A DNA stretch of 64,000 bases from Bradyrhizobium sp. AZCC 1610. GTDB lineage: Bacteria > Pseudomonadota > Alphaproteobacteria > Rhizobiales > Xanthobacteraceae. Made by a program: the position numbers and the translations under genes. Below, piece after piece: positions 1 through 64,000 of the stretch (position 1 is the first letter of the stretch; every line of letters starts with the position of its first letter). Where the stretch lies: the NCBI RefSeq assembly GCF_036924515.1, contig NZ_JAZHRR010000001.1:62001-126000 (forward strand), in the 5' to 3' direction. Below the pieces are notes generated by a model, which was given only the letters and a program-made list of their open reading frames with translations, was not told the origin of the DNA and did not search any database.

Positions 1-201
1 GCGGAGTTCGGCCAGTTTAAGGGGCGCGGAATTAAACCAGTTGCCGAGGCCCACGAAGTCGGGCGCGGTGGCCTGCGTCGCGGCGACGGTGAACGGTGTT
101 TCCGTCACGCGTGACGCGTCGCCGCAGAAGGCGGGCATCGCTGAGCCCGCGAGAGAGAGCGTGGCGATCGCGGCGGATGCGGCGAGTGAGCGTAGGGTCA
201 T
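1..201 (-). CDS. Thioredoxin-family (redoxin) protein, N-terminal part only
   Basis: The gene runs off the left edge; only about 67 codons are visible. The start is ATG at 201-199, preceded by GGAG in the gap after the ccdA-like gene. Residues 1-25 form a signal peptide (small, Ala-rich, ending near AMPAFCGD). The following stretch, with APDFVGLGNWFN and then PLKLAELR, resembles the segment just before the CxxC of TlpA/DipZ-type periplasmic redoxins. The CxxC itself would lie outside the window. It sits 16 bp downstream of the CcdA-like gene on the same strand, which fits a membrane reductant carrier passing electrons to a periplasmic thiol protein. The family call is an inference from the N-terminus and the neighbour. 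Confidence 0.6.
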   Translation of the reverse strand, partial: MTLRSLAASAAIATLSLAGSAMPAFCGDASRVTETPFTVAATQATAPDFVGLGNWFNSAPLKLAELR

Positions 202-217
202 GGTGGTCTCCATTGAA

Positions 218-916
218 TCAGAGGCCGATCTGGCCATTGGGGTAAAATCCGGTGAGCCACGCCAAGATCAGCGTGTCGTACTGGAAGTAGGAGAGCAGCG
301 CGAAGGCGATCACGATGGCGCCGAACCCCTGCTGCATCCGCGGCGCGATCCGCGCGACGCTGCGGATTCGAGTGGTGACGGCCTGGCCGCCATAGGCGAT
401 GGCGAGCATCGGCAGCGCCGCGCCGACGGCATAGACAATCAGCAGCAGGCTCGCCCAGGCGGTATCCTGCGAGGTCGCGATGACGGTCAGGATCGAGCCC
501 AGCACGGGCCCGGCACAGGGTGTCCAGACCAGGCCGAGCGTCGTGCCCAGAACGAAGCCACCGATCACGCCTTGACGGGAGGCGGCCGAATGGCCGGTGA
601 AGCCGCCGATCCGGATCGAGAGCCATTCGAAGGGCGTCGGCCAGATCATCAGCAATCCAAAGCCGATCAAAAGGATCGCCGCGGCGTTTCGCAGGTGATT
701 GGGATCGAAATCGAACACGCGCGTGATCGCACCCAGCAGCAATGCCACCATCGAGAATGACATCACAAAGCCGAGCGCGATCATCGCCGGCCGCATCTTG
801 CCGGTCTGGCCGACCGATGCCCCGAGGAGGATAGGCAGCATCGGCAGCGTGCAAGGGGCGGCCACGGTGACGACACCTGCGAGCAGCGCAAGAACAAGAT
901 TGAGCATCGAAGGCAT
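218..916 (-). CDS. CcdA-type cytochrome c biogenesis / thiol-disulfide transmembrane protein
   Basis: This is a 232-residue integral membrane protein with about six hydrophobic segments. It has the two conserved Cys-Pro type motifs of the CcdA/DsbD-transmembrane family: APCTLPMLPILLG near residue 20 and WTPCAGPVLGS near residue 130. Members carry reducing equivalents from cytoplasmic thioredoxin across the inner membrane. The start is ATG at 916; a second in-frame ATG lies 9 bp further in. The next gene on the same strand begins 16 bp after the stop and encodes a secreted redoxin, so the pair probably forms an operon in which that redoxin is the electron acceptor. The specific client (cytochrome c maturation or another periplasmic thiol protein) cannot be read from the sequence. 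Confidence 0.85.
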   Translation of the reverse strand: MPSMLNLVLALLAGVVTVAAPCTLPMLPILLGASVGQTGKMRPAMIALGFVMSFSMVALLLGAITRVFDFDPNHLRNAAAILLIGFGLLMIWPTPFEWLSIRIGGFTGHSAASRQGVIGGFVLGTTLGLVWTPCAGPVLGSILTVIATSQDTAWASLLLIVYAVGAALPMLAIAYGGQAVTTRIRSVARIAPRMQQGFGAIVIAFALLSYFQYDTLILAWLTGFYPNGQIGL

Positions 917-1070
917 CCATCACCGGTCCCCGGCGAGACCATTGCCGGGTGCCTGATGAACTTCGCGGTGATGGGGCAGGGCGTTACGCGCGCGACGGCG
1001 CGGGAGGCGTCACGTCTCTGTGAGACCCTTTTCGCGCTACGCACACGAAATCAGGCGCCAAACGCAGAGC

Positions 1071-1100
1071 GACCCGGCTGGGGGGCATCCCGGCCGGGTC
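1071..1100 (-). terminator. Inverted repeat, possible terminator
   Basis: GACCCGGC at 1071-1078 pairs perfectly with GCCGGGTC at 1093-1100 across a 14-nt loop. It lies just beyond the stop of the small secreted gene at 1146-1346. There is no T-run, so it may be only a stable stem. Confidence 0.35.
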
Positions 1101-1111
1101 GTTGGAGGTTA

Positions 1112-1143
1112 CTTGGGAGGTCTAGAGCTTGGGAGGTCTAGAA
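1112..1143. repeat. Two tandem copies of a 16-bp unit
   Basis: The unit CTTGGGAGGTCTAGAG at 1112-1127 is followed directly by a second copy at 1128-1143 that differs only in the last base. It ends a few bases before the stop codon of the 66-residue gene and looks like a local replication-slippage duplication. Confidence 0.85.
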
Positions 1144-1145
1144 AT

Positions 1146-1346
1146 TCAGCGGGGGGTCTCGCTGTCGTAGGAGATCACGCAGACCTCCTTGGGACTCTTG
1201 GTGCCGCAATCGACCACCTGTTCACGCACGAACGTCGAACCGGTGTCGCGCTGGGCGCGGGGCTGGACGTTCTGGGCTGACAGGGTGGCCAGGGTCGCGA
1301 CGGCGCCGAGCGGGACGATGAAAAGGCGGAAGGACGGCTTCAGCAT
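1146..1346 (-). CDS. Small secreted protein of unknown function
   Basis: This 66-residue protein starts at ATG 1346 with AGGAGA upstream. Residues 1-25 are a typical signal peptide (LKPSFRLFIVPLGAVATLATLSA). The mature part is about 40 residues, polar, with two cysteines (VVDCGTKSPKEVCVIS) that could form one disulfide. I do not recognise a family. The ribosome site and signal peptide make a real gene likely. It stands alone between the CcdA-like gene and the ECF sigma factor. Confidence 0.6.
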   Translation of the reverse strand: MLKPSFRLFIVPLGAVATLATLSAQNVQPRAQRDTGSTFVREQVVDCGTKSPKEVCVISYDSETPR

Positions 1347-1523
1347 GTTCGCTCTCCTGTTCGGCGTTGGCGTTCAAGTTGTTGACGAAAGGTATAGGGG
1401 CTGAGTTTTTCCGGGTGATGTCGCCGATTGTTTCATTTGCTTCGTCGGAGGTAATCTTTGTCCGTCGAAACCGACCCGCTTCTTGTCCCCAATACCATCT
1501 TAACCTGTTGAAGTAGCTGAAGT

Positions 1524-2135
1524 TTATGCGGCGAGGCTGTCCACGCCGGCGCCCTTAAGCAACTCGGCCAATTGTTTGCGGGCATAGAACATCCGGGTCT
1601 TCACCGTGCTCTGGGGAATACCGATGATCGCGCCGGCCTCTTCCACCGACTTCTCGTGGTAGTAGACCAGATTGATGATCTCGCGATGGGCCGGCGACAG
1701 CTTGGCGACGCAGGCGCGCAGGATGGCGCTGGTGTTGCTGCGGTCGAGTGAGGCTTCCGGCGTGTCGGCCTCATCGGCGATCTCCAGCACGTCTTCCTGC
1801 TCGATGTCCTCATGCTTGCGCTGACGCAGCGCGGTCAGCGCCTTGAAGCGGGCAATCGACAGCAGCCAGGTCGAAACCTGCGAGCGGCCCTCGAACTGGC
1901 TGGCGGTCCGCCACACGTCGAGGAAGACCTGGCTGACGAGGTCTTCCGCCATCGTGGTATCGCGCACCATGCGCAGCACGAAGCGGTAAACCCGGACGTT
2001 ATGGCGGGAATAAAGCACATGCATCGCCGTGCGGTCGCCCTTGGCAATACTCTGCAGCAGCATTTCGTCTGATGTCGCGCGGGCGGCGGCAATCGACTTC
2101 TTGGCTGCGGCGTTGATGGCGACGACGTTCGACAT
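1524..2135 (-). CDS. ECF-type RNA polymerase sigma factor
   Basis: The product is 203 residues, the usual ECF length. Region 2 includes VLYSRHNVRVYRFVLRMVRD and the AEDLVSQVFLDVWR helix; after a linker rich in Asp/Glu, region 4 holds the helix-turn-helix KSVEEAGAIIGIPQSTVKTRMFYARKQL. I chose ATG 2135 (MSNVVAINAAAKKS) because GGGGAG lies just upstream; the frame is open to 2306 but that extension has no family character. No anti-sigma gene is adjacent, so the controlling signal is not visible. The target promoters are unknown. Confidence 0.9.
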   Translation of the reverse strand: MSNVVAINAAAKKSIAAARATSDEMLLQSIAKGDRTAMHVLYSRHNVRVYRFVLRMVRDTTMAEDLVSQVFLDVWRTASQFEGRSQVSTWLLSIARFKALTALRQRKHEDIEQEDVLEIADEADTPEASLDRSNTSAILRACVAKLSPAHREIINLVYYHEKSVEEAGAIIGIPQSTVKTRMFYARKQLAELLKGAGVDSLAA

Positions 2136-2250
2136 GACAGGCTCCCCAATTCCGACGCCAACAGGCGTTTCGTTGGGAGGATTGTTAATCAGGCTCGGTT
2201 TCGGGACGTCTGCACCAAAGGGGGAAAATGGTTTCGTGCCCGAGAGAATT

Positions 2251-2277
2251 GTTTCGTCGCGGGGCCTGCGACGAAAC
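2251..2277. promoter_or_regulatory. Perfect 10-bp inverted repeat upstream of the sigma factor gene
   Basis: GTTTCGTCGC at 2251-2260 pairs perfectly with GCGACGAAAC at 2268-2277 across 7 nt. Two more GTTTCGT-like words lie at about 2169 and 2231. The site is 116 bp upstream of the sigma factor start. It could be an operator or a leader hairpin; no factor can be assigned. Confidence 0.45.
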
Positions 2278-2350
2278 ATTCGGGAGTAAAAGGCCAGTAA
2301 TTTCAATATGCGGAAAATTGGAAGATTTCGGGCATAGGCACAAGCCTATC

Positions 2351-2469
2351 GTCGTCCCTGCGAAAGCAGGGACCCATAACCACAGGGAGTTGTTGTTTGC
2401 CGAAGGCGTCGACCAACACGTCTTATCGGCAGATCACGCGGTATGGGTCCCTGCGTTCGCAGGGACGAC
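2351..2469. repeat. Intergenic palindromic repeat, family A
   Basis: The element begins GTCGTCCCTGCGAA and ends with the inverse, TTCGCAGGGACGAC, and contains inner arms around ACCCATAACC and TATGGGTCCC. Related copies lie at 33046-33167 and 47391-47550. It lies between the OmpR-type regulator and the sigma factor gene. Confidence 0.85.
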
Positions 2470-2478
2470 GAAGAAGGC

Positions 2479-3216
2479 CTAACCCTTCTCGCCGGTCGGC
2501 GAGAATAGATAACCGCCGCCTCTGATCGTGCGGATCACGGCGGGCTTGGTCGGGTCGATCTCGATCTTGCGCCGGATGCGCATGATCCTGAGATCGACGG
2601 CGCGGTCGAAGGCTTCGGCGTCGCGCGCATTGGCCAATTCCAACAGCCGCTCCCGCGACAACACCCGCTTCGGATTCGCTGCGAACACCTTCAACAGGCC
2701 GAACTCGGAGGCCGTCAGCGGATGCTCGTTGCCTTCGTCGTCGCGCAGCGCCTGGGCTTCGAGGTCGAGCCATTTGGTGCCGAACCGCACCAACTGCTCC
2801 TTCTCTGCCTTTGCCGGAGCAGCCTCGGGCGCGGCCGCTTTGGCCGGCGTGCTGCGACGAAGCACCGAGCGGATGCGCGCCATCAGCTCGCGCAGCTCGC
2901 AAGGCTTGGCGATATAGTCGTCGGCGCCGAGTTCGAGGCCGACGACGCGGTCGATCGGGCTCGCGGTCGCCGTCAGCATGATGACGGGGACGTTGATGCG
3001 GCTCTTCAGGTCGCGAATGATCGAAAGCCCGTCTTCCTCGGGCATGTTGAGGTCGAGCACGACGAGATCGGGCACGTTGGTCTCGATCTCGCGGCGCAGG
3101 CTTTTTCCGCCGTCGCACAGCGTGACGCTGAAACCGTGCATCTTGAGGTAATCACCGACCATCTCGCGGGCCGGTGGCTCGTCATCGACAATGAAGATGT
3201 GCGGGCTCTGGGTCAT
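2479..3216 (-). CDS. OmpR/PhoB-family response regulator
   Basis: This 245-residue protein has an N-terminal receiver domain (residues 5-120) with the acidic pair DD at 11-12, the phosphoacceptor Asp55 in VVLDLNMPE, and the Lys of AKPCELREL. A linker rich in Ala/Pro/Glu leads to a winged-helix DNA-binding domain (about 140-240) with LTASEFGLLKVFAANPKRVLSRERLLE and VIRTIRGGGYLFSP. Its ATG overlaps the TGA of the hybrid kinase by 4 bp, so the two are translationally coupled. It is the likely output of the three-gene signalling operon at 2479-7015. Confidence 0.93.
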   Translation of the reverse strand: MTQSPHIFIVDDEPPAREMVGDYLKMHGFSVTLCDGGKSLRREIETNVPDLVVLDLNMPEEDGLSIIRDLKSRINVPVIMLTATASPIDRVVGLELGADDYIAKPCELRELMARIRSVLRRSTPAKAAAPEAAPAKAEKEQLVRFGTKWLDLEAQALRDDEGNEHPLTASEFGLLKVFAANPKRVLSRERLLELANARDAEAFDRAVDLRIMRIRRKIEIDPTKPAVIRTIRGGGYLFSPTGEKG

Positions 3217-4958
3217 GTCGTCTCTGTCGCGGGCAGTGTAACCGTAAACGTCGATCCCTGTCCGGGGCCGGCGCTTTCCGCAGTCACATGGCCGCCATGC
3301 ATGTCGATGATGCGTTTGACAATCGATAGGCCGAGGCCGGTCGAACTTTCCCCGGCCGTGGGCTTGGCCGAGAGCCGCTGGAACCGGCCGAACAGCCGGC
3401 CGAGATCCTCCGGCGAAAGGCCGGCGCCCTGGTCGGCGATGCGGATCACCGTGTCGCCGACCTCATGGGTGACGGCCACCGTGATCTTGCCGCCGATCGG
3501 CGAATATTTGATGGCGTTGCTGACGAGGTTGTCGATCGCCTCGCGGATCCGGTCGGCGTCGCACATGGTGACGAAATTCGGCGGCGCCGACACGGCGATG
3601 GACTGCTGCTTGTTGACCGCCGAAGGCAGGTTCGAATCGGTGACTTCGGCAACGAGGGCCGCGATATCGACCGGCTCGCGCCGGATCGTGATGTCGAAGG
3701 CGTCCGCCATCGCATCGGAAATCAGGTGATCAACCATCGAGGTCAGGCGCTTGGTGGCGTCGCGGATATGCTCGACCTGCGCGGTGACGTTCTCCTTGGG
3801 CGAGCCGGCGCCGATCAGCTCGGTCAGCATTTCGGTGCGGCCAAGGATCACGCCGAGCGGGTTTTTCAGATCGTGCGCGACGGTGCCGAGAATCTCGTTC
3901 TTGAAGCCGTTGGCGCGCTGCAGCCGCAGCCATTGCGCCGACAGCCGCCGGTTGGCCTGCATCAGCGCGCGGGTGCGCTGGGCGACGCGGTCCTCGAGCT
4001 GGGTGTTGGCCTCGTGCAGTTGCCGGTAGAGAATGACGTTGTCGAATGCGATCGACAGCCGGCTGGAGAAAATCTCGACCAGCGCGCGGTCGGTATCGGA
4101 GAGCTGGCGCTCGGCCTGCAACAGCACCACCACCTCGCGACCAGAGCCGGTGCGCAGGTAAAGCACGCTGCGGTGGTCGGCGAATTCGTTCTTGCGGCGC
4201 TGGAAGGCGGCTTCCACCATCTGCCGCAAATCCGGATCGAGCGCCTTGGAGCTTGTGGTGCCGATGAAGCGGCTGTAGCAGCCCGAACCCGCCAGCACCG
4301 AGAATTCGCTGCCAGGAGCGCCGTCGTCGCGCAACACCAGGATGCCGGCGCAGTCGACATTGAGCAGCGAAGCGAGCTGCGTCAGCACGCCTTCCGCAAG
4401 CCGCTGCATCGATTTGAAGTCGTAGAGCGTCGAGGCGGCGTCGATGATGATTTCAAGCCCGCGCCTGGTCTGCACCATGCGCTCGAGCTGCTGGTAGCTG
4501 CGCAGCGCAGCCGTGAGCGAGGTGAACAGCTTGTCGGCGGTGAGCTCCGTCTTGGCCTTGTAGTCGTTGATGTCGTACTGGACGATGACGCGGCGCTCGG
4601 GCGCTTGTCCCGGCTGGCCGGTGCGCAGGATGATGCGGACGGTTTCGTTCTTGAGCTCGTTGCGTATGTATTCGACGAGGTCCAGGCCCGCGACGTCGGT
4701 TTCCATGATGACGTCGAGCAGCACGGCCGCGACGTCGGGATTGTTGCGCATCAAGGTGCGGCCTTCGGCCGCGGAATAGGCCGACAGGATTTCGAGCGTC
4801 GCGCCGTGCAGATTGTAGTCGCTCAGCGCAAAGCGGGTGCCCTCGTGCACCGCGGCATCGTCGTCGATGACGGCGATCTTCCATTTGCGCGCGGACGAGT
4901 CCTCCGGAACGGTCCCGGTATCGTCGATCAGGTGGAGGACATCGTCCTGTTCGGCCAT
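3213..4958 (-). CDS. Hybrid signalling protein: receiver, DUF3369, histidine kinase
   Basis: The 581-residue soluble protein has the order receiver, GAF-like DUF3369 domain, coiled coil, HisKA, HATPase. The receiver (25-150) has DDD at 32-34 and phosphoacceptor Asp82 in LLDVIMET. DUF3369 covers about 155-310. The kinase His362 lies in TVAHDLKNPLG, followed by the N box DNLVSNAIKYS, IRIADQGAGLS and STGLGLSIVKRI. No membrane segment is present. The start overlaps the end of the HAMP sensor kinase by 31 bp and the stop overlaps the response regulator by 4 bp. A relay from the membrane kinase to this receiver and on to the OmpR-type regulator is a reasonable inference. Confidence 0.9.
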   Translation of the reverse strand: MAEQDDVLHLIDDTGTVPEDSSARKWKIAVIDDDAAVHEGTRFALSDYNLHGATLEILSAYSAAEGRTLMRNNPDVAAVLLDVIMETDVAGLDLVEYIRNELKNETVRIILRTGQPGQAPERRVIVQYDINDYKAKTELTADKLFTSLTAALRSYQQLERMVQTRRGLEIIIDAASTLYDFKSMQRLAEGVLTQLASLLNVDCAGILVLRDDGAPGSEFSVLAGSGCYSRFIGTTSSKALDPDLRQMVEAAFQRRKNEFADHRSVLYLRTGSGREVVVLLQAERQLSDTDRALVEIFSSRLSIAFDNVILYRQLHEANTQLEDRVAQRTRALMQANRRLSAQWLRLQRANGFKNEILGTVAHDLKNPLGVILGRTEMLTELIGAGSPKENVTAQVEHIRDATKRLTSMVDHLISDAMADAFDITIRREPVDIAALVAEVTDSNLPSAVNKQQSIAVSAPPNFVTMCDADRIREAIDNLVSNAIKYSPIGGKITVAVTHEVGDTVIRIADQGAGLSPEDLGRLFGRFQRLSAKPTAGESSTGLGLSIVKRIIDMHGGHVTAESAGPGQGSTFTVTLPATETT

Positions 4959-7015
4959 TGAGGAGTTCCGTCGGCTGCTGTCTGGTCTGTAATCGTGGGT
5001 TCGCCCCGGGCGACTTTAGGCATGATAATGCGGAAGGTGGTGCCTTGTCCCAGCCTTGACTCCAGCATCATCCGGCCGCCGAGCTGTTGAGTGACAAGAT
5101 TATAGACGATATGCAAGCCCAGCCCGGTACCGCCTTCGTTGCGGCGCGTCGTAAAGAAGGGGTCGAACGCCTGCCGCTGCACGTCCGGCGTCATTCCGGC
5201 CCCGTTGTCGGCAAAAATGATCTCGATATCGTCGCTGCCGCGGGCCCGCGCCGAGATCGTGATCGCCCCGGACCGGCCGTCGGCAAAGGCATGATTGGCG
5301 GCGTTGAGGAAAAGATTGGTTAAAATCTGGCCGTAGGAGCCGGGATAGCCGTCGATGAAAAGCCCTTCCGGCACGTCCACCGACAGCGTGATCGCCGCCT
5401 TCTTCAGCACCGGTTTCAGGCTCGCGACGATCTGGTCGGTGGCCTCGCTGAGGTTGAATTGCCGGCGCTCGGCGAGCGAGCGGTCCACCGCCACCTGCTT
5501 GAACGACTGGATCAGCTCGCCGGCGCGGTGCAGGTTCGCCACCAATTGCCCTGCTGCGTCGCGCGAGGTCCTGACGAAGTCGTCGAGCTTGGAGCGGCGT
5601 AATGGCTCCGTCCGCAGTTCCTGCTCGAACATATCGGCGCGGCGCGCAAAGCTCGACGCCACCGTCAGGCTGATGCCGATCGGGTTGTTCACCTCGTGGG
5701 CGACGCCGGCGACCAGCCCGCCGAGCGCCGCCAGCCGCTCGGCGTCGATCAGGTTCTGCTGCGCGGTATTGAGTTCAAGCAGCGCGCTTTCGGCCCTCTC
5801 CTTCGAGGCGCGCAGTTCGTCCTCGGTCTTGCGCTTGGCGATGGCGTTCTCGCGGAATACGTCTACCGCGCGCGCCATGGCGCCGACCTCGTCCCTGGCG
5901 GTGGTACCCTGCACGCGGCGATCGTAATTGCCCGAGGTGATCGCATGCATCGCCGCCAGGATCTGCTGCAGCGGCAGGCGGATCGAGAGCGCGATCAGGA
6001 CGCCGGCGGACAGGATAATGCCGAGGAACATCACGGCGATCGACAGCACGCGGCGCGAGATGGCCGATAGTGTCCTGTCGAACGTCTCCTGCGCCTTCTG
6101 CTCGCGCTGGCGCATCTTGACCGACAGCTCGTCGATGACGCCGATGGCCTCGGCCTGGCTGGCATCGATGGTATTGCGCAAGAGCTCGGTCCGGATCGTG
6201 AGCTGCTCGGTCAATTTGGCCATCCCTTCGCGCAGCGCCACGGTCCGCGCCTTCAGCCGCGTCAGCGCCATGCGCTGCAAATCATTGTCGGCGAGGTCGG
6301 CCATCGCGGGGATGGTGTTCTCGATCGTCTCGGTGTTCCTGCGGGCGTCCTCGGCGGAGGCCGAGGCGCGTGACAGATAATAGGCGTTGGTGGCGACCAG
6401 CATGGCCGTGAACGCCTCGCGTGATTTCCCGAGTGCCGGCCAGATCTGCGCATCGCGATGCCCGGTGGCGCCCTCGATGATCGAGTACAACCCGGCCATT
6501 TCCCGGGCCGGCCCCAGCACTTGCTGCTCATAGGTCTTGGTGATGGTGGCCTGCACGGCGCGCAATTCGCCGAAGCCGTTGAGGAAACGGTCGGTGACCT
6601 GTTCGAGCCGCTCGACCGATCCTGATAGCATGGGGTCGTTCGCGGCGCGCGTGGTGAGCGTGCCGAGAACCGCTTCCCGAAGCAGCAGGATCTCGGCGAA
6701 CAGGTCGGGGCTCGGCTGGTTGATGTAGCGATGGATCAGGTTCTGCAGCCGGCTGGTTTCGCTTTCCAGCAGTGCCAGGATCTTGTCGGACTCCCGCACC
6801 TGCCGGACGTCGTCCCAGGCCGAACCCAGCACCTTGGCACCGTTCCAGATCAAAATGGCGAGCACCACGACGACGGCGGAGTTCAATCCCGCGATCGACA
6901 GGATGCGCCAGCGGATCGGCACCGCGCGCAGCCACTGGACGACGCGAAAACGGCCCCGCGCGGCGAAGGTCGCCGGCCGTTCCGCTGCTCGGTGCTGTTG
7001 CGGTGCGCCGGTCAA
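4928..7015 (-). CDS. Membrane sensor histidine kinase with HAMP domain
   Basis: The 695-residue protein has TM1 at about 38-58 and TM2 at about 323-345, enclosing a roughly 260-residue helical periplasmic sensor. HAMP follows at 345-395, then a coiled coil, HisKA with His440 in GLVAGVAHEVNNPIG, and a HATPase domain with FADNGAGMTP and GGTGLGLHIVYNLV. The frame begins with TTG at 7015, whose TG is shared with the TGA of the upstream TRAP-receptor-like gene; an alternative GTG lies 31 codons in, just before TM1. The arrangement resembles kinases that sense through a partner binding protein, and the upstream gene looks like part of such a receptor. The ligand is unknown. Confidence 0.88.
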   Translation of the reverse strand: MTGAPQQHRAAERPATFAARGRFRVVQWLRAVPIRWRILSIAGLNSAVVVVLAILIWNGAKVLGSAWDDVRQVRESDKILALLESETSRLQNLIHRYINQPSPDLFAEILLLREAVLGTLTTRAANDPMLSGSVERLEQVTDRFLNGFGELRAVQATITKTYEQQVLGPAREMAGLYSIIEGATGHRDAQIWPALGKSREAFTAMLVATNAYYLSRASASAEDARRNTETIENTIPAMADLADNDLQRMALTRLKARTVALREGMAKLTEQLTIRTELLRNTIDASQAEAIGVIDELSVKMRQREQKAQETFDRTLSAISRRVLSIAVMFLGIILSAGVLIALSIRLPLQQILAAMHAITSGNYDRRVQGTTARDEVGAMARAVDVFRENAIAKRKTEDELRASKERAESALLELNTAQQNLIDAERLAALGGLVAGVAHEVNNPIGISLTVASSFARRADMFEQELRTEPLRRSKLDDFVRTSRDAAGQLVANLHRAGELIQSFKQVAVDRSLAERRQFNLSEATDQIVASLKPVLKKAAITLSVDVPEGLFIDGYPGSYGQILTNLFLNAANHAFADGRSGAITISARARGSDDIEIIFADNGAGMTPDVQRQAFDPFFTTRRNEGGTGLGLHIVYNLVTQQLGGRMMLESRLGQGTTFRIIMPKVARGEPTITDQTAADGTPQWPNRTMSST

Positions 7016-7347
7016 ATCCGCTCCACTCTACGAAGGCGCCCGATCAATACCGGCGTCATCGTCCCGATCAATGCAACGTTGGTACGGTTGAGATCGGCCG
7101 CGCCGGTCCTGATATGTTCGAGGGCTTCCTTTTCCGCGCCGAGTCGGCGGGGATGGACCATTTCGATCGGATGCCTCTCGTTTTGGGGATCGGGGATACG
7201 AAACTCGCGCGCAAAAGCGCCCGTTGAGACCGCCGTAAGCAACGGCGCAACAACAAGCACGATGATCCGCGAAAGGTCGGCGCGGCGATACACAGCGACA
7301 AATCCCCTTAGAGATGGAGTCTGCGGCGGGGAGAAAAGGTTCAACAT
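7012..7347 (-). CDS. Short TRAP-receptor (DctP)-like secreted protein, probably reduced or degenerate
   Basis: This 111-residue protein has a hydrophobic export segment (IIVLVVAPLLTAVSTGAFA) and then AREFRIPDPQNERHPIEM. That is followed by LGAEKEALEHIRTGAADLNRTNVA, which matches the stretch after the first beta-alpha unit of DctP-type receptors (LG-E-E-I--G--D-NR). Full DctP proteins are about 330 residues, so most of the fold is missing and a short internal piece is also absent. It overlaps the kinase start by 4 bp, so coupling has been kept. It could be a decayed gene that persists as a leader cistron, or a minimal sensor subunit. The DctP relation is an inference from motif resemblance. 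Confidence 0.55.
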   Translation of the reverse strand: MLNLFSPPQTPSLRGFVAVYRRADLSRIIVLVVAPLLTAVSTGAFAREFRIPDPQNERHPIEMVHPRRLGAEKEALEHIRTGAADLNRTNVALIGTMTPVLIGRLRRVERI

Positions 7348-7552
7348 TTTTAGCAGAATTTACCGATGCTTGGCTATTGGCGGCTGGGCTGGCAGGCGGT
7401 ATGCGGTGGGTAATCTTGATAATCTCGCTGCAATCTTAAATTGTGTTGTGCGCTGCGGCGATTTCGGGCGGACTAAAACCACAGCTTGAGGCATTTATGA
7501 GGTCGCAGCGAGCAGATACCATCGCCGGCGCGGCAGAGCAGGAAAATCACCA

Positions 7553-8875
7553 GTGAAATTGGCCTTGAGATTCTTGCAATTCGCGGCGCTCGCCGCCACG
7601 GCGCTTGCGTCTCCGGCACAGGCCGCCACCGAGATCATGTGGTGGCACGCGATGTCGGGGGAACTCGGCAAGCAGCTTGAAAAGCTGGCTGCCGATTTCA
7701 ATGCGTCGCAGTCCGATTACCGGGTCGTGCCGACATACAAGGGCAACTACACCGAGACGGTGACGGCGGCGATCTTCGCATTCCGTTCGAGAAGCCAGCC
7801 CGCCATCGTTCAGGTCAACGAGATCGCGACCGCCACCATGATGGCGGCCAAGGGCGCGATCTATCCGGTGTTCGAATTGATGCGCGATCAGTCGGAGCCG
7901 TTCTCGCCTGAGGCGTATCTGCCGGCGGTGACCAGCTATTATTCCGATGTTGCCGGCAACATGCTGTCGTTCCCGTTCAATGTCTCGACGCCGATCCTTT
8001 ACTACAACAAGGATCTGTTCCGCGCTGCGGGTCTCGATCCGGAGGTGGCGCCGAAGACCTGGGCCGAGGTCGGCGCTGCGGCGAAGCGTCTGCGCGCGGC
8101 CGGTTCGCCCTGCGGGCTCACCACATCCTGGCCCTCCTGGGTGCATGTCGAGAATTTTTCCGCATTCCACAATCTGCCGTTGGCGACCCGGGCCAATGGC
8201 TTTGGCGGGCTCGATGCGGAATTGACCTTCAACAATCCGGACGTGGTGCGGCACATCGCGCAACTCGCGGAATGGCAGGCGACGAAAGTTTTCGACTATG
8301 GCGGCCGCGGGCAATCGGCCGAGCCGCGTTTTCAGAAGGGCGAATGCGCCATCTTCATCGGCTCGTCCGGAACGCGCGCGGACATCAAGGCCAATTCCAG
8401 GTTCGAGGTTGGCTACGGCATGATCCCGCACCGGCCCGAAATCGCCGGCGCCCCGCAAAACTCCATCATCGGCGGCGCCACGCTATGGGTGCTGCGCGAC
8501 CGGCCGCGCGGCGAATACACCGGCGTCGCGCGGTTCTTCGCCTATCTCTCGAAGCCGGAAGTGCAGGCCGCCTGGCACCAGAACACCGGCTATCTGCCGA
8601 TCACCCGCGCCGCCTTCGACCTCACCCGCGCGCAGGGCTTCTACGATCGCGATCCCGGTGCGGCGATCGGAATCGAGCAGCTGACCTTCAAGCCGCCGAC
8701 CGGGAATTCGAAGGGAATCCGGCTCGGGTCCTTTGTGCTGATCCGCGGCGTGATCGACGAAGAACTCGAGCAGGTTTTCCGCGGCAAGCAGTCCGCGCAG
8801 GCAGCCCTCGACCTCGCCGTCGAGCGCGGCAACCGCCTGCTGCGCCAGTTCGAACGGGCCAATCCGGACCGGTAG
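7553..8875 (+). CDS. ugpB: Extracellular solute-binding protein, UgpB-like (glycerol-3-phosphate type)
   Basis: The 440-residue product has a signal peptide (to about residue 25, ASPAQAATEIMWWHAM) and the features of family-1 binding proteins of the UgpB group: WWHAMSGELGKQLEKL near the start, IVQVNEIATATMMAAKGAIYPV, LLSFPFNVSTPILYYNKDLFRAAGLDP-type hinge region and QNTGYLPITRAAFD near the C terminus. UgpB captures sn-glycerol-3-phosphate or its diesters for UgpAEC. No ugpA, ugpE or ugpC is nearby on either side, so this is an orphan copy that must borrow a permease or serve as a receptor. Translation starts at GTG 7553. Confidence 0.82.
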   Translation: MKLALRFLQFAALAATALASPAQAATEIMWWHAMSGELGKQLEKLAADFNASQSDYRVVPTYKGNYTETVTAAIFAFRSRSQPAIVQVNEIATATMMAAKGAIYPVFELMRDQSEPFSPEAYLPAVTSYYSDVAGNMLSFPFNVSTPILYYNKDLFRAAGLDPEVAPKTWAEVGAAAKRLRAAGSPCGLTTSWPSWVHVENFSAFHNLPLATRANGFGGLDAELTFNNPDVVRHIAQLAEWQATKVFDYGGRGQSAEPRFQKGECAIFIGSSGTRADIKANSRFEVGYGMIPHRPEIAGAPQNSIIGGATLWVLRDRPRGEYTGVARFFAYLSKPEVQAAWHQNTGYLPITRAAFDLTRAQGFYDRDPGAAIGIEQLTFKPPTGNSKGIRLGSFVLIRGVIDEELEQVFRGKQSAQAALDLAVERGNRLLRQFERANPDR

Positions 8876-8882
8876 TTGTTGC

Positions 8883-8964
8883 GTAGCCCGGGTGAAGCGC
8901 AGCGTAACCCGGGATTCAGCCGCGGCCCCGGTCCCGGATTTCGCTTGCGCTCCATCCGGGCTAC
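8883..8964. repeat. Intergenic palindromic repeat, family C
   Basis: The element starts GTAGCCCGGGTGAAGCGCAG and ends with the inverse, GCGCTCCATCCGGGCTAC. A second copy is at 56030-56117. It fills the gap between the UgpB-like gene and the APH-like gene. Confidence 0.88.
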
Positions 8965-8975
8965 ACACGGAGCCA

Positions 8976-9929
8976 ATGGTGCCATCACTACCGACACTCA
9001 CAGGCTACGCGCCCTTCCGCGCCTGGCGCGCCGATCCGGCGCAATGGCTGCCGATCGCGCGCGATATCGCCCGCGGCCACGGCCTGGCATGCGTGGCGCC
9101 GCATGTCTTCTCCACCGGTACCAATCTCGTCATTGCCCTCGACGAGCAACTCATCCTCAAAATTTTCCCGCCATTTCTTCGCGCCCAATTCGTCTCGGAA
9201 CGTGGCGCGCTGGCGCAGCTTCATGGACGGCTTCGTGTCGCGATTCCCGAAATCGTCGTCGAAGGCGAGCGCGACGGATGGCCATATCTCGTCATCACGC
9301 GGCTATCGGGCGTGTTGGGCGCCGATGTCTGGCCATCGCTGCCGGAAACGGACAAGGAGCGTGTGCTTGCCGAGATTGGCGAAACCATCGCCGAGGTACA
9401 ACGCGTTCCGGCAGGACCGCTCGGGCAGATCGAGCCGGGCTGGGACGTCTTCATGCGCCGACAGATCGAAGGGTGCCGCGCCCGGCACGCGCGTCTCGGA
9501 TTGCCGCAGAAATTTCTCGACGGTCTGGACGAATTGCTGCGCGATGCGCGCTCGCTGGTTGCGCTGGACACGCCAGCCGTGATCCTGACCGGCGAATACA
9601 TCCCGGAAAACTTCCTGCTGAGCCGCAGCGGTCCGGGTTGGCGGGTTGCAGGGCTCATCGATTTCGGCGACGTGATGACGGGCAGGCGCGAGTATGACCT
9701 GCTTGGCCCCAGCGCCTTCATGACTGCCGGCATGCCGCGGCGGGTGCGAAGCCTGTTCGAGGGTTTTGGATATTCACCCGCGGATATCACGCCCGAGCTG
9801 AAGCGGCGGCTGATGGCGCTGATGCTGCTGCATCGGGCTAGTGATCCGGTCAGGGCTTTCTCCATCGAGGGATGGCAGGAGAAGGCCGCGGACCTCCATA
9901 AATTGCAGGATTTGCGCTGGCCAATTTGA
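8976..9929 (+). CDS. Aminoglycoside phosphotransferase (APH)-family kinase
   Basis: The 317-residue protein has the APH-like kinase fold: an N-lobe with ISTGTNLVIAL-type ATP-binding strand and LILKIFPP, and a C-lobe with TGEYIPENFLL in place of the usual HGDxHPxN catalytic loop, then LIDFGDVMTGRREYDLLG with the metal-binding Asp. The catalytic-loop Asp is replaced by Glu, a variant seen in some uncharacterised members. I chose ATG 8976 with CGGAG upstream; the longer frame would be read from inside repeat C. The substrate is unknown; members phosphorylate small alcohols, amino sugars or macrolides, and an antibiotic role should not be assumed. Confidence 0.8.
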   Translation: MVPSLPTLTGYAPFRAWRADPAQWLPIARDIARGHGLACVAPHVFSTGTNLVIALDEQLILKIFPPFLRAQFVSERGALAQLHGRLRVAIPEIVVEGERDGWPYLVITRLSGVLGADVWPSLPETDKERVLAEIGETIAEVQRVPAGPLGQIEPGWDVFMRRQIEGCRARHARLGLPQKFLDGLDELLRDARSLVALDTPAVILTGEYIPENFLLSRSGPGWRVAGLIDFGDVMTGRREYDLLGPSAFMTAGMPRRVRSLFEGFGYSPADITPELKRRLMALMLLHRASDPVRAFSIEGWQEKAADLHKLQDLRWPI

Positions 9930-9934
9930 GCGGA

Positions 9935-9949
9935 GCACCGCAATGGTGC
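9935..9949. promoter_or_regulatory. NtrC-type enhancer site
   Basis: GCACC-GCAAT-GGTGC is a perfect dyad with the spacing of the NtrC consensus (TGCACC-N5-GGTGCA). It lies about 147 bp upstream of a sigma-54 promoter, the usual enhancer distance. A weaker GntR-like word, TTGTATGCAA, lies at 9990-9999 between the two. Confidence 0.7.
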
Positions 9950-10095
9950 GCCTAAAATAACTGCTCATCTGTTGGGCAAATATACCTCTTTGTATGCAAT
10001 CCACCAAGGTGCCGCATCCCCGGACATCATTCGCTTCGGATGCATTCGCTAGTAGCATCAATGAGTTGGCGTAAAAGTAAGCTTTCCTTTAACGG

Positions 10096-10111
10096 TTGGC
10101 ACAAACCTTGC
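10096..10111 (+). promoter_or_regulatory. Sigma-54 promoter (-24/-12)
   Basis: TTGGCACAAACCTTGC matches the sigma-54 consensus TTGGCAC-N4/5-TTGC exactly in both elements, with correct spacing between GG and GC. It stands about 50 bp upstream of the ATG of the ABC binding protein, so transcription of the transporter and atz genes is probably tied to nitrogen limitation. Confidence 0.82.
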
Positions 10112-10159
10112 GATTCCAGTTCCAAAGCCGCTTTCCCTCAGGCGTTTGGAGCATCACCC

Positions 10160-11779
10160 ATGAAGCGTCGCGATTTCCTGAAATCCGTCACCGGAGTTGC
10201 CGCGGGCGCGATGGTGCCGGCGCCGGCGATCTGGTCCGCGGCCAAGGCTGATGCGCGGTCGGAGACGCTGCTGATCGTCTCGGAAAGCGGCCCCAACAAT
10301 CTCGACATTCACGGCGTCGGCACCAACGTGCCCGGCTACGAGGTGTCGTGGAATTGCTACGACCGCCTGATCAGCCACGAGATGAAGAGCGGTCCGGGCG
10401 GGGTGCCGTATTACGACCGCGACAAGTTCAAGCCTGAGCTCGCCGAGGACATGAAGGTCGGCGACATGTCGGTCACCTTCAAGCTGAAGAAGAACGCGAA
10501 ATTCCACGACGGCGCGCTGGTCACGGCCAAGGACGTCAAGTGGTCGCTCGATCGCGCGGTGAGCGTCGGCGGTTTTCCGACGTTCCAGATGGGCGCGGGC
10601 TCCCTGACCAAGACCGAGCAGTTCGTCGTTGTCGACGACAACACGGTGCGGGTCGATTTCGCCAAGAAAGATCGCCTGACTCTGCCCGATCTCGCGGTCA
10701 TCGTGCCGTGCATTGTCAATTCCGAACTGGTGAAGAAGAGCGCCACCGAGAAGGATCCGTGGGGTCTCGAATATACCAAGCAGCAGACCGCGGGCTCCGG
10801 CGCATACAAGGTGACGAAGTGGACCGCCGGCACTGAAGTCATCATGGAGCGCAACGACGCGTGGGTCGGCGGTCCCTTACCGAAGGTCAAGCGCGTGATC
10901 TGGCGCATGGTGCCGCAGGCCGGCAACCGCCGCGCACTGCTGGAACGCGGCGACGCCGATATCTCCTACGATCTGCCGAACAAGGATTTCGTCGAGCTGA
11001 AGGACAGCGGCAAGCTCAACATCGTCTCGGTGCCCTATTCCAACGGCGTCCAGTATATCGGCATGAACGTCAAGATACCGCCGTTCGACAACCCCAAGGT
11101 TCGCGAGGCGGTAGCCTGTGCGATCCCCTACCAGAAGATCATGGATGCGGTGCTGTTCGGCCTCGCAAAGCCGATGTTCGGCGCCGCTGCCAACAAGGCG
11201 ACCGAGGTGGCGTGGCCGCAGCCGACCAAATACGTCACCGATATCGCCAGGGCCAAGGCATTGCTGGCGGAGGCCGGCCATCCCAACGGTTTCGAGACCA
11301 CGCTGTCGTTCGACCTCGGCTTCGCCGGCGTCAACGAACCGCTCTGCGTGCTGGTGCAGGAGAGCCTTGCGCAAATCGGCATCAAGACCACCATCAACAA
11401 GATTCCCGGCGCCAACTGGCGCACCGAACTCAACAAGAAGGTGCTGCCGCTCTACACCAACGTGTTCTCCGGCTGGCTCGATTATCCCGAGTACTTCTTC
11501 ATCTGGTGTTACGACGGCAAGAATTCGATCTTCAACACCATGAGCTACCAGTCGAAGGCGATGGACGAATTCATCCACGGCGCCGTCGACGCGGCGGCGG
11601 TCGGCAACACCAGCAAATACGACACCGACGTAAAGGGCTTTGTCGATCTCGCCTTCAAGGACATCCCGCGCATTCCGCTGTATCAGCCCTACGTCAACGT
11701 CGCGATGCAGAAGAATGTCTCGGGCTATCAATACTGGTTCCACCGAAGGCTGGATTATCGTGCGCTCGTGAAGGCATAA
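10160..11779 (+). CDS. ABC transporter substrate-binding protein, family 5 (dipeptide/nickel type)
   Basis: The 539-residue protein has an N-terminal Tat-like signal (MKRRDFLKSVTGVAAGAM...) and the family-5 binding-protein fold, with LAEDMKVGDMSVTFKLKKNAKFHDG, ITAKDVKWSLDRAVS-type motif and IPLYQPYVNVAMQKNVSGY at the end. I chose ATG 10160 because the Tat motif starts there; the frame is open upstream to 10040. It is the first gene after the NtrC/sigma-54 control region and 12 bp before the permease. The genes downstream point to a urea-derived or carboxyl-urea nitrogen compound as ligand rather than a peptide; that is inferred from context only. Confidence 0.88.
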   Translation: MKRRDFLKSVTGVAAGAMVPAPAIWSAAKADARSETLLIVSESGPNNLDIHGVGTNVPGYEVSWNCYDRLISHEMKSGPGGVPYYDRDKFKPELAEDMKVGDMSVTFKLKKNAKFHDGALVTAKDVKWSLDRAVSVGGFPTFQMGAGSLTKTEQFVVVDDNTVRVDFAKKDRLTLPDLAVIVPCIVNSELVKKSATEKDPWGLEYTKQQTAGSGAYKVTKWTAGTEVIMERNDAWVGGPLPKVKRVIWRMVPQAGNRRALLERGDADISYDLPNKDFVELKDSGKLNIVSVPYSNGVQYIGMNVKIPPFDNPKVREAVACAIPYQKIMDAVLFGLAKPMFGAAANKATEVAWPQPTKYVTDIARAKALLAEAGHPNGFETTLSFDLGFAGVNEPLCVLVQESLAQIGIKTTINKIPGANWRTELNKKVLPLYTNVFSGWLDYPEYFFIWCYDGKNSIFNTMSYQSKAMDEFIHGAVDAAAVGNTSKYDTDVKGFVDLAFKDIPRIPLYQPYVNVAMQKNVSGYQYWFHRRLDYRALVKA

Positions 11780-11791
11780 GAGGCGAGCACC

Positions 11792-12805
11792 ATGCTGACC
11801 ATGATCGGCAAGCGGCTGATGTTTGCGATCCCGTCGCTGATCGGCGTCGTGATCGTCACGTTCCTCCTGACGCGCGCGCTACCGGGCGACCCGGCCGCCT
11901 ATTTCGCCGGGCCCGCGGCGGGCAAGGAAGCCATCGAGCAGATCCGCAAGAAACTCGGCCTCGACAAGCCGCTGATCGAGCAGTTCTTCCGCTACACCAA
12001 CGATCTCGCCCATGGCGATTTCGGCAATTCGCTGACCACGGGCCAGCCGGTCGCGACCGAAATCCGCAACCGCCTGCCGGCGTCCGCCGAACTGACGCTG
12101 CTCGGCCTCGTCGTTTCGGTCATGATCGCGATCCCGCTCGGCGTACTGGCCGCGACGCGGCCGGGCTCCTGGATCGACCATCTCTGTCGCATCACCACGA
12201 CCGCCGGCGTGTCGCTGCCGGTGTTCTTCACCGGGCTGGTGCTGGTCTATGTCTTCTATTTCAGGCTCGGCTGGTCGCCGGCGCCGCTCGGCCGGCTCGA
12301 CGTGTTCTACAGCGCGCCACCCACCGTGACCGGTCTTTACCTGATCGACGCCCTGATCGCGCGCGATCTCGAAACGTTTCGTTCGGCGCTGAGCCAGTTG
12401 ATCCTCCCGGCGGGGACGCTGGCGATCTTTTCGCTGGCGCCGATCGCGCGCATGACGCGGGCCTCGATGCTGGCGGTGCTGGCATCCGACTTCGTCCGCA
12501 CCGCGCGCGCCAGCGGGCTGTCGCCGTCAACCGTGATCGTTACCTACGCGTTTCGCAACGCCATGCTGCCGGTCATCACCACGCTCAGCATGGTGTTCTC
12601 GTTCCTGCTGGGCGCCAACGTGCTGGTCGAAAAAGTTTTCGCCTGGCCGGGCATCGGCTCCTACGCCGTCGAAGCGCTGATCTCGTCGGATTTCGCCCCG
12701 GTGCAGGGCTTCGTGCTGACCATGGCGGTCATGTACGTGCTGCTCAACCTGGTCATCGACATTCTCTATGGCGTGATCGATCCGCGCGTCCGGCTTGAAG
12801 GGTGA
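11792..12805 (+). CDS. ABC transporter permease, DppB type
   Basis: The 337-residue inner-membrane protein has six predicted helices, the N-terminal signature of DppB proteins (RLMFAIPSLIGVVIVTFLLTRALPGDPA) and the EAA-loop DFVRTARASGLSPSTVIVTYAFRNAMLPVIT that contacts the ATPase. It follows the binding protein gene by 12 bp and precedes the DppC-type permease by 9 bp. Together they form the membrane channel of the transporter. Confidence 0.92.
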   Translation: MLTMIGKRLMFAIPSLIGVVIVTFLLTRALPGDPAAYFAGPAAGKEAIEQIRKKLGLDKPLIEQFFRYTNDLAHGDFGNSLTTGQPVATEIRNRLPASAELTLLGLVVSVMIAIPLGVLAATRPGSWIDHLCRITTTAGVSLPVFFTGLVLVYVFYFRLGWSPAPLGRLDVFYSAPPTVTGLYLIDALIARDLETFRSALSQLILPAGTLAIFSLAPIARMTRASMLAVLASDFVRTARASGLSPSTVIVTYAFRNAMLPVITTLSMVFSFLLGANVLVEKVFAWPGIGSYAVEALISSDFAPVQGFVLTMAVMYVLLNLVIDILYGVIDPRVRLEG

Positions 12806-12814
12806 GGTTGGAAC

Positions 12815-13714
12815 ATGAGTAGCGTTGCGCCTGCCGTTGAACCCATCGTACCCGCGCGTACCTCGGGCCTGACTGCGATGTTTGAGCACACCCGCTACGT
12901 GCTCGGCGAGAACCGCGTCACCGCGTTTGCCTTCGGCCTCCTGGTTGTCATCCTGTTCGCCGCGATCTTCGGCCCCTACATCGTGCCCTACGATCCGCTT
13001 GCCAGCGATACCGCCGCGGCGCTGAAGCCGCCATCGGCGGCGCACTGGTTCGGCACCGATCAATTGGGCCGCGACATCTTCAGCCGCGTCGTCGTCGCCA
13101 CAAGGCTCGATACCTTCATCGCGGTCGCCTCCGTAGCGCTGGTGTTTCTGATGGGCGGACTTGCCGGCATCGCCGCCGGCTATTTCGGCGGCTGGACCGA
13201 CCGCTTCGTCGGCCGCATCGCCGACACCATCATGGCGTTTCCGCTGTTCGTGCTGGCGATGGGCATCGTCGCGGCGCTTGGCAATACCGTGCAGAACATC
13301 ATCATCGCCACCGCGATCGTGAACTTTCCGCTCTATGCCCGCGTCGCGCGCGCCGAGGCGAATGTGCGCCGCAATGCGGGTTTCGTGCAGGCGGCGCGGC
13401 TGTCGGGCAATGGCGAGATGCGGATTCTGCTGGTGCACATCCTGCCCAACATTATGCCGATCATGATCGTGCAGATGTCGCTGACCATGGGCTATGCGAT
13501 CCTCAACGCCGCCGGGCTTTCCTTCATCGGGCTCGGCGTGCGGCCCCCGACGGCGGAATGGGGCATCATGGTCGCGGAAGGCGCGGGCTTCATGGTTTCG
13601 GGCGAATGGTGGATCGCGCTGTTCCCGGGGCTGGCGCTGATGATCGCGGTGTTCTGCTTCAATCTGCTCGGCGACGGCCTGCGCGACATCGTCGATCCGC
13701 AGCGGAGGACGTGA
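12815..13714 (+). CDS. ABC transporter permease, DppC type
   Basis: The 299-residue protein has a cytoplasmic N-terminus, a first helix (VTAFAFGLLVVILFAAIFGPYI), the DppC motif HWFGTDQLGRDIFSRVV and the EAA loop GFVQAARLSGNGEMRILLVHILPNIMP. It pairs with the DppB-type permease immediately upstream. A 133-bp gap occupied by a palindromic repeat separates it from the ATPase gene. Confidence 0.92.
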   Translation: MSSVAPAVEPIVPARTSGLTAMFEHTRYVLGENRVTAFAFGLLVVILFAAIFGPYIVPYDPLASDTAAALKPPSAAHWFGTDQLGRDIFSRVVVATRLDTFIAVASVALVFLMGGLAGIAAGYFGGWTDRFVGRIADTIMAFPLFVLAMGIVAALGNTVQNIIIATAIVNFPLYARVARAEANVRRNAGFVQAARLSGNGEMRILLVHILPNIMPIMIVQMSLTMGYAILNAAGLSFIGLGVRPPTAEWGIMVAEGAGFMVSGEWWIALFPGLALMIAVFCFNLLGDGLRDIVDPQRRT

Positions 13715-13736
13715 TGGGCGCGGCGTTTCACATCCT

Positions 13737-13825
13737 CGTCATTGCCGGGCTTGACCCGGCAATCCATCGCGCGAAGCGCAGGTTTGACTCTTTGATGGAT
13801 GCGCGGGTCAAGCCCGCGCATGACG
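13737..13825. repeat. Palindromic repeat, family D, intergenic copy
   Basis: The 89-bp element begins CGTCATTGCCGGGCTTGACC and ends GGTCAAGCCCGCGCATGACG, with inner arms ATCCATC/GATGGAT. An equal-length relative lies inside the next gene at 14705-14793. Confidence 0.88.
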
Positions 13826-13847
13826 ATCTGAGAGTTGGGAGGCATCG

Positions 13848-15638
13848 ATGACCGCGCAGCCCTTGCTCGACGTCCATGACCTCACCGTCGAATTCTCTAC
13901 CCGGCGCGGCATCGTGAAAGCCGTGCAGCACGTCAACATCTCCGTGACCAAGGGCGAGACGCTCGGCATCGTCGGCGAATCCGGCTCCGGCAAGTCGGTG
14001 ACTTCATATGCCGTGATGCGGATCCTCGACCGCGCCGGCCGGATCGCCGAGGGCTCGGTGGTGTTTTCCGGCATCGACGTCAAGGCCGCGACCGAAAACC
14101 AGATGCGCGATTTGCGCGGCCGCGAAATCTCGATGATTTTCCAGAATCCGCGCGCCGCCCTCAATCCGATCCGAAAAGTGGGCGACCAGATCGAGGACGT
14201 GTTGCGCCAGCACGTGCAGAGCGCGGCCAGCGACCGCGGCGAGAAGGCGATCGAGGCGCTGGAGCAGGTCAAGATCGCCCGACCCCGCGAGCGCTATCAC
14301 GCCTATCCGTTCGAACTTTCGGGGGGCATGTGCCAGCGCGTCGTGATCGCGCTGGCGCTGGCCTGCAATCCGCAGCTTCTGATCGCCGACGAGCCGACCA
14401 CCGGGCTTGACGTCACCACGCAGAAGGCGGTGATGGACCTGATCGTCGAACTCACCAAGCGCCGGAATATGTCGACCATCCTGATCACGCATGATCTCGG
14501 CCTTGCCGCCGCCTATTGCGATCGCGTGGTCGTCATGGAGAAGGGCCGGGTGGTGGAGACGGCGAAGTCGGCGGATATTTTTGCGAAGCCCGAGCACGCC
14601 TATACAAGAAAGCTGATGCGCGCGACGCCGAGGGTTGGCGTGTCGCTTCGGGATTTGTTGCCGGAGGAGGAGGCTCTTGCTTCAATCCCGCCCCGCTCTC
14701 CTTCCGTCACCCCCGGGCTTGACCCGGCCATCCATCTCTCTTTGCAAGACTCTTCAAAGGCGATGGCCCCCCGGGTCAAGCCCGGGGGTGACGAAGATTC
14801 AAAGCCGCTCCTCCTCGTCGAAAAGCTCGTCAAGGAATATCCACGCCAGGGCGCGACCGCGGTGCTGTCAAAACTGTTCTCCCGCAAGCCGCCGGTCGAG
14901 GCGGAAGTGTTCCGCGCGGTCGATGGCATCAGTTTCACCGTCGGTCACGGTGAAAGCGTTGGCCTCGTCGGTGAATCCGGCTGCGGCAAGTCGACGACGT
15001 CGATGATGGTGATGCGTTTGTTGGACCAGACTTCCGGCCGCATCCTGTTCGATGGCGAGGAGATCGGCGCGATTCTGCCGCAAGCGTTTGCGCGGCTGCC
15101 GCTGCGCAAGAGCATCCAGATGGTGTTCCAGGACCCGACCGACAGCCTCAACCCGCGTTTCACCGCTGCACGCGCCATCGCCGACCCGATCATGCAGCTC
15201 GGCGACATCAGGGGACGCGACGCGCTGCGCGCCCGTTGCGAGAAGCTTGCCGGCCTGGTCGGCCTGCCCGTCAACCTGCTCGATCGCTTTCCGCACCAAT
15301 TATCCGGCGGCCAGAAGGCCCGCGTCGGCATCGCACGCGCGATTGCGCTGCATCCCAAACTCGTGATCCTCGATGAGCCGACGGCGGCGCTCGACGTCTC
15401 TGTTCAGGCCGTCGTGCTCAATCTGCTGCAGGATCTCAAGCAATCGATGGGTATGAGCTATTTGTTCGTGTCGCATGATCTGAATGTGGTGCGTTTGCTG
15501 TGCGACCGTGTCATCGTGATGCGTGCGGGACGAATCGTCGAGCAAGGTTTATCCGAGCGGGTGCTCGGCGATCCGCAGGATGCCTATACAAAGGAATTGC
15601 TGACGGCGATCCCGCATCCGCCGTTGCCGGTTCACTAG
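13848..15638 (+). CDS. Fused dual ABC ATPase (DppD-DppF type) with a repeat in its linker
   Basis: The 596-residue protein joins two ATPase domains that are often separate. Domain 1 has Walker A GESGSGKS at 43-50, the signature FELSGGMCQRV and LLIADEPTTGLD. Domain 2 has Walker A GESGCGKS near 376, HQLSGGQKARVGIARAI and LVILDEPTAALD. Residues about 286-315 of the linker are translated from an 89-bp palindromic repeat of family D. The frame stays open across it, so the repeat adds about 30 residues (VTPGLDPAIHLSL...RVKPGGDED) between the domains. ATG 13848 follows GGGAGG. The protein powers the DppBC-like permease pair upstream. Confidence 0.93.
   Translation: MTAQPLLDVHDLTVEFSTRRGIVKAVQHVNISVTKGETLGIVGESGSGKSVTSYAVMRILDRAGRIAEGSVVFSGIDVKAATENQMRDLRGREISMIFQNPRAALNPIRKVGDQIEDVLRQHVQSAASDRGEKAIEALEQVKIARPRERYHAYPFELSGGMCQRVVIALALACNPQLLIADEPTTGLDVTTQKAVMDLIVELTKRRNMSTILITHDLGLAAAYCDRVVVMEKGRVVETAKSADIFAKPEHAYTRKLMRATPRVGVSLRDLLPEEEALASIPPRSPSVTPGLDPAIHLSLQDSSKAMAPRVKPGGDEDSKPLLLVEKLVKEYPRQGATAVLSKLFSRKPPVEAEVFRAVDGISFTVGHGESVGLVGESGCGKSTTSMMVMRLLDQTSGRILFDGEEIGAILPQAFARLPLRKSIQMVFQDPTDSLNPRFTAARAIADPIMQLGDIRGRDALRARCEKLAGLVGLPVNLLDRFPHQLSGGQKARVGIARAIALHPKLVILDEPTAALDVSVQAVVLNLLQDLKQSMGMSYLFVSHDLNVVRLLCDRVIVMRAGRIVEQGLSERVLGDPQDAYTKELLTAIPHPPLPVH
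14705..14793. repeat. Palindromic repeat, family D, intragenic copy
   Basis: The 89-bp element begins CGTCACCCCCGGGCTTGACC and ends GGTCAAGCCCGGGGGTGACG. It lies in frame in the linker of the dual ABC ATPase and is the same family as the copy 970 bp upstream. Confidence 0.92.
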
Positions 15639-15657
15639 AAACTTGAGTGGGAACGAA

Positions 15658-15849
15658 ATGGCTGCCGAACCCCTGGACAATTACATCGATGCCGTCGCCA
15701 AGGCGCTGGCGCTGCCGGTCGAGGAAGCCTGGCGTCCCGCGGTGCGGGCGAACCTCGAAGTGTCGCTGAGGCTGGCGCGGCTGGTCGATGAATTCCCGCT
15801 GCCGGACGAAACCGAGCCGGCCAGTGTCTACAGCCTGACAGTGCCATGA
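15658..15849 (+). CDS. atzG: AtzG-like small amidase partner (DUF4089)
   Basis: This 63-residue helical protein (PLDNYIDAVAKALALPV...RANLEVSLRLARLVDEFPLPDETEPASVY) matches the DUF4089 family known as AtzG or HpxX. AtzG binds the amidase AtzE in a GatCAB-like complex and is needed for its activity. ATG 15658 with GTGGGAAC upstream is preferred over TTG 15643. Its TGA overlaps the ATG of the amidase by 4 bp, consistent with obligate co-production. Confidence 0.82.
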   Translation: MAAEPLDNYIDAVAKALALPVEEAWRPAVRANLEVSLRLARLVDEFPLPDETEPASVYSLTVP

Positions 15850-17243
15850 CCGTGAACACCGACGAGTTGTCAGCACAGCAAATCGCGCAGGCCGTAGCTG
15901 ACCGCAAGCTTTCTGCGCTCGCTGCGACTGAAGCCGCCCTGGCGCGGATCGCCAAACACGATCCCGTGCTAAACTCTTTCACCGACGTCACCGCCGAACG
16001 CGCGCGTGCAAAAGCCCGCGCGGTCGACGCCGTGATCGCCACGGGACAGAAGGTGGGACCGCTCGCCGGTGTGCCGTTCGCAGTGAAGAACCTCTTCGAC
16101 GTAGAAGGCCTTTCCACCCGCGCCGGATCGAAGATCAACCGCGATCTCGCTCCGTCGCCGCGCGACGCCACGCTGATCGAGCGCATGGAGGCGGCTGGCG
16201 CCGTGCTGGTCGGCGCGCTCAACATGGGCGAATACGCCTACGATTTTACGGGCGAGAATGTGCACGACGGCCCGTCGCGCAATCCGCATGATCCGACGCG
16301 GATGACCGGCGGCTCCTCCGGCGGCTCGGGCAGCGCGGTCGGCGGTGCGCTGGTTCCGATCGCGTTGGGATCCGACACCAACGGATCGATCCGGGTGCCG
16401 TCGTCATTCTGCGGCATCTTTGGACTGAAGCCGACCTACGGCCGGCTGTCGCGCGCGCGATCGTTTCCCTTTGTCGCAAGCCTTGATCATCTCGGCCCGT
16501 TCGCGCGCAATGTCGGCGATCTCGCGCTGGCCTATGACGCCATGCAGGGGCCTGATGCCGATGACGCCGCGTGCACCACGCGACCGGTTGAGCCGGTGAC
16601 GCCGCTGCTGGCGCAAGGTATCTCCGGCCTGCGGGTTGCTGTGGCCGGCGGCTATTTCCAGAAGAACGTCTTTCCCGAAGCGGTCGAGGCCGTGTCGCGT
16701 GTCGCGAAAGCGCTCGATGCCACCACAACGATCGAAATTCCCGAGGCCGCCCGCGCCCGCGCCGCGGCTTACGTGATCACAACGACCGAGGGCGCTTCGC
16801 TGCATCTCGATCGCCTGCGCAAGCGTCCGAACGATTTCGATCCGGCGGTGCGCGACCGCCTGATCGCCGGCGCCATGGTTCCGGCGCCGCTGGTCGATCG
16901 CGCCCAAAAATTCCGCCGCTGGTATCGCGCAAAGGTGCTGGAGCTGTTCAGGTCGGTCGACGTGATTATCGCACCGGCCACGCCCTGCACCGCGCCCAAG
17001 CTGGGTCAGATGAATTTCGTGCTCGATGGCGTCGAACTGCCGGTGCGCGCCAATATCGGCATCCACACCCAGCCGATTTCGTTCATCGGCCTGCCCGTGG
17101 TTGCGGTGCCGGTGCCGCTGGAGCCGATGCCGATCGGCGTGCAGATCATCGCAGCACCGTGGCGGGAGGATATCGCGTTGCGGGTTGCGCAAGCGCTGGA
17201 GCGGATGGGTGTCGCGGCCGCGCCGCCGCCGAGAGGATTGTAG
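15846..17243 (+). CDS. atzE: AtzE-type amidase (1-carboxybiuret hydrolase family)
   Basis: The 465-residue amidase-signature enzyme shows the full Ser-cisSer-Lys triad: Lys81 in FAVKNLFD, Ser157 in GGSSGGSG and nucleophile Ser181 in [21 protein letters not shown]. In the cyanuric acid pathway AtzE removes ammonia from 1-carboxybiuret to give 1,3-dicarboxyurea; the related HpxY acts in oxalurate breakdown. The gene is fused by overlap to atzG and followed 2 bp later by an atzH/hpxZ gene. The co-occurrence of an allophanate hydrolase across the GntR gene favours the AtzE role. The true substrate is not proven. Confidence 0.85.
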
Positions 17244-17245
17244 CG

Positions 17246-17644
17246 ATGGAGATCGATCTTCCCGACGTGCTGGCCGAAGTGACCGCGCAATTCGCGCGCT
17301 ATGAAAAGGCGCTGGTGTCGAACGACGTGGCCGTGCTCGACGAACTGTTCCGCAACGATCCCCGCACGCTGCGCTATGGCATTGGTGAAAATCTCTACGG
17401 CTATGATGCGATCATGGCGTTCCGCGCCGGGCGCTCGCCGGTCGGGCTGATGCGTCGGACCGACAGGACCGTGATCACGACCTATGGGCGGGATACTGCT
17501 GTCGCCTCGACGCTGTTCTATCGCGATGGCGCACCGGGCCGGGTAGGGCGGCAGATGCAGACCTGGATACGGTTTCCGGAAGGGTGGAAGATCGTCGCCG
17601 CGCACGTCAGCATCATCGATGAGCTGAAGGATCAAGCGACATGA
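17246..17644 (+). CDS. atzH: AtzH/HpxZ-like protein (DUF3225)
   Basis: This 132-residue SnoaL-like protein has [27 protein letters not shown], then [26 protein letters not shown] and [17 protein letters not shown], typical of the DUF3225 family. AtzH hydrolyses 1,3-dicarboxyurea to allophanate; HpxZ is the homologue in oxalurate clusters. The start ATG 17246 is chosen because it lies 2 bp after the amidase stop and begins the conserved domain; the frame is open upstream. Its TGA overlaps the ATG of the GntR gene by 4 bp. Confidence 0.83.
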
Positions 17645-18375
17645 GCCTGGATGATCCTGCCGCCCGCGCAGCGCAGTCCGGCGCAGAATCCGGGACGGTG
17701 GTTCGCCGCGTCGATCGCCCGTCGGCGCCACACGACAAGGTCACGCGCGCGGAGGAACTGCGGCTGCAGCTTGCCGACGAGATCGTGCGTGGCGTGCTGC
17801 CGCCCGGTTCGGCGCTCGACGAGACCGATATCGCGCGGCGGTTTTCGGTGTCGCGCACGCCGGTCCGCGAAGCGCTGCGGCAACTGGTGGCGAGCGGTCT
17901 GGTCGAAGCCCGCGCCCATCGCGGCGCCGTGGTGGCGCAGCCTTCGCTCGACCGCTTGACCGAAATGTTCGAGGCGATGGCGGAACTGGAAGCGCTGTGC
18001 GCCGGGCTGGCCGCCGAACGTATGCCGCCGGCCGATCGCCAGAAGCTGGAAGCGATCCATGAGGAATTGCGGGTCCTGAGCCATGCCGGCAATCCCGAGC
18101 GCTTTCACGAAGTCAACGAGCGCTTTCACAACGCGATCTATGCCGGCTCGCAGAACGGCTACATCGCCGAGATGACACTGGCGACGCGGGTGCGGGTGCA
18201 GCCGTTCCGCCGCGCCCAGTTCCGCAATCTCGGGCGGCTGGCGAAATCGCACGCCGAACACGACCGCGTCGTGGTAGCGATCATGCGCGGCGACAAGGCG
18301 GGTGCTGCGGCTGCGATGCGCGCGCATATCGAACTGGTGCGCGGGGAATATGAGCTCTACGCGGTGTCGCTGTAG
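17641..18375 (+). CDS. GntR-family (FadR/FCD) transcriptional regulator
   Basis: The 244-residue protein has an N-terminal winged helix ([47 protein letters not shown]) and a C-terminal all-helical FCD ligand domain with His residues suited to metal binding ([26 protein letters not shown]). It ends the atz operon by a 4-bp overlap. A GntR-type palindrome at 20370-20385 upstream of atzF is its likely target, and a weaker word lies in the transporter promoter, so it may sense the imported compound and control both units. Confidence 0.9.
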
Positions 18376-18389
18376 GAATTCTCGCCTTG

Positions 18390-18499
18390 CGTTCCCCGGA
18401 CGCAGCGCAGCACGAAGTGATGCGCTGCTGAGCCGGGGCCCAGAGATGGGTCCCGGCTCTGCGAAGCGTCACTTCGTGCCGCATCGCGTCCGGGACACG
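18390..18499. repeat. Palindromic repeat, family E
   Basis: The element begins GTTCCCCGGACGCAGCGCAG and ends with the inverse GCGTCCGGGACACGG, with inner arms GGGCCCAGAGATGGGTCCC. It lies between the convergent GntR and atzF genes. A relative is at 53095-53221. Confidence 0.85.
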
Positions 18500-18507
18500 G
18501 TGGAGGC

Positions 18508-20316
18508 TCACACCCCCGCCTTTTCCGCCATGAACGCGCGCCAGCCGCCGTAAGCCGAAATATCACGAGCGCCTTCGATCGCCACGAGTTCGACGACAAA
18601 ACCCTTCACGCCGCGCCCATCTTCCAGCCGTATCGTGCCGATCCCGAGCGGCGGCGGGATCGCGGCGACGAAATTGCCGAACGCTGCCGCCGACAATGCC
18701 CATAGCTCCAGCTCGATCGAATGTCCCGCGCCGGCGTCCACGCGCAGCATGCCGGGCTTCGGCGGCGTGGTGTCGAGCGCATAGAGCTTGTAGTCCGGCG
18801 CGGTCGTTGTCGCCTCGATCAGGCGTCCGCCGAGCGTCTGCAGTTCGCCGTTGAGCGCCATGCCGGAGAGATGCGCGCCGACCACGGCGATGGCGATTTC
18901 GTCGCCGACGACCGCTGCCGGTAACGGAGCGAGCACGGGCTGCGTCAGGCCCTTGGCTCCCATCTTCAGTTTGGTATCGGCGTGAAACACCCGGCCAATG
19001 CTGGCGAGCGCTGCGTCGCGGCCCGCAGGCGCCAGCAGCGTGATGCCGAACGGGACGCCGTCGGCGCGCATCGCGGCCGGCAATGCGAGGCCGCAGAGAT
19101 CGAGCAGATTGACAAAATTGGTATAGGTGCCGAGCCTGGAGTTGAACTCGATCGGATTGGCCAGCACCTGCGCGGTCGAATAGGCGGTCGGCGCCGTCGG
19201 CAGCACCATCGCGTCGAAATTGGCGAAGCTGCGCTCGGCGACGCGGCGCAGTGCCTGCAGCCGATAGAGCGAGGCGAATGTGTCGGCTGCGGTCAGCCGC
19301 GCGCCGGCGGCCGTAATCTCGCGCGTCACCGGATGGATCGAATCCGGTGAGGATGCCAGCAGGTCGCGGATGACAAGATAACGTTCGGCGACCCACGGGC
19401 CCTCGTAGAGCAGCCGCGCGGTCTCATAAAACGGCTCCAGATCGAATTCGACCAGCGTAGCGCCAAGCGCTGTCCAGCGTTCACGCGCCTCGCCATAGGC
19501 CTTCTCCGCGGCGCGGTCGCCGAAGAAGATCAATTGGCCGTTGCGCGGCACGCCGAGCCGGAGTTTTTCGGGAAAGGCGGACATCTTCTCCAGCGGCCGG
19601 TCGCGCGAGAACGGATCGGCGCGATCGGGTCCCGCCATCGCCGCCAGCGCGGTCATCGCGTCGTCGACGGTGAGCGAGAACACCGAAATGCAGTCCAGCG
19701 TCCGGCACGCCGGCACCAGCCCGGCGTTGGAGATCAGCCCGAGGCTCGGCTTCAGCCCGACGATGTTGTTGAGCATCGCCGGCACGCGGCCTGAACCCGC
19801 GGTGTCGGTGCCGAGTGCCAGCGGCACCAGGCCGGCGGAAACCGCGACCGCCGATCCCGAGCTCGATCCGCCCGGAATCAAATCAGCGCGGATCGGATTG
19901 ACGGGGATGCCGTAGGGCGAGCGGACCCCGACCAGGCCGGTCGCGAACTGGTCGAGATTGGTCTTGCCGATGATGATGGCGCCGGCCGCCCGCAGCTTTG
20001 CAACCGCCGTCGAATCCTGCGCGGGCGAATAGGAGAATGCCGGGCAGGCCGCCGTGGTCGTCATGCCCTGCGCGTCGATATTGTCCTTGATGGCAACCGG
20101 CACGCCGTACAGGGGAAGCGACGCCGCGTCCTTCGAGGCGAGCGCTTCGGCGTCCGCCAGTGCGTCCTTCTCGTCGCGCAGGCTGATGAATACGGCGGGA
20201 TCGTTATGGGCGCGGATGCGCTGATAGCTGCGCGCTATCGTTTGCGCTGGGGTCATGGTCGCGGCGCGATGCGCGGCGACGATGGCGGCAACGGTTTCAG
20301 GCGCATCAGACCCCAT
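18508..20316 (-). CDS. atzF: Allophanate hydrolase
   Basis: The 602-residue enzyme has an N-terminal amidase-signature domain (Lys in PVAIKDNIDAQG, GGSSSGSAVAV, nucleophile Ser in TDTAGSGRVPA) and the C-terminal allophanate-hydrolase domain from about residue 470 (AIAVVGAHLSGMALNGELQTLGG...YALDTTPPKPGMLRV). It converts allophanate to two ammonia and two CO2. ATG 20316 is preferred over TTG 20325 because GGAG lies 11 nt upstream. It converges on the atz operon and probably completes the same pathway. A GntR-type operator lies about 55 bp upstream of the start. Confidence 0.92.
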   Translation of the reverse strand: MGSDAPETVAAIVAAHRAATMTPAQTIARSYQRIRAHNDPAVFISLRDEKDALADAEALASKDAASLPLYGVPVAIKDNIDAQGMTTTAACPAFSYSPAQDSTAVAKLRAAGAIIIGKTNLDQFATGLVGVRSPYGIPVNPIRADLIPGGSSSGSAVAVSAGLVPLALGTDTAGSGRVPAMLNNIVGLKPSLGLISNAGLVPACRTLDCISVFSLTVDDAMTALAAMAGPDRADPFSRDRPLEKMSAFPEKLRLGVPRNGQLIFFGDRAAEKAYGEARERWTALGATLVEFDLEPFYETARLLYEGPWVAERYLVIRDLLASSPDSIHPVTREITAAGARLTAADTFASLYRLQALRRVAERSFANFDAMVLPTAPTAYSTAQVLANPIEFNSRLGTYTNFVNLLDLCGLALPAAMRADGVPFGITLLAPAGRDAALASIGRVFHADTKLKMGAKGLTQPVLAPLPAAVVGDEIAIAVVGAHLSGMALNGELQTLGGRLIEATTTAPDYKLYALDTTPPKPGMLRVDAGAGHSIELELWALSAAAFGNFVAAIPPPLGIGTIRLEDGRGVKGFVVELVAIEGARDISAYGGWRAFMAEKAGV

Positions 20317-20369
20317 GGCGGGCAAAACTCCAGCGAGCGAAGGTTACCGGGAATGAAGCAAGCGATGTG

Positions 20370-20385
20370 CCATTGTGTACAATGG
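20370..20385. promoter_or_regulatory. GntR-type operator upstream of atzF
   Basis: CCATTGTGTACAATGG is a perfect dyad (7-bp arms, 2-bp centre) containing the TTGTnnACAA core typical of FadR/VanR-subfamily regulators. It lies 54 bp upstream of the atzF ATG and suits the GntR protein encoded at 17641-18375. Confidence 0.68.
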
Positions 20386-20525
20386 TTGGATGGAGGCGAC
20401 CATGAAAGATAGGTTCGTAGTATCAGGTATTTAGGATGCGAGCGTGCCCGCTCTGCGGGCCTGGCGCGGCCGAGCGATTGCATAAAATTTAGGCGAAAAG
20501 ACCCATGGCGAGGCGACGGCTGCGA

Positions 20526-21044
20526 TCAGGTGAACGCGGAAAGGATTTGCAGAAGCCGCTCCCGGTTTTCCTTGCCGATTTTATCGGCCACATGGCGCTC
20601 ATGTTCGGCGGCGAGCCGCCTGAACTGTGCCAGCGCGGTCCTGCCGCGCGCGGTCAGGTGCAAGGCGTGGGAGCGCCGGTCGGTGGCCGACCTGAGGCGG
20701 CTGACCAGTTCCCGCTGTTCGAGACTGTCCAACAGATGCACCAGCCTGGCGCGCTCGATCCCGAGCCGCTTGGCCACCGCCATCTGGCTCAGCCCCGGGT
20801 TGGCGCCGATCACGGTCATCACCGAATACTGCGTCGGGCGGATGTCGACGGCGGCCAGCGTGCGGATGAAATCCTGAAAAATCCAGATCTGGAAGCGCCG
20901 CACCGCATAACCGGCGTGGCCCGCCAGCGCATCGAGGCCGATGTCGAGATCGCCGGCATCGGGGCGCGAACCGCCGTTGACGGTCCGCCTCCGGCCGCGA
21001 GGCACCGGCGTCTCTGCTCGCGATTTGGCTGCCCGGTTCGACAC
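20526..21044 (-). CDS. MarR-family regulator next to feruloyl-CoA synthetase
   Basis: The product is 172 residues from GTG 21044, chosen for the GGAGAG seven bases upstream; the frame is open to 21119. The winged-helix core includes DIRPTQYSVMTVIGANPGLSQMAVAKRLGIERARLVHLLDSLEQRELVSRLRSATDRRSHALHLTARG. It is divergent from fcs, and two overlapping palindromes lie in the gap between them. In related bacteria MarR proteins beside hydroxycinnamoyl-CoA ligases are released from DNA by the CoA thioester product; that mechanism is inferred here. Confidence 0.88.
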   Translation of the reverse strand: MSNRAAKSRAETPVPRGRRRTVNGGSRPDAGDLDIGLDALAGHAGYAVRRFQIWIFQDFIRTLAAVDIRPTQYSVMTVIGANPGLSQMAVAKRLGIERARLVHLLDSLEQRELVSRLRSATDRRSHALHLTARGRTALAQFRRLAAEHERHVADKIGKENRERLLQILSAFT

Positions 21045-21099
21045 GTGGATGCTCTCCGTCGTCGTGTTCCTTCTAACGCGTCGCGGGCCCAAGGGGAAG

Positions 21100-21126
21100 A
21101 TTGTTGTTGACGACAACAATTGTTGT
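21100..21126. promoter_or_regulatory. Overlapping palindromes between marR and fcs
   Basis: ATTGTTGT-TGACG-ACAACAAT spans 21100-21120 with perfect 8-bp arms, and ACAACAATTGTTGT at 21113-21126 is a perfect 14-bp palindrome sharing its right arm. The position between divergent starts suggests a MarR operator controlling both genes. Confidence 0.68.
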
Positions 21127-21213
21127 GCTCAACATTAGGGCCAAGCAGCCCTTTGAGCTGCAGGCCGGCACGACGCACGGCAATCCCGAACGGTTCGGGT
21201 GAGGAGGAAACCC

Positions 21214-23064
21214 ATGACCATCGCCGCCACCAGCGGTGACCTGTTCGCGACGCCCGCGATTGTCGCCGACCGCCGCGCCGACGGCAGCATTTTGGTGAAG
21301 TCGACCGTGCCGCTACAGCCGGGTACGCGTTGCATCGGCGACTGGCTGGAGCATTGGGCGCGGCAGGCGCCGGACCGGATCTTTCTTGCGGATCGCGCCG
21401 CCGCTGATGCGCCGTGGTCAACCGTCACCTACAAGGCCGCGTTGAAGCAGGTGCGCGCGAGCGCCGCGTGGATACTCGCACAAGCCCTGAGCGCAGAGCG
21501 GCCGCTGGTGATCCTGTCCGACAACAGCGTCGAGCATGCGCTGTTCGCGCTCGCGGCCCAGCACGTGGGCGTGCCATCGGCCGCCATCTCGCCGGCCTAT
21601 TCGCTGATGTCGAAAGACTTCGACAAGCTCAGGAGCATGGTCGAACTGCTCGGGCCCGGCGCGATCTATGTTTCCGCCACAAAACCATTCGCGGCGGCGC
21701 TGGCGGCGATCCAGCCGTTGCATTCGGCCGCGATCGTCAGCGGCAGCGCCGGGGACACCGACGCCATCTCGTTTCGCAACATCGCGGCCACGCCGGAAAC
21801 GCCTGATGTCGAAAAGGCATTTGGCGCGATCACGCCCGATACGATCGCAAAATTCCTGTTCACGTCAGGCTCGACCGGCACGCCAAAGGCCGTCATCAAC
21901 ACCCAGCGCATGCTGACTTCGAGCCAGCAGGCCAAGGCGCAGACCTGGACGTTCCTCGGAGATATCGGCGAGAAGCTCGTAATCCTCGACTGGCTGCCGT
22001 GGAGCCACACCTTCGGCGCCAACCACAATTTCAATCTGGTGCTGCGCAACGGCGGCACGCTCTATGTCGACGGCGGAAAGCCGGCGCCCGGGCTGTTTGC
22101 GACGTCGCTCGCCAATCTGCGCAGCGTGATGCCGACGGTCTATTTCAACGTGCCGCGCGGTTTTGATATGCTGATCGCAGCGCTGCGCGGCGATGACGAG
22201 TTGCGGCAGAAATTCTTCGGCGAAGTGAAGTTCGCGTTCTACGCCGGCGCTGCGCTACCGCAAAATCTCTGGGATGCGCTGGAAGAGCTCTCGATCAAGA
22301 CCGTCGGCCGCGCGATGCCGATGGTGTCGGCCTGGGGCTCGACCGAGACGTCGCCTTTGGCGACGGACTGCCATTTCCAGGCTAAACGCTCCGGCAATAT
22401 CGGCGTGCCGATCCCGGGGACCGAGTTGAAGCTGGTGCCGTCGGGCGACAAGCTGGAGGTGCGTGTGCGCGGCCCGAACGTTACGCCCGGCTACTGGAAG
22501 GCGCCGGAATTGACCGCGCAGGCGTTCGACGATGAAGGTTTCTATCTGATCGGCGATGCCGTGACCTTTGCCGATCCGACGCATCCCGAACTAGGGCTGT
22601 TCTTCGACGGCCGCGTCGCCGAAGACTTCAAGCTCAATTCTGGCACCTGGGTCAGTGTCGGTACCCTGCGTGTCGCGGGCATCGCCGCGCTGGCACCGCT
22701 GGCGCAGGACATCGTCGTCACCGGCCATGACGGCGACGAGGTCCGTTTTCTCGTGTTTCCGAACATCGCGGCCTGCCGGGCGCATGCCGGTCTGCCCGAC
22801 AGCGCCGACGCGAACGACGTGATTGGCCATGACAAGGTCCGCAGTGCGGTCGCGCTGGGCCTTGCAAGACTGAAGGCGCAGAGCGGCCACTCGTCCGGTC
22901 ACGCCACGCGTGCATTGCTGCTGGCGGAGCCGGCCTCGGTCGACGGCGGCGAGATCACCGACAAGGGCTACATCAACCAGCGCGCGGTGCTGACACGGCG
23001 CGCGGGCGCGGTGGCAACGCTGGACGACGATTCGTCGGCCGAATGGATCGGCTGCGCCGGCTGA
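21214..23064 (+). CDS. fcs: Feruloyl-CoA synthetase (ANL superfamily ligase)
   Basis: The 616-residue acyl-adenylate-forming enzyme has the P-loop-like motif FLFTSGSTGTPKAVINTQ, the ILDWLPWSHTFGANHNFNLVLRNGG segment seen in feruloyl-CoA synthetases, SAWGSTETSPLAT and GLFFDGRVAEDFKLNSGTWVSVGTLR. It activates ferulate or related hydroxycinnamates to CoA thioesters. ATG 21214 follows GGAGGAAA; the GTG at 21199 is discounted. The last 67 bp of the gene occur again at 24131-24197 beyond a 1.07-kb insertion, so the present 3' end may have been brought in by the insert. No hydratase-lyase (ech) or vanillin dehydrogenase gene is in the window. Confidence 0.88.
   Translation: MTIAATSGDLFATPAIVADRRADGSILVKSTVPLQPGTRCIGDWLEHWARQAPDRIFLADRAAADAPWSTVTYKAALKQVRASAAWILAQALSAERPLVILSDNSVEHALFALAAQHVGVPSAAISPAYSLMSKDFDKLRSMVELLGPGAIYVSATKPFAAALAAIQPLHSAAIVSGSAGDTDAISFRNIAATPETPDVEKAFGAITPDTIAKFLFTSGSTGTPKAVINTQRMLTSSQQAKAQTWTFLGDIGEKLVILDWLPWSHTFGANHNFNLVLRNGGTLYVDGGKPAPGLFATSLANLRSVMPTVYFNVPRGFDMLIAALRGDDELRQKFFGEVKFAFYAGAALPQNLWDALEELSIKTVGRAMPMVSAWGSTETSPLATDCHFQAKRSGNIGVPIPGTELKLVPSGDKLEVRVRGPNVTPGYWKAPELTAQAFDDEGFYLIGDAVTFADPTHPELGLFFDGRVAEDFKLNSGTWVSVGTLRVAGIAALAPLAQDIVVTGHDGDEVRFLVFPNIAACRAHAGLPDSADANDVIGHDKVRSAVALGLARLKAQSGHSSGHATRALLLAEPASVDGGEITDKGYINQRAVLTRRAGAVATLDDDSSAEWIGCAG
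22998..23064 (+). repeat. Copy 1 of the duplicated fcs 3' end
   Basis: This is the terminal 67 bp of the intact fcs gene. It aligns without gaps to 24131-24197 with three mismatches (23028, 23032, 23054); the first 30 bp are identical. Similarity stops at the stop codon. Confidence 0.93.
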
Positions 23065-24130
23065 ACCTAAATGGGTTCATCGCTCTCATTTTGGATTATC
23101 CAGTTGAGATTGAAACTCTGTTTAGCTTTGAACAGGTCCAAACTCATCAGCTTATAAGTACGCCTACTAGGCGGTTTGTTAGGGTGCCCATATACAATTG
23201 AGTATTCCACACTACCGATTCCCCTGCTGTCAAACGCTGCATACTGCTTCTTAGAAAAACCTGAACCTGGGAATAAAGTAACCTCGCCATCTTTGGGAAT
23301 GATGGCAGTCATTCCATGGGATTTGACGACGTTACCAAACATTACGACGTCAAATCTCTCAATTAAGAATTTCACCGGAGCGCCCGAGGCATTTCTCAAG
23401 ACTAGCCGAGTCTCGAGGGTGTTTTGTGTGTTTCGTAAATCCAAACTTGGCTGCACTCGCTCCAGTGCAAGACCATGCGCATATTCAATTTCGCTCTCGT
23501 TTTCTTTCGCGTTGCTTGTGGTCGCCGCTCCGCGCTGGTCTTTTCGCCTAATCCAATTGAAGCAAAACCCAACGGCCACTCCGCACATGAACCCAACAAA
23601 AATTAGATAATTTGGGTTTGCGCCAAGACTGATGATCCAATCCACAGCGCTCTCGAACTTTGCGCTTGGACGTTCATAGAACCCCTTTTCTTTGGCCCAT
23701 TCCGAAAAAAAACTGCCGACGACCGGAACGATCACAGCGGCAGTCAATCCGGCCCCAATGAGCTTAGGTAGGCGGAGCATTGAAAATATCTCTTTTACTT
23801 GGACCGAGAATAAACAACAAAGCTGTTTCCCTCGACCGCTAAGGCAGGTGAATGGCGCCGCCGGGTGCCGGGAAGAGACTCGTTACAGTCGTGACGATAT
23901 TCCAACTTTGTTGTAGCGGAAACTACTCTTTGAATCTTCCGTGCATCGCGCAGCTCATCGATAGGGCAGCTCACTGCCGCGCCGTGTGGGTGAATACGGA
24001 TGCGAGAGACGGCGACCGGGGCTCAGCGCAGCTGCTTGTCCAGTCACGGCGCCGAGATTCTCGGGCAGCCGCGCGTAGTAGGTCGATCAGAATTTGCCGT
24101 CCTTCTATAGGTGGGCAGCAGCCGTCGTTC
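23065..24130. other. Small cargo insertion behind fcs
   Basis: This 1,066-bp segment lies between the two copies of the fcs 3' end. It has a distinctly lower GC content over the 23067-23780 gene than its surroundings. The 350 bp from 23781 to 24130 hold no convincing gene; a 103-codon frame at 23852-24163 reads on into the repeat and has no recognisable features. No integrase, transposase or terminal inverted repeat was found. Confidence 0.7.
23067..23780 (-). CDS. Unknown two-helix membrane protein in the fcs insertion
   Basis: This 237-residue protein has two hydrophobic segments: residues 5-27 (PKLIGAGLTAAVIVPVVGSFF) and about 53-77 (NPNYLIFVGFMCGVAVGFCFNWI). A cytoplasmic part of about 155 residues follows, with a beta-rich stretch (LDLRNTQNTLETRLVLRNASGAPVKFLIERFDVVMFG) and an end rich in aromatic residues. 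I do not recognise the family. Base composition and codon choice (AAT, TTT, AAA, ATA-poor but A/T-rich third positions) differ from the neighbours and indicate transfer. Its stop lies only 2 bp past the end of fcs, in convergent orientation. A short membrane-anchored accessory or defence-type protein is possible but unproven. Confidence 0.65.
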   Translation of the reverse strand: MLRLPKLIGAGLTAAVIVPVVGSFFSEWAKEKGFYERPSAKFESAVDWIISLGANPNYLIFVGFMCGVAVGFCFNWIRRKDQRGAATTSNAKENESEIEYAHGLALERVQPSLDLRNTQNTLETRLVLRNASGAPVKFLIERFDVVMFGNVVKSHGMTAIIPKDGEVTLFPGSGFSKKQYAAFDSRGIGSVEYSIVYGHPNKPPSRRTYKLMSLDLFKAKQSFNLNWIIQNESDEPI

Positions 24131-24197
24131 GCGCGCGGGCGCGGTGGCAACGCTGGACGATGATGCGTCGGCCGAATGGATCGGCTTCGCCGGCTGA
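24131..24197 (+). pseudogene. Copy 2 of the fcs 3' end (fragment)
   Basis: This orphan piece encodes the last 21 residues of fcs and its TGA, with the frame preserved, but no start. It ends 14 bp before the convergent MarR gene, so it is probably the original end of fcs, displaced by the insertion. Confidence 0.88.
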
Positions 24198-24211
24198 GAC
24201 CTGCCTGCGCC

Positions 24212-24721
24212 TCAAAATCCGTTCTTGTGCGCTTCGACCAGCCGCACCAGCATCTGGAGAAAGGCGGCCTGTTCGGGCTTGCTGAGCGCGGAAAGCGTCT
24301 GCGCGTTGAAACGCTCGCCGAGCCGGCTGGCCTCGTCGGCGCGCCTCTCGCCCGCCGCGCTGAGGCTGAGTTCGACCGCCCGCCGGTCCCGCACGGACCG
24401 CTTGCGCTTGAGAATGCCGGTCTCCTCCATCCGCGACAGGATCTTCACCAAATTGGGCAATTGCATTTTCAGCACGGCGGCAAGCTCGCTCTGCGTCACC
24501 GTCTTGTTGTCGCGGACGGTGACGAGGATGGCGTATTCGAGCGGCGAAAGTTTTAGCGCTTCGAAATAGGGATAAAACGCCTCGAAATTCTGCAACTGCA
24601 GGATCCGGATCATGAATCCCGGGGTCTGCTGGAGCGCGGTGAGGTCCAGCTCCCGATCCGCCTCGGCCGGTCTGGTTGCCCCGTTGCCCTTGCGCGTCGA
24701 AACTTTGGCGATTCTTCCCAT
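24212..24721 (-). CDS. MarR-family regulator of an aromatic-acid binding protein gene
   Basis: The 169-residue protein starts at ATG 24721 (MGRIAKVSTRKG); a TTG at 24763 in the same frame is less likely because it overlaps the palindromic operator region. The winged helix comprises LKLSPLEYAILVTVRDNKTVTQSELAAVLKMQLPNLVKILSRMEETGILKRKRSVRDRRAVELSLSAAG. It is divergent from the binding protein gene at 24832, and a perfect 19-bp palindrome lies between them. It resembles regulators of phenylpropanoid uptake and activation; the inducer is not evident. Confidence 0.87.
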   Translation of the reverse strand: MGRIAKVSTRKGNGATRPAEADRELDLTALQQTPGFMIRILQLQNFEAFYPYFEALKLSPLEYAILVTVRDNKTVTQSELAAVLKMQLPNLVKILSRMEETGILKRKRSVRDRRAVELSLSAAGERRADEASRLGERFNAQTLSALSKPEQAAFLQMLVRLVEAHKNGF

Positions 24722-24765
24722 GGCAATAGCTCGCACGCCATCACATGAATTGACAATCCTCAAAA

Positions 24766-24784
24766 TGCTTATAAGTTATAAGCA
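24766..24784. promoter_or_regulatory. Perfect 19-bp palindrome, MarR operator candidate
   Basis: TGCTTATAAGTTATAAGCA has two perfect 9-bp arms around one base. It lies 45 bp upstream of the MarR ATG and 48 bp upstream of the binding-protein ATG, in the divergent promoter region, and is AT-rich in a GC-rich genome. Confidence 0.78.
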
Positions 24785-24831
24785 ATTTCGAAGTGGTCCC
24801 GAAGGCCGCCTTTTCCATCCAGGAGGGAACG

Positions 24832-26055
24832 ATGCGACAGTTTTTTCGCACAGCAATGCTCGTTGCCGCGCTCGGCGGCATATTCGCCAGTAGCGCCCAA
24901 GGCCAAGCTCAAGCCCAGGACCGCGTCCGGATCGGCGTGCTTAACGACCAGTCGGGCGTGTTTTCGACCTATCAGGGCGTAGGCTCGGTCATTTCAGCGC
25001 AAATGGCGGTGGAAGATTACGGCGGCAAGGCCGCCGGCAAGCCCGTCGACGTCATTACCGCCGATCACCAGAACAAGACCGACACAGGCGTCGGCATCGC
25101 GCGGCGCTGGTACGACACCGAAAACATCGACGCCATCTTCGATCTGCCGAATTCCGCGATCGCGCTCGCGGTCGCCAACATGAGCGAACAGAAGAACAAG
25201 GTCTTCATCGGCTCGGGCGCCGGCACGGCGCTTCTCACCGGCGAGAAATGCACGCCGAATACCGTGCACTGGACCTACGACACCTATGCCTATGGCCGCG
25301 GCCTCGGCAAAGCCGTGGTGGCACAGGGAGGCAAGAAATGGTTCTTCCTGACCGCCGATTACGCCTTCGGCCATGATCTGGAGAAGCAGGCCGCCGAGGG
25401 CGTCAAGGCGTCCGGCGGCGAAGTGCTCGGCGCCGTGCGGCACCCGCTCGGCACGGCTGACTACGCCTCGTTCCTGCTGCAGGCGCAGGCCTCGGGCGCC
25501 GATATCGTCGGCGTGGCGAATGCCGGCGATGACACCATCACCTCGATCAAGCAGGCGGCGGAATTTGGATTGACCCGGAAGCAGAAGCTGGTCGGGTTGA
25601 TCCTCGGCATGAACGGCATTCCCGCGCTCGGCCTGAAGGCCGCGCAGGGCGCGCAGATCATGAATCCGTTCTACTGGGATTTGAACGATGGCACGCGCGC
25701 CTTCGCCAAGCGGTTCGCCGAACGCCATCCGCAGAAGAATTATCCGAACGACATGCAGGCCGGCGTTTATGCCGCCGTGCTGCATTATCTGAAGGCCGTC
25801 GACAAGACAGGCGGCGCCGTCGACGGCAAGGCCGTGGTGTCAGCGATGAAGGCGATGCCGACCGACGATCCGCTGTTCGGCAAGGGAACCATCCGCAGCG
25901 ACGGGCGCAAGATTCACCCGTTCTATCTGCTCGAGGTCAAGAAGCCGGAAGAATCCTCGTCGAAATGGGACCTGTTGAAGGTCGTTGCAACGATCCCGGG
26001 AGATCAGGCGTTTCGTCCCGAGAGCGAGGGCAACTGCCCGCTGGTCAAGAAATGA
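24832..26055 (+). CDS. Periplasmic binding protein, aromatic-acid type (Liv/CouP-like)
   Basis: The 407-residue protein has a signal peptide (cut near SSAQGQAQAQD) and the type-I periplasmic fold of branched-chain amino acid receptors: VRIGVLNDQSGVFSTYQGVGSV, VDVITADHQNKTDTGVGIARRWYD, then NMSEQKNKVFIGSGAGTALLTGEKCTPN. This subgroup includes Rhodopseudomonas proteins that bind phenylpropanoids and benzoates. ATG 24832 follows AGGAGGG. No permease genes accompany it, so it may share the Liv-type system at 36151-39478. A close paralogue lies at 28581. Confidence 0.85.
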   Translation: MRQFFRTAMLVAALGGIFASSAQGQAQAQDRVRIGVLNDQSGVFSTYQGVGSVISAQMAVEDYGGKAAGKPVDVITADHQNKTDTGVGIARRWYDTENIDAIFDLPNSAIALAVANMSEQKNKVFIGSGAGTALLTGEKCTPNTVHWTYDTYAYGRGLGKAVVAQGGKKWFFLTADYAFGHDLEKQAAEGVKASGGEVLGAVRHPLGTADYASFLLQAQASGADIVGVANAGDDTITSIKQAAEFGLTRKQKLVGLILGMNGIPALGLKAAQGAQIMNPFYWDLNDGTRAFAKRFAERHPQKNYPNDMQAGVYAAVLHYLKAVDKTGGAVDGKAVVSAMKAMPTDDPLFGKGTIRSDGRKIHPFYLLEVKKPEESSSKWDLLKVVATIPGDQAFRPESEGNCPLVKK

Positions 26056-26064
26056 ACTGACTGA

Positions 26065-26090
26065 GGGCGGTCGGCGGGAACCGGCCGCCC
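26065..26090 (+). terminator. Hairpin after the binding-protein gene
   Basis: GGGCGG at 26065-26070 pairs with CCGCCC at 26085-26090, with further pairing inside (CGG/CCG). It starts 9 bp after the stop codon. The T-run is missing, so termination strength is uncertain. Confidence 0.5.
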
Positions 26091-26121
26091 TCCAAAGCGG
26101 CTATCGAGGCATGCGGTATAT

Positions 26122-26135
26122 GTTGCCAAGGCAAC
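26122..26135. promoter_or_regulatory. GTTGCC-NN-GGCAAC palindrome, copy 1
   Basis: GTTGCCAAGGCAAC is a perfect 14-bp dyad. The same word with a different centre is found at 34510-34523 ahead of the Liv transporter. Downstream here, GGGAG at about 26207 precedes an ATG at 26218, but the frame that follows is only the antisense of the MarR gene, so the site has no obvious gene to control. Confidence 0.55.
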
Positions 26136-26315
26136 TAATTTGTGCGAGCGTGCGTGTTGTCGCAAGACGGCCGATCGCAGAGCACAGAGATTGCCGGGCC
26201 GCGCAGGGAGAAACGGATGTTCGGGCGTGTCGGCTCGTCACGACACAGTGCGGTACGGCGTACGCAGCGCGATGGCGGCGGCGTCATTCAGCGCGGCGCG
26301 GCCAGCGCGTTCCGC

Positions 26316-26879
26316 TCAGTCCCGGTCGTCGACTTCGCCCGCGCCTTTCACGGCGTCGAGATTGCCGTGTACCCGCAGCAGCAGCCCAATCAGGGTCTCG
26401 CGTTCCGGCTTGCTCAGGCAGGACAGCAGGCGGCGTTCGCGTTCGAGCGCGACCGCGATGACCTGGTCGTGGGTGGTAAATCCCTTCGCGGTCAGCGAGA
26501 TCGAATGGGTGCGCCCGTCCTGCCGGTCGGCCCTGATGCTGACCAGCCCGCGCTCCTCCATTCCTGCCAAGGTCCGGCTGACCGGTCCCTTGTCGAAACC
26601 GATCACGTGGCAGATGCGGGCCGCCGAAATTTCCGGCTCGATCGCAAGCAGCGACAGGATCCGCCATTCCGTGACGTTGACCCCAAAGCGCTTCTGATAG
26701 ACCACCGTCGCGCTGCGCGACAATTTATTGGCAATGAAGGTGATGAGCGCCGGAACGTAACGGTCGAGGTCGAGCACCTGTTCGGCCCGTCCGCTCCTGC
26801 CTGCCGCGCCCGCGCGGGGGGCGCGCGCCTGTCTGTTCCTGTTCATGCTCTTCCGAAACTGCTCCAGCGTTCCAGACAT
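26316..26879 (-). CDS. MarR-family regulator divergent from the P450 gene
   Basis: The 187-residue protein starts at ATG 26879 (MSGTLEQF); the GTG at 26894 and an ATG at 26846 are alternatives. Its winged helix has GVNVTEWRILSLLAIEPEISAARICHVIGFDKGPVSRTLAGMEERGLVSIRADRQDGRTHSISLTAKG. It is divergent from the CYP199A-like gene with a gap of under 50 bp, so the two promoters overlap; CTGCA at 26899 and TGCAG at 26913 form a loose dyad there. It is the likely local regulator of the P450-ferredoxin-binding protein unit. Confidence 0.85.
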   Translation of the reverse strand: MSGTLEQFRKSMNRNRQARAPRAGAAGRSGRAEQVLDLDRYVPALITFIANKLSRSATVVYQKRFGVNVTEWRILSLLAIEPEISAARICHVIGFDKGPVSRTLAGMEERGLVSIRADRQDGRTHSISLTAKGFTTHDQVIAVALERERRLLSCLSKPERETLIGLLLRVHGNLDAVKGAGEVDDRD

Positions 26880-26926
26880 AGAGACAGCGTGCACCGCTCT
26901 GCAAGAACATTATGCAGGAGACCCAC

Positions 26927-28162
26927 ATGAGCGCGACCTCCCGGATAGACCATGCAACCTCGGCGCAGGGCGCGCCGGCCGGCGTACCAAACCTGGACGA
27001 GGATCCGTTCTCGACCGAGTTTTTCGAGGATCCGCACCCGATCCACCAAGTCCTTCGCGAGGCTGGGCCGCTGGTATGGCTCGGCAAATGGGGCGTCTAC
27101 GGCGTCGCGCGCTATGCCGAAGTGCATGCCGTTCTCAACGATCCCCTGACGTTCTGTTCGAGCCGCGGCGTGGGTCTGAGCGATTTCGCCAAGGAAAAGC
27201 CGTGGCGTCCGCAAAGCATCATCCTCGAGGCGGATCCGCCGGCGCACACCAGGACGCGCGCCGTGCTGAGCAACGTGCTGTCGCCGACTGCGATGAAAGG
27301 GGTCCGCGAACATTTCACGGCGATGGCCGCCGCCAAGGTCGACGAGTTGCTGGCGCGCGGCAGTTTCGACGCGGTTGCTGATCTCGCGGAAGCCTATCCG
27401 CTCTCGGTGTTTCCCGATGCGATGGGCTTGAAGCAGGAAGGGCGGGAGAACTTGCTGCCCTATGCGAGCCTGGTGTTCAACTCCTTCGGGCCGCCGAACC
27501 AGTTGCGCCAGGAGGCGATCGATCGCTCGGCGCCGCACCAGGCCTATGTTGCCGCGCAATGCCAGCGCGAAAATCTCGCGCCCGGCGGTTTTGGCGCCTG
27601 TGTCCATGCCCGCGCCGATGCGGGTGACATCACGGCGGAAGAGGCGCCGCTATTGGTGCGCTCGCTGCTTTCGGCAGGCCTCGACACCACCGTCAACGGC
27701 ATCGGCGCCGCGGTCTATTGCCTGGCGCGCTTCCCCGATCAGCTCGCGCGGCTGCGCAGCGATCCGACCTTGGCGCGCAATGCGTTCGAGGAGGCGATCC
27801 GCTACGAAAGCCCGGTGCAGACCTTCTTCCGCACCACGACGCGGGAAGTTGAACTCGCGGGCCATCGCATCGGTGAAGGCGAGAAGGTTCTGATGTTCCT
27901 TGGCGCCGCCAACCGCGATCCGCGCCGCTGGGAGAATCCTGACAGCTACGACGTGACCCGCCGCACCTCCGGCCATGTCGGTTTTGGCTCGGGCATCCAT
28001 ATGTGCGTCGGCCAGCTTCTGGCGCGCGTGGAAGGCGAGGTGATGCTGGCGGCGATCGCACGCAAGGTTGGTTCAATCGAGATCACCGGCCCGGTGAAGC
28101 GCCGCTACAACAACACACTGCGCGGCCTCGAAAGTCTCCCCATCACCATCTCTCCGGCCTGA
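26927..28162 (+). CDS. Cytochrome P450, CYP199A-like (para-substituted benzoate monooxygenase)
   Basis: The 411-residue P450 has the I-helix AGLDTTVNGIG, the K-helix EEAIRYESPVQTFFRTT and the haem loop GFGSGIHMCVGQ with Cys360 as thiolate ligand. Long stretches such as FCSSRGVGLSDF, EADPPAHTRTRAVLS and LSVFPDAMGLKQEGRENLLPYA agree with my recollection of CYP199A2 of Rhodopseudomonas palustris, which demethylates 4-methoxybenzoate and hydroxylates other para-substituted benzoates. ATG 26927 follows GCAGGAGA and is preferred over ATG 26912. The ferredoxin gene starts 10 bp after the stop; no ferredoxin reductase gene is in the window. Confidence 0.92.
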   Translation: MSATSRIDHATSAQGAPAGVPNLDEDPFSTEFFEDPHPIHQVLREAGPLVWLGKWGVYGVARYAEVHAVLNDPLTFCSSRGVGLSDFAKEKPWRPQSIILEADPPAHTRTRAVLSNVLSPTAMKGVREHFTAMAAAKVDELLARGSFDAVADLAEAYPLSVFPDAMGLKQEGRENLLPYASLVFNSFGPPNQLRQEAIDRSAPHQAYVAAQCQRENLAPGGFGACVHARADAGDITAEEAPLLVRSLLSAGLDTTVNGIGAAVYCLARFPDQLARLRSDPTLARNAFEEAIRYESPVQTFFRTTTREVELAGHRIGEGEKVLMFLGAANRDPRRWENPDSYDVTRRTSGHVGFGSGIHMCVGQLLARVEGEVMLAAIARKVGSIEITGPVKRRYNNTLRGLESLPITISPA

Positions 28163-28172
28163 CGGACCGCAA

Positions 28173-28496
28173 ATGCCAAGCATCACCTTCATCCATTCCG
28201 ACGGAAGCCGGCAGCCCATCGAGGTGAGCGTGGGCGAAAGCGCGATGCAGGCGGCGACGCGGCAGGACATCAATGGAATTCTCGCCGAATGCGGCGGCAA
28301 CGCCATGTGCGCCACCTGCCATGTCTATGTCGACGAGGACTGGCTCGCCCGTCTGCCGGCCATGGGCGGCGATGAGGACGCGCTGCTGGACGGCGCCGCC
28401 GCTGAACGGCGGGCCAACAGCCGCCTATCCTGCCAGATCGAGTTCGCAGCCGATCTCGACGGTTTGGTCCTCAGCCTGCCGGACCGGCAATTGTGA
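28173..28496 (+). CDS. [2Fe-2S] ferredoxin partner of the P450
   Basis: The 107-residue protein has the adrenodoxin/putidaredoxin pattern with Cys40, Cys46, Cys49 and Cys87 (C-x5-C-x2-C-x37-C; AECGGNAMCATCHVYV ... RLSCQIEF). It carries electrons from a ferredoxin reductase to the P450 encoded immediately upstream. The 10-bp spacing implies co-transcription. Confidence 0.93.
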   Translation: MPSITFIHSDGSRQPIEVSVGESAMQAATRQDINGILAECGGNAMCATCHVYVDEDWLARLPAMGGDEDALLDGAAAERRANSRLSCQIEFAADLDGLVLSLPDRQL

Positions 28497-28580
28497 CGAC
28501 GCCATCGCCCGATATCGCGCAGTGAAGTCAAACCCGGCGAAGTCCGGGATCTCAAGATCAAATTCCAAAGGGAGAAAACA

Positions 28581-29795
28581 ATGAAGGGTTACAGGTTCGG
28601 TCTGGCGCTTGTCTTGTCTTGCGCGACGTGGGGCGCGGCGCGCGCGGAGATTTCGGACAATGTCGTGCGCGTCGGCGTGCTCAACGACATTTCCGGCATC
28701 TTCCAGGACACCAACGGCATGGGTTCGGTGGAGGCCGCGCGGATGGCGGCGGAAGATTTCAACGGCGGCGGCAAAGGTATCAAGGTCGAGATCGTCTACG
28801 CCGATCACCAGAACAAGGCCGACGTGGGATCCGCGATCGTCCGCAAATGGCTCGATGTCGACGGCGTCGACGCCGTGGTCGACGTGCCGAACTCGGCGGT
28901 CGGCCTCACCATCAATTCGCTGCTCCGCGACAGCCGCATGACGTTTCTCGCGTCATCGACCGCCAGCTCCGACCTGACCGGCAAGGCCTGTTCGCCCAAC
29001 ACCATCCAGTGGGTCAACGACGCTTGGGCGACCGGCAACTCCACGGCGGCGGCGATGATGGCGCGCGGCGGCAAGGAATGGTACTTCATCACGGTGAATT
29101 TTGCCCTTGGCCAGGGCATCGAGGCCGAGGCCACCAACTACATCGAAAAGCACGGCGGCAAGGTGCTGGGCTCGGCCAAGCATCCGCTCAACACGGCGGA
29201 TTTTGCTTCGCTTCTGCTGCAGGCGCAGAATTCGAAGGCCAAGGTGATCGGGCTCGCCAATGCCGGCGGCGACACCGTCAACGCGGTGAAGCAGGCGGCC
29301 GAGTTCGGTCTTCAGCAAAGCGGTCAGACCATGGTGGCGTTTTTGCTGTTCATCAACGACGTCCACGGCATGGGGCTGAGGGTAGGCCAAGGCCTGCAGC
29401 TGTTCGAGGCGTTCTACTGGGACATGGACGACGACACCCGCGCGTTTGCAAAGCGCTTTGCGGCGCGGCCGGGCGTGAACGGCAAGATGCCGAGCGGCAA
29501 CCAGGCCGGCGTCTATGCTTCCACGCTGGCCTATCTCAACGCGGTGGCGGCGACCGGCAGCGACCACGCCAAGGATGCGGTGCCGCAGATGAAGAAGTTC
29601 AAGGGCAAGGACAAACTGTTCGGCGACGTCACCATCCGCCAGGACGGCCGCGTCATTCACCCGATGTATCTGTTCGAAGTGAAGAAGCCGGAAGAGTCGA
29701 AATATCCTTATGATTACTACAAGCTGGTTTCGACGATTCCAGCCGACCAGGCGTTCCGCCCGCTCGCGGATGGTGGCTGCTCGCTGGTGAAGTGA
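28581..29795 (+). CDS. Periplasmic binding protein, aromatic-acid type, second copy
   Basis: The 404-residue protein has a signal peptide (cut near ARAEISDNVV) and is clearly a paralogue of the protein at 24832: VRVGVLNDISGIFQDTNGMGSVEAA, YADHQNKADVGSAIVRKWLDVDG and the C-terminal VSTIPADQAFRPLADGGCSLVK versus VATIPGDQAFRPESEGNCPLVKK. It follows the ferredoxin gene by 84 bp and probably captures the substituted benzoate that the P450 oxidises. No dedicated permease is adjacent. Confidence 0.88.
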   Translation: MKGYRFGLALVLSCATWGAARAEISDNVVRVGVLNDISGIFQDTNGMGSVEAARMAAEDFNGGGKGIKVEIVYADHQNKADVGSAIVRKWLDVDGVDAVVDVPNSAVGLTINSLLRDSRMTFLASSTASSDLTGKACSPNTIQWVNDAWATGNSTAAAMMARGGKEWYFITVNFALGQGIEAEATNYIEKHGGKVLGSAKHPLNTADFASLLLQAQNSKAKVIGLANAGGDTVNAVKQAAEFGLQQSGQTMVAFLLFINDVHGMGLRVGQGLQLFEAFYWDMDDDTRAFAKRFAARPGVNGKMPSGNQAGVYASTLAYLNAVAATGSDHAKDAVPQMKKFKGKDKLFGDVTIRQDGRVIHPMYLFEVKKPEESKYPYDYYKLVSTIPADQAFRPLADGGCSLVK

Positions 29796-29807
29796 GGCTC
29801 TGCTGCG

Positions 29808-29831
29808 CCCTCTCCCGCTTGCGGGAGAGGG
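29808..29831 (+). terminator. Stable hairpin after the binding-protein gene (family F repeat arm)
   Basis: CCCTCTCCCGC TT GCGGGAGAGGG is a perfect 11-bp stem with a 2-nt loop, 13 bp past the stop codon. It is part of the repeat family that also occurs at 55015-55145 and may act as a terminator. Confidence 0.6.
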
Positions 29832-29977
29832 CGGGGTGAGGGTGTCGCCGCATAACCGTTGTCAGACGTGAGGCGGGCACACCACCGATCTTATTTCGAT
29901 TGACGTCCGCGCGGCGCGAACCATTGTAAGCCTGACGCCGGTCAAAACTTGGCTGCAAGACGATAACGGGGGAAGCG

Positions 29978-31654
29978 ATGCAACACTTCAAGTTCGGTAC
30001 GCGCGCGTGGACTCAATTGGCCTCGCTGGTCGCTGCGACCTCGCTCTTTAGTGCGGATGCGATCGCGGCGAAGATGGCCGGCGATCCGGCTGCGACCTGC
30101 AGCGGCCTTATCCGACCGACCGATAACGCCGTCCGGATCGACTCCGCCTCAATGATCGCGCCTACATCGCTCGCGGTCGCCGAAAGAGGGCCGACGCCGG
30201 CAGCGCGGGTCACCCCGGCCAATCCGGAGTTTTGCAAGGTCCTCGGCCAGATCGCGTCATCAGATCCAAAGGCGCCGCCGATCAAATTCCAGGTGAATCT
30301 CCCGGTCGAGTGGAACGGCCGCTCGCTGCAATATGGCGGCGGCGGCTTCAATGGCGTGCTGATCACCGGGCTTGCTTTGCCGCCGGCTTATCCATTCGGC
30401 GCGCCTTCGCCGCTGGCGCGCGGCTTTGTCACCTATGGCACGGATTCCGGTCATGAGACCAAGCCGGGCGAACCGCCGCAGGTGTTTGCGCTCAACGACG
30501 AGGCGTTCGAGAATTTCGCACATCGATCCTACAAGCGCGTGCGGGACGCCGCCGTCGCCCTGATGGTGCGCGCCTACGGCAACCCGCCGGCCAAACTGTA
30601 CTTCATGGGATCGTCGGAAGGCGGCCGCGAGGCGCTGACGATGGCGCAGCGCTATCCCGATGACTTTGACGGCATCTTCGCCCGCGTGCCCGTCATCAAC
30701 TGGGTTGGATTGCAGCATGCCGGGACGCGGTCGGGGTTAGCGACGATGGGCGAAGGCTGGATCCGCCCTGCGCAGGTCGAACTCGTAGCGAAGGCAGTGC
30801 TGCAGGCCTGCGACAAGGCCGACGGCGCCGAGGATATCCTCGTTCTGGATCCAGTCGGCTGCAAGGTGAAATTCCAGCCGGAGTCGCTGCGTTGCGCGGC
30901 GGGCCAAAGCGGCGACCAGTGCCTGACCGAGCCGCAGATCGCGGCGATCAAGACGCTTCACTCGACCTACAAGTTCCCGTTCGCACTGGAGAACGGGCTT
31001 GATGATTATCCGGGCTGGGGCGTCTCGGGTGAAAACACGCCTGCCTTCGGTCCGACCGGCGGCTGGATCGCCTGGTGGCTCGGCAAGGCGGCGCCTGCAC
31101 AGCCGCCGGTGCCGGCAAACGGCATCGCCTGGATCTATGGCGCGGGCGGCATCCAATATGTCTTTGCGCGCGATCCGAAGCTCGATGTCAGGACATACAA
31201 GCCTGAAGAGCACAAGGAGCGCCTGCTGCAGGTATCGCGATTGATGGACTCGACCAATCCGGACCTGAGCCGCTTTGCCGCGCGCGGCGGCAAGCTCGTG
31301 ATTCTCGAGAACATGGCCGACTACGCCCAGAGTCCCTACGCGGGAATCCGCTACTTCGAAAACGTGCAGCGCACGCTGGGCAGGGAGAAGACGGCGGAGT
31401 TTGCCCGGCTCTATACGGCGCCCGGCGTCGATCATGTCGGCTCCGGCGCACCCGCCAATGTCGACATGCTGGGCGTGCTGGTCGACTGGGTCGAGAATGG
31501 CAAGGCGCCCGGCGATCTCGAGGTGACCGAGCAGAAGGTCGAAGCGCCGGCGTTCGAAACGACGCGGGCACTGCCGCTCTGCCAGTGGCCGGCTTGGCCC
31601 CATTACAAATCGGGGCCGATCGATCGCGCGGCCAGTTTTGCCTGCGCGCCGTGA
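29978..31654 (+). CDS. Tannase/feruloyl-esterase family hydrolase lacking the conserved cysteine pair
   Basis: The 558-residue secreted protein (signal peptide to about residue 30) has the tannase-family layout: LQYGGGGFNGVL, GFVTYGTDSGHE, nucleophile Ser213 in FMGSSEGGREAL, and catalytic His486 in APGVDHVGSG. In the well-studied members the serine is preceded by Cys (GCSTGG) and the histidine followed by Cys (HC), which form a disulfide. Here those positions are Ser212 and Val487, so both halves of the pair are gone together. It may release hydroxycinnamates or gallates from plant esters and so supply the neighbouring uptake and CoA-ligase genes. Confidence 0.82.
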   Translation: MQHFKFGTRAWTQLASLVAATSLFSADAIAAKMAGDPAATCSGLIRPTDNAVRIDSASMIAPTSLAVAERGPTPAARVTPANPEFCKVLGQIASSDPKAPPIKFQVNLPVEWNGRSLQYGGGGFNGVLITGLALPPAYPFGAPSPLARGFVTYGTDSGHETKPGEPPQVFALNDEAFENFAHRSYKRVRDAAVALMVRAYGNPPAKLYFMGSSEGGREALTMAQRYPDDFDGIFARVPVINWVGLQHAGTRSGLATMGEGWIRPAQVELVAKAVLQACDKADGAEDILVLDPVGCKVKFQPESLRCAAGQSGDQCLTEPQIAAIKTLHSTYKFPFALENGLDDYPGWGVSGENTPAFGPTGGWIAWWLGKAAPAQPPVPANGIAWIYGAGGIQYVFARDPKLDVRTYKPEEHKERLLQVSRLMDSTNPDLSRFAARGGKLVILENMADYAQSPYAGIRYFENVQRTLGREKTAEFARLYTAPGVDHVGSGAPANVDMLGVLVDWVENGKAPGDLEVTEQKVEAPAFETTRALPLCQWPAWPHYKSGPIDRAASFACAP

Positions 31655-31660
31655 AGAGAC

Positions 31661-32935
31661 CTATCCCGTGACCTTGCTGGAGCCCTGCGTGATCAGCCGC
31701 GCGGCGCGCTGGTCGCGGGCGTGGATCCACAGCCAGCTCAGGGCTACGCTGAGGCGGTTGCGCAGGCCGATCAGGAAGTAGATGTGGGCGATGCCCCAGA
31801 TCCACCAGGCGAGGTTGCCGCGCAGCTTGATGCGGCCGAAATCGATCACGGCCTTGCGCTTGCCGATCTGGGCGAGGCTGCCGGCATGCTTGTAGCGGAA
31901 TGGCGGCCGCGTGCCGCCGCCGAGGCGCGCCTTGATCAGCGCCGCCACGTAGCGCCCCTGCTGCTTGGCCGCCGGCGCGATGCCCGGCACCGGGTTGCCA
32001 TCGGGGCCGGCGATCGTCACGGTATCGCCGACGGCAAAGATGTCGGGATGGCCGGGCACGGTGAGATCGGGCTCGACCTTCAAACGATAGGCGCGGTCGG
32101 CGGGTGCGTTCAGCCATTCCGCCGCGCGCGAGGCGCGCACGCCGGCCGCCCAGACGATGGTTCTGGCCTCCAGCTTGTTGCCGCCATAGACGACACCATC
32201 GATCGCACATTCGGTGACGGGCTGCCCCAGCACCACTTCGACGCCGATCTCCTCCAGCGAGCGCTGCGCATAGGCGGAGAGGTCAACGGGAAAGCCTGCC
32301 AGCACACGCGGGCCGGCCTCGACCAGGACGACGCGGGTCTTGTGGGTGTCGATGTTGCGAAAATCCGGCGGCAGCGTGTCCCTGGCAAGGTCGGCGATGG
32401 TTCCGGCCATTTCGACGCCGGTCGGGCCGGCGCCGATAATGACGAAAGTCAACAGCGCCGCGCGCCGCGTCGGATCGGTCTCGCGCTCGGCGCGCTCGAA
32501 GGCGACCAGGATGCGACGTCTGAGCGTGGTGGCATCCTCCAGCGTCTTCAGGCCCGGCGCGAACGGCTCCCACTCGTCGTGGCCGAAATAGGCGTGGCGG
32601 GCGCCGGTGGCGAGCACCAGCGTGTCATAAGGCAGCGCTTCGCCGTCATCGAGCAGCACGCGCTTGCCCGCGGCATCGACGCCGCTGACATTTGCGAACA
32701 GCGTCGTCACTTCCTTGCGTCCGCGCAGCAGATAGCGGATCGGCCAGGCAATTTCCGACGTCGCCAGCGAAGCGGTCGCGACCTGGTAAAGCAGCGGCTG
32801 GAACAGGTGATGGTTGCGGCGGTCGATCAGCGTGATCTTGACTGGCGCACCGGCGAGGCCGAAGGCAGCCTCCAGCCCGCCGAAACCGGCGCCGACGATC
32901 ACCACGTGATGGGGCTGTTTCGGCGCTGTCGTCAT
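31661..32935 (-). CDS. ndh: Type II NADH dehydrogenase-like flavoprotein (NDH-2)
   Basis: The 424-residue protein has an FAD-binding Rossmann motif VIVGAGFGGLEAAFGL near the N terminus, an NAD(P)-binding motif VIIGAGPTGVEMAGTI near residue 160 and the second FAD motif GHPDIFAVGDTVTI near 295. RRNHHLFQPLLYQVATASL is typical of NDH-2. A C-terminal hydrophobic/amphipathic segment (LAWWIWGIAHIYFLIGLRNRLSVALSWLW) would hold it on the membrane. ATG 32935 is chosen over TTG 32965. It passes electrons from NADH to quinone without pumping protons. Confidence 0.88.
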   Translation of the reverse strand: MTTAPKQPHHVVIVGAGFGGLEAAFGLAGAPVKITLIDRRNHHLFQPLLYQVATASLATSEIAWPIRYLLRGRKEVTTLFANVSGVDAAGKRVLLDDGEALPYDTLVLATGARHAYFGHDEWEPFAPGLKTLEDATTLRRRILVAFERAERETDPTRRAALLTFVIIGAGPTGVEMAGTIADLARDTLPPDFRNIDTHKTRVVLVEAGPRVLAGFPVDLSAYAQRSLEEIGVEVVLGQPVTECAIDGVVYGGNKLEARTIVWAAGVRASRAAEWLNAPADRAYRLKVEPDLTVPGHPDIFAVGDTVTIAGPDGNPVPGIAPAAKQQGRYVAALIKARLGGGTRPPFRYKHAGSLAQIGKRKAVIDFGRIKLRGNLAWWIWGIAHIYFLIGLRNRLSVALSWLWIHARDQRAARLITQGSSKVTG

Positions 32936-33045
32936 GGGGCGCGACCTCGGTTTCAGTTCTCTCAACGCATTGGATTATGTAGCCATTTGCGCCTCCGGTC
33001 CAAGACGCCTTTGCTAATCGATCGATAGCGAATGTGTATGACGGT

Positions 33046-33167
33046 GTCGTCCCGGCCTTGCGCCGGGACCCATAACCACAGGGCATTGTTGTTGCGCCGT
33101 GCTGTGGCTCCGGCTTTCACAACAACATCGCCCTGTGGTTATGGGTCCCTGCGTTCGCAGGGACGAC
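33046..33167. repeat. Palindromic repeat, family A, second copy
   Basis: It begins GTCGTCCCGGCC and ends GCAGGGACGAC, with inner arms ACCCATAACCACAGGG and CCCTGTGGTTATGGGT forming a long stem. It fills most of the 334-bp gap between the NDH-2 gene and the small gene at 33270; nothing else was seen in that gap. Confidence 0.88.
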
Positions 33168-33269
33168 GGTGAGAAAATATTTCTTCCTCGCACCGCATCC
33201 TTTGGCTGGTTCCAAACGTCCTTGGGATCGAAGCGCGCTGGCTTCGCAGCCGCCAACGAGGAGAGGTCA

Positions 33270-33578
33270 ATGAGACGGACCGTGATAAGGTACAAGACCA
33301 AGCCCGAAATGGCCGACAGGAATGCCGAACTGGTCGCGGCGGTGTTTGCGGAACTGAAGGCGGCGCAGCCGGAAGGCCTGCGTTATATGTCGCTGCGGCT
33401 GGAGGACGACACCTTCGTCCATGTCGTTGAGACCGCAGCCGATGACGGCTCCAGCCCCTTGCCGAAGCTGGCAGCTTTCGCCGCATTCCAGAACGGCATT
33501 CGGGAGCGTTGCGCCGAGCCGCCGCTGCCTAAGGGCGCCACCGTCGTCGGCAACTATCGCATGCTGGGCGAGAACTGA
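33270..33578 (+). CDS. Small conserved protein preceding an ECF sigma factor
   Basis: The 102-residue protein (RRTVIRYKTKPEMADRNAELVAAVFAELKAAQPEGLRYMSLRLEDDTFVHVVE...) has the beta-alpha-beta pattern of the dimeric alpha/beta-barrel (ABM-like) fold, though I cannot assign an enzyme activity. ATG 33270 follows GGAGAGG. The gap to the sigma factor gene is 20 bp, so they form a unit. Association of such small proteins with SnoaL-tailed ECF sigma factors is known, so it may be a partner or target. Confidence 0.68.
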   Translation: MRRTVIRYKTKPEMADRNAELVAAVFAELKAAQPEGLRYMSLRLEDDTFVHVVETAADDGSSPLPKLAAFAAFQNGIRERCAEPPLPKGATVVGNYRMLGEN

Positions 33579-33598
33579 ACCCGCTTGCCGGAGGCAGA

Positions 33599-34486
33599 AT
33601 GACAGCCGTGCCCGAGACGTCCGCCGCCTCCGACATCGAACGCCTGCTGGTCGCGATGCGGCCAAAACTGCATCGCTATTGCGCGCGCATGGTCGGTTCT
33701 GTCATCGACGGCGAGGACGTGCTGCAGGACGCGCTGATCAAGGCGGTGGAGGCGCGTGCCTCCGCCGGCAACATCGGCAATCCCGAAGGCTGGCTGTTTC
33801 GGATCGCGCACAATACGGCGCTGGATTTCCTGCGGCGGCGCCACCGGCAGGAGGCGCTGCGATCGGTGGAGGAGGTGGACATGATGGTTGACCAACTCGA
33901 TGCCGTGGAGAGTCGCCAGATCGCCGCCACCTCCTTGCGTACCTTCATGCGCCTGCCCGCAGCGCAGCGCTCAAGCGTGATCCTGATGGACGTGCTCGGC
34001 TGCTCGCTCAAGGAGATCTGCGAAATCATGGATTGCAGCCTGCCCGCGGCCAAGGCTGCGCTGCATCGCGGACGCACGCAGTTGCGGGAAATCGCCGATG
34101 AGCCGGAGGATACGCCGCAACAGAGATTATCGGATGCCGATCGCGAGCGCCTCGGCGCCTATGTTGCCCATTTCAACGCGCGCGACTTTGACGCAATTCG
34201 CGCCATGATCGCGGACGACGTCAGGCTCGATCTCGTCAGCAAGTCCCGCCTGAACGGCAAGGCCGAAGTGTCCCGCTATTTCGGCAATTACGCCAAGGTG
34301 AGCGACTGGCGCCTGGTCCCGGGCCTGGTGGAGGGACATCCCGCCATCCTGGTGTTCGATCCGAACGAGCTTGATAGGGCCCCGAAATACTTCATGCTGC
34401 TGGGCTGGACCGCCGGCAAGGTCGCGACCATCCGGGATTTCCGCCACGCGTCCTATGCGATCGACGGTGCGGAATATTCGGTCTGA
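33599..34486 (+). CDS. ECF sigma factor with SnoaL-like C-terminal domain
   Basis: The 295-residue protein has sigma region 2 (HRYCARMVGSVIDGEDVLQDALIKAVEA, GWLFRIAHNTALDFLRRR) and region 4 (RSSVILMDVLGCSLKEICEIMDCSLPAAKAALHRGRTQLRE). A SnoaL/NTF2-like domain follows from about residue 180 (LGAYVAHFNARDFDAIRAMIADDVRLDLVSK). In this ECF group the C-terminal domain takes the place of a separate anti-sigma factor and modulates activity. It is co-oriented with the small gene upstream. The signal and targets are unknown. Confidence 0.88.
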   Translation: MTAVPETSAASDIERLLVAMRPKLHRYCARMVGSVIDGEDVLQDALIKAVEARASAGNIGNPEGWLFRIAHNTALDFLRRRHRQEALRSVEEVDMMVDQLDAVESRQIAATSLRTFMRLPAAQRSSVILMDVLGCSLKEICEIMDCSLPAAKAALHRGRTQLREIADEPEDTPQQRLSDADRERLGAYVAHFNARDFDAIRAMIADDVRLDLVSKSRLNGKAEVSRYFGNYAKVSDWRLVPGLVEGHPAILVFDPNELDRAPKYFMLLGWTAGKVATIRDFRHASYAIDGAEYSV

Positions 34487-34509
34487 ATCGCTCGCCTGGT
34501 GCGACAATT

Positions 34510-34537
34510 GTTGCCTCGGCAACCGGAACTATAGTTC
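34510..34537. promoter_or_regulatory. Two adjacent palindromes upstream of the Liv-type transporter
   Basis: GTTGCCTCGGCAAC at 34510-34523 is the same dyad as at 26122-26135, and GAACTATAGTTC at 34526-34537 is a perfect 12-bp palindrome 2 bp later. They lie about 200 bp upstream of the binding-protein gene. The sigma factor gene ends at 34486, so they belong to the transporter promoter region. The remaining gap to 34737 shows no gene. Confidence 0.6.
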
Positions 34538-34737
34538 TTGCCATCTCCCGCCTCCACGAATTATGGTGCAGGCTACGGCGGTATGGGCCGAAGGTTCTAA
34601 GAGGGGCCTTTGGTTCATGCTTGCCGCAGACTGGCGATTTCGCGCACAAAATACCTCACCTGATAATGAGGCGCGCGAGATAAGCGCGGTCGCCCGGTAG
34701 AGCCGGGTCTGGTTCGATAACGAGGAGGGGAGTGATT

Positions 34738-35910
34738 ATGAAAAAGGCATTCTGGCTGGCGGGCGCAACCGTCTTGGCGCTGACGCAGACGGCGCTCGCA
34801 GGCGACACTATCAAGATCGGCTTTGTCTCGACCTTCAGCGGCCCGACCGCTGTGATCGGCAACGACATGCGCAACTCGTTCGAGCTGGCGCTCGACCATC
34901 TCGGCCGCAAGATGGGCGGCAAGCCGGTCGAGGTGATCTATGAGGACGACGGCCAGAAGCCTGACGTCGGCAAGCAGAAGACCGAAAAGCTGATCCAGTC
35001 CGACAAGGTCGATTTCATCGCCGGCTATATCTGGTCGAACGTGCTGCTGGCCTCGCTCAAGACCGCGGTCGATTCCAAGACCTTTCTGATCTCGGCCAAT
35101 GCCGGACCCTCGCAGCTCGCCGGCGAGCTCTGCTCGCCTTACGTGTTCTCTACCTCCTGGCAGAATGACCAGACCCCGCAGGCGGTCGGCACCTACATGA
35201 ACCAGAAGGGCGTCAAGTCGGTGTTCCTGATCGGCCCGAACTACGCCGCCGGCAAGGACATGCTGGCCGGCGTCAAGAGCACGTTCAAGGGCCAGGTCGT
35301 GGGCGAGGAATATACGGTGTGGCCGAGCCAGCTCGACTTCTCCGCCGAACTCACCAAGGCCAAGAACTCCAAGGCCGAGTCGATCTTCGTGTTCTATCCG
35401 GGCGCTGCCGGCGTGCAGTTCCTCAATCAGTACGCGCAGGCCGGGCTCAAGCAGCAGATCCCGCTTTATACGGCATTCACGATCGACGAATTGTCGCTGC
35501 CGCTGCAGAAGGAAAACGCGATCGGCGTGCCCGGCGCGCAGCAGTGGGTCAACGACCTGCCGAACGCGGAGAACAAGAAGTTCGTCGCGGACTACCGCAA
35601 GAAGTACACCGGCCTGCGCCCGACCTTCTACGGCGCGCAGTCCTATGACGCCGCTAACCTGATCAACAGCGCCGTTGTCGCCGTGAAGGGCGATACCTCG
35701 AAGAAGGACGAGATGAAGGCCGAGATGGAGAAGGCTAACTTCAAGTCGGTGCGCGGGCCGTTCAAATACGGCAAGAACCACATTCCGATCCAGAATTTCT
35801 ACTTGCAGGACGTGGTCAAGGACGCCGACGGTCAACTCTCGCTCAAGACGGTGGCCACCATCGTCAAGGACGACCAGGACCGCTTCCACGACAAATGCCC
35901 GATGAAGTGA
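34738..35910 (+). CDS. Branched-chain/aromatic ABC transporter substrate-binding protein
   Basis: The 390-residue protein has a signal peptide (MKKAFWLAGATVLALTQTALA) and the Liv-type fold: IKIGFVSTFSGPTAVIGNDMRNSFELALDHLG, VEVIYEDDGQKPDVGKQKTEKLI, AGYIWSNVLLASLKTAVDSKTFLISANAGPSQLAGELCS. ATG 34738 is preceded by GGAGGGGAG. It heads a complete LivKHMGF-type system of five genes. The subgroup and the neighbours suggest a benzoate or related aromatic acid as ligand rather than leucine; this is an inference. Confidence 0.9.
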   Translation: MKKAFWLAGATVLALTQTALAGDTIKIGFVSTFSGPTAVIGNDMRNSFELALDHLGRKMGGKPVEVIYEDDGQKPDVGKQKTEKLIQSDKVDFIAGYIWSNVLLASLKTAVDSKTFLISANAGPSQLAGELCSPYVFSTSWQNDQTPQAVGTYMNQKGVKSVFLIGPNYAAGKDMLAGVKSTFKGQVVGEEYTVWPSQLDFSAELTKAKNSKAESIFVFYPGAAGVQFLNQYAQAGLKQQIPLYTAFTIDELSLPLQKENAIGVPGAQQWVNDLPNAENKKFVADYRKKYTGLRPTFYGAQSYDAANLINSAVVAVKGDTSKKDEMKAEMEKANFKSVRGPFKYGKNHIPIQNFYLQDVVKDADGQLSLKTVATIVKDDQDRFHDKCPMK

Positions 35911-36037
35911 TGGTTGGCATGGCCGGTGCATGATCTCGCGGACCCGCCCTCGGGCTTGACCCGGGGGCGGTTTGCGACAGATCATCCGCCCAACAAGAAA
36001 ATGGCGGCGGCGCAGATGTGCTGCCGCTGTTTTGTTG

Positions 36038-36086
36038 GAGCATGATCCGGAAAAGTGGACCCCGGTTTTCCGATAAGATCATGCTC
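36038..36086. repeat. Palindromic repeat, family G (rhizobial type)
   Basis: GAGCATGATCCGGAAAAGTG at the left matches, in inverse, CCGATAAGATCATGCTC at the right, with CCCGGTTTTCC in the middle. A second hairpin, AGAGCG...CGCTCT, follows at 36099-36127. Together they occupy much of the 240-bp gap between the binding protein and the first permease, with another partial GGGCTTGACCCG word at about 35953. Confidence 0.78.
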
Positions 36087-36150
36087 AAATCATAGAGATA
36101 GAGCGGGATGACGAGTCATCACGCTCTAGGCCCAGAGTTTCAAGGAATTC

Positions 36151-37068
36151 ATGCTCGTCCTCGTAGAACAATCGCTGAACGGCCTGCAGTTCGGCCTGCT
36201 GCTGTTCCTGCTGGCAGCCGGCTTGACGCTGGTGTTCGGCATCATGGATTTCGTCAATCTGGCGCACGGCTCGCTCTACATGATGGGCGCCTATTTCGCC
36301 GCCACCTTCGTGGCGTGGACGAACAGTTTTGTGCTCGGCATCTTGCTGGCACTGGGCGCCACGTTGCTGCTCGGGATCGCGCTCGAATTCATCGCGCTGC
36401 GGCATCTTTACGGCCGCGACCATCTCGACCAGGTGCTGGCGACCTTCGGGTTGATTCTTTTCTTCAATGACGCGGTGCGGCTGATCTGGGGACCGGCCGG
36501 CCTGTCGCTGCCGCTGCCGGCCTGGCTGACCGTGCCGGTGCAGATCGTTCCCGGCGTGTTCTATCCGGCCTATCGATTGTCGATCATCGTGGTTGCGCTC
36601 ACGGTCGCAGCGCTGCTTTATGTCGTCGTCATGCGGACCCGCATCGGCATGCTGATCCGCGCCGGCGCCTCCAACCGCGAAATGATCGGCGCGCTCGGCA
36701 TCAACATCAAGCTGCTGTTCACGCTGGTGTTCGGGCTTGGCGCGGCGCTCGCCGGCCTTGCCGGGCTGATGCAGGCGCCGATCCTCACCGTGCAGATCGG
36801 CATGGGCGAGAACATCCTGATTCTCGCCTTCGTCATCATCGTGATCGGCGGCATCGGCTCGATCCGCGGCGCGTTCATGGCCGCGATCTTCGTCGGCATG
36901 ATCGATACGCTCGGCCGCGCCTTTTTGCCGGATCTGCTGCGCATGGTGTTGAGTTCTGCTGCAGCCTCCACCGCGGCACCGGCATTGTCCTCGATGCTGA
37001 TCTATCTGCTGATGGCCATCGTCCTGGTGGTGCGGCCGGAGGGGCTGTTTCCGGCCGCCAAGCGATGA
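36151..37068 (+). CDS. livH: Branched-chain-type ABC permease, LivH family
   Basis: The 305-residue membrane protein shows LQFGLLLFLLAAGLTLVFGIMDFVNLAHGSLYMMGAY at its N terminus, typical of LivH, with eight or so helices and the cytoplasmic loop MLIRAGASNREMIGALGINIKLLFTLVFGLGAALAGLAGL. AAGGA precedes ATG 36151. Its end overlaps the LivM start by 4 bp (ATGA). Confidence 0.93.
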   Translation: MLVLVEQSLNGLQFGLLLFLLAAGLTLVFGIMDFVNLAHGSLYMMGAYFAATFVAWTNSFVLGILLALGATLLLGIALEFIALRHLYGRDHLDQVLATFGLILFFNDAVRLIWGPAGLSLPLPAWLTVPVQIVPGVFYPAYRLSIIVVALTVAALLYVVVMRTRIGMLIRAGASNREMIGALGINIKLLFTLVFGLGAALAGLAGLMQAPILTVQIGMGENILILAFVIIVIGGIGSIRGAFMAAIFVGMIDTLGRAFLPDLLRMVLSSAAASTAAPALSSMLIYLLMAIVLVVRPEGLFPAAKR

Positions 37069-38004
37069 AATCTCAAATCAACCTCCGCAACGCCGTCGTG
37101 GCGCTCGTCGCGCTTGGCCTCGCGCTTTTGCCGGTCTATTCCGCGGCGACCGGCAACATCTTCATCCTGACGCTGTTCACCCGCATCGTCATCTTTGCGC
37201 TCGCCGCCGCCAGCCTCAATCTCATCATGGGCTACGGTGGCATGATGAGTTTTGGCCATGCCGCCTATCTCGGCATTGGCGGTTATGCGGTGGGCATCCT
37301 CGCCCATGAAGGCATCGGCTCCGGCTTCATCCAGTGGCCGGTCGCGCTGGCGCTGTCGGCGCTTTATGCGCTCGTGATCGGTGCGCTTAGCCTGCGCACC
37401 CGCGGCGTCTATTTCATCATGATCACGCTCGCCTTCGCGCAGATGGCCTATTACATCGCCTCGGGTCTTTCTCGCTATGGCGGCGATGACGGCCTCACCA
37501 TCTACAAGCGCAGCACTTTCGGCGGCCTGATCGACCTGTCGAACCGCGTGCAGTTCTACTACCTCTGCCTCGCCTGCCTGTTCGGCGGCGTCTATCTGAT
37601 CTGGCGTATCATCAATTCTCGCTTCGGCATGGTGGTGCAGGGCGTGCGTTCCAACGAGCAGCGCATGCAGGCGATCGGTTTTCATGCCAACAGATATCGT
37701 CTCGTCTGTTTCGTCATCTCAGGCACCATCTGCGGCCTTGCCGGCGCGCTGCTGGCCAACAATACCGACTTCATCAGCCCGGCCGGGATGTACTGGACCC
37801 GTTCCGGCGAACTCATGGTGATGGTGGTGTTCGGCGGCATGGGCTCGCTGTTCGGGCCTGTCCTGGGCACCATCGTGTTCCTCCTGCTGGAAGAAGTCCT
37901 GTCGCAGTTCACCGAATACTGGGCGTTGATCATGGGCCCGCTGTTGCTGCTGATCGTGCTGTTCGCGCGCGGCGGCATCATGGGTTTGCTGGGGAGGTTG
38001 AGCC

Positions 38005-38012
<8 letters not shown>
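37065..38012 (+). CDS. livM: Branched-chain-type ABC permease, LivM family
   Basis: The 315-residue membrane protein has IFALAAASLNLIMGYGGMMSFGHAAYLGIGGYAVGIL and the loop SNEQRMQAIGFHANRYRLVCFVISGTICGLAGALLANN, both LivM signatures. It overlaps livH by 4 bp and livG by 8 bp, so the four membrane/ATPase genes are translationally coupled. Confidence 0.93.
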
Positions 38013-38764
<752 letters not shown>

Positions 38765-38772
<8 letters not shown>

Positions 38773-39478
38773 AACCTTGCTGGAAATCGACGGCATCGAG
38801 ACCTGCTACGGCCTCAGCCAGGTGCTGTTCGGGCTTTCGTTGAAGGTCCAATCGGGCGAGATGGTCGCCCTGATGGGCCGCAACGGCATGGGCAAGACCA
38901 CCACCATCCGTTCCATCATGGGCATGACGCCGGCCCGTGCCGGCAAGGTCCGCTTCGCGGGCGAGGAAGTGCGCAGCCTGCCGTCGTACAAGATTGCAAA
39001 GCTCGGCATCGGCCTGGTGCCGGAAGGCCGCCAGATCTTTCCGAACCTGACGGTGTACGAAAATCTGGTGGCGGCGTCGGGCAATCGCGCCGGCAATTCC
39101 GATCCCTGGACCATCGAGAAAATCCATGCGCTGTTTCCACGGCTCGCCGAGCGCGGCAGCAACATGGGCGTCACCCTGTCCGGCGGCGAGCAGCAGATGC
39201 TGGCGATCGGCCGCGCGCTGATGACCAATCCAAAACTGTTGATCCTGGACGAAGCCACTGAAGGCCTCGCGCCGCTGATCCGCGAGGAAATCTGGAACTG
39301 CCTGTCGATGCTGAAGGGGCGCGGTCAGTCGGTGCTGGTCATCGACAAGAACGTCGCCAACCTCTCCCGCATCGCCGACCGCCACTACATCATCGAGCGC
39401 GGGCGGACGGTGTGGAGCGGGACCAGCGAGCAGTTGATTGCGGAGCCGGATCTGCAGCACCGGTATTTGGGGATTTGA
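38765..39478 (+). CDS. livF: ABC transporter ATPase, LivF family
   Basis: The 237-residue ATPase starts at ATG 38765, overlapping livG by 8 bp. It has Walker A GRNGMGKTT, GLVPEGRQIFPNLTVYENL (a LivF hallmark), signature LSGGEQQMLAIGRAL and Walker B LLILDEATEGL, where the usual DEP is DEA. It is the last gene of the transporter operon. Confidence 0.94.
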
Positions 39479-39492
39479 GACGGTATTCCCGC

Positions 39493-39576
39493 CGTCATTG
39501 CGAGCGCAGCGAAGCAATCCATTTATCCACTTGCCGAGGCATGGATTGCTTCGTCGCTGAGCTCCTCGCAATGACG
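39493..39576. repeat. Palindromic repeat, family B, first copy
   Basis: It begins CGTCATTGCGAGCGCAGCG and ends CTCCTCGCAATGACG, with inner arms AAGCAATCCAT and ATGGATTGCTT. A near-identical copy is at 41088-41165, so the element flanks the GS-like gene on both sides. Confidence 0.9.
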
Positions 39577-39601
39577 AGTTGAGAGGGCGGAGCAAGCCTC
39601 C

Positions 39602-41038
39602 TCAAAACATCTCGAAATATTCGCGGTGCTCCCAGTCCGACACCTCGGCTTGAAACCGCTCGATCTCGGCGTTCTTGATATGAACGTAGTAATCGACGAA
39701 CTCGGGCCCGAACGCACCGCGGAAAAACGGATCGTCCTGCAGCGCGAACACGGCCTCGCGCAGGCTCTTCGGCAACAGCGCCGCCTTGGTTTCGTAAGGC
39801 GTATCCGCCGATGGCCCCGGATCGAGCTTGCGGTCGACGCCGTCTAGCCCTGAGAGAATTTGCGAGGCCATGTAGAGATAGGGATTGGCCGCGGGCTCGC
39901 CGATCCGGTTTTCCAGCCGCGTCGCAGTGTCGCCCGCGCCGCCGAGCACGCGGATCATGACGCCGCGGTTGTCGCGACCCCAGATCGCGCGATCCGGTGC
40001 CAGCGAGTAGGAGCGGTAGCGCTTGTAGCCGTTGATGGTCGGCGTCGTGAACACGGTTGACGCGCGCGCGTGCTCCAGAAGTCCCGCAAGATAGTGTTTT
40101 GCGAACGGGCTCAGCACCTCGTCCTTGTCGCTGGCCATGAACGCGTTCTCGCCGCTTGCGCGCGACACCAGCGATTGATGCAGGTGCCAGCCGGAAGCAA
40201 ATACATTGGGCAGTTTCGGCCGGCACATGAAGGTCGCGTGATAACCATGGCGACGGGCGGTCTGCTTCACGGCGCTACGAAACAGCACCATGTTGTCTGC
40301 GGGAGCGAGGCCCTTGGTCGGCTGGAAGGTGAATTCGCACTGGCTTGGGCCGAACTCGACCTCGACCGACCGCAAGGGCAGGCCGAGCGCCAGCACGTCG
40401 CGGCGGATAATTTCGAGCGCCGGCTCCATCTGGTCGTAGCGCTGCTCGGTCAGGTATTGGTAGCCGTGCGATAGCAGGCTGACGGATGGCGGACGCCCGG
40501 GCTGGCCGGCATCCTCCGGCGTCATGTGCGCGTCGTCGAGCTTGAAAAGGTGGAATTCGACCTCAAGGCCTGCGACGAAATCGTAACCGCGGCTGCCCAG
40601 TTGATCGAGCACCTTGCGATAGAGATGCCGCGTGGCAAACGGCACCGGGCGGCCGTCGCTGAAATAGAGGTCACACAGCAGCCAGCCCGTGGTCGGCGCC
40701 CACGGCAGCACGCGAAATGTTGTCGGGTCGGCCACCATCAACACGTCGGCGGCGCCTTCCATCTCCTTCATGCCAAAACCGCCGCCGGCGGTGAACACCG
40801 GGAACACCGTCTTGTGCGAGGTGTCCTTGGCGAGCATCGTGGTGGTGATGGAGCAGCCGCTCTCCAGCGACGCAATCGCTTCAGATGCGACCAGCGTCTT
40901 GCCGCGGAGGATGCCGTGCTGATCGGGGAATGAAAGCCTGACGACTTCGAGCTTCTGCTCTTCGACGATCTTGCGCAGGCGGCTGGCGGCCTCCTGCTGT
41001 TCTTTCGACCACAGACCGTGACGTTCAACGAAACTCAA
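39602..41038 (-). CDS. Glutamine-synthetase-like gamma-glutamyl ligase
   Basis: The 478-residue protein has the GS catalytic core: GLEVEFHLFKL (metal ligands), EVEFGPSQCEFTF, NVFASGWHLHQSL, NGYKRYRSYSLAPDRAIWGRDNRGVMIRV and RLENRIGEPAANPYLYMASQILSGLDG. It lacks the adenylylation site of housekeeping GlnA and looks like the group that glutamylates amines (PuuA, IpuC, AtdA1 types). The frame opens with TTG at 41068; I prefer TTG 41038, which has GGGGAG upstream. It lies directly downstream of a Rieske oxygenase gene on the same strand, separated by a repeat. This pairing recalls arylamine pathways in which glutamylation precedes ring oxidation; the substrate is unproven. Confidence 0.8.
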   Translation of the reverse strand: MSFVERHGLWSKEQQEAASRLRKIVEEQKLEVVRLSFPDQHGILRGKTLVASEAIASLESGCSITTTMLAKDTSHKTVFPVFTAGGGFGMKEMEGAADVLMVADPTTFRVLPWAPTTGWLLCDLYFSDGRPVPFATRHLYRKVLDQLGSRGYDFVAGLEVEFHLFKLDDAHMTPEDAGQPGRPPSVSLLSHGYQYLTEQRYDQMEPALEIIRRDVLALGLPLRSVEVEFGPSQCEFTFQPTKGLAPADNMVLFRSAVKQTARRHGYHATFMCRPKLPNVFASGWHLHQSLVSRASGENAFMASDKDEVLSPFAKHYLAGLLEHARASTVFTTPTINGYKRYRSYSLAPDRAIWGRDNRGVMIRVLGGAGDTATRLENRIGEPAANPYLYMASQILSGLDGVDRKLDPGPSADTPYETKAALLPKSLREAVFALQDDPFFRGAFGPEFVDYYVHIKNAEIERFQAEVSDWEHREYFEMF

Positions 41039-41087
41039 CGCGTCACTCCCCGAGTCTGAATTGAACAATTGAAATTGCTATATCGGC

Positions 41088-41165
41088 CGTCATTGCGAGC
41101 GCAGCGAAGCAATCCATAGTGCCGCAAGCGTTGGCATGGATTGCTTCGCTGCGCTCGCAATGACG
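41088..41165. repeat. Palindromic repeat, family B, second copy
   Basis: It begins CGTCATTGCGAGCGCAGCG and ends GCTGCGCTCGCAATGACG; inner arms AAGCAATCCAT and ATGGATTGCTT are shared with the copy at 39493. It separates the Rieske oxygenase from the GS-like gene. Confidence 0.92.
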
Positions 41166-41177
41166 GAGGAGAGACCA

Positions 41178-42536
41178 TCACTCCGCCGCCGACAAATGCC
41201 GGATCTTGCCGGCGATCTCGGTCGGCACCGGCGCGGCCCAGGGCGCACCGCGGCGTCGCTTCACGTCGACTTCCATCCAGTAAATTTCCCAACCGCGCGT
41301 CGGCCCGATGCCGTCCATGGTTGCCGGGCCCTGGATGCTGCGCGCATGCGCGGCGTCCAGGAACATGAACGGCTTCTCGCCGCCGACAACCTTTTCGATC
41401 TCCTGCCGCAGCAGGCGGCGATACTGCACGATCGCCTTGTCCGATGTGCCGAGATGCTCGTTGGTGCGGTCCTGGATCGCGCCCATCGATTCCACCGCCC
41501 ACTGGTCGTGCACGTTGATGTCGGTCCCCATGCCGGTATAGGTCTCGGTCGCCTGTTCGTGCGGATCGAAGCCGTAATCGTTGCTCTTGTTCTTGCGCGA
41601 TTTGTAATCCGGCAGCTCGTACAATTCGAGCCGCTGGTCGCGCATCTTCTTCTTGTCGACCGGCGCTGTGTAGCTGGTGAAGATCGCGTACCAGTAGCAG
41701 TTCTCGTCATCGACAGGCACGTGCCACTGCGTGATCGTCATCTCCTGACTCATCGGAATGACGAAGCCGTGCGGGAAGAGCTGGTTGGTGACGCGCACAT
41801 GCGTCCGTTCCTCGTCGATCTCACGCAGCGCGATCAGGCGCAGTCCGTATTCGGTGTGCTCGACATTGATGATCGGATTGTCGTATTCGCGCAAAATCTT
41901 CGTCATCGGCATATCGCTTCCGGCGGAAGCGCCGCGGAACTGCTTGCCATAGGCAGTGGAAGTGTCCTCGTCCTCGAAGAAGCGGTGCAGGAACGAGGCG
42001 TGGGCCGGATCGATGCCGACTTCCAGCGCCTGCAGCCAGTTGCAATTGATGTGGCCCTTGAACGCAAAGGTATGGCTGTCGGGCGCGACAAAACAGTCGA
42101 TCTCAGGAAATGCCGGCGGTTCGCCTTCGCCCAGATATGCCCAGAGGATGCCGCTCTTCTCGACCACGGGATACGAGCGCTGCTTGATGCCATGGCAAAG
42201 CTTTGAGTCCTTTGGCTCTGCGGGCGTCTCCAGGCATTGGCCTGAGACGTCGAACAGCCAGCCATGGAAGGCGCAGCGCAGCCCGCCATTCTCCAACCGG
42301 CCGAAGGCGAGGTCGGCGCCGCGATGTGCGCAGTGGCGATCGATCAGGCCGTAGTGGCCTCCCTCGTCGCGAAACAGCACGAGGTTTTCGCCGAGCAGTT
42401 TGACCGGCCGAACCGGCCGCGGACCCTGCAGCTCATCCACCAGCGCCGCCGGCTGCCAGTACATCCGCATCAGCTTGCCGCAGGGGTCCTTGCGCCCGGT
42501 GCGGGTAATCAGGTCGTTCGCTTCCTGGCTCATCAT
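41178..42536 (-). CDS. Rieske non-haem iron oxygenase, large subunit (phthalate/LigX-like type)
   Basis: The 452-residue protein has a Rieske [2Fe-2S] centre (CAHRGADLAFGRLENGG then CAFHGW, pattern C-x-H...C-x2-H) and the mononuclear iron site around EVGIDPAHASFLHRF (Asp/His/His). Its length and sequence style fit the single-subunit group that includes phthalate 4,5-dioxygenase and O-demethylases such as LigX, which need a separate reductase; none is in the window. ATG 42536 has GGAG upstream; the next codon is also ATG. The gene is divergent from an IclR regulator, with a PcaU-like operator between them, and is followed by the GS-like ligase. Confidence 0.88.
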   Translation of the reverse strand: MMSQEANDLITRTGRKDPCGKLMRMYWQPAALVDELQGPRPVRPVKLLGENLVLFRDEGGHYGLIDRHCAHRGADLAFGRLENGGLRCAFHGWLFDVSGQCLETPAEPKDSKLCHGIKQRSYPVVEKSGILWAYLGEGEPPAFPEIDCFVAPDSHTFAFKGHINCNWLQALEVGIDPAHASFLHRFFEDEDTSTAYGKQFRGASAGSDMPMTKILREYDNPIINVEHTEYGLRLIALREIDEERTHVRVTNQLFPHGFVIPMSQEMTITQWHVPVDDENCYWYAIFTSYTAPVDKKKMRDQRLELYELPDYKSRKNKSNDYGFDPHEQATETYTGMGTDINVHDQWAVESMGAIQDRTNEHLGTSDKAIVQYRRLLRQEIEKVVGGEKPFMFLDAAHARSIQGPATMDGIGPTRGWEIYWMEVDVKRRRGAPWAAPVPTEIAGKIRHLSAAE

Positions 42537-42559
42537 GGCGAGAGGTCTCCGGGAGATTT

Positions 42560-42574
42560 GTTCGCTTATTGAAC
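42560..42574. promoter_or_regulatory. IclR (PcaU/PobR-like) operator
   Basis: GTTCGCTTATTGAAC closely resembles the GTTCGATAATCGAAC-type dyad bound by IclR-family regulators of protocatechuate and 4-hydroxybenzoate genes. It lies 24 bp upstream of the Rieske ATG and 57 bp upstream of the IclR ATG. Confidence 0.68.
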
Positions 42575-42630
42575 TTCTGTGCGATTTTAGCGTAGGCTGA
42601 GCGTTAGGCAAGCGGATTATGGAGGCAGCG

Positions 42631-43422
42631 ATGCCGAAGCTTAAGCGCGTGGGGGACGCAGACAACCGCGGCGCGACCGATTTCATCGAAAGCCTCGATC
42701 GCGGCCTGCGCGTGCTGGAGGTGTTCGGCGGCAGCCGGCAGCCGATGACGTTGAGCGATCTTGCCAAGGCCGCCGACCTGCCGCGCGCGACCGCGCGGCG
42801 GATTCTCTTCACGCTCGAACGCGCCGGCTTCGTCGCAACCGACGGCAAGCTGTTCCGCCTGATGCCGCGTGTGCTGGTGCTGGCCTCCAGCTATCTCGCT
42901 TCCAACCATGTCGTCTCGGTGCTGCAGCCTGCGCTCGACCGGCTCTCGGCCGAGGCACAGGAAATTTCGTCGATGGCGATCCTCGACGGCAACGACGTCG
43001 TCTTCATCGCGCGCGCCAGCCCGACGCGGATATTTTCCGCAGGCATCGACATCGGCTACCGATTGCCGGCGTTCTGCACCTCGGTCGGCCGTGCGCTGCT
43101 GTTGCGGCTGCCTGACGACGAACTGGCCGCGGCGCTCGACAAAATGGACCTCGTGCCGCTGACGCCGTTCACCGTCACCGACAAGAAGCTGTTGCTGAAA
43201 ACGATCATCGCCGATCGCGCGAAAGGCTATTCGCTGGTCGATCGCGAAGCCGAGCCCGGCTTTCGCTCGATCTCGGTACCGATCCGCCGCTATGACGGCG
43301 CGATCGTCGCCGCCATCAACATGGGCGCGCATGTCGACCGCGTGTCGTCAGCCGAGATGGTGGAACGCTTCCTGCCGCGTTTGCGCGAGGCGGCGGCCTC
43401 GGTCAAGTCGATACTGGTATGA
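42631..43422 (+). CDS. IclR-family regulator, PcaR/PobR/PcaU-like
   Basis: The 263-residue protein begins with ADNRGATDFIESLDRGLRVLEVFGGSRQPMTLSDLAKAADLPRATARRILFTLERAGFV (winged helix) and ends with an effector domain (ISSMAILDGNDVVFIARASPTRIFSAGIDIGYRLPAFCTSVGRALLL). ATG 42631 is preceded by GGAGG; ATG 42619 is an alternative. It is divergent from the Rieske/GS-like unit and probably activates it in response to an aromatic acid. Its 3' end overlaps the convergent P-loop gene by 20 bp. Confidence 0.9.
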   Translation: MPKLKRVGDADNRGATDFIESLDRGLRVLEVFGGSRQPMTLSDLAKAADLPRATARRILFTLERAGFVATDGKLFRLMPRVLVLASSYLASNHVVSVLQPALDRLSAEAQEISSMAILDGNDVVFIARASPTRIFSAGIDIGYRLPAFCTSVGRALLLRLPDDELAAALDKMDLVPLTPFTVTDKKLLLKTIIADRAKGYSLVDREAEPGFRSISVPIRRYDGAIVAAINMGAHVDRVSSAEMVERFLPRLREAAASVKSILV

Positions 43423-43945
43423 GCCCGAAATGGCTGGCGATGTAGTGTGCGGTCACTTCCGCCGGGACCGCCTCCGTATCCAGCTTGAGGCAATCGGGCC
43501 GCGGCACGGCGGTGAGGTCGTAGTGGTCGAGCTCCCGGATCAAATGTTCCCCTGAAGTCATCTTGCGTCGCGCCACCCGGTCGGGATTGCCGACCCTGCG
43601 CAAGGCTTCTTCGCGCGAACAGTGCAGGAAGACCGGATGCAATTTTGCGCCGCGACGTTGCACGATCTCCTCGAACCGCCCGAATTGCGGACGGTCGTCA
43701 GGTTCGGCATAGCAGAAGGTCGTGACCAGCAGCGGCACGCCGTGTTCGGCGGCAGCGTCGATGGCCGAACACCTGACGTTATGGACAAGCTCCCAGAATC
43801 CGGGCGCGCCGAACTCGAAGATCGTGCGCGCGAGGTCGATGGCGGCGTGATTGTCCATCAGCCGCCCCGGCACAATCCGGAGCAGCGCCTTTGCAACCGT
43901 CAGCTTGCCGACCGCGGGCGCCCCATGGAGAAAAAGCAGTTTCAT
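43403..43945 (-). CDS. P-loop nucleotide kinase-like protein (AAA_33 type)
   Basis: The 180-residue protein starts with KLLFLHGAPAVGKLTVAKALL (Walker A GAPAVGKLT) and has CYAEPDDRPQFGRFEEIVQRRGAKLHPVFLHCSREEALRRVGNPDR, as in small zeta-toxin-like or AAA_33 kinases. The substrate is unknown. It converges on and overlaps the IclR gene by 20 bp, which suggests no functional link. Confidence 0.75.
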   Translation of the reverse strand: MKLLFLHGAPAVGKLTVAKALLRIVPGRLMDNHAAIDLARTIFEFGAPGFWELVHNVRCSAIDAAAEHGVPLLVTTFCYAEPDDRPQFGRFEEIVQRRGAKLHPVFLHCSREEALRRVGNPDRVARRKMTSGEHLIRELDHYDLTAVPRPDCLKLDTEAVPAEVTAHYIASHFGLIPVST

Positions 43946-44029
43946 GCGCCATCAGTATCGCGAACAGTTCGATCCGCGGGAATCGGGAATTGTAGTGCCG
44001 TGAAACAATTTTCAGGCGGCCCAGACGCG

Positions 44030-44263
44030 TTATGGAGAGGGCAACCGCTTGAGCGCAGCTTCAATCGCTTCGAACTTGGCGACGATCTGCGGGGTCACGA
44101 CATAGCGAAGCGTGCCGGCGACCGACAGGCCGACGACCATCGCAATGATCGTGTATTGCGTCGTCAATACGGCCAGCAGTATCGCGCGCAGCCGGCGCCG
44201 CCGGACTTTTGGCGCCTTGGCGGCAGCAAGGAGATGAGCGTCTTCGCCTTTAACCGTACTCAT
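44030..44263 (-). CDS. Small single-pass membrane protein of unknown function
   Basis: The 77-residue protein starts at ATG 44263 (MSTVKGEDAHLLAAAKAPKVRRRRLR) and has one hydrophobic segment (AILLAVLTTQYTIIAMVVGLSVAG) behind a basic stretch, giving an N-in orientation. The tail VTPQIVAKFEAIEAALKRL is amphipathic. It follows the PilZ gene by 25 bp on the same strand. No family was recognised. Confidence 0.5.
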   Translation of the reverse strand: MSTVKGEDAHLLAAAKAPKVRRRRLRAILLAVLTTQYTIIAMVVGLSVAGTLRYVVTPQIVAKFEAIEAALKRLPSP

Positions 44264-44288
44264 GCGGTCCGACCGGACATGACCGCAC

Positions 44289-44648
44289 TCAGTATTCGGA
44301 AAGGAGCTGATCGAGGCGGGACTGGAGCCGCCGGTTGGCCTGCTCGCTGGCGCGCAGCTTGCGCGCCCAGGCCAGCGGAACGACGCCGCTCTCCTCATGC
44401 ACATTGGCGAACACCAGGCCCGCCGCATCGCGGCTGCGCCAGACGAGGCGCGCCGTACACGAGATTGCTTTGCGCTCGATTTCGAAGTCCACCTCGTCGG
44501 GGACGAGGGCCGCGCCTTCAAATTCGATCTTCGCGCCAAACATGCTGAAGTTGCGCACGGCGCAGGCGATCGTCGAGCTGCGGCCGTTGAAGGTGACGAG
44601 GCCGCCGTAATAGACGCGGTTTCTGGGTAGCTGACGGCGATCGAGCAT
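44289..44648 (-). CDS. PilZ-domain protein
   Basis: The 119-residue protein starts at ATG 44648 (MLDRRQLPRNRVYYGG). RRQLPR gives the RxxxR c-di-GMP contact, and VRNFSMFGAKIEF has the form of the second PilZ motif (D/NxSxxG). GLVFANVHEE and a C-terminal helix follow. Such single-domain PilZ proteins are common in Bradyrhizobium and usually relay c-di-GMP to motility or polysaccharide systems. Confidence 0.8.
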   Translation of the reverse strand: MLDRRQLPRNRVYYGGLVTFNGRSSTIACAVRNFSMFGAKIEFEGAALVPDEVDFEIERKAISCTARLVWRSRDAAGLVFANVHEESGVVPLAWARKLRASEQANRRLQSRLDQLLSEY

Positions 44649-44784
44649 GGTTCCTCTCTCTTCGGTTAACGAATTGGTAACACAATTCAAGGGTGTGTTG
44701 CTGCGTGAAACTCACGTGGTGGTTAATGCTGCCACGCGGTTGTGCGGGCGGAATCCGCCTCTATAGGTGGTTATTGCGAGGAGG

Positions 44785-45690
44785 TCAGGACACCGCGCTG
44801 TGCAGGCCGAACGCGTGCTTGTCGTGCAGCACCGGCGCCACCGCATCGCTCAGCCGCGCCGCCGCCGCATCGACGGAAAGCCCCGCGGTATCGACCACGG
44901 CAGAGGCGCGGGCGTAGAGCGGTTCGCGGCTGACCAGGATGTTGCGCAGCTCCGCCATCGCGGAGCGATCATCCGCCATCGGGCGCAAATCGCCCTGGCC
45001 GCGGACGCGGGCCATGTGTTCTTCCGGCTCGGCCTTGAGCCAGATGGTGTAGAACGACGACAGGATCAGGTCGAATGTCAAAGGCTCGGAGACGATGCCG
45101 CCGCCGGTCGCCAGCACCATCAATTCCTTGCGCGCCAATAGTTGCGTCAGCGCCGCCTGCTCCATGCGGCGAAAGCCTTCCTGGCCGTAGAGGGCGATGA
45201 TCTCGGCGACGGATAATCCGTTCTGCGCCTCGACCTCCTTGTTGAGCTCGACGAACTTCCAGCCGATTTTCTTCGCCAGCATCTTGCCGAGCGTGGATTT
45301 GCCGGCGCCGCGCAGGCCGATCAAGGCAATGCCGGCGAAGGAGATCCGCCGCTGTGCCGACATGCCGCCGCCGGCAAGCGCGTCCTTGGCCTGCGCGATC
45401 TGGGCGGGCGTCGCCTTGCGCAGCAGGTCGCGGATGATGGCCCAGTCGGGCGCCGGCTCGGTTGCGGGGATGAGGTCTTCCAGATGCGCGCCCATCGCGT
45501 TCGACACGCGCCGCAGCAGCACGATCGAGACGTTGCCCTTGCCGCTTTCGAGCTGCGCGATATAGCGCTCGGAGATTCCCGATACCTTGGCGAGCACCTT
45601 GCGCGACATGCCGCGAAGGGCGCGCATGGTGCGCACACGCTGGCCAAGCTGCTCGAGAAAGCCGGTTTCGGGGTCGTTGGCCTCGGTCAT
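44785..45690 (-). CDS. boxR: BoxR: XRE regulator fused to a shikimate-kinase-like domain
   Basis: The 301-residue protein has an N-terminal HTH (LGQRVRTMRALRGMSRKVLAKVSGISERYIAQLESGKGNVSIVLLRRV) and a C-terminal shikimate-kinase-like domain with P-loop LIGLRGAGKSTLGKMLA and VLATGGGIV. This fusion defines the BzdR/BoxR repressors, which are released from DNA by benzoyl-CoA. It is divergent from the benzoate-CoA ligase gene. Its predicted operator (TGCA-N6-TGCA) is seen upstream of boxC at 51344. The kinase fold serves as effector domain, not as an enzyme, in the studied members. Confidence 0.94.
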   Translation of the reverse strand: MTEANDPETGFLEQLGQRVRTMRALRGMSRKVLAKVSGISERYIAQLESGKGNVSIVLLRRVSNAMGAHLEDLIPATEPAPDWAIIRDLLRKATPAQIAQAKDALAGGGMSAQRRISFAGIALIGLRGAGKSTLGKMLAKKIGWKFVELNKEVEAQNGLSVAEIIALYGQEGFRRMEQAALTQLLARKELMVLATGGGIVSEPLTFDLILSSFYTIWLKAEPEEHMARVRGQGDLRPMADDRSAMAELRNILVSREPLYARASAVVDTAGLSVDAAAARLSDAVAPVLHDKHAFGLHSAVS

Positions 45691-45782
45691 TTCCCTCGTT
45701 CGGCTTTGCCTCAGGGGTGAACGGATTTCGGAAACATAATGCCGATGAGGATTGACAGCAAGCGCGGCCGGTGTCTTTGTAT

Positions 45783-45794
45783 GAATTATAATTC
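45783..45794. promoter_or_regulatory. AT-rich palindrome in the boxR-bcl promoter region
   Basis: GAATTATAATTC is a perfect 12-bp palindrome 22 bp upstream of the ligase start. It may be part of a promoter or an operator. No TGCA-N6-TGCA word was seen here, unlike at boxC. Confidence 0.45.
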
Positions 45795-45816
45795 TTAAAA
45801 CTCAGGGAGAGGCGTC

Positions 45817-47361
45817 GTGAACGGCACGTCCGGTTCGTATAATGCGGTGACCTGGCTGCTCGACCGCAATGTCGACGAGGGTCGTGGGGCCAAGCTAGCC
45901 TTCACCGATACCATCTCCGATCTGACCTATGGCGATCTGCAGCGGCAGAGCTGCCGCGTCGCCAACATGCTGCGCCGGCTTGGCGTCCGCCGCGAAGAGC
46001 GCGTGGCGATGATCATGCTGGATACCGTGGATTTTCCATGCGTGTTCCTCGGCGCGATCCGCGCCGGCATCGTGCCGGTGCCGCTCAATACCCTTCTGAC
46101 TTCGGAGCAGTATGCCTACGTGCTGGCGGATTGCCGCGCGCGCATCCTGTTCATTTCAGAAGCGCTGCTGCCTGTGGTGAAGGATATGGTCGGGCGGATG
46201 CCCGATCTCGAGCACGTCGTCGTGTCCGGCAAGGATGCGCTCGGCCACAAAAAGCTCTCCGACGAGCTGGCGCGCAAGAGCGATTCATTTGCGACGGCGC
46301 CAACCCATCCCGACGAGCCTGCGTTCTGGCTCTATTCATCCGGCTCGACCGGCATGCCCAAAGGCGTGCGCCATCTGCATTCCAATCTCGCCGCGACGGC
46401 CGAAACCTACGCCAAACAGGTGCTCGGCATTCGCGGGGACGATGTCTGCCTCTCGGCGGCAAAACTGTTCTTCGCCTATGGCCTCGGCAATGCGCTGACG
46501 TTCCCGATGTCGGTCGGTGCTTCCACCGTCCTGAATGCCGAGCGCCCGACGCCGGCCACGATGTTCGCGCTGATGAACAAGTATAACCCCAGCATCTTCT
46601 ACGGCGTGCCGACACTGTTCGCCGCGATGCTCAACGACGAGACGGTGAAGGACGCGCGCGCCGGCAACCGGCTCCGCATCTGCACCTCCGCCGGCGAAGC
46701 GCTGCCGGAGTCTGTCGGCAACGCCTGGAAGGCGCGCTTCGGCGTCGACATTCTCGACGGTGTCGGTTCGACCGAATTGCTGCACATCTTCCTTTCCAAC
46801 GCGCCCGGCGACATCAAATACGGCTGCTCCGGCCGCCCGGTGCCGGGCTACAAGGTGCGGCTGGTCAATGAGGCAGGCGGCGACGTGCCCGATGGCGAGG
46901 TCGGCGAACTGCTGGTGGATGCGCCCTCGGCCGGCGAGGGCTACTGGAACCAGCGCAGCAAGAGCCGTTCGACCTTCGAAGGCCACTGGACCCGCACCGG
47001 CGACAAATATATTCGCGACGCCGATGGTCGCTACACCTTCTGCGGCCGCAGCGACGACATGTTCAAGGTCTCCGGCATCTGGGTCTCGCCGTTCGAGGTC
47101 GAGAGCGCGCTGATCACCCACCCGGCCGTGCTTGAGGCCGCCGTCGTGCCCGAGGCCGATCCGGAAGGATTGCTGAAGCCGAAAGCCTTCGTCGTGCTGC
47201 GCGCCGATGCCAAGACCGACGGTCTGCATGAGGCGCTGAAGGAGCACGTCAAGCAGAAGATCGGCCCGTGGAAATATCCGCGCTGGATCGACGTGGTGGA
47301 CAGCCTGCCGAAGACGGCGACGGGGAAGATTCAACGGTTCAAGTTGCGGGATGGTGCGTAG
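45817..47361 (+). CDS. bclA: Benzoate-CoA ligase
   Basis: The 514-residue ligase of the ANL superfamily has FWLYSSGSTGMPKGVRHLHSNL, the DGVGSTELLHIFLSN segment and GRSDDMFKVSGIWVSPFEVESALI, with WKYPRWIDVVDSLPKTATGKIQRFKLR at the end supplying the catalytic Lys. The FFAYGLGNALTFPMSVGAST stretch is characteristic of benzoate-CoA ligases. It makes benzoyl-CoA, the substrate of BoxAB and the inducer sensed by BoxR. It starts at GTG 45817 with GGGAGAGG upstream. Confidence 0.92.
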   Translation: MNGTSGSYNAVTWLLDRNVDEGRGAKLAFTDTISDLTYGDLQRQSCRVANMLRRLGVRREERVAMIMLDTVDFPCVFLGAIRAGIVPVPLNTLLTSEQYAYVLADCRARILFISEALLPVVKDMVGRMPDLEHVVVSGKDALGHKKLSDELARKSDSFATAPTHPDEPAFWLYSSGSTGMPKGVRHLHSNLAATAETYAKQVLGIRGDDVCLSAAKLFFAYGLGNALTFPMSVGASTVLNAERPTPATMFALMNKYNPSIFYGVPTLFAAMLNDETVKDARAGNRLRICTSAGEALPESVGNAWKARFGVDILDGVGSTELLHIFLSNAPGDIKYGCSGRPVPGYKVRLVNEAGGDVPDGEVGELLVDAPSAGEGYWNQRSKSRSTFEGHWTRTGDKYIRDADGRYTFCGRSDDMFKVSGIWVSPFEVESALITHPAVLEAAVVPEADPEGLLKPKAFVVLRADAKTDGLHEALKEHVKQKIGPWKYPRWIDVVDSLPKTATGKIQRFKLRDGA

Positions 47362-47390
47362 TCGTAGAAGGAAGCACGATCTCTCAACGA

Positions 47391-47550
47391 GTCGTCCCCG
47401 CCTTGTGCGCAATTGCGCACTTGGCGCGGGGACCCATAACCACCGTCCGTCATTGTTGAAGGAAGGCGTCGGCGAACCTGCCTCTACGAGAGGCCGCGGA
47501 GTATGGGTCCCGGCTCCTGATGCGCAATTGCGCATATGGGCCGGGACGAC
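47391..47550. repeat. Palindromic repeat, family A, long variant
   Basis: It begins GTCGTCCCCGCC and ends GGCCGGGACGAC. Each arm carries an extra TGCGCAATTGCGCA palindrome not present in the other two copies, making it 160 bp. It fills the gap between the ligase and hydrolase genes. Confidence 0.85.
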
Positions 47551-47596
47551 GGCGGTGAGGATGCAACGTCGTGATCAGTCTCAGAGAGTCAATAGC

Positions 47597-48415
47597 ATGA
47601 CAACCCTAACCCCCTCAGGCTTCCTGACCATCGGCGCCTCCCATCTCGAATACCGCATGATCGGCCCGTCGCCCGAGGCGGCGCCGACCATCGTGGTGCT
47701 GCATGAGGGGCTCGGATCGACCGGGCTGTGGGGCGACTTTCCGGATCAGCTTCAGGCCGCGACCGGCGCGGGCGTGTTCGTCTATTCGCGCGCTGGCTAC
47801 GGTGCATCGACACCGGTGAAACTGCCGCGGCCGCTCGACTACATGCATGTCGAGGCGCTCGACGTATTGCCAAAACTGCTCGACAAGATCGGCTTTCGCC
47901 GCGGCCTCCTGCTCGGACATTCCGACGGCGCTTCGATCGCTACGATCTATACAGGCTCGCATCAGGATCACCGCGTCCAGGGCCTCGCGTTGATCGCCCC
48001 GCATTTCATCGTCGAGGATATTTCGGTGGCCTCGATTGCGCAGATAAGAAACGCCTACGAGACCACGAACCTGAAGGGAAAGCTGTCGCGCTGGCACCGG
48101 GATGTCGATAACGCCTTCTATGGCTGGAACGGCGCCTGGCTCGATCCTGATTTCCGCAACTGGGACATTTCCGAATACCTCGCCTATATCCGCGTACCGG
48201 TGGCGATCCTGCAGGGTGTGGACGACCAGTATGGGACCATGCGCCAGGTCGAGATCGCGCAGGAAGAGTGCTACTGTCCGGTCGATGTGACTGTCGTTCC
48301 GGGAGCGGGACATCAGCCGCACCGTGAAGCCCCGGGGGCGACGCTGGATGCGATTTCGGAATTCGCAAATGCGGTGTTGCACGTCGATGACGGCTCGCAT
48401 GGGCGGGCCGCGTAA
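47597..48415 (+). CDS. Alpha/beta hydrolase of the box cluster
   Basis: The 272-residue protein has the nucleophile elbow LLLGHSDGASIATIY, oxyanion strand VVLHEGLGSTGLWGDF and catalytic His in VPGAGHQPHRE. Hydrolases of this kind are common in aerobic benzoyl-CoA clusters and have been proposed to hydrolyse dead-end CoA esters or lactones, but no activity is assigned with certainty. ATG 47597 is the first codon of the conserved region; the frame is open upstream through repeat A. It is co-oriented with bclA and the DUF309 gene. Confidence 0.83.
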   Translation: MTTLTPSGFLTIGASHLEYRMIGPSPEAAPTIVVLHEGLGSTGLWGDFPDQLQAATGAGVFVYSRAGYGASTPVKLPRPLDYMHVEALDVLPKLLDKIGFRRGLLLGHSDGASIATIYTGSHQDHRVQGLALIAPHFIVEDISVASIAQIRNAYETTNLKGKLSRWHRDVDNAFYGWNGAWLDPDFRNWDISEYLAYIRVPVAILQGVDDQYGTMRQVEIAQEECYCPVDVTVVPGAGHQPHREAPGATLDAISEFANAVLHVDDGSHGRAA

Positions 48416-48445
48416 CGCTCTTCTTTTTTCCGGGGCCGCGCCCCG

Positions 48446-48964
48446 ATGACCACGCCGCCGCCAGCCGCAGGCAATCTGCCGCTGCCGCGATGGGCCTACG
48501 TGCCCGGCGAGTCCGACAAAGCCAGTGCCGATTACGAAACGCTGGCGCAGATCACAGCTCTCGTGCCGCCGCGCTTCGGCGGCTACGTGCCGGCGCGCCA
48601 CCCGGCGCTGCGCTACGGCATCATGCTCAACGACCACGGCTACTTCTGGGAATCGCAGGAGATCCTGGAGGCGGTGTGGGCGGCGGCGCCGCAGGGCGGC
48701 CGCGAGCGGATTCTGCTGCGCGCCTGCATCCTGATCGCGACCGCGAATCTGCGGCTGCGCATGCAAAAGCCACACGTCGCGTCGCGCCTGTTCGGCGAAG
48801 CGCTCGGTGAGCTCGATGCGCTGGGTGCGCGTGGTGCCGGTGGCGACGGGTTTGCCGACTGCTTCCCGGGCGCAGCGCTGGCGGCGCTCATCAAGGCCAG
48901 ACTGACCCGGTCGCTGCTCTCAACGGCCGATTTGGTGGCATTCGCCGCTGCCGGCCGAACATGA
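48446..48964 (+). CDS. DUF309-family protein
   Basis: The 172-residue protein has the DUF309 core YGIMLNDHGYFWESQEILEAVWAAAPQGGRERILLRACILIATANLRLRMQKP, a helical bundle with conserved His and Glu residues. Its function is unknown, although it is a regular member of box clusters. It starts at ATG 48446, 30 bp after the hydrolase. The IS1595-type element is inserted exactly at its end: the target repeat begins at 48965, one base after the TGA. Confidence 0.82.
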   Translation: MTTPPPAAGNLPLPRWAYVPGESDKASADYETLAQITALVPPRFGGYVPARHPALRYGIMLNDHGYFWESQEILEAVWAAAPQGGRERILLRACILIATANLRLRMQKPHVASRLFGEALGELDALGARGAGGDGFADCFPGAALAALIKARLTRSLLSTADLVAFAAAGRT

Positions 48965-48972
48965 AACAAAAT
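48965..48972. repeat. Target-site duplication, left copy
   Basis: AACAAAAT at 48965-48972 is repeated at 51297-51304 on the other side of the IS element; 8 bp is the usual duplication for the IS1595 family. Confidence 0.9.
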
Positions 48973-48997
48973 GCATATTATAACCTTGACAAAGCAA

Positions 48998-49189
48998 ATG
49001 ACGAAATGTAGTTCTGAGGCCGCCCCGCAAGGGGATGGCGCGCCCGAAATTGTGGACGAAGTAGCGAAGATGGTCTCGGACTGGGAAAGCAGTGACGAGC
49101 TAGCCGGGGAGTTCGCTGCTCGTCTGGTTGAGAGGTTCAGAGCGAACCTCCAAGAGAAGGTTGCCGAGCGCCATCGCGCGCCCAGCTAA
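48998..49189 (+). CDS. Small passenger frame in the IS element
   Basis: The 63-residue acidic helical protein starts at ATG 48998, one base inside the left inverted repeat (MTKCSSEAAPQGDGAPEIVDE...). Its last 90 bp overlap the end of the opposite-strand gene at 49100, so one of the two may not be real. There is no clear ribosome site. Confidence 0.3.
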   Translation: MTKCSSEAAPQGDGAPEIVDEVAKMVSDWESSDELAGEFAARLVERFRANLQEKVAERHRAPS

Positions 49190-49615
49190 TTTGCTAGCGG
49201 CGACCGCCGACGTGAGTATCTGGGTTGTATCTATAGAAAATCTTTTGTGTGCGTTTGGTGTGCTGCCGCGCAGAAGTCTAATCATGGTTGTCTTGTCGCT
49301 CGCATCGAACTGTTCGATGGTTATGCCATGAATTATGTCCTGCCGAGTTTCGGACGTAGATTTTACCTCGTCTAGGATTGCCAGACCCACCTCGCGAGCG
49401 CTAGCAAGGCCGGGAAGATTGGAAAAGCATTTACGCAACAGCTTGATCTTGCGCTCCATGGCCCAAGGCTTTTCCTTCTCAATTTCATTCCCGCCGAGTT
49501 CATGGTAGGCAACGAACAGAATGAGGTCGATTCCAAATTCGATTTCGGCCCATGAAATGGTCAGCCGCCCTATGGCGGCAAGGAAATCTTCACTCGGCTG
49601 ACGGGGTTTATTCAT
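49100..49615 (-). CDS. Passenger gene of unknown function in the IS element
   Basis: The 171-residue protein starts at ATG 49615 (MNKPRQPSEDFLAAIGRLTISWAEIEFGIDLILFVAYHELGG). It has a helical N-terminal region and MERKIKLLRKCFSNLPG...DEVKSTSETRQDIIHGI, a layout seen in many uncharacterised phage and island proteins in which an R-x-x-x-x-H motif may be important. It has no relation to the box genes. Its ATG and the ATG of the opposite-strand gene at 49614 share the same CATG. Confidence 0.6.
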   Translation of the reverse strand: MNKPRQPSEDFLAAIGRLTISWAEIEFGIDLILFVAYHELGGNEIEKEKPWAMERKIKLLRKCFSNLPGLASAREVGLAILDEVKSTSETRQDIIHGITIEQFDASDKTTMIRLLRGSTPNAHKRFSIDTTQILTSAVAASKLAGRAMALGNLLLEVRSEPLNQTSSELPG

Positions 49616-49781
49616 GCCCAAATCCGATCCAGGTAAGGAAATTGAATTTCACCCCGACGCCATGCAGCGCTTTGAGCGCGCGGTGAAGGTGGTGGCGAAA
49701 AGCCCGCCGCAGCATCGGGTAGCGAAGAAGAAAACGGCAGCGGCGAAAAAATCTGCACCAAAGAAGAAGCCCGGCAAGTAG
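49614..49781 (+). CDS. Lysine-rich small passenger protein
   Basis: The 55-residue basic protein (MPKSDPGKEIEFHPDAMQRFERAVKVVAKSPPQHR then a Lys/Ala-rich tail ending KKPGK) is too short for most gene finders. Similar short basic proteins travel with rhizobial mobile elements. The tail resembles histone-H1-like nucleic-acid binders, but function is unknown. Confidence 0.5.
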   Translation: MPKSDPGKEIEFHPDAMQRFERAVKVVAKSPPQHRVAKKKTAAAKKSAPKKKPGK

Positions 49782-49794
49782 GCCGGGCTTCTGA

Positions 49795-49953
49795 TTACCT
49801 GCTCGGCTTCTTTGGTGGCGACGGGGGTTTTACCCTAACGCGTTCGGTCTCCGTCGTCCTTGGGTGGGTCTCCGCGTATCGCTTCGTGACAAATTGCCCA
49901 TCCTCGGAATCGCGGCGGACGGTTTTCTTCGGTTCCTTGTCTTTAGAATTCAT
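49795..49953 (-). CDS. Small charged passenger protein
   Basis: The 52-residue protein starts at ATG 49953 with GGAGG upstream (MNSKDKEPKKTVRRDSEDGQFVTKRYAETHPRTT...). The form GQFVTKRYAETHPRTT is common in short proteins of rhizobia and their mobile elements. The upstream extension of the frame is discounted because of the strong ribosome site. Confidence 0.55.
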   Translation of the reverse strand: MNSKDKEPKKTVRRDSEDGQFVTKRYAETHPRTTETERVRVKPPSPPKKPSR

Positions 49954-49964
49954 AGGTTCCTCCA

Positions 49965-50249
49965 ATGGGAATAATTGATTTTGCGGCACATAGACGTGCA
50001 GAGCCGGACGTGTGGCAATGCCGGTGCGGCAGTCACGCATTCTGGCTCTACTCAAATGGGGTTGTTTGTTGCTTGGAATGCGAAACGAACGCCGCAAGCA
50101 TGCATGGCTTTTGGCGCATCCCCAGCCCCAGAGAAGGTATAGAACAACCCCCGGCTGAAATATTAGCTTTCCGCGCGCGAGAGTCCACACGGACTTTAAC
50201 TTGTCCGCCAGTATTTGACGAATTTCGGCTTGGGTTTCGCCAGCTTTGA
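49965..50249 (+). CDS. Small zinc-ribbon-like passenger protein
   Basis: The 94-residue protein starts at ATG 49965 (MGIIDFAAHRRAEPDVWQCRCGSHAFWLYSNGVVCCLECE). Cys-x-Cys and Cys-x2-Cys form a plausible zinc ribbon. It is divergent from the 52-residue gene with an 11-bp gap. Similar frames occur in rhizobial phages and islands. The function is unknown. Confidence 0.5.
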   Translation: MGIIDFAAHRRAEPDVWQCRCGSHAFWLYSNGVVCCLECETNAASMHGFWRIPSPREGIEQPPAEILAFRARESTRTLTCPPVFDEFRLGFRQL

Positions 50250-50274
50250 GCGCCAGCGCAGGAAGCGCAGCGCC

Positions 50275-51234
50275 TTAAGCTTGAACGTTTTTGCTGTTAG
50301 GCCGTCGATAGGTCAGGCGCTTGCCAGCGATGCCCTTAGCAAGCTCGTTAGCGCGCTCGCCATCGGTTACACCAAGCGCGGTGCGGTTGTTATGGCGGAA
50401 ATCAAACTCCGCCAGATAGCGATGCAAATGCTTCTCGGAGCAGTGCTGGTAGGTGCCGAGCATGCCGCGCTTGAATACGGCGAAATAGCTTTCGATGGTG
50501 TTGGTGGTGATCTTGATATCGCCATCGCGGCGAACGTATTCGTCCTCTTGGTGGTTGACCGTATCGTGACGCGAGAACTCAGCGCCGAGCTTCTGATAGA
50601 CCTTCGCTTGATCGGTCATCAGATGCGCCTCTTTTGAAATGTTGGCGCGGACGATCGGCGCAACCTCATTAACGGTCGCGTTCGCAACGTGGAAGCTGCG
50701 GACTTGGCCAGTGTCGCGATCGAGCAGCGAAAGAACGGTGTTCTTATGAGCCGCGCCAGCGCGGCCCTTCTTAACGCCTTTCAAACGGCCAATGTACGTT
50801 TCGTCAACTTCTACCGCGCCGCCTTCGCCGCCCATCTGCGGGACAAGCCCGCCAACGCGCATTGCTTCACGCAAGCGGTGCATAAGAAACCAAGTCGATT
50901 TGTAGCTGATGCCCAGCATGCGATGGACCTGATGCGCGCTAATGCCCTTCTTGGAAGCGGTCATGAGGAACAGCGCCGCAAGCCACTTGGTCAGCGGGAT
51001 TTTGGAGCGCTCGAACACGGTGTTGACGGTCACGGTGAACTGTTGGCGGCACGCTGGTTCATTGCACTGGTACACGCCGGGACGGTGCGCCTTGCCTTCA
51101 AGCTTGGTGAGCTTCTCCTGATCTGCGTTGCCGCAATGCGGGCAAACCCGACCGTTCGCCCAAACGCGGGCTTCAAGCCATTCGCGGGCTGCGGTTTCGT
51201 CGTGGAAGATGGGGTTTTTGAGTAAATCGGTCAT
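50275..51234 (-). CDS. IS1595-family transposase
   Basis: The 319-residue transposase has an N-terminal zinc ribbon (CPHCGNADQ...YQCNEPACRQQFTVTVNTVFERSKIPLTKWLAALFLM) and the DDE-type core with GAVEVDETYIGRLKG, LMTDQAKVYQKLG and TNTIESYFAVFKRGMLGTYQHCSEKHLHRYLAEFDFRHN, where the IS1595 group typically uses DDN/ES residues. It is intact and starts 38 bp inside the right inverted repeat. Confidence 0.95.
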   Translation of the reverse strand: MTDLLKNPIFHDETAAREWLEARVWANGRVCPHCGNADQEKLTKLEGKAHRPGVYQCNEPACRQQFTVTVNTVFERSKIPLTKWLAALFLMTASKKGISAHQVHRMLGISYKSTWFLMHRLREAMRVGGLVPQMGGEGGAVEVDETYIGRLKGVKKGRAGAAHKNTVLSLLDRDTGQVRSFHVANATVNEVAPIVRANISKEAHLMTDQAKVYQKLGAEFSRHDTVNHQEDEYVRRDGDIKITTNTIESYFAVFKRGMLGTYQHCSEKHLHRYLAEFDFRHNNRTALGVTDGERANELAKGIAGKRLTYRRPNSKNVQA

Positions 51235-51296
51235 CGGGTTGCTCCAATGACAAAAATCTACCTATAGTCGCCTGCTTTGTCAAGGTTATAATATGC

Positions 51297-51304
51297 AACA
51301 AAAT
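51297..51304. repeat. Target-site duplication, right copy
   Basis: AACAAAAT, identical to 48965-48972. Removing the element and one copy restores GAAACAAAATGCATGTTTC, itself a dyad with GAAAC/GTTTC arms, ahead of boxC. Confidence 0.9.
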
Positions 51305-51343
51305 GCATGTTTCAACGTTTTAGACTAGACTGGCTCCAAAACA

Positions 51344-51357
51344 TGCACTATTGTGCA
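51344..51357. promoter_or_regulatory. BoxR operator (TGCA-N6-TGCA) upstream of boxC
   Basis: TGCACTATTGTGCA matches the TGCA-N6-TGCA operator reported for BzdR/BoxR regulators and is also a perfect dyad (ATGCAC/GTGCAT with one more base each side). It lies 46 bp upstream of the boxC ATG. A further TGCA lies at 51304. Confidence 0.8.
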
Positions 51358-51402
51358 TCTAACGAACCAAGCAAATCCTGAGAAAACGACAGAGGGTGGC
51401 TC

Positions 51403-53091
51403 ATGGCCGGTGAAGATCGCGTCCTCGCAGGCGGCGCGAAATACATCGATTTTCAAACCGATCCGTCGCGCTACCGGCACTGGAAGCTGGCCGTCGAGGG
51501 CGATGTCGCGACGCTCACCATGGACGTCGACGAGAATGCCGGCCTGTTCGAAGGCTATCAGCTCAAGCTGAATTCCTACGATCTCGGCGTCGACATCGAA
51601 CTCGCTGATGCCGTGCAGCGGCTGCGTTTCGAGCATCCGGAAGCAAAGGTAGTGGTGATGCGCTCGGGCAAGAACCGCGTGTTCTGCGCCGGCGCCAATA
51701 TCCGCATGCTGGCGGGCGCCACCCACGCCCACAAGGTCAACTTCTGCAAATTCACCAACGAGACCCGTAACGGCCTGGAAGATTCATCGGAAAATTCCGG
51801 ACAGCGCTTCATCACCGTCGTCAACGGCACCGCGGCCGGCGGCGGCTACGAGCTGGCGCTGGCGACCGATCACATCATGCTGGCTGATGACGGCGCGGCC
51901 GCCGTATCGCTGCCGGAAGTGCCGCTGCTCGCGGTGTTGCCGGGCACCGGCGGCCTGACCCGCGTGGTCGACAAGCGCAAGGTCCGCCGCGACCATGCCG
52001 ACTTCTTCTGCACCATCGAGGAAGGCATCAAGGGCAAGCGGGCCGTGGCATGGCGGCTGGTCGATGAAATCGTGCCCAACAGCAAGCTCGAAGGCAAAGT
52101 CGCCGATCGCGCCAGGGAATTTGCCGCCGCCTCGAAGCGCAACGGCTCAGGCTCGGGCATCACGCTTTCGCCGCTCAATCGCACCATAGACGACAGCGGC
52201 ATCCGCTACGGCTTTGTCAGCGTCGACATCGACCGCGCCGCGCGGATTGCGACCATTTCGATCAAGGCGCCTGAAGCGGCCCCGCCTGATGATATCGACG
52301 GCCTGGTCGCGCAAGGCGCGTCGTTCTGGCCGCTGCAGGTGGCGCGCGAGCTTGATGATGCGATTCTGCACCTGCGCATCAACGAACTCGAAATCGCAAT
52401 GCTGCTGTTCAAGTCGCACGGCGATGCCGCCAATGTGGTGGCCTGCGACGCCTTTCTCGAAGCCAACAAGGCGCACTGGCTGGTCAACGAGATCAGGCAT
52501 TACTGGAAGCGAGTGTTGAAGCGCATCGACGTCACCTCGCGCACGCTGGTGACGCTGGTCGAGCCCGGCTCCTGCTTTGCCGGCACGCTCGCCGAACTCG
52601 TGTTCGCCGCCGACCGCTCTTACATGCTGATCGGCTCGCGGCAGGGCGACAACCACGCGCCTTGCGCGATACAGCTCACCGCCATGAATTTCGGCCCCTA
52701 TCCGATGAGCCACGGCCTGACCCGGCTGCAATCGCGCTTCCAGGCCGATCCGTCCGATCTGGAGCGCGCGGAAGCCACCATCGGCACGACACTCGATGCG
52801 GAGGAAGCCGAAGAGCTCGGTCTCGTCACCTTCGCGCTCGATGACATCGATTGGGACGACGAGGTGCGGGTGTTCCTGGAGGAGCGCACGTCCTTCTCGC
52901 CCGACGGCCTCACCGGCATGGAAGCGAACCTGCGCTTCGTCGGTCCCGAGACCATGGAATCGAAAATCTTCTCGCGCCTCACGGCGTGGCAGAACTGGAT
53001 CTTCCAGCGCCCCAATGCAGTCGGTGAAGACGGCGCGCTGCGCCGCTACGGCACCGGCCAGAAGGCGCAATTCGACATGACGCGAGTTTAA
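51403..53091 (+). CDS. boxC: BoxC, 2,3-epoxybenzoyl-CoA dihydrolase
   Basis: The 562-residue protein is a long crotonase-superfamily enzyme, the usual BoxC size. It has VVVMRSGKNRVFCAGANIRMLAG and VNGTAAGGGYELALATDHIMLADDGAAAVSLPEVPLLAVLPGTGGLTRVVDKR, the two oxyanion/active-site segments. BoxC opens the ring of 2,3-epoxybenzoyl-CoA to give a dialdehyde CoA ester plus formate after addition of two waters. It starts at ATG 51403 and follows a BoxR operator. A family E repeat separates it from boxB. Confidence 0.95.
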   Translation: MAGEDRVLAGGAKYIDFQTDPSRYRHWKLAVEGDVATLTMDVDENAGLFEGYQLKLNSYDLGVDIELADAVQRLRFEHPEAKVVVMRSGKNRVFCAGANIRMLAGATHAHKVNFCKFTNETRNGLEDSSENSGQRFITVVNGTAAGGGYELALATDHIMLADDGAAAVSLPEVPLLAVLPGTGGLTRVVDKRKVRRDHADFFCTIEEGIKGKRAVAWRLVDEIVPNSKLEGKVADRAREFAAASKRNGSGSGITLSPLNRTIDDSGIRYGFVSVDIDRAARIATISIKAPEAAPPDDIDGLVAQGASFWPLQVARELDDAILHLRINELEIAMLLFKSHGDAANVVACDAFLEANKAHWLVNEIRHYWKRVLKRIDVTSRTLVTLVEPGSCFAGTLAELVFAADRSYMLIGSRQGDNHAPCAIQLTAMNFGPYPMSHGLTRLQSRFQADPSDLERAEATIGTTLDAEEAEELGLVTFALDDIDWDDEVRVFLEERTSFSPDGLTGMEANLRFVGPETMESKIFSRLTAWQNWIFQRPNAVGEDGALRRYGTGQKAQFDMTRV

Positions 53092-53094
53092 GTC

Positions 53095-53221
53095 CGTGTC
53101 CCGGGCGCTGCGCGGCACGCAAGTGACGCGGCTCGCAGAACCGGGACCCACCTCAGCCACCGAAACAGGTCCCGGCTCTGCGGTGCATCGTGAAGAGCGC
53201 TGCACCGCGTCCGGGACACGA
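53095..53221. repeat. Palindromic repeat, family E, second copy
   Basis: It begins CGTGTCCCGGGCGCTGCGCG and ends CGCGTCCGGGACACGA, with inner arms CCGGGACCCACC and GGTCCCGG. It lies between boxC and boxB; its relative is at 18390-18499. Confidence 0.85.
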
Positions 53222-53244
53222 GACCGAACCACGGGAGGCCCCCA

Positions 53245-54690
53245 ATGAACTACATGAACGTCGACTACAGCACCAAAATCCCCAACAACGTGAATCTCAG
53301 CGAGGATCGCCAGGTGCTGAAAGCGCTTGAGGGCTGGCATCCCGGTTACATGGATTGGTGGGGCGACATGGGGCCGGAAGGTTTCCAGCAGTCGCTGGTC
53401 TACCTGCGCACCGCCTATTCGGTCGACCCGCGCGGCTGGGCCAAGTTCGACTACGTCAAGATGCCGGAATATCGCTGGGGCATTTTGCTGGCGCCCCAGG
53501 AGGAGAACCGCGTCATTCCCTTCGGCGAGAATTACGGCAAGCCGGCTTGGCAGGAAGTCCCGGGCGAACACCGCGCCACGTTGCGCCGTCTGATCGTGAT
53601 ACAGGGCGACACCGAGCCCGCTTCCGTCGAGCAGCAGCGCCATCTCGGCAAGACCGCGCCCTCGCTCTATGATTTGCGCAACCTGTTCCAGGTCAATGTC
53701 GAGGAAGGCCGCCATCTCTGGGCCATGGTCTACCTACTGCAGAAATATTTCGGCCGCGACGGCCGCGAGGAAGCCGACGATCTGTTGCGCCGCCGCTCCG
53801 GCGACGCGGACTCACCGCGCATGCTCGGCGCCTTCAACGAGGCGACGCCGGACTGGCTGTCGTTCTTCATGTTCACCTACTTCACCGACCGCGACGGCAA
53901 GATGCAGCTGCACTCGCTGGCGCAGTCCGGCTTCGATCCGCTGTCACGCACCTGCCGCTTCATGCTGACCGAAGAGGCGCATCACATGTTCGTCGGCGAG
54001 ACCGGCATCAGTCGCGTCGTGCAGCGCACCTGCGAGGCGATGAAGGAAGCCGGCATCACCGATCCCACCGACATCGCCAAGGTGCGTGCGCTAGGGGTCA
54101 TCGACCTGCCGACCATCCAGAAGAAGCTGCACCTGCACTATTCGCTGTCGCTCGACCTGTTCGGCTCGGAGGTCTCGACCAACGCGGCGAATGCCTTCAA
54201 TGCCGGCATCAAGGGCCGCTACAAGGAAACCCAGATCGACGACGACCATCAGCTCAAGAACGCCACCTATCCGGTGCTCAAGCTGGTCGACGGCGTGATC
54301 AAGCGCGTCGACGAGCCGGCGCTGACCGCGCTCAACATGCGGCTGCGCGACGACTACACGCAGGATTGCGTCAAAGGCATGCTGCGCTGGAACAAGATCA
54401 TTTCGCTCGCCGGCTACCAGTACAAGCTGACGCTGCCGAACGTCGCGTTCCATCGCCACATCGGCGAGTTCAAGGATATCAATGCCACGCCGGAAGGCAT
54501 CCTGATCGACGACGCCACCTGGAACCAAAGCAAGGGCGAATGGTTGCCTTCGACGCAGGACGGCGACTTCATCGCCTCGCTGATGAAGCCGGTCACCGAA
54601 GCCGGCGTCTACGCCAACTGGATCTCGCCGCCGAAGGTCGGCATCGACAACAAGCCCGGCGATTTCGAATACGTGAAAATCGAAACCTGA
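53245..54690 (+). CDS. boxB: BoxB, benzoyl-CoA 2,3-epoxidase oxygenase subunit
   Basis: The 481-residue protein is a class I di-iron oxygenase. Iron ligands are visible in VNVEEGRHLWAMVYLL (ExxH), in TPDWLSFFMFTYFTDRDGKMQL and in LTEEAHHMFVGETG (ExxH). HPGYMDWWGDMGPEGFQ near the N terminus is typical of BoxB. It epoxidises the ring of benzoyl-CoA using electrons from the BoxA reductase. No boxA gene is in the window, so the reductase must be encoded elsewhere. It is co-oriented with boxC. Confidence 0.96.
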   Translation: MNYMNVDYSTKIPNNVNLSEDRQVLKALEGWHPGYMDWWGDMGPEGFQQSLVYLRTAYSVDPRGWAKFDYVKMPEYRWGILLAPQEENRVIPFGENYGKPAWQEVPGEHRATLRRLIVIQGDTEPASVEQQRHLGKTAPSLYDLRNLFQVNVEEGRHLWAMVYLLQKYFGRDGREEADDLLRRRSGDADSPRMLGAFNEATPDWLSFFMFTYFTDRDGKMQLHSLAQSGFDPLSRTCRFMLTEEAHHMFVGETGISRVVQRTCEAMKEAGITDPTDIAKVRALGVIDLPTIQKKLHLHYSLSLDLFGSEVSTNAANAFNAGIKGRYKETQIDDDHQLKNATYPVLKLVDGVIKRVDEPALTALNMRLRDDYTQDCVKGMLRWNKIISLAGYQYKLTLPNVAFHRHIGEFKDINATPEGILIDDATWNQSKGEWLPSTQDGDFIASLMKPVTEAGVYANWISPPKVGIDNKPGDFEYVKIET

Positions 54691-54717
54691 ACCGCCCCGT
54701 CATCGGGGAGCAGTAAC

Positions 54718-55002
54718 ATGGACCCCGACAGCGACCTCGAAGCACTGAACCGCGACCAGTTGGTCGCGGAGGTGAAGCGTCTAAGGGCGGGTATCCGCGC
54801 GCACCGGGACAGCACCGGTCACGACCTGTGCTGGCACCATCCCGATCTCTGGGGGTTGCTGCCCGAGCGGGTCACGCCTGAAGTGGCCGTGCCGCCCTGG
54901 CCGAAATTCCTTCGCGGGTGTCTGCGCTATCGGGAGGCGCTGGAGCGCGAGTTGCCCAACGCGCCCAAGGCTGATTTCGAATACGAGAAGAACAAGACTT
55001 GA
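54718..55002 (+). CDS. Small conserved protein after boxB
   Basis: The 94-residue protein (MDPDSDLEALNRDQLVAEVKRLRAGIRAHRDSTGHDLCWHHPDLWGLLPE...WPKFLRGCLRYREALERELPNAP) has an N-terminal coiled-coil-like helix and a CWHHPDLWxLLPE motif. The motif recurs in short proteins of many proteobacteria without assigned function. It starts 27 bp after boxB and is probably co-transcribed with it. Confidence 0.72.
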   Translation: MDPDSDLEALNRDQLVAEVKRLRAGIRAHRDSTGHDLCWHHPDLWGLLPERVTPEVAVPPWPKFLRGCLRYREALERELPNAPKADFEYEKNKT

Positions 55003-55014
55003 TCTCGGTCTTAA

Positions 55015-55145
55015 CCTCGCCCCGCTTGCGGGGAGAGGTCGCCGCGCTCTTGCGCGGCGGGTGAGGGGGTACAGGTATCTCGACGATCTCATCTGCGGAG
55101 AGAGCCCCTCACCCCAACCCTCTCCCCGCAAGAGCGGGGCGAGGG
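55015..55145. repeat. Palindromic repeat, family F
   Basis: It begins CCTCGCCCCGCTTGCGGGGA and ends CCGCAAGAGCGGGGCGAGG, with CTCACCC/GGGTGAG arms inside. One arm of the same family follows the gene at 28581-29795. Confidence 0.85.
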
Positions 55146-55157
55146 AGCGCACCGCTC

Positions 55158-55958
55158 TTACCCCGCGATCTCAAGCCCCGCATTTGCGTAGACCACGCCG
55201 CCATCGACCGCGATGGTGTTGCCGACCACGTAGTCGCCGGCGCGCGAGGCGAGATAGATCGCCACCCCCGCCATATCCTCGTCGGTACCGATACGCCGCG
55301 CCGGAATGCGCTTTGCGACTTCGTCCGAGTGGTCGCGCGCGGCCCGGTTCATGTCCGACTTGAACGCGCCCGGCGCGATCGCGGTGACATTGATATTGTC
55401 CTTGACCAGCTTGGTCGCCATCCGCCGCGTCAGATGAATCACGGCGGCCTTGCTCGCGGCGTAGGAATAGGTCTCGCTGGGGTTGACGAAAATGCCGTCG
55501 ACCGAGGCGATGTTGATGACCTTGGCGGGCCGTTCGTGCGAGGCCGCCGCGCGCAGCGGTTTCGCCAGCGCCTTGGTCAGGAAGAACAGCGACTTGACGT
55601 TGAGGTCCATCACCTTGTCCCAGCCACTTTCGGGAAATTCGTCGAACTCCGCGCCCCATGCAGCGCCTGCATTGTTGACGAGGATGTCGAGCTTCGGCTC
55701 CAGCTTGATGATCTCGGAGGCCAGCCTGTCGCAGCCTTCGACCGTGGAGATGTCGATCGGCAGCGCGATGCATTCGCCGTCATAGGCGGCGGAGAGTTCT
55801 TTCGCAGTCGCCTCGCAGGGGCCTGCCTTGCGCGCCGTGATGTAGACCTTCGCCGCGCCCTGCGCGAGAAATCCGGCCGCGATCATCTTGCCGATGCCGC
55901 GCGACCCGCCCGTCACCAGCGCGACGCGGCCGTTAAGCGAGAACAGATCCTTGAACAT
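55158..55958 (-). CDS. Short-chain dehydrogenase/reductase (SDR)
   Basis: The 266-residue protein has the cofactor motif VALVTGGSRGIGKMIA, NNAGA, and the catalytic Ser in NIASVDGIF with Tyr-x3-Lys in YSYAASKAAVIH. The C-terminal IPARRIGTDEDMAGVAIYLASRAGDYVVGNTIAVDGG is typical of classical SDRs acting on 3-hydroxyacyl or polyketide-like substrates. ATG 55958 has GGAGGAA upstream and is preferred to the longer frame. It converges on the box genes and may not be part of that pathway. Confidence 0.9.
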   Translation of the reverse strand: MFKDLFSLNGRVALVTGGSRGIGKMIAAGFLAQGAAKVYITARKAGPCEATAKELSAAYDGECIALPIDISTVEGCDRLASEIIKLEPKLDILVNNAGAAWGAEFDEFPESGWDKVMDLNVKSLFFLTKALAKPLRAAASHERPAKVINIASVDGIFVNPSETYSYAASKAAVIHLTRRMATKLVKDNINVTAIAPGAFKSDMNRAARDHSDEVAKRIPARRIGTDEDMAGVAIYLASRAGDYVVGNTIAVDGGVVYANAGLEIAG

Positions 55959-56029
55959 GCGTTCCTCCTTTGCTTTGCCCGTGGTTTTGGGCGGCGGAGC
56001 AGTGCGAGTCAAGGAAGGGAAATGGCTCC

Positions 56030-56117
56030 GTAGCCCGGATGGAGCGCAGCGAAATCCGGGATAGGTCTGTCAGCTTGTGAGGCGGCCCCGGATTGCGCTT
56101 CGCTCCATCCGGGCTAC
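56030..56117. repeat. Palindromic repeat, family C, second copy
   Basis: It begins GTAGCCCGGATGGAGCGCAG and ends CGCTCCATCCGGGCTAC. The first copy is at 8883-8964. Confidence 0.9.
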
Positions 56118-56126
56118 GGTCGTCCG

Positions 56127-57185
56127 CTACGCCGCATCGATGCGACGAAAGCCGTTCCACATGGCGGTGGCGGCGCCGGAGGTCAGGACCGGGAGGATAC
56201 GCGCGTCCTGGTAGTTGCCGTTGAGCGAAACCCGTTGCAGCGCGGTCATGTGATCGGCGCTTTCCGGGAAGATCATGCCCGGCCGCGTCGTGACCGCGGT
56301 TTTGTAGCCGGCCATTCTCGCCAGTTTGAATTCGCGCCGGCCCGCCGCGATCCGGTCGCCATAGGGATAGGCGAGATGAAGCACCGGCCGCTGCAATGCC
56401 GCTTCGATCTGCGCGCGGCTGGTGGTCAGTTCGAACGAAGCGGTCTCCTCGCTCTGCTGCGCCAAATTGCAATGCGTGATCGTATGCGCGCCGATCGTCA
56501 CCAGGGGATCGTCCGCGAATGCCTTCAATTCCTCCCAGGACATGCAGAGCTCGCGGGCGATCGGAGTCTCGTCCACGTCATATCGCCGGCATAGCGCGGA
56601 GATTTCACGCTGCATGTCGTGTTCGGTTGGTAGCGCGCGCAGCCAGTCGTGCATGCGGTCGAAAGCCGCCTGCTTGGCCGCCGGCGTCGAGGCGTCGAAG
56701 CGGGTCGTGACGCCGCCGATCGGGACTTCGATCGAGGATGCCTTTGCGATCGCCCTCTCGAGCGCGACCCACCACAACCGGCCGGTGCCTTCGGCGAAAT
56801 CGCCGGTCACGTAGACGGTGAGGGGCGCGTCATATTCACGCATCACCGGCAGGGCGAAATCGCGGTTGTCGCGATAGCCGTCGTCGAGGGTGAAGCAGGC
56901 GAAGCGCCGCGCGAATTTGCGCTCCTGGAGTCGCTGATGCACCTCGTCCAGGGTGACGACGTCGACGTCGAGGTTACGAAGATGCGCCAGCATCGCCCGC
57001 AAGAACTCCGGCTCGATCTCAAGATGATGATTGGGCTGAAACTCGCCGTCGCGCCTCGGGCGGACATGGTGCAGCATGAAAATGACGCCGACGCCTGCGA
57101 AGATTGGTCGCAGCAGGTAATGCGCTCCGGATAAGTACAGCGCTTCCAGGCCGGCGCGGATGACGGTGTTGCGAAGCAGTTTCAT
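56127..57185 (-). CDS. Polysaccharide deacetylase-family protein
   Basis: The 352-residue protein has the NodB-type motifs FTLDDGYRDN (metal Asp) and IGAHTITHCNL (metal His), and a later RPVLHLAYPYGDR. An N-terminal hydrophobic segment (VGVIFMLHHVRP) precedes the domain. The family removes acetyl groups from surface or cell-wall polysaccharides. It begins at ATG 57185 and stands alone, divergent from the OmpA-like gene. Confidence 0.87.
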   Translation of the reverse strand: MKLLRNTVIRAGLEALYLSGAHYLLRPIFAGVGVIFMLHHVRPRRDGEFQPNHHLEIEPEFLRAMLAHLRNLDVDVVTLDEVHQRLQERKFARRFACFTLDDGYRDNRDFALPVMREYDAPLTVYVTGDFAEGTGRLWWVALERAIAKASSIEVPIGGVTTRFDASTPAAKQAAFDRMHDWLRALPTEHDMQREISALCRRYDVDETPIARELCMSWEELKAFADDPLVTIGAHTITHCNLAQQSEETASFELTTSRAQIEAALQRPVLHLAYPYGDRIAAGRREFKLARMAGYKTAVTTRPGMIFPESADHMTALQRVSLNGNYQDARILPVLTSGAATAMWNGFRRIDAA

Positions 57186-57352
57186 CGAGATGCAGGACCG
57201 CCCGGTTATTTACGGGGAGAAATTAGCGAAAGACCGCTGAAGAAACAGTTAGCCGAACCAATTTCAGCGCGTTTCGGCTCCTGCGACATTTCGAGTTTGA
57301 CAGCCCTGCAAGGGTTTGTTTTCTCTCCGTTCCGGACCATGCGGGAACTCGA

Positions 57353-58747
57353 ATGCACGGACTTTTCAGGTGGAGTGGCAAATGGTGGCCGGGCATCATT
57401 CCTTTGGTCATGTTTTGGGCTATCGCGGCCTGGACGAGCACCGAACCGCTTGAAGCCGACCTGGTGCAGCGTTCGACCGCCGCACTCAAGGACACCATCC
57501 TCGACAAAAGGCGAATCTCGGTCGCGGGCCGCGACGTGACGCTTGCGGCGGATGCTTTCTCGGAAGACGGCCGGCAGGGTGCGGTGGCGTCGGTGGAAAC
57601 GGTGCCGGGCGTGCGGTTGGTTAACGATGAAACCCGGCTCGTTCCCGAAGCCAAGCCGTTTGTCTGGTCGGCCGAACGCGACGTCCTTCGGGTGACGCTG
57701 TCGGGCAGTTCGCCCCTGCCGGCGAGCAGGGGCCGGTTGATGGAGGCGGCCCGCGCCAACCTCGGCGGCGTCGAAGTGGTCGACCGGATGAATCTGTCGC
57801 GCGGGGCGCCGCCGCGTTTCGACAATGCCGTGCTGTTGCTGCTCGACCAGGTCGGCAAGCTGAAGGACGGCAAGATCACGCTGTCGGACACCAAGGTCAG
57901 CCTGTCGGGCATGACGCGCGAACTCGGCGGCCGGGAAGCCATCGCCGCCGCGCTGAAAAACCTGCCCGAGGGCTTTTCGGTCGCAGCCAACGAGGTCAAG
58001 GCGCCGCCCTACATCTTCCAGGCCTACAAGGATCCGGTTGCGGTGACGCTGACGCTGACCGGCAACGCGCCCGACGACAACGTCCACGCCGCGCTGGCGG
58101 CGGCGGCGGGACGCAAGTTCTTCAGCGAAAAGGTCGTCGACAACCTCAAGGAGAGCATCGGCGCGCCCTCAGGCTTTGCCAACGCGGCGGTATCAGCGCT
58201 CGGCGCGCTGTCGCGGCTGTCGACCGGCACGCTGGTCGTGTCGGACCGCGAGGTCAAGCTGTCAGGCGATGCGCTCTATGAAACCGCCGCCGTTCAGATC
58301 CGCGCCGGCCTCGGCAAGGACTTTCCGCAGGGCTGGCAGTTCAAGCCGGAAATCTCGGTCAAGCCGCCCGCGGCGCCGGTGGATGCAACCGTCTGCCAGC
58401 AATTATTCTCCGAGTTGCTCGGCAAGGCCCGGATCCGCTTCGAGCCCGGCAAGGCCGACATTGTTGCGGATTCCGCCGGCCTGCTCGACCGCCTGATCGA
58501 AACCGCGTTGCGCTGTCCGACCGCCAATATCGAGATATCAGGACATACCGATACCGATGGCGACGAGGCGGCCAACCAGGAGCTGTCCGAGAAGCGTGCC
58601 CAGGCGGTCGCCGACCACCTGGTCAAGGCGGGATTGCCGGCCAACCGGTTCAGCGCGGTCGGCTATGGTTCGACGCAGCCGATTGCGGGTAACGATAACG
58701 ACAAGGGCAAGGCGCAGAACCGCCGCATCGATTTCGTGGTGAAGTGA
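57353..58747 (+). CDS. OmpA-family protein with BON-like domains
   Basis: The 464-residue protein has an N-terminal membrane anchor (WWPGIIPLVMFWAIAAW), two or three BON-like repeats (VQRSTAALKDTILDKRRISVAGRDVTLAADAFS and similar), and a C-terminal OmpA peptidoglycan-binding domain (IEISGHTDTDGDEAANQELSEKRAQAVADHLVKAGL...YGSTQPIAGNDNDKGKAQNRRIDF). The layout resembles ArfA-like envelope proteins. It ends 2 bp before the small membrane gene. Confidence 0.87.
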   Translation: MHGLFRWSGKWWPGIIPLVMFWAIAAWTSTEPLEADLVQRSTAALKDTILDKRRISVAGRDVTLAADAFSEDGRQGAVASVETVPGVRLVNDETRLVPEAKPFVWSAERDVLRVTLSGSSPLPASRGRLMEAARANLGGVEVVDRMNLSRGAPPRFDNAVLLLLDQVGKLKDGKITLSDTKVSLSGMTRELGGREAIAAALKNLPEGFSVAANEVKAPPYIFQAYKDPVAVTLTLTGNAPDDNVHAALAAAAGRKFFSEKVVDNLKESIGAPSGFANAAVSALGALSRLSTGTLVVSDREVKLSGDALYETAAVQIRAGLGKDFPQGWQFKPEISVKPPAAPVDATVCQQLFSELLGKARIRFEPGKADIVADSAGLLDRLIETALRCPTANIEISGHTDTDGDEAANQELSEKRAQAVADHLVKAGLPANRFSAVGYGSTQPIAGNDNDKGKAQNRRIDFVVK

Positions 58748-58749
58748 GC

Positions 58750-59046
58750 ATGGCCTATCTGACCACATTCTACTGGGGCTGGCTGTTGGGATCGGTGCTG
58801 CTCGGCTTCGCCATGGGCTGGATATCCGTGGTTCAGCACGGCGATGGCGTCTCGCGGAAGCTGCGATGGGCGCTTTCGGCGTTGGTCGCGGCGCTGATTG
58901 GAGCCGCGCTCGCGCGCGTCGTGCCCGGCCGTTTCGGCTACTGGCTCGATCTCGGGCTGATCATGTTCGCGCTTTATCTCTGCGGCTGTACGGTCGGATC
59001 ATGGTTGCGCGGCTGGGTGGTCTCGCGCAGTGCGCCATCGGCCTGA
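58750..59046 (+). CDS. Small three-helix membrane protein
   Basis: The 98-residue protein has three hydrophobic segments (TTFYWGWLLGSVLLGFAMGWISVV, WALSALVAALIGAALARVV, YWLDLGLIMFALYLCGCTVGSWL). It starts 2 bp after the OmpA-like gene and is probably made with it. No family is recognised. The following 286 bp to 59332 contain no gene I can support. Confidence 0.72.
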   Translation: MAYLTTFYWGWLLGSVLLGFAMGWISVVQHGDGVSRKLRWALSALVAALIGAALARVVPGRFGYWLDLGLIMFALYLCGCTVGSWLRGWVVSRSAPSA

Positions 59047-59332
59047 CCGCAGCATGAGCCGGCCAGCTTCACCACCATCATTGTCACGGGTTGTTGACCG
59101 ATCCCTTCTATGGTCCGGAATCCCCATCGGGCGGCGGGAATGCAGCAAAACTGTGCTACCGCGGTCATCAACTACGCCTAATATGTTGAAGAAGCGTGTT
59201 TTATCGTCGTCAGTCGAATTCCACTCCGGCTCAAAACGCGCTACCAGAGGGGCAAGAGGGGCAAGGGAGCAGCGTAGCGCCGGCGGGGTTCACGCCATTG
59301 CCGTCGTCGCAGAAGCGCAATTCGAGGTGTAG

Positions 59333-60385
59333 ATGCTGGAAGCAATACGCAGGGCGATCTCGTTTCTGCGCCAGAAGCAGGTCCTGCACAAGCTCGGGGT
59401 CTTGATCAGCATCACGGTCATTGCCGTTGCGTGCTACGTACTCTATCACATGCTCCGCGGCATCGACACCCATGAGGTGATCGACGCCATCAAGGGAACC
59501 GCGCCGCGCCAGATCGCGCTGGCGGCCCTGTTCGTGGCGGCGGGCTATTTCACGCTGACCTTCTATGACTGGTTCGCGGTCCGCGCGATCGGTCAGGGCC
59601 ACATTCCCTACCGCGTCAACGCGCTGGCCGCCTTTACCTCCTATTCGATCGGACACAATGTCGGCGCCAGCGTCTTCACCGGCGGCGCGGTGCGCTACCG
59701 GATCTATTCGGCCTGGGGGCTGAACGCGATCGATGTCGCCAAGATCTGTTTCCTCGCCGGGCTGACCTTCTGGCTCGGCAATGCCGCCGTGCTGGGGCTG
59801 GGCATCGCCTATCACCCGGAAGCCGCCGCCTCGATCGATCAGCTCCCGGTCTGGCTCAACCGCGTCGCGGCGTTCGGCATCATCATTGCGCTGATCGGCT
59901 ATGTGGCCTGGGTCTGGGTTCAGCCGCGCGGCGTCGGCCGCGGGCCGTGGACGGTCACGCTGCCAGGCGGGCCGCTGACGCTGCTGCAGATCGCCATCGG
60001 CATCGTCGATCTCGGCTTCTGTGCGCTGGCGATGTATGTGCTGGTGCCGGACGAGCCCAATGTGGGCTTTATCGTCGTGGCGGTGATCTTCGTCTCGGCC
60101 ACGCTGCTGGGGTTCGCCAGCCATTCGCCGGGCGGGCTCGGCGTGTTCGATGCCGCCATGCTGGTCGGCCTCTGGCAGATGGATCGGGAGGAACTGCTCG
60201 CCGGCATGCTGCTGTTCCGCCTCCTCTATTATATTGGTCCTTTTGTCATATCTGTAATCTTGCTGACGCTTCGGGAGATTATCCTCGGCGCGCGATCGAA
60301 GCGCCTGCGCCAGTTGGCGGCCGGCGCCGAGCCGAGGCATGAGGCCGCTGTCTATGTGCGCGAGCGTGGAGACACGGGCGCCTGA
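59333..60385 (+). CDS. UPF0104 / lysylphosphatidylglycerol-synthetase-like membrane protein
   Basis: The 350-residue protein has about eight hydrophobic helices and motifs of the MprF-membrane/UPF0104 family: AFTSYSIGHNVGASVFTGGAVRYRIYSAWGL and LLGFASHSPGGLGVFDAAMLVGL. It lacks the C-terminal synthetase domain of MprF, so it is probably a lipid flippase-like or regulatory membrane protein. ATG 59333 has GAGGTG upstream. It ends 37 bp before the chosen phoR start, and the phoR frame overlaps its end. Confidence 0.82.
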   Translation: MLEAIRRAISFLRQKQVLHKLGVLISITVIAVACYVLYHMLRGIDTHEVIDAIKGTAPRQIALAALFVAAGYFTLTFYDWFAVRAIGQGHIPYRVNALAAFTSYSIGHNVGASVFTGGAVRYRIYSAWGLNAIDVAKICFLAGLTFWLGNAAVLGLGIAYHPEAAASIDQLPVWLNRVAAFGIIIALIGYVAWVWVQPRGVGRGPWTVTLPGGPLTLLQIAIGIVDLGFCALAMYVLVPDEPNVGFIVVAVIFVSATLLGFASHSPGGLGVFDAAMLVGLWQMDREELLAGMLLFRLLYYIGPFVISVILLTLREIILGARSKRLRQLAAGAEPRHEAAVYVRERGDTGA

Positions 60386-60422
60386 CGAAGCGGCTTCGCG
60401 AATAGAGGAAACAGCCTGCGCC

Positions 60423-61724
60423 ATGGCGATCGACGATTCCAGCTCTTCCTCCTTCTTTGCACCGTGGCCGGACCGGTTGCGGCATTCGGCCATTATCCTG
60501 CTCGCCGCCGGCCTCGCGCTTTGCGCGCTCGTGCTGTTGGCCGATCTCTCGCCGGCGCGCGCCGTGGCCGTTTTCATCTGTATCGCCGCCGCAGCGCTGG
60601 TGCCGTGGCGGCTGCATCATGCGGCGGCCTCCCGTGACGACGTCCGCGCCGTCAGTCCGGTCGAGTCTGCAGCCGTCAGCGCCGTCGTTGCCGGCATGCC
60701 GGATCCGGCCGTGCTGCTCGACCGCGCCGGGCGCGTCCTCCATCTCAATGCGGCGGCTGCCCAACTCGCGCCCGCGCTGCGCAAGAACGAACTCGCGCAG
60801 TTCGCGCTACGCTCGCCGGAGATCATCACCGCGTTGCGCGAGGCGATCGCAACCACCGAACCGCGTCGGACGACCTATCTCGACCAGGTGCCGGTCGACC
60901 GCTGGATGGAATTGATCATCACGCCGGTGCCGGTGCCGACGCTGTTCGGCGGCACCGAGAAATGCATGCTGATGACCTTCCACGACCAGACGCCGCTGCG
61001 GCGGGTCGAGGAAATGCGCGCCGATTTCGTCGCCAATGCCAGCCACGAACTGCGGACGCCGCTCGCGGCGTTGTCCGGCTTCATCGATACGCTGCAGGGG
61101 CCGGCCAAGGACGACACCAAGGCACGCGAACGCTTCCTCGGCATCATGCATACGCAGGCGACGCGGATGGCGCGGCTGATCGACGATCTGCTGTCGCTGT
61201 CGCGGGTCGAATTATCGGCCCATGTCCGGCCCGACGCTTGCGTCGATATCGTGCCGATCATTCGCCAGGTCGCCGACGGGCTGGAGCCGCTCGCCCGGGA
61301 ACGCCAGGTCGAAATCGAGATCGACCTGCCGACCGCACAGGTCGCGATCGCGGGCGATCGCGAGGAACTGCTGCGGCTGTTCGAGAACCTGATCGAGAAC
61401 GCGCTCAAATACGGCGCGTCCGGCGGACGGGTGATCGTCTCCCTGATCCAGGCGACCTCGGGCGAGGGCGCGCCGGAAATCCGCATCATGGTCCGGGATT
61501 TCGGCCCCGGCATTGCTCCGGAACACCTGCCGCGGCTGACCGAGCGCTTCTACCGGGTCGATGTCGGCGATAGCCGCGCGCAGGGTGGAACCGGGCTCGG
61601 TTTATCCTTGGTGAAACATATTCTTAACCGCCATCGCGGCCGGCTCTTGATCGAAAGCGTGCCCAAAAACGGCGCCGTCTTTACTGCCTGTTTTCCCCAG
61701 GCCAAGCCGCCTTCAGTGCACTAG
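60423..61724 (+). CDS. phoR: Phosphate-regulon sensor histidine kinase PhoR
   Basis: The 433-residue protein has two adjacent membrane helices (IILLAAGLALCALVLLADL, AVAVFICIAAAALVPWRL), a PAS-like domain (VAGMPDPAVLLDRAGRVLHLNAAAAQLAP), HisKA with the H-box FVANASHELRTPLAALSGF and HATPase with NLIENALKYGASGG, VRDFGPGIAPEHLPRL and GGTGLGLSLVKHIL. The short periplasmic loop is typical of PhoR. A Pho box beyond the cassette at 63961 supports the call. ATG 60423 has GAGGAAA upstream; ATGs at 60354 and 60339 are alternatives. Its last 161 bp are repeated at 63773-63933; the C-terminal residues here are QAKPPSVH against QAKAPSTH in the repeat. Confidence 0.9.
   Translation: MAIDDSSSSSFFAPWPDRLRHSAIILLAAGLALCALVLLADLSPARAVAVFICIAAAALVPWRLHHAAASRDDVRAVSPVESAAVSAVVAGMPDPAVLLDRAGRVLHLNAAAAQLAPALRKNELAQFALRSPEIITALREAIATTEPRRTTYLDQVPVDRWMELIITPVPVPTLFGGTEKCMLMTFHDQTPLRRVEEMRADFVANASHELRTPLAALSGFIDTLQGPAKDDTKARERFLGIMHTQATRMARLIDDLLSLSRVELSAHVRPDACVDIVPIIRQVADGLEPLARERQVEIEIDLPTAQVAIAGDREELLRLFENLIENALKYGASGGRVIVSLIQATSGEGAPEIRIMVRDFGPGIAPEHLPRLTERFYRVDVGDSRAQGGTGLGLSLVKHILNRHRGRLLIESVPKNGAVFTACFPQAKPPSVH
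61564..61724 (+). repeat. Copy 1 of the duplicated phoR 3' end
   Basis: It aligns without gaps to 63773-63933. The first 82 bp (61564-61645) are identical; mismatches occur at 61646, 61676, 61679 and 61703 and become frequent in the last 20 bp, where the stop codons also differ (TAG against TGA). Confidence 0.94.
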
Positions 61725-61791
61725 GGGGCGTGCCTCGGTTTGAAATCTGCCCGGCGGAGGGGCGGTCGTCCAATCAGACGGAGGACACGCG

Positions 61792-62031
61792 ATGCAGCTT
61801 CAAGCAACTCTGACTTGCCCCGCCTGCGGACATCAGTCCACCGAGACCATGCCAACGAACGCCTGCCAGTTCTTCTACGACTGCAGCGGCTGCGGGGAGA
61901 GGCTTAAGCCGCTTCCCGGCGATTGCTGCGTCTTCTGCTCCTACGGGGCCGTGCCGTGCCCGCCGATCCAAGAGAACGGTAAGAGCGCTGCTGTAGCTGA
62001 GGCGACCAAAGTTCGCATGTCTTCCTGCTAA
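61792..62031 (+). CDS. GDCCVxC-domain protein
   Basis: The 79-residue protein has CPACGH, CSGCGERLKPLPGDCCVFCSYG and further cysteines, twelve or so in all, with the family-defining GDCCVFC motif. Such proteins are found in metal and mercury resistance gene groups and are thought to bind metal or donate thiols; activity is unproven. It is convergent with the MerR gene, 7 bp apart. A ribosome site GGAGG lies at about 61777. Confidence 0.85.
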   Translation: MQLQATLTCPACGHQSTETMPTNACQFFYDCSGCGERLKPLPGDCCVFCSYGAVPCPPIQENGKSAAVAEATKVRMSSC

Positions 62032-62038
62032 CAGTCCG

Positions 62039-62476
62039 CTACATGGTGGAGATCTGCGATTTGCAGGGGCCGCTTGCGAGGTCATCAAGGATCACGCAGT
62101 CGGGTCCTGGCCCGCCAGCGCAGGAAGAATTGCAGTTCACAACGAATGCAGCAATGCTGCGCTCAAGCGCCTTCAACTCAGCCAGCTTCGCGCGCACGGT
62201 CGCGAGATGCGCTTCCGCCATATTGCGCGCATGCATGCAAGAACTTTGCGGGTCCTGCACTAGCCCGACGAGCGAACGAACTTGTTCGATCGGGAACCCA
62301 AAATCTCGGCAGCGGCGAATGAATGTCAGCCGTTTCACGTCAGCATCGTCATATACGCGCTGACCGCCGGCCTGCCGGTCCGCTGGGCGAAGCAAGCCAA
62401 TCTCTTCGTAGTAACGAATAGTCGGCACGTTAGTCCCCGTCCGCTTTGCAAGGACTCCAATCTTCACTTTCGACAT
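62039..62476 (-). CDS. MerR-family metal-responsive regulator
   Basis: The 145-residue protein has the MerR winged helix (KIGVLAKRTGTNVPTIRYYEEIGLLRPADR...RVYDDADVKRLTFIRRCRDFGF) and a dimer helix. Cys80, Cys115, Cys119 and Cys127 lie close to the positions of Cys82, Cys117 and Cys126, which bind Hg(II) in MerR. The CNSSCAGGPGPDC loop differs from the SoxR cluster motif, so a thiophilic metal is more likely than redox sensing. It is divergent from the MerT-like gene, with a MerR-type promoter between them. ATG 62476 is chosen over ATG 62488. Confidence 0.88.
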   Translation of the reverse strand: MSKVKIGVLAKRTGTNVPTIRYYEEIGLLRPADRQAGGQRVYDDADVKRLTFIRRCRDFGFPIEQVRSLVGLVQDPQSSCMHARNMAEAHLATVRAKLAELKALERSIAAFVVNCNSSCAGGPGPDCVILDDLASGPCKSQISTM

Positions 62477-62502
62477 GCTTGGGCTCACAGCGATTTTTCC
62501 TC

Positions 62503-62533
62503 TTGAACCTCAAGTTACTTGAGGAAGTAACCT
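62503..62533 (+). promoter_or_regulatory. MerR-type promoter with 19-bp spacer
   Basis: TTGAAC (62503-62508) and TAACCT (62528-62533) are separated by 19 bp, the overlong spacer of MerR-regulated promoters. Within it CCTCAAGTTACTTGAGG (62508-62524) is a perfect dyad, one base shorter than the classical SoxR box. Confidence 0.82.
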
Positions 62534-62577
62534 ATGGGCAAGGACCTCGTCAGGGAACCGAGAGGAGACAGCAAGAA

Positions 62578-63297
62578 ATGACTTCAGTTGAAGACCCGCC
62601 GATCGCCTGCACCTTAACCGCTGGTGAATATAAGGATCGATTGGCATCGATCCGTGCCTTGACCTGTGATGCGCTGCGTCGCCACGAGCGCCGGGGCTTG
62701 GTTCTAGACCTTTACTACGCCCCGGAAGCCGCCGAGCGCGTCAGGGAGATGGTTCGCAAAGAGCAAGTGTGTTGCGCATTCCTAACCTTCGATGTCCGGC
62801 CAGCAGCGGAAGAAATCCGCCTTTCGATCACAGCGCCGGAATCGTCGCGCGAAGCTGCCGACACGCTGTTTGAGCAGTTCCTTACGGGAGCGCCAGCCCC
62901 GTCGGCACCCGGGTGCGCAGCACCATCGAATACGACGTCCCTAATTGCCGAGAAGCGGCCCGGCGAGAAAGTCGCCGGATTGGCCGCCGTCACCCTCGCG
63001 ATTGGAGCAGTGGCGTGCGGCGCGTGTTGCGTGCTCCCATTTGCCTTGCCTGCTGTGGCAGTCGCAGGAACAGGGAGCATACTCGCATTCGTGGCCAGCG
63101 CGCACGCTTGGGTGACGGGCTTGACGGTACTCGCTGTTGTCGGCGCGTGGAGTTGGATCGTTTGGCAGTCGGTGCGAACTCGATGCTTACCAGCCGTGTC
63201 GACTCTTTACATGATGGCCGTAGCGACTGTCTTGTTGAGTGTCGCGGTGCTCTGGCCACTTATCGAGCATCAACTTGCCCGCGCGCTGAGGGCATAA
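62578..63297 (+). CDS. MerT-like membrane protein with an extra N-terminal cysteine domain
   Basis: The 239-residue protein has a soluble N-terminal domain (residues 1-105, with CTLTAGEYKDRLASIRAL and the Cys pair 65-66 in KEQVCCAFLTFDV) followed by three or four membrane helices. The first helix includes ACGACCVLPFALPAVAVAGTGS with Cys150-Cys151, which resembles the metal-receiving Cys pair in helix 1 of MerT. A soluble cysteine domain plus a MerT-like channel in one chain suggests capture and import of a thiophilic metal. ATG 62578 follows GAGGAGACAG. It is driven by the MerR-type promoter. MerA is absent from the cassette. Confidence 0.72.
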   Translation: MTSVEDPPIACTLTAGEYKDRLASIRALTCDALRRHERRGLVLDLYYAPEAAERVREMVRKEQVCCAFLTFDVRPAAEEIRLSITAPESSREAADTLFEQFLTGAPAPSAPGCAAPSNTTSLIAEKRPGEKVAGLAAVTLAIGAVACGACCVLPFALPAVAVAGTGSILAFVASAHAWVTGLTVLAVVGAWSWIVWQSVRTRCLPAVSTLYMMAVATVLLSVAVLWPLIEHQLARALRA

Positions 63298-63354
63298 CGA
63301 AGGCTCGGTTCCGGAGCATTGAACTTGGCAGCGGAAGGTGTGAGGCGGTCAGGG

Positions 63355-63678
63355 ATGCAGACGACTGTTGCCTATATTGGGGCCGCCATTGCTGAAATCG
63401 CGGGTTGCTTTGCCTTTTGGGGCTGGTTGCGGCTCGGCAAGCCGGCTTGGTGGCTGATCCCAGGTGTGCTTTCCCTGATCGTGTTCGCGTACCTGCTGAC
63501 GCTGGTCGCAACAGAGGCCGCAGGCAGGGCGTACGCCGCGTATGGCGGCATTTACATCGTTTCATCGCTGCTTTGGCTGTGGAGCGTTGAGGGCGTCCGG
63601 CCGGATCGTTGGGATATGACGGGCGCTGCAATCTGTCTGTTTGGTGCGGCCATCATCTTGGGGGGACCGCGCGGTTGA
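63355..63678 (+). CDS. YnfA-family small membrane protein
   Basis: The 107-residue protein has four helices and the YnfA signature [28 protein letters not shown] ... [43 protein letters not shown]. YnfA is related to small multidrug-resistance transporters. ATG 63355 begins the conserved part; the frame is open back to 63319. It follows the MerT-like gene by 57 bp and probably shares its promoter. Confidence 0.88.
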
Positions 63679-63772
63679 AGAATGGAAGGGCCCGCACCGT
63701 GGCTCCTGGCAAAGCGCATGTCGCATCTGGCATTAACTGGGAACTTGGGCTCGCGCTCCCGCCAACGGTCCT

Positions 63773-63933
63773 TCGGCGATAGCCGCGCGCAGGGTGGAAC
63801 CGGGCTCGGTTTATCCTTGGTGAAACATATTCTTAACCGCCATCGCGGCCGGCTTTTGATCGAAAGCGTGCCCAAAAACGGCGCAGTGTTTACTGCCTGT
63901 TTTCCCCAGGCGAAGGCCCCGTCCACGCATTGA
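63773..63933 (+). pseudogene. Copy 2 of the phoR 3' end (fragment)
   Basis: It encodes the last 53 residues of a PhoR protein (GDSRAQGGTGLGLSLVKHIL ... QAKAPSTH) and its TGA but has no upstream kinase region. Most differences from copy 1 are silent, as between related strains. It is followed at once by phosphate-regulon control sequence, so it is probably the original end of this chromosome's phoR. Confidence 0.9.
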
Positions 63934-63937
63934 AGTC

Positions 63938-63955
63938 AAGCGATTTCAATCGCTT
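63938..63955 (+). terminator. Perfect hairpin after the phoR fragment
   Basis: AAGCGATT-TC-AATCGCTT is a perfect 8-bp stem with a 2-nt loop, 5 bp past the TGA. It may terminate phoR transcription or be part of the next promoter. Confidence 0.5.
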
Positions 63956-63960
63956 AGATA

Positions 63961-63977
63961 TGTCATCCAACTGTCAT
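63961..63977 (+). promoter_or_regulatory. Pho box
   Basis: TGTCAT-CCAA-CTGTCAT gives two CTGTCAT-type repeats at 11-bp spacing, the PhoB recognition pattern. It implies a PhoB-controlled gene, most likely pstS or another pst gene, just beyond the right edge. Confidence 0.8.
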
Positions 63978-64000
63978 CTAACCTTCGTAAAAGCTCTATC

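Follow-up and report, generated by a model that had tools for sequence, protein, structure and literature searches.

A 2,048-bp cassette lies between two copies of the phoR gene end, ahead of pstS, in the window from Bradyrhizobium sp. AZCC 1610 (the whole stretch of DNA that was analysed, 64,000 nucleotides). Genome comparison supports its reading as an insertion, one case of a hotspot between phoR and pst, since phoR directly adjoins pstS in most of the relatives read. The insertion was probably recombinase-free, with a homology anchor in phoR on one side and end-joining on the other. The architecture of the locus is directly observed and includes the following features:

60339..61724, + strand: phoR, intact, 461 aa, the anchor gene (TIGR02966, HisKA, HATPase_c)
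61564..61724, + strand: repeat copy 1, the last 161 bp of intact phoR (self-alignment, 13 mismatches/161)
61792..62031, + strand: GDCCVxC-domain protein, 79 aa (NF041374, 104 bits, cut-off 40)
62039..62488, - strand: MerR-family regulator, start codon provisional (PF13411, PF09278)
62578..63297, + strand: 239-aa protein without family match, labelled 'MerT-like' in the preliminary description
63355..63678, + strand: YnfA-family small membrane protein (PF02694, and NF002586 over 63358-63678; ATG at 63355)
63733..63768, - strand: truncated DUF2306 3' end, the last 11 codons (PLAGARAQVPS) and stop, 36 bp
63769..63772, strand not applicable: joint TCCT, DUF2306 tail to phoR remnant
63773..63933, + strand: repeat copy 2, a 5'-truncated phoR end from nt 1226, frame undamaged to the stop
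63961..63981, + strand: Pho-box-like direct repeat (TGTCATCCAACTGTCATCTAA) upstream of pstS, read from the sequence

The best NCBIfam match of phoR is TIGR02966 (PhoR) at 301 bits, under the model cut-off of 334. The ORF 3' of 63933 is taken to be PstS and those after it presumably encode PstC, PstA, PstB, PhoU, and PhoB; TGTCATCCAACTGTCATCTAA resembles a Pho box. Profile matches bear out the GDCCVxC, MerR, and YnfA identities given in the preliminary description; the MerT-like one finds no counterpart, the product of 62578-63297 having no family in NCBIfam (E 0.001) and none in Pfam (E 0.1). The cargo presumably has a metal-related role.

The two phoR ends form a gapless direct repeat of 161 bp in the same orientation, with an alignment of 95% over 151 bp, and their likeness far exceeds chance. 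They differ at 13 of 161 positions (83, 113, 116, 140, 144, 146, 149, 152, 153, 154, 158, 160, and 161), so that the first 82 bp hold no mismatch, and the changes are silent in 8 of the 10 altered codons, the stop being counted among the codons. The extent and orientation of the repeat, its 82 identical bp followed by many silent changes, and the resemblance of these differences to those between two strains' versions of the gene are thus as previously described. It is the downstream copy that adjoins the pst promoter region. A plain tandem duplication was rejected, as the repeat ends within phoR and unrelated cargo separates the copies.

Recurrent insertion at this locus is directly established within the genus. 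A second phoR end near phoR was found in 11 of 265 genus genomes, with a 425-bp query in one search and a 195-bp query in the others; the latter gave no phoR-end match in four of the 264 relatives (G035, G075, G090, and G165). The remaining neighbourhoods read were mostly empty, with phoR directly ahead of pstS, and these empty sites uphold the earlier proposal of an insertion. Not counted among the carriers are G033 (L039), in which phoR is followed by other genes and pstS is absent from the fetched stretch, and G011, in which two phoR copies, each with pstS, lie 75 kb apart in opposite orientation. The cargo varies among islands. For example, G120 and G087 have arsR-aioBA behind phoR, and G023 has two islands in series, with one phoR and two remnants, displaced 3' ends, behind it. 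The cargo scanned comprises metal, arsenic, redox, transport, and chemotaxis proteins, some being without match; Pfam scans took the island proteins in part (6, 8, 7, and 8 entries, one of them twice), and the others were read as ORF translations. In the window and in the oriented carriers G120, G087, G057, G038, G023, G206, G259, and G234, phoR reads through to its stop.

The joints are variable. The leftover copies start at nt 952, 1148, 1226, 1229, about 1260-1283, 1302, and 1316 of the 1386-nt phoR, the start points of decayed remnants being approximate; in the GDCCVxC-DUF2306-MFS-ArsR islands only a short copy is left, beginning near nt 1271-1302 and decayed to 69-76% identity. In the window, the right end of the cargo is a cut DUF2306 gene, nearly complete in G260 and G195, whose tail is fused to an undecayed phoR end at nt 1226. 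G260 carries the same cassette at 91% identity, including the left spacer and the DUF2306 tail, the match ending at 63768, after which G260 continues into DUF2306-MFS-ArsR and then a decayed phoR remnant that is shorter than the one in the window. The window's joint was absent from the other 264 genus genomes in a search at E 1e-30, and microhomology amounts to CGG at most, with TCCT in between. The cut DUF2306 gene against phoR nt 1226 hence makes up the non-homologous side of the insertion, and the phoR end common to both copies and to other strains makes up the homologous anchor side.

From this structure we infer the molecular route and the direction of transfer. The incoming DNA would have consisted of a phoR end with cargo, which paired by homology with the resident phoR on one side, while illegitimate joining linked its other, non-homologous end to a position within a phoR end. 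A linear fragment might have entered by homology-facilitated illegitimate recombination, or it might have been circularised end to end and then integrated by a single crossover; the product would be the same. Either way, phoR would be left whole and followed by the cargo, pst would be preceded by a 5'-truncated phoR end, and repeated events would stack cassettes. In the window, the DUF2306 3' tail of a G260- or G195-like island would have been fused to a functional phoR end at nt 1226. Later the copies may exchange by gene conversion, and the cargo could be lost cleanly by recombination of the direct repeats, as would be expected. Of the routes left open by the preliminary description, homologous recombination on one side fits best.

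The proposal that an element had recombined at a defined core inside the gene end fares less well. Tyrosine recombinases integrate islands at the 3' ends of genes, and islands lacking an integrase can be mobilised in trans. The phoR islands are similar in that the gene end is duplicated, the target remains intact, and the cargo lacks a recombinase, as stated earlier and as seen in the proteins scanned in part by Pfam and in the ORF lists. Tyrosine-recombinase islands have a fixed core, whereas the boundary of the phoR islands varies and the window's cargo breaks off within a gene whose remainder is present in relatives. Larger islands carrying a recombinase, which had been envisaged, were not seen among the islands read. 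The gradient of identity along the repeat exists, yet it does not serve as the signature of a crossover core, as the phoR of relatives shows the same constraint. In 17 relatives, 75-81 of the first 82 positions match phoR's own copy, and the last 79 bp vary more. Since intact phoR of 11 other species matches the conserved stretch at 97-99% identity, the 'identical, then diverging' pattern reflects mostly ordinary constraint on the gene, and the gradient, real as it is, has no diagnostic value. A fixed att core was rejected on these grounds. Site-specific integration at the phoR end, with a recombinase in trans or since lost and an element that brought its own phoR end, is hence decidedly unlikely, although it would account for the gene-end target, the restored gene, the direct repeats, and the serial insertion in G023, and any of the 16 tyrosine-recombinase (PF00589) matches above cut-off in the same genome (the closest 194 kb from the cassette) could act in trans. 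In terms of what such integration should leave behind, an intact target gene is present, a shared boundary is absent, and no recombinase was seen among the island proteins scanned or in the ORF lists.

Two further explanations were considered. One of them, which we regard as rather unlikely, is that a G260-like island was already in place, lost DUF2306-MFS-ArsR by deletion, and had a long remnant refreshed by conversion from intact phoR, which would make transfer into an empty site unnecessary. The match of cassette, left spacer, and DUF2306 tail to G260 agrees with such remodelling, as does the gene conversion demonstrated between copies in related islands; however, the remnants in GDCCVxC-DUF2306-MFS-ArsR islands, being short and decayed, lack nt 1226-1270, the window's intergenic DNA and pstS cluster with empty-site strains, and the last 79 bp of its two copies are not homogenised. 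The other, that a long-staggered break or a transposition-like event duplicated the host's phoR end on either side of the insert so that both copies were initially host DNA, is highly improbable. It could draw on G206, G057, and G038, in which the copies are 97.3-97.9% alike inside each genome, but these islands have both joints in common and cargo that is 93% identical (G206 against the others), which makes the insertion older than the likeness of the copies; in the window the copies differ as listed above, and no transposase is seen.

Ancestry signals along the locus should be read with gene conversion in mind. In one island family (copper-type) the phoR-end copies exchange by gene conversion (23:0 sites), a concerted evolution that is directly established, and therefore their likeness neither dates nor places the crossover. 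In the window, the best matches of the remnant tail with the intergenic DNA are empty-site G103 and G028 (199 and 194 of 211), that of the 161-bp remnant taken alone is G196, that of the gene upstream of phoR is the carrier G195, and that of the first 1,225 bp of phoR is empty-site G054. For the intact tail with its spacer, empty-site G103 has the top score, and G195 has a higher identity over a shorter stretch. Several segments disagree, and the mosaic of ancestries is not clean; post-insertion recombination blurs these signals.

A different explanation for the second phoR end, possible though doubtful, is that the last codons of phoR also serve as a cis-element of pst, TTTTCCCCAG, and that insertions persist only with the phoR end duplicated. 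The candidate copies are:

61691..61700, + strand: TTTTCCCCAG, candidate hidden element, copy inside the phoR coding end
63900..63909, + strand: TTTTCCCCAG, candidate hidden element, copy in the remnant adjoining pst

The candidate element lies about 83 bp upstream of the CTTCGTAAAAGC block in the pst promoter region. As it would be located inside phoR, surviving insertions would have to duplicate the phoR end; the repeat would then be due to a selective filter and not to a recombinase, and phoR-pst would act as a landing site that restores itself each time metal and arsenic genes enter. TTTTCCC is 99% conserved in 39 of 90 distinct empty-site tails, a figure conditioned on their having the motif at one offset. 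Unconditioned, it occurs at one of three neighbouring offsets in 82 of the 90, and the exact string is absent in eight. The motif test took eight decayed remnants, equal to about five lineages, with fresh ones excluded; among the latter, G120 and G206 have changed motif ends and G057 lacks the exact string. The motif is also missing from G132, which has a PstS of only 70% identity. Retention of rare codons is strongest in the block 417-430, not in the motif, whose windows come 16th to 23rd of 261 when counted from zero. These points slightly lower the odds of the reading.

Comparable arrangements have been reported. In PMC5361080, homology-facilitated illegitimate recombination is proposed for Vibrio cholerae T6SS effector-immunity arrays and orphan Rhs ends, which likewise show a homology anchor on one side, old 3' ends kept downstream, and serial growth. 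In those arrays a toxin gene is exchanged and immunity genes pile up, whereas in the window and its relatives the sensor kinase is preserved and unrelated cargo for metals or arsenic builds up behind phoR, without toxin-immunity genes among the cargo scanned. The process is experimentally documented in E. coli conjugation and in competent species, according to PMC3240628, and shares with the phoR islands one homologous and one non-homologous joint; circularisation followed by a single crossover, also described there, would yield the structure seen here. In Bradyrhizobium the process is proposed from sequence. Arsenite oxidase genes adjoin pst/pho genes, and an extra pst1/pho1 set is described beside aio (PMC7533571). 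The aioBA genes of G120 and G087 are similarly beside phosphate genes, but unlike the extra sets, the cargo here lies within the phoR-pst locus, where other cargo occupies the same spot. The phoR islands show that accessory metal and arsenic genes can be taken up repeatedly at a core regulatory locus without any visible integrase. The gene-end repeat resembles an att site but is probably not one, and island finders based on gene-end repeats could misread it. Repeats kept alike by gene conversion predict clean loss of cargo.

Among plasmid records, none reaches a coverage of 80% of the phoR repeat (six records match, from Paracoccus and Methylobacterium, at 60-80% identity) or 80% of the whole 2,370 bp (332 records match), and no exact 21-base piece of the repeat was found in viral contigs. 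In a family sample of 119 genomes, which included the own genome and four congeners, 10 being matchless, a second phoR end near phoR was found only in the own genome, with a search that short decayed remnants would escape. A short remnant may be present at one locus of Tardiphaga (L230).

The cassette behind phoR in the window is best read as a case of serial insertion next to a core regulatory gene that proceeds recombinase-free, where the recombinase search covered the scanned island proteins and PF00589 genes. The locus is arranged as follows.

60339-61724, phoR, with the 2,048-bp cassette directly behind it
Cassette gene order from profile scans: GDCCVxC, MerR-family regulator, 239-aa protein, YnfA
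63733-63768, minus strand, predicted cut tail of a DUF2306 gene, followed by TCCT
63773-63933, remnant: copy of the last 161 bp of phoR (nt 1226 onward)
Then a Pho-box-like repeat and pst-type ORFs

The 239-aa protein matched no family in the Pfam and NCBIfam scans, and we take the ORFs behind the repeat, by reading, to be pstS-pstC-pstA-pstB-phoU-phoB. The duplication of the phoR end reported in the preliminary description is confirmed, with mismatches at 13 of 161 positions, all of them after position 82. A second GDCCVxC-like stretch (79% identity to that of the cassette) occurs elsewhere in the genome (L004 4922-5100). A 319-aa ORF about 11 kb before the cassette (50275-51234, minus strand) presumably resembles an ISXO2/IS1595-type transposase.

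Empty sites, in which phoR directly precedes pstS, are frequent among relatives, and the earlier interpretation is supported in part: an insertion behind phoR is, a defined core is not, as the remnant starts vary. Of the 29 relatives fetched as L006-L034, 23 have the DNA that flanks the window's remnant on its 3' side directly behind phoR, and PstS lies near, downstream of phoR, in 59/60 further loci (L041-L100), 13/13 additional loci (L138-L150), and 72 of 80 named loci, a set sharing members with the others. The eight exceptions comprise six with a phoR-pstS gap above 400 bp and two without pstS downstream. One genome (G011; L090, L091) holds two phoR copies with pstS in opposite orientation, 75 kb apart on one contig, an arrangement due either to duplication on a larger scale or to the assembly.

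A second phoR end near phoR was found in 11 of all 265 genus genomes searched, the present one included, the others being G023 (with two such ends), G038, G057, G087, G120, G195, G206, G234, G259, and G260. Their cargo is not the same from island to island. In G120 the Pfam scan shows an ArsR-type regulator together with the Rieske and molybdopterin subunits of what is read as arsenite oxidase, and the G087 cargo shares 94.5% DNA identity with it. G057 has a copper-type cluster of SCO1/SenC, DUF411, and multicopper oxidase (Pfam scan), also present in G038 and G206 (~93% identity between those two). Other cargo includes an ArsP permease (G023), MerR with a heavy-metal-associated domain (G195), a cation efflux protein (G234), and a chemotaxis protein (G259). 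A GDCCVxC-DUF2306-MFS-ArsR set, whose DUF2306 match scores under its Pfam cut-off, occurs whole or in part in G023, G195, G260, G047, G007, and G234. In G047 and G007 it lies immediately 3' of phoR, with no phoR remnant by blastn at E 0.1. G132 has an insertion between phoR and a divergent pstS (L063 780-7300), at which no remnant was found; its ORFs look, to our eye, GGDEF/EAL-like and chemotaxis-type. Behind the arsenite-oxidase cargo of G087 (L036 4380-6200) stand a short GCCTGTTTCCCCAGGC trace and pstS; further on, another decayed phoR end precedes a pst-like system that is different and only distantly related. The phosphate genes themselves seem to be shuffled there. In another genus, a possible short decayed phoR piece lies between phoR and pstS (L230, Tardiphaga sp. 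P9-11, 11465-11536).

An att site in the phoR end, with recombination at a core as had been proposed, was set aside because the remnant start varies, no recombinase was found among the scanned island proteins, and the identity run reflects phoR conservation. The remnant begins at phoR nt 952 in the copper islands, 1148 with arsenite oxidase, and 1226 in the window, and in further islands at nt 1229, about 1260-1283, 1302, and 1316. In the one-contig genome of 7.75 Mb, of which the window spans 62,001-126,000, a search confined to PF00589 (tyrosine recombinases) places the gene nearest to the island at 320 kb, a distance of 194 kb. The first 78 bp of the identity run share 97-99% identity with the intact gene in 11 other species; over the first 82 bp of the repeat, 17 relatives match phoR at 75-81 of 82 positions, and the tail diverges more. 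Judged from these alignments, the run that hinted at a core is a conserved stretch of phoR.

Among the routes left open earlier, homologous recombination on one side fits best, and the other side, marked by the cut DUF2306 gene, would have been end-joined. Read on the minus strand, the 36 bp in front of TCCT and the remnant encode PLAGARAQVPS*, and the corresponding DUF2306 tail in G023 reads PLARARTEVSS*. The gene is near full-length in G260 (207/207 residues aligned, one stop four residues before the end) and G195 (206/207). G260 contains the window's cassette at 91%, and beyond the match come DUF2306-MFS-ArsR and a decayed remnant that is short, starts near nt 1271 and retains 69% identity. 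As the window remnant is longer and undecayed, deletion alone in a G260-like island would not yield it. The window joint was not detected in the other genomes of the 265 at E 1e-30.

By sequence similarity, the segments of the locus have different nearest relatives. The gene upstream of phoR (95.6%) and the 161-bp phoR end (145/151) are closest to the carrier G195, the remnant tail with intergenic DNA to the empty-site genomes G103 and G028, and pstS to the empty-site genomes G125 (L025) and G028. However, the nearest match is empty-site G054 for the first 1,225 bp of phoR and G196 for the remnant by itself, and the intact phoR tail with spacer scores highest with G103, affinities that count against a clean mosaic. 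The copper islands of G206, G057, and G038 have both joints in common. The G206 cargo is 93% identical to the other two, yet inside any one of these genomes phoR and its own remnant share 97.3-97.9% identity. The sites that group copies by genome outnumber those that group them by position 23:0 (G206/G057) and 16:1 (G206/G038), with an uninformative 2:0 for G057/G038. Hence the repeat copies exchange, and their likeness is no measure of insertion age.

A possible hidden element in the last codons of phoR is TTTTCCCCAG, the best-kept 10-bp window of the tested part in eight decayed remnants adjoining pst (about five lineages), where it is 90% conserved and the non-overlapping windows to its left and right reach 36-70%. 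Its distance to the CTTCGTAAAAGC block is 81-84 bp. Codons 422, 428, 429, 452, and 453, uncommon in phoR's own usage, are kept across 90 loci. Against such an element, remnant identity climbs toward the promoter regardless, exact TTTTCCC is missing in 8 of 90 empty-site tails, G120, G206, and G057 have an altered motif in their fresh remnants, and rare codons form their strongest block at another place, codons 417-430. There, rare TTA, ATT, and CTT are kept in >90% of the 90 loci in a GC-rich gene, possibly as another DNA- or RNA-level signal. The hidden-element idea offers a testable account of why the phoR end would have to be duplicated.

No published phoR-pst insertion hotspot appeared in titles and abstracts of the open-licence literature, among the matches listed; the phrase 'between phoR and pstS' occurs in a review (PMC12351708). 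Serial displacement together with homology-facilitated illegitimate recombination has been proposed for Vibrio T6SS loci (PMC5361080), circularisation followed by a single crossover is a variant route (PMC3240628), other species commonly have short variable segments between flanking repeats (PMC2884548), and arsenite oxidase genes adjoining pst/pho were already known (PMC7533571).
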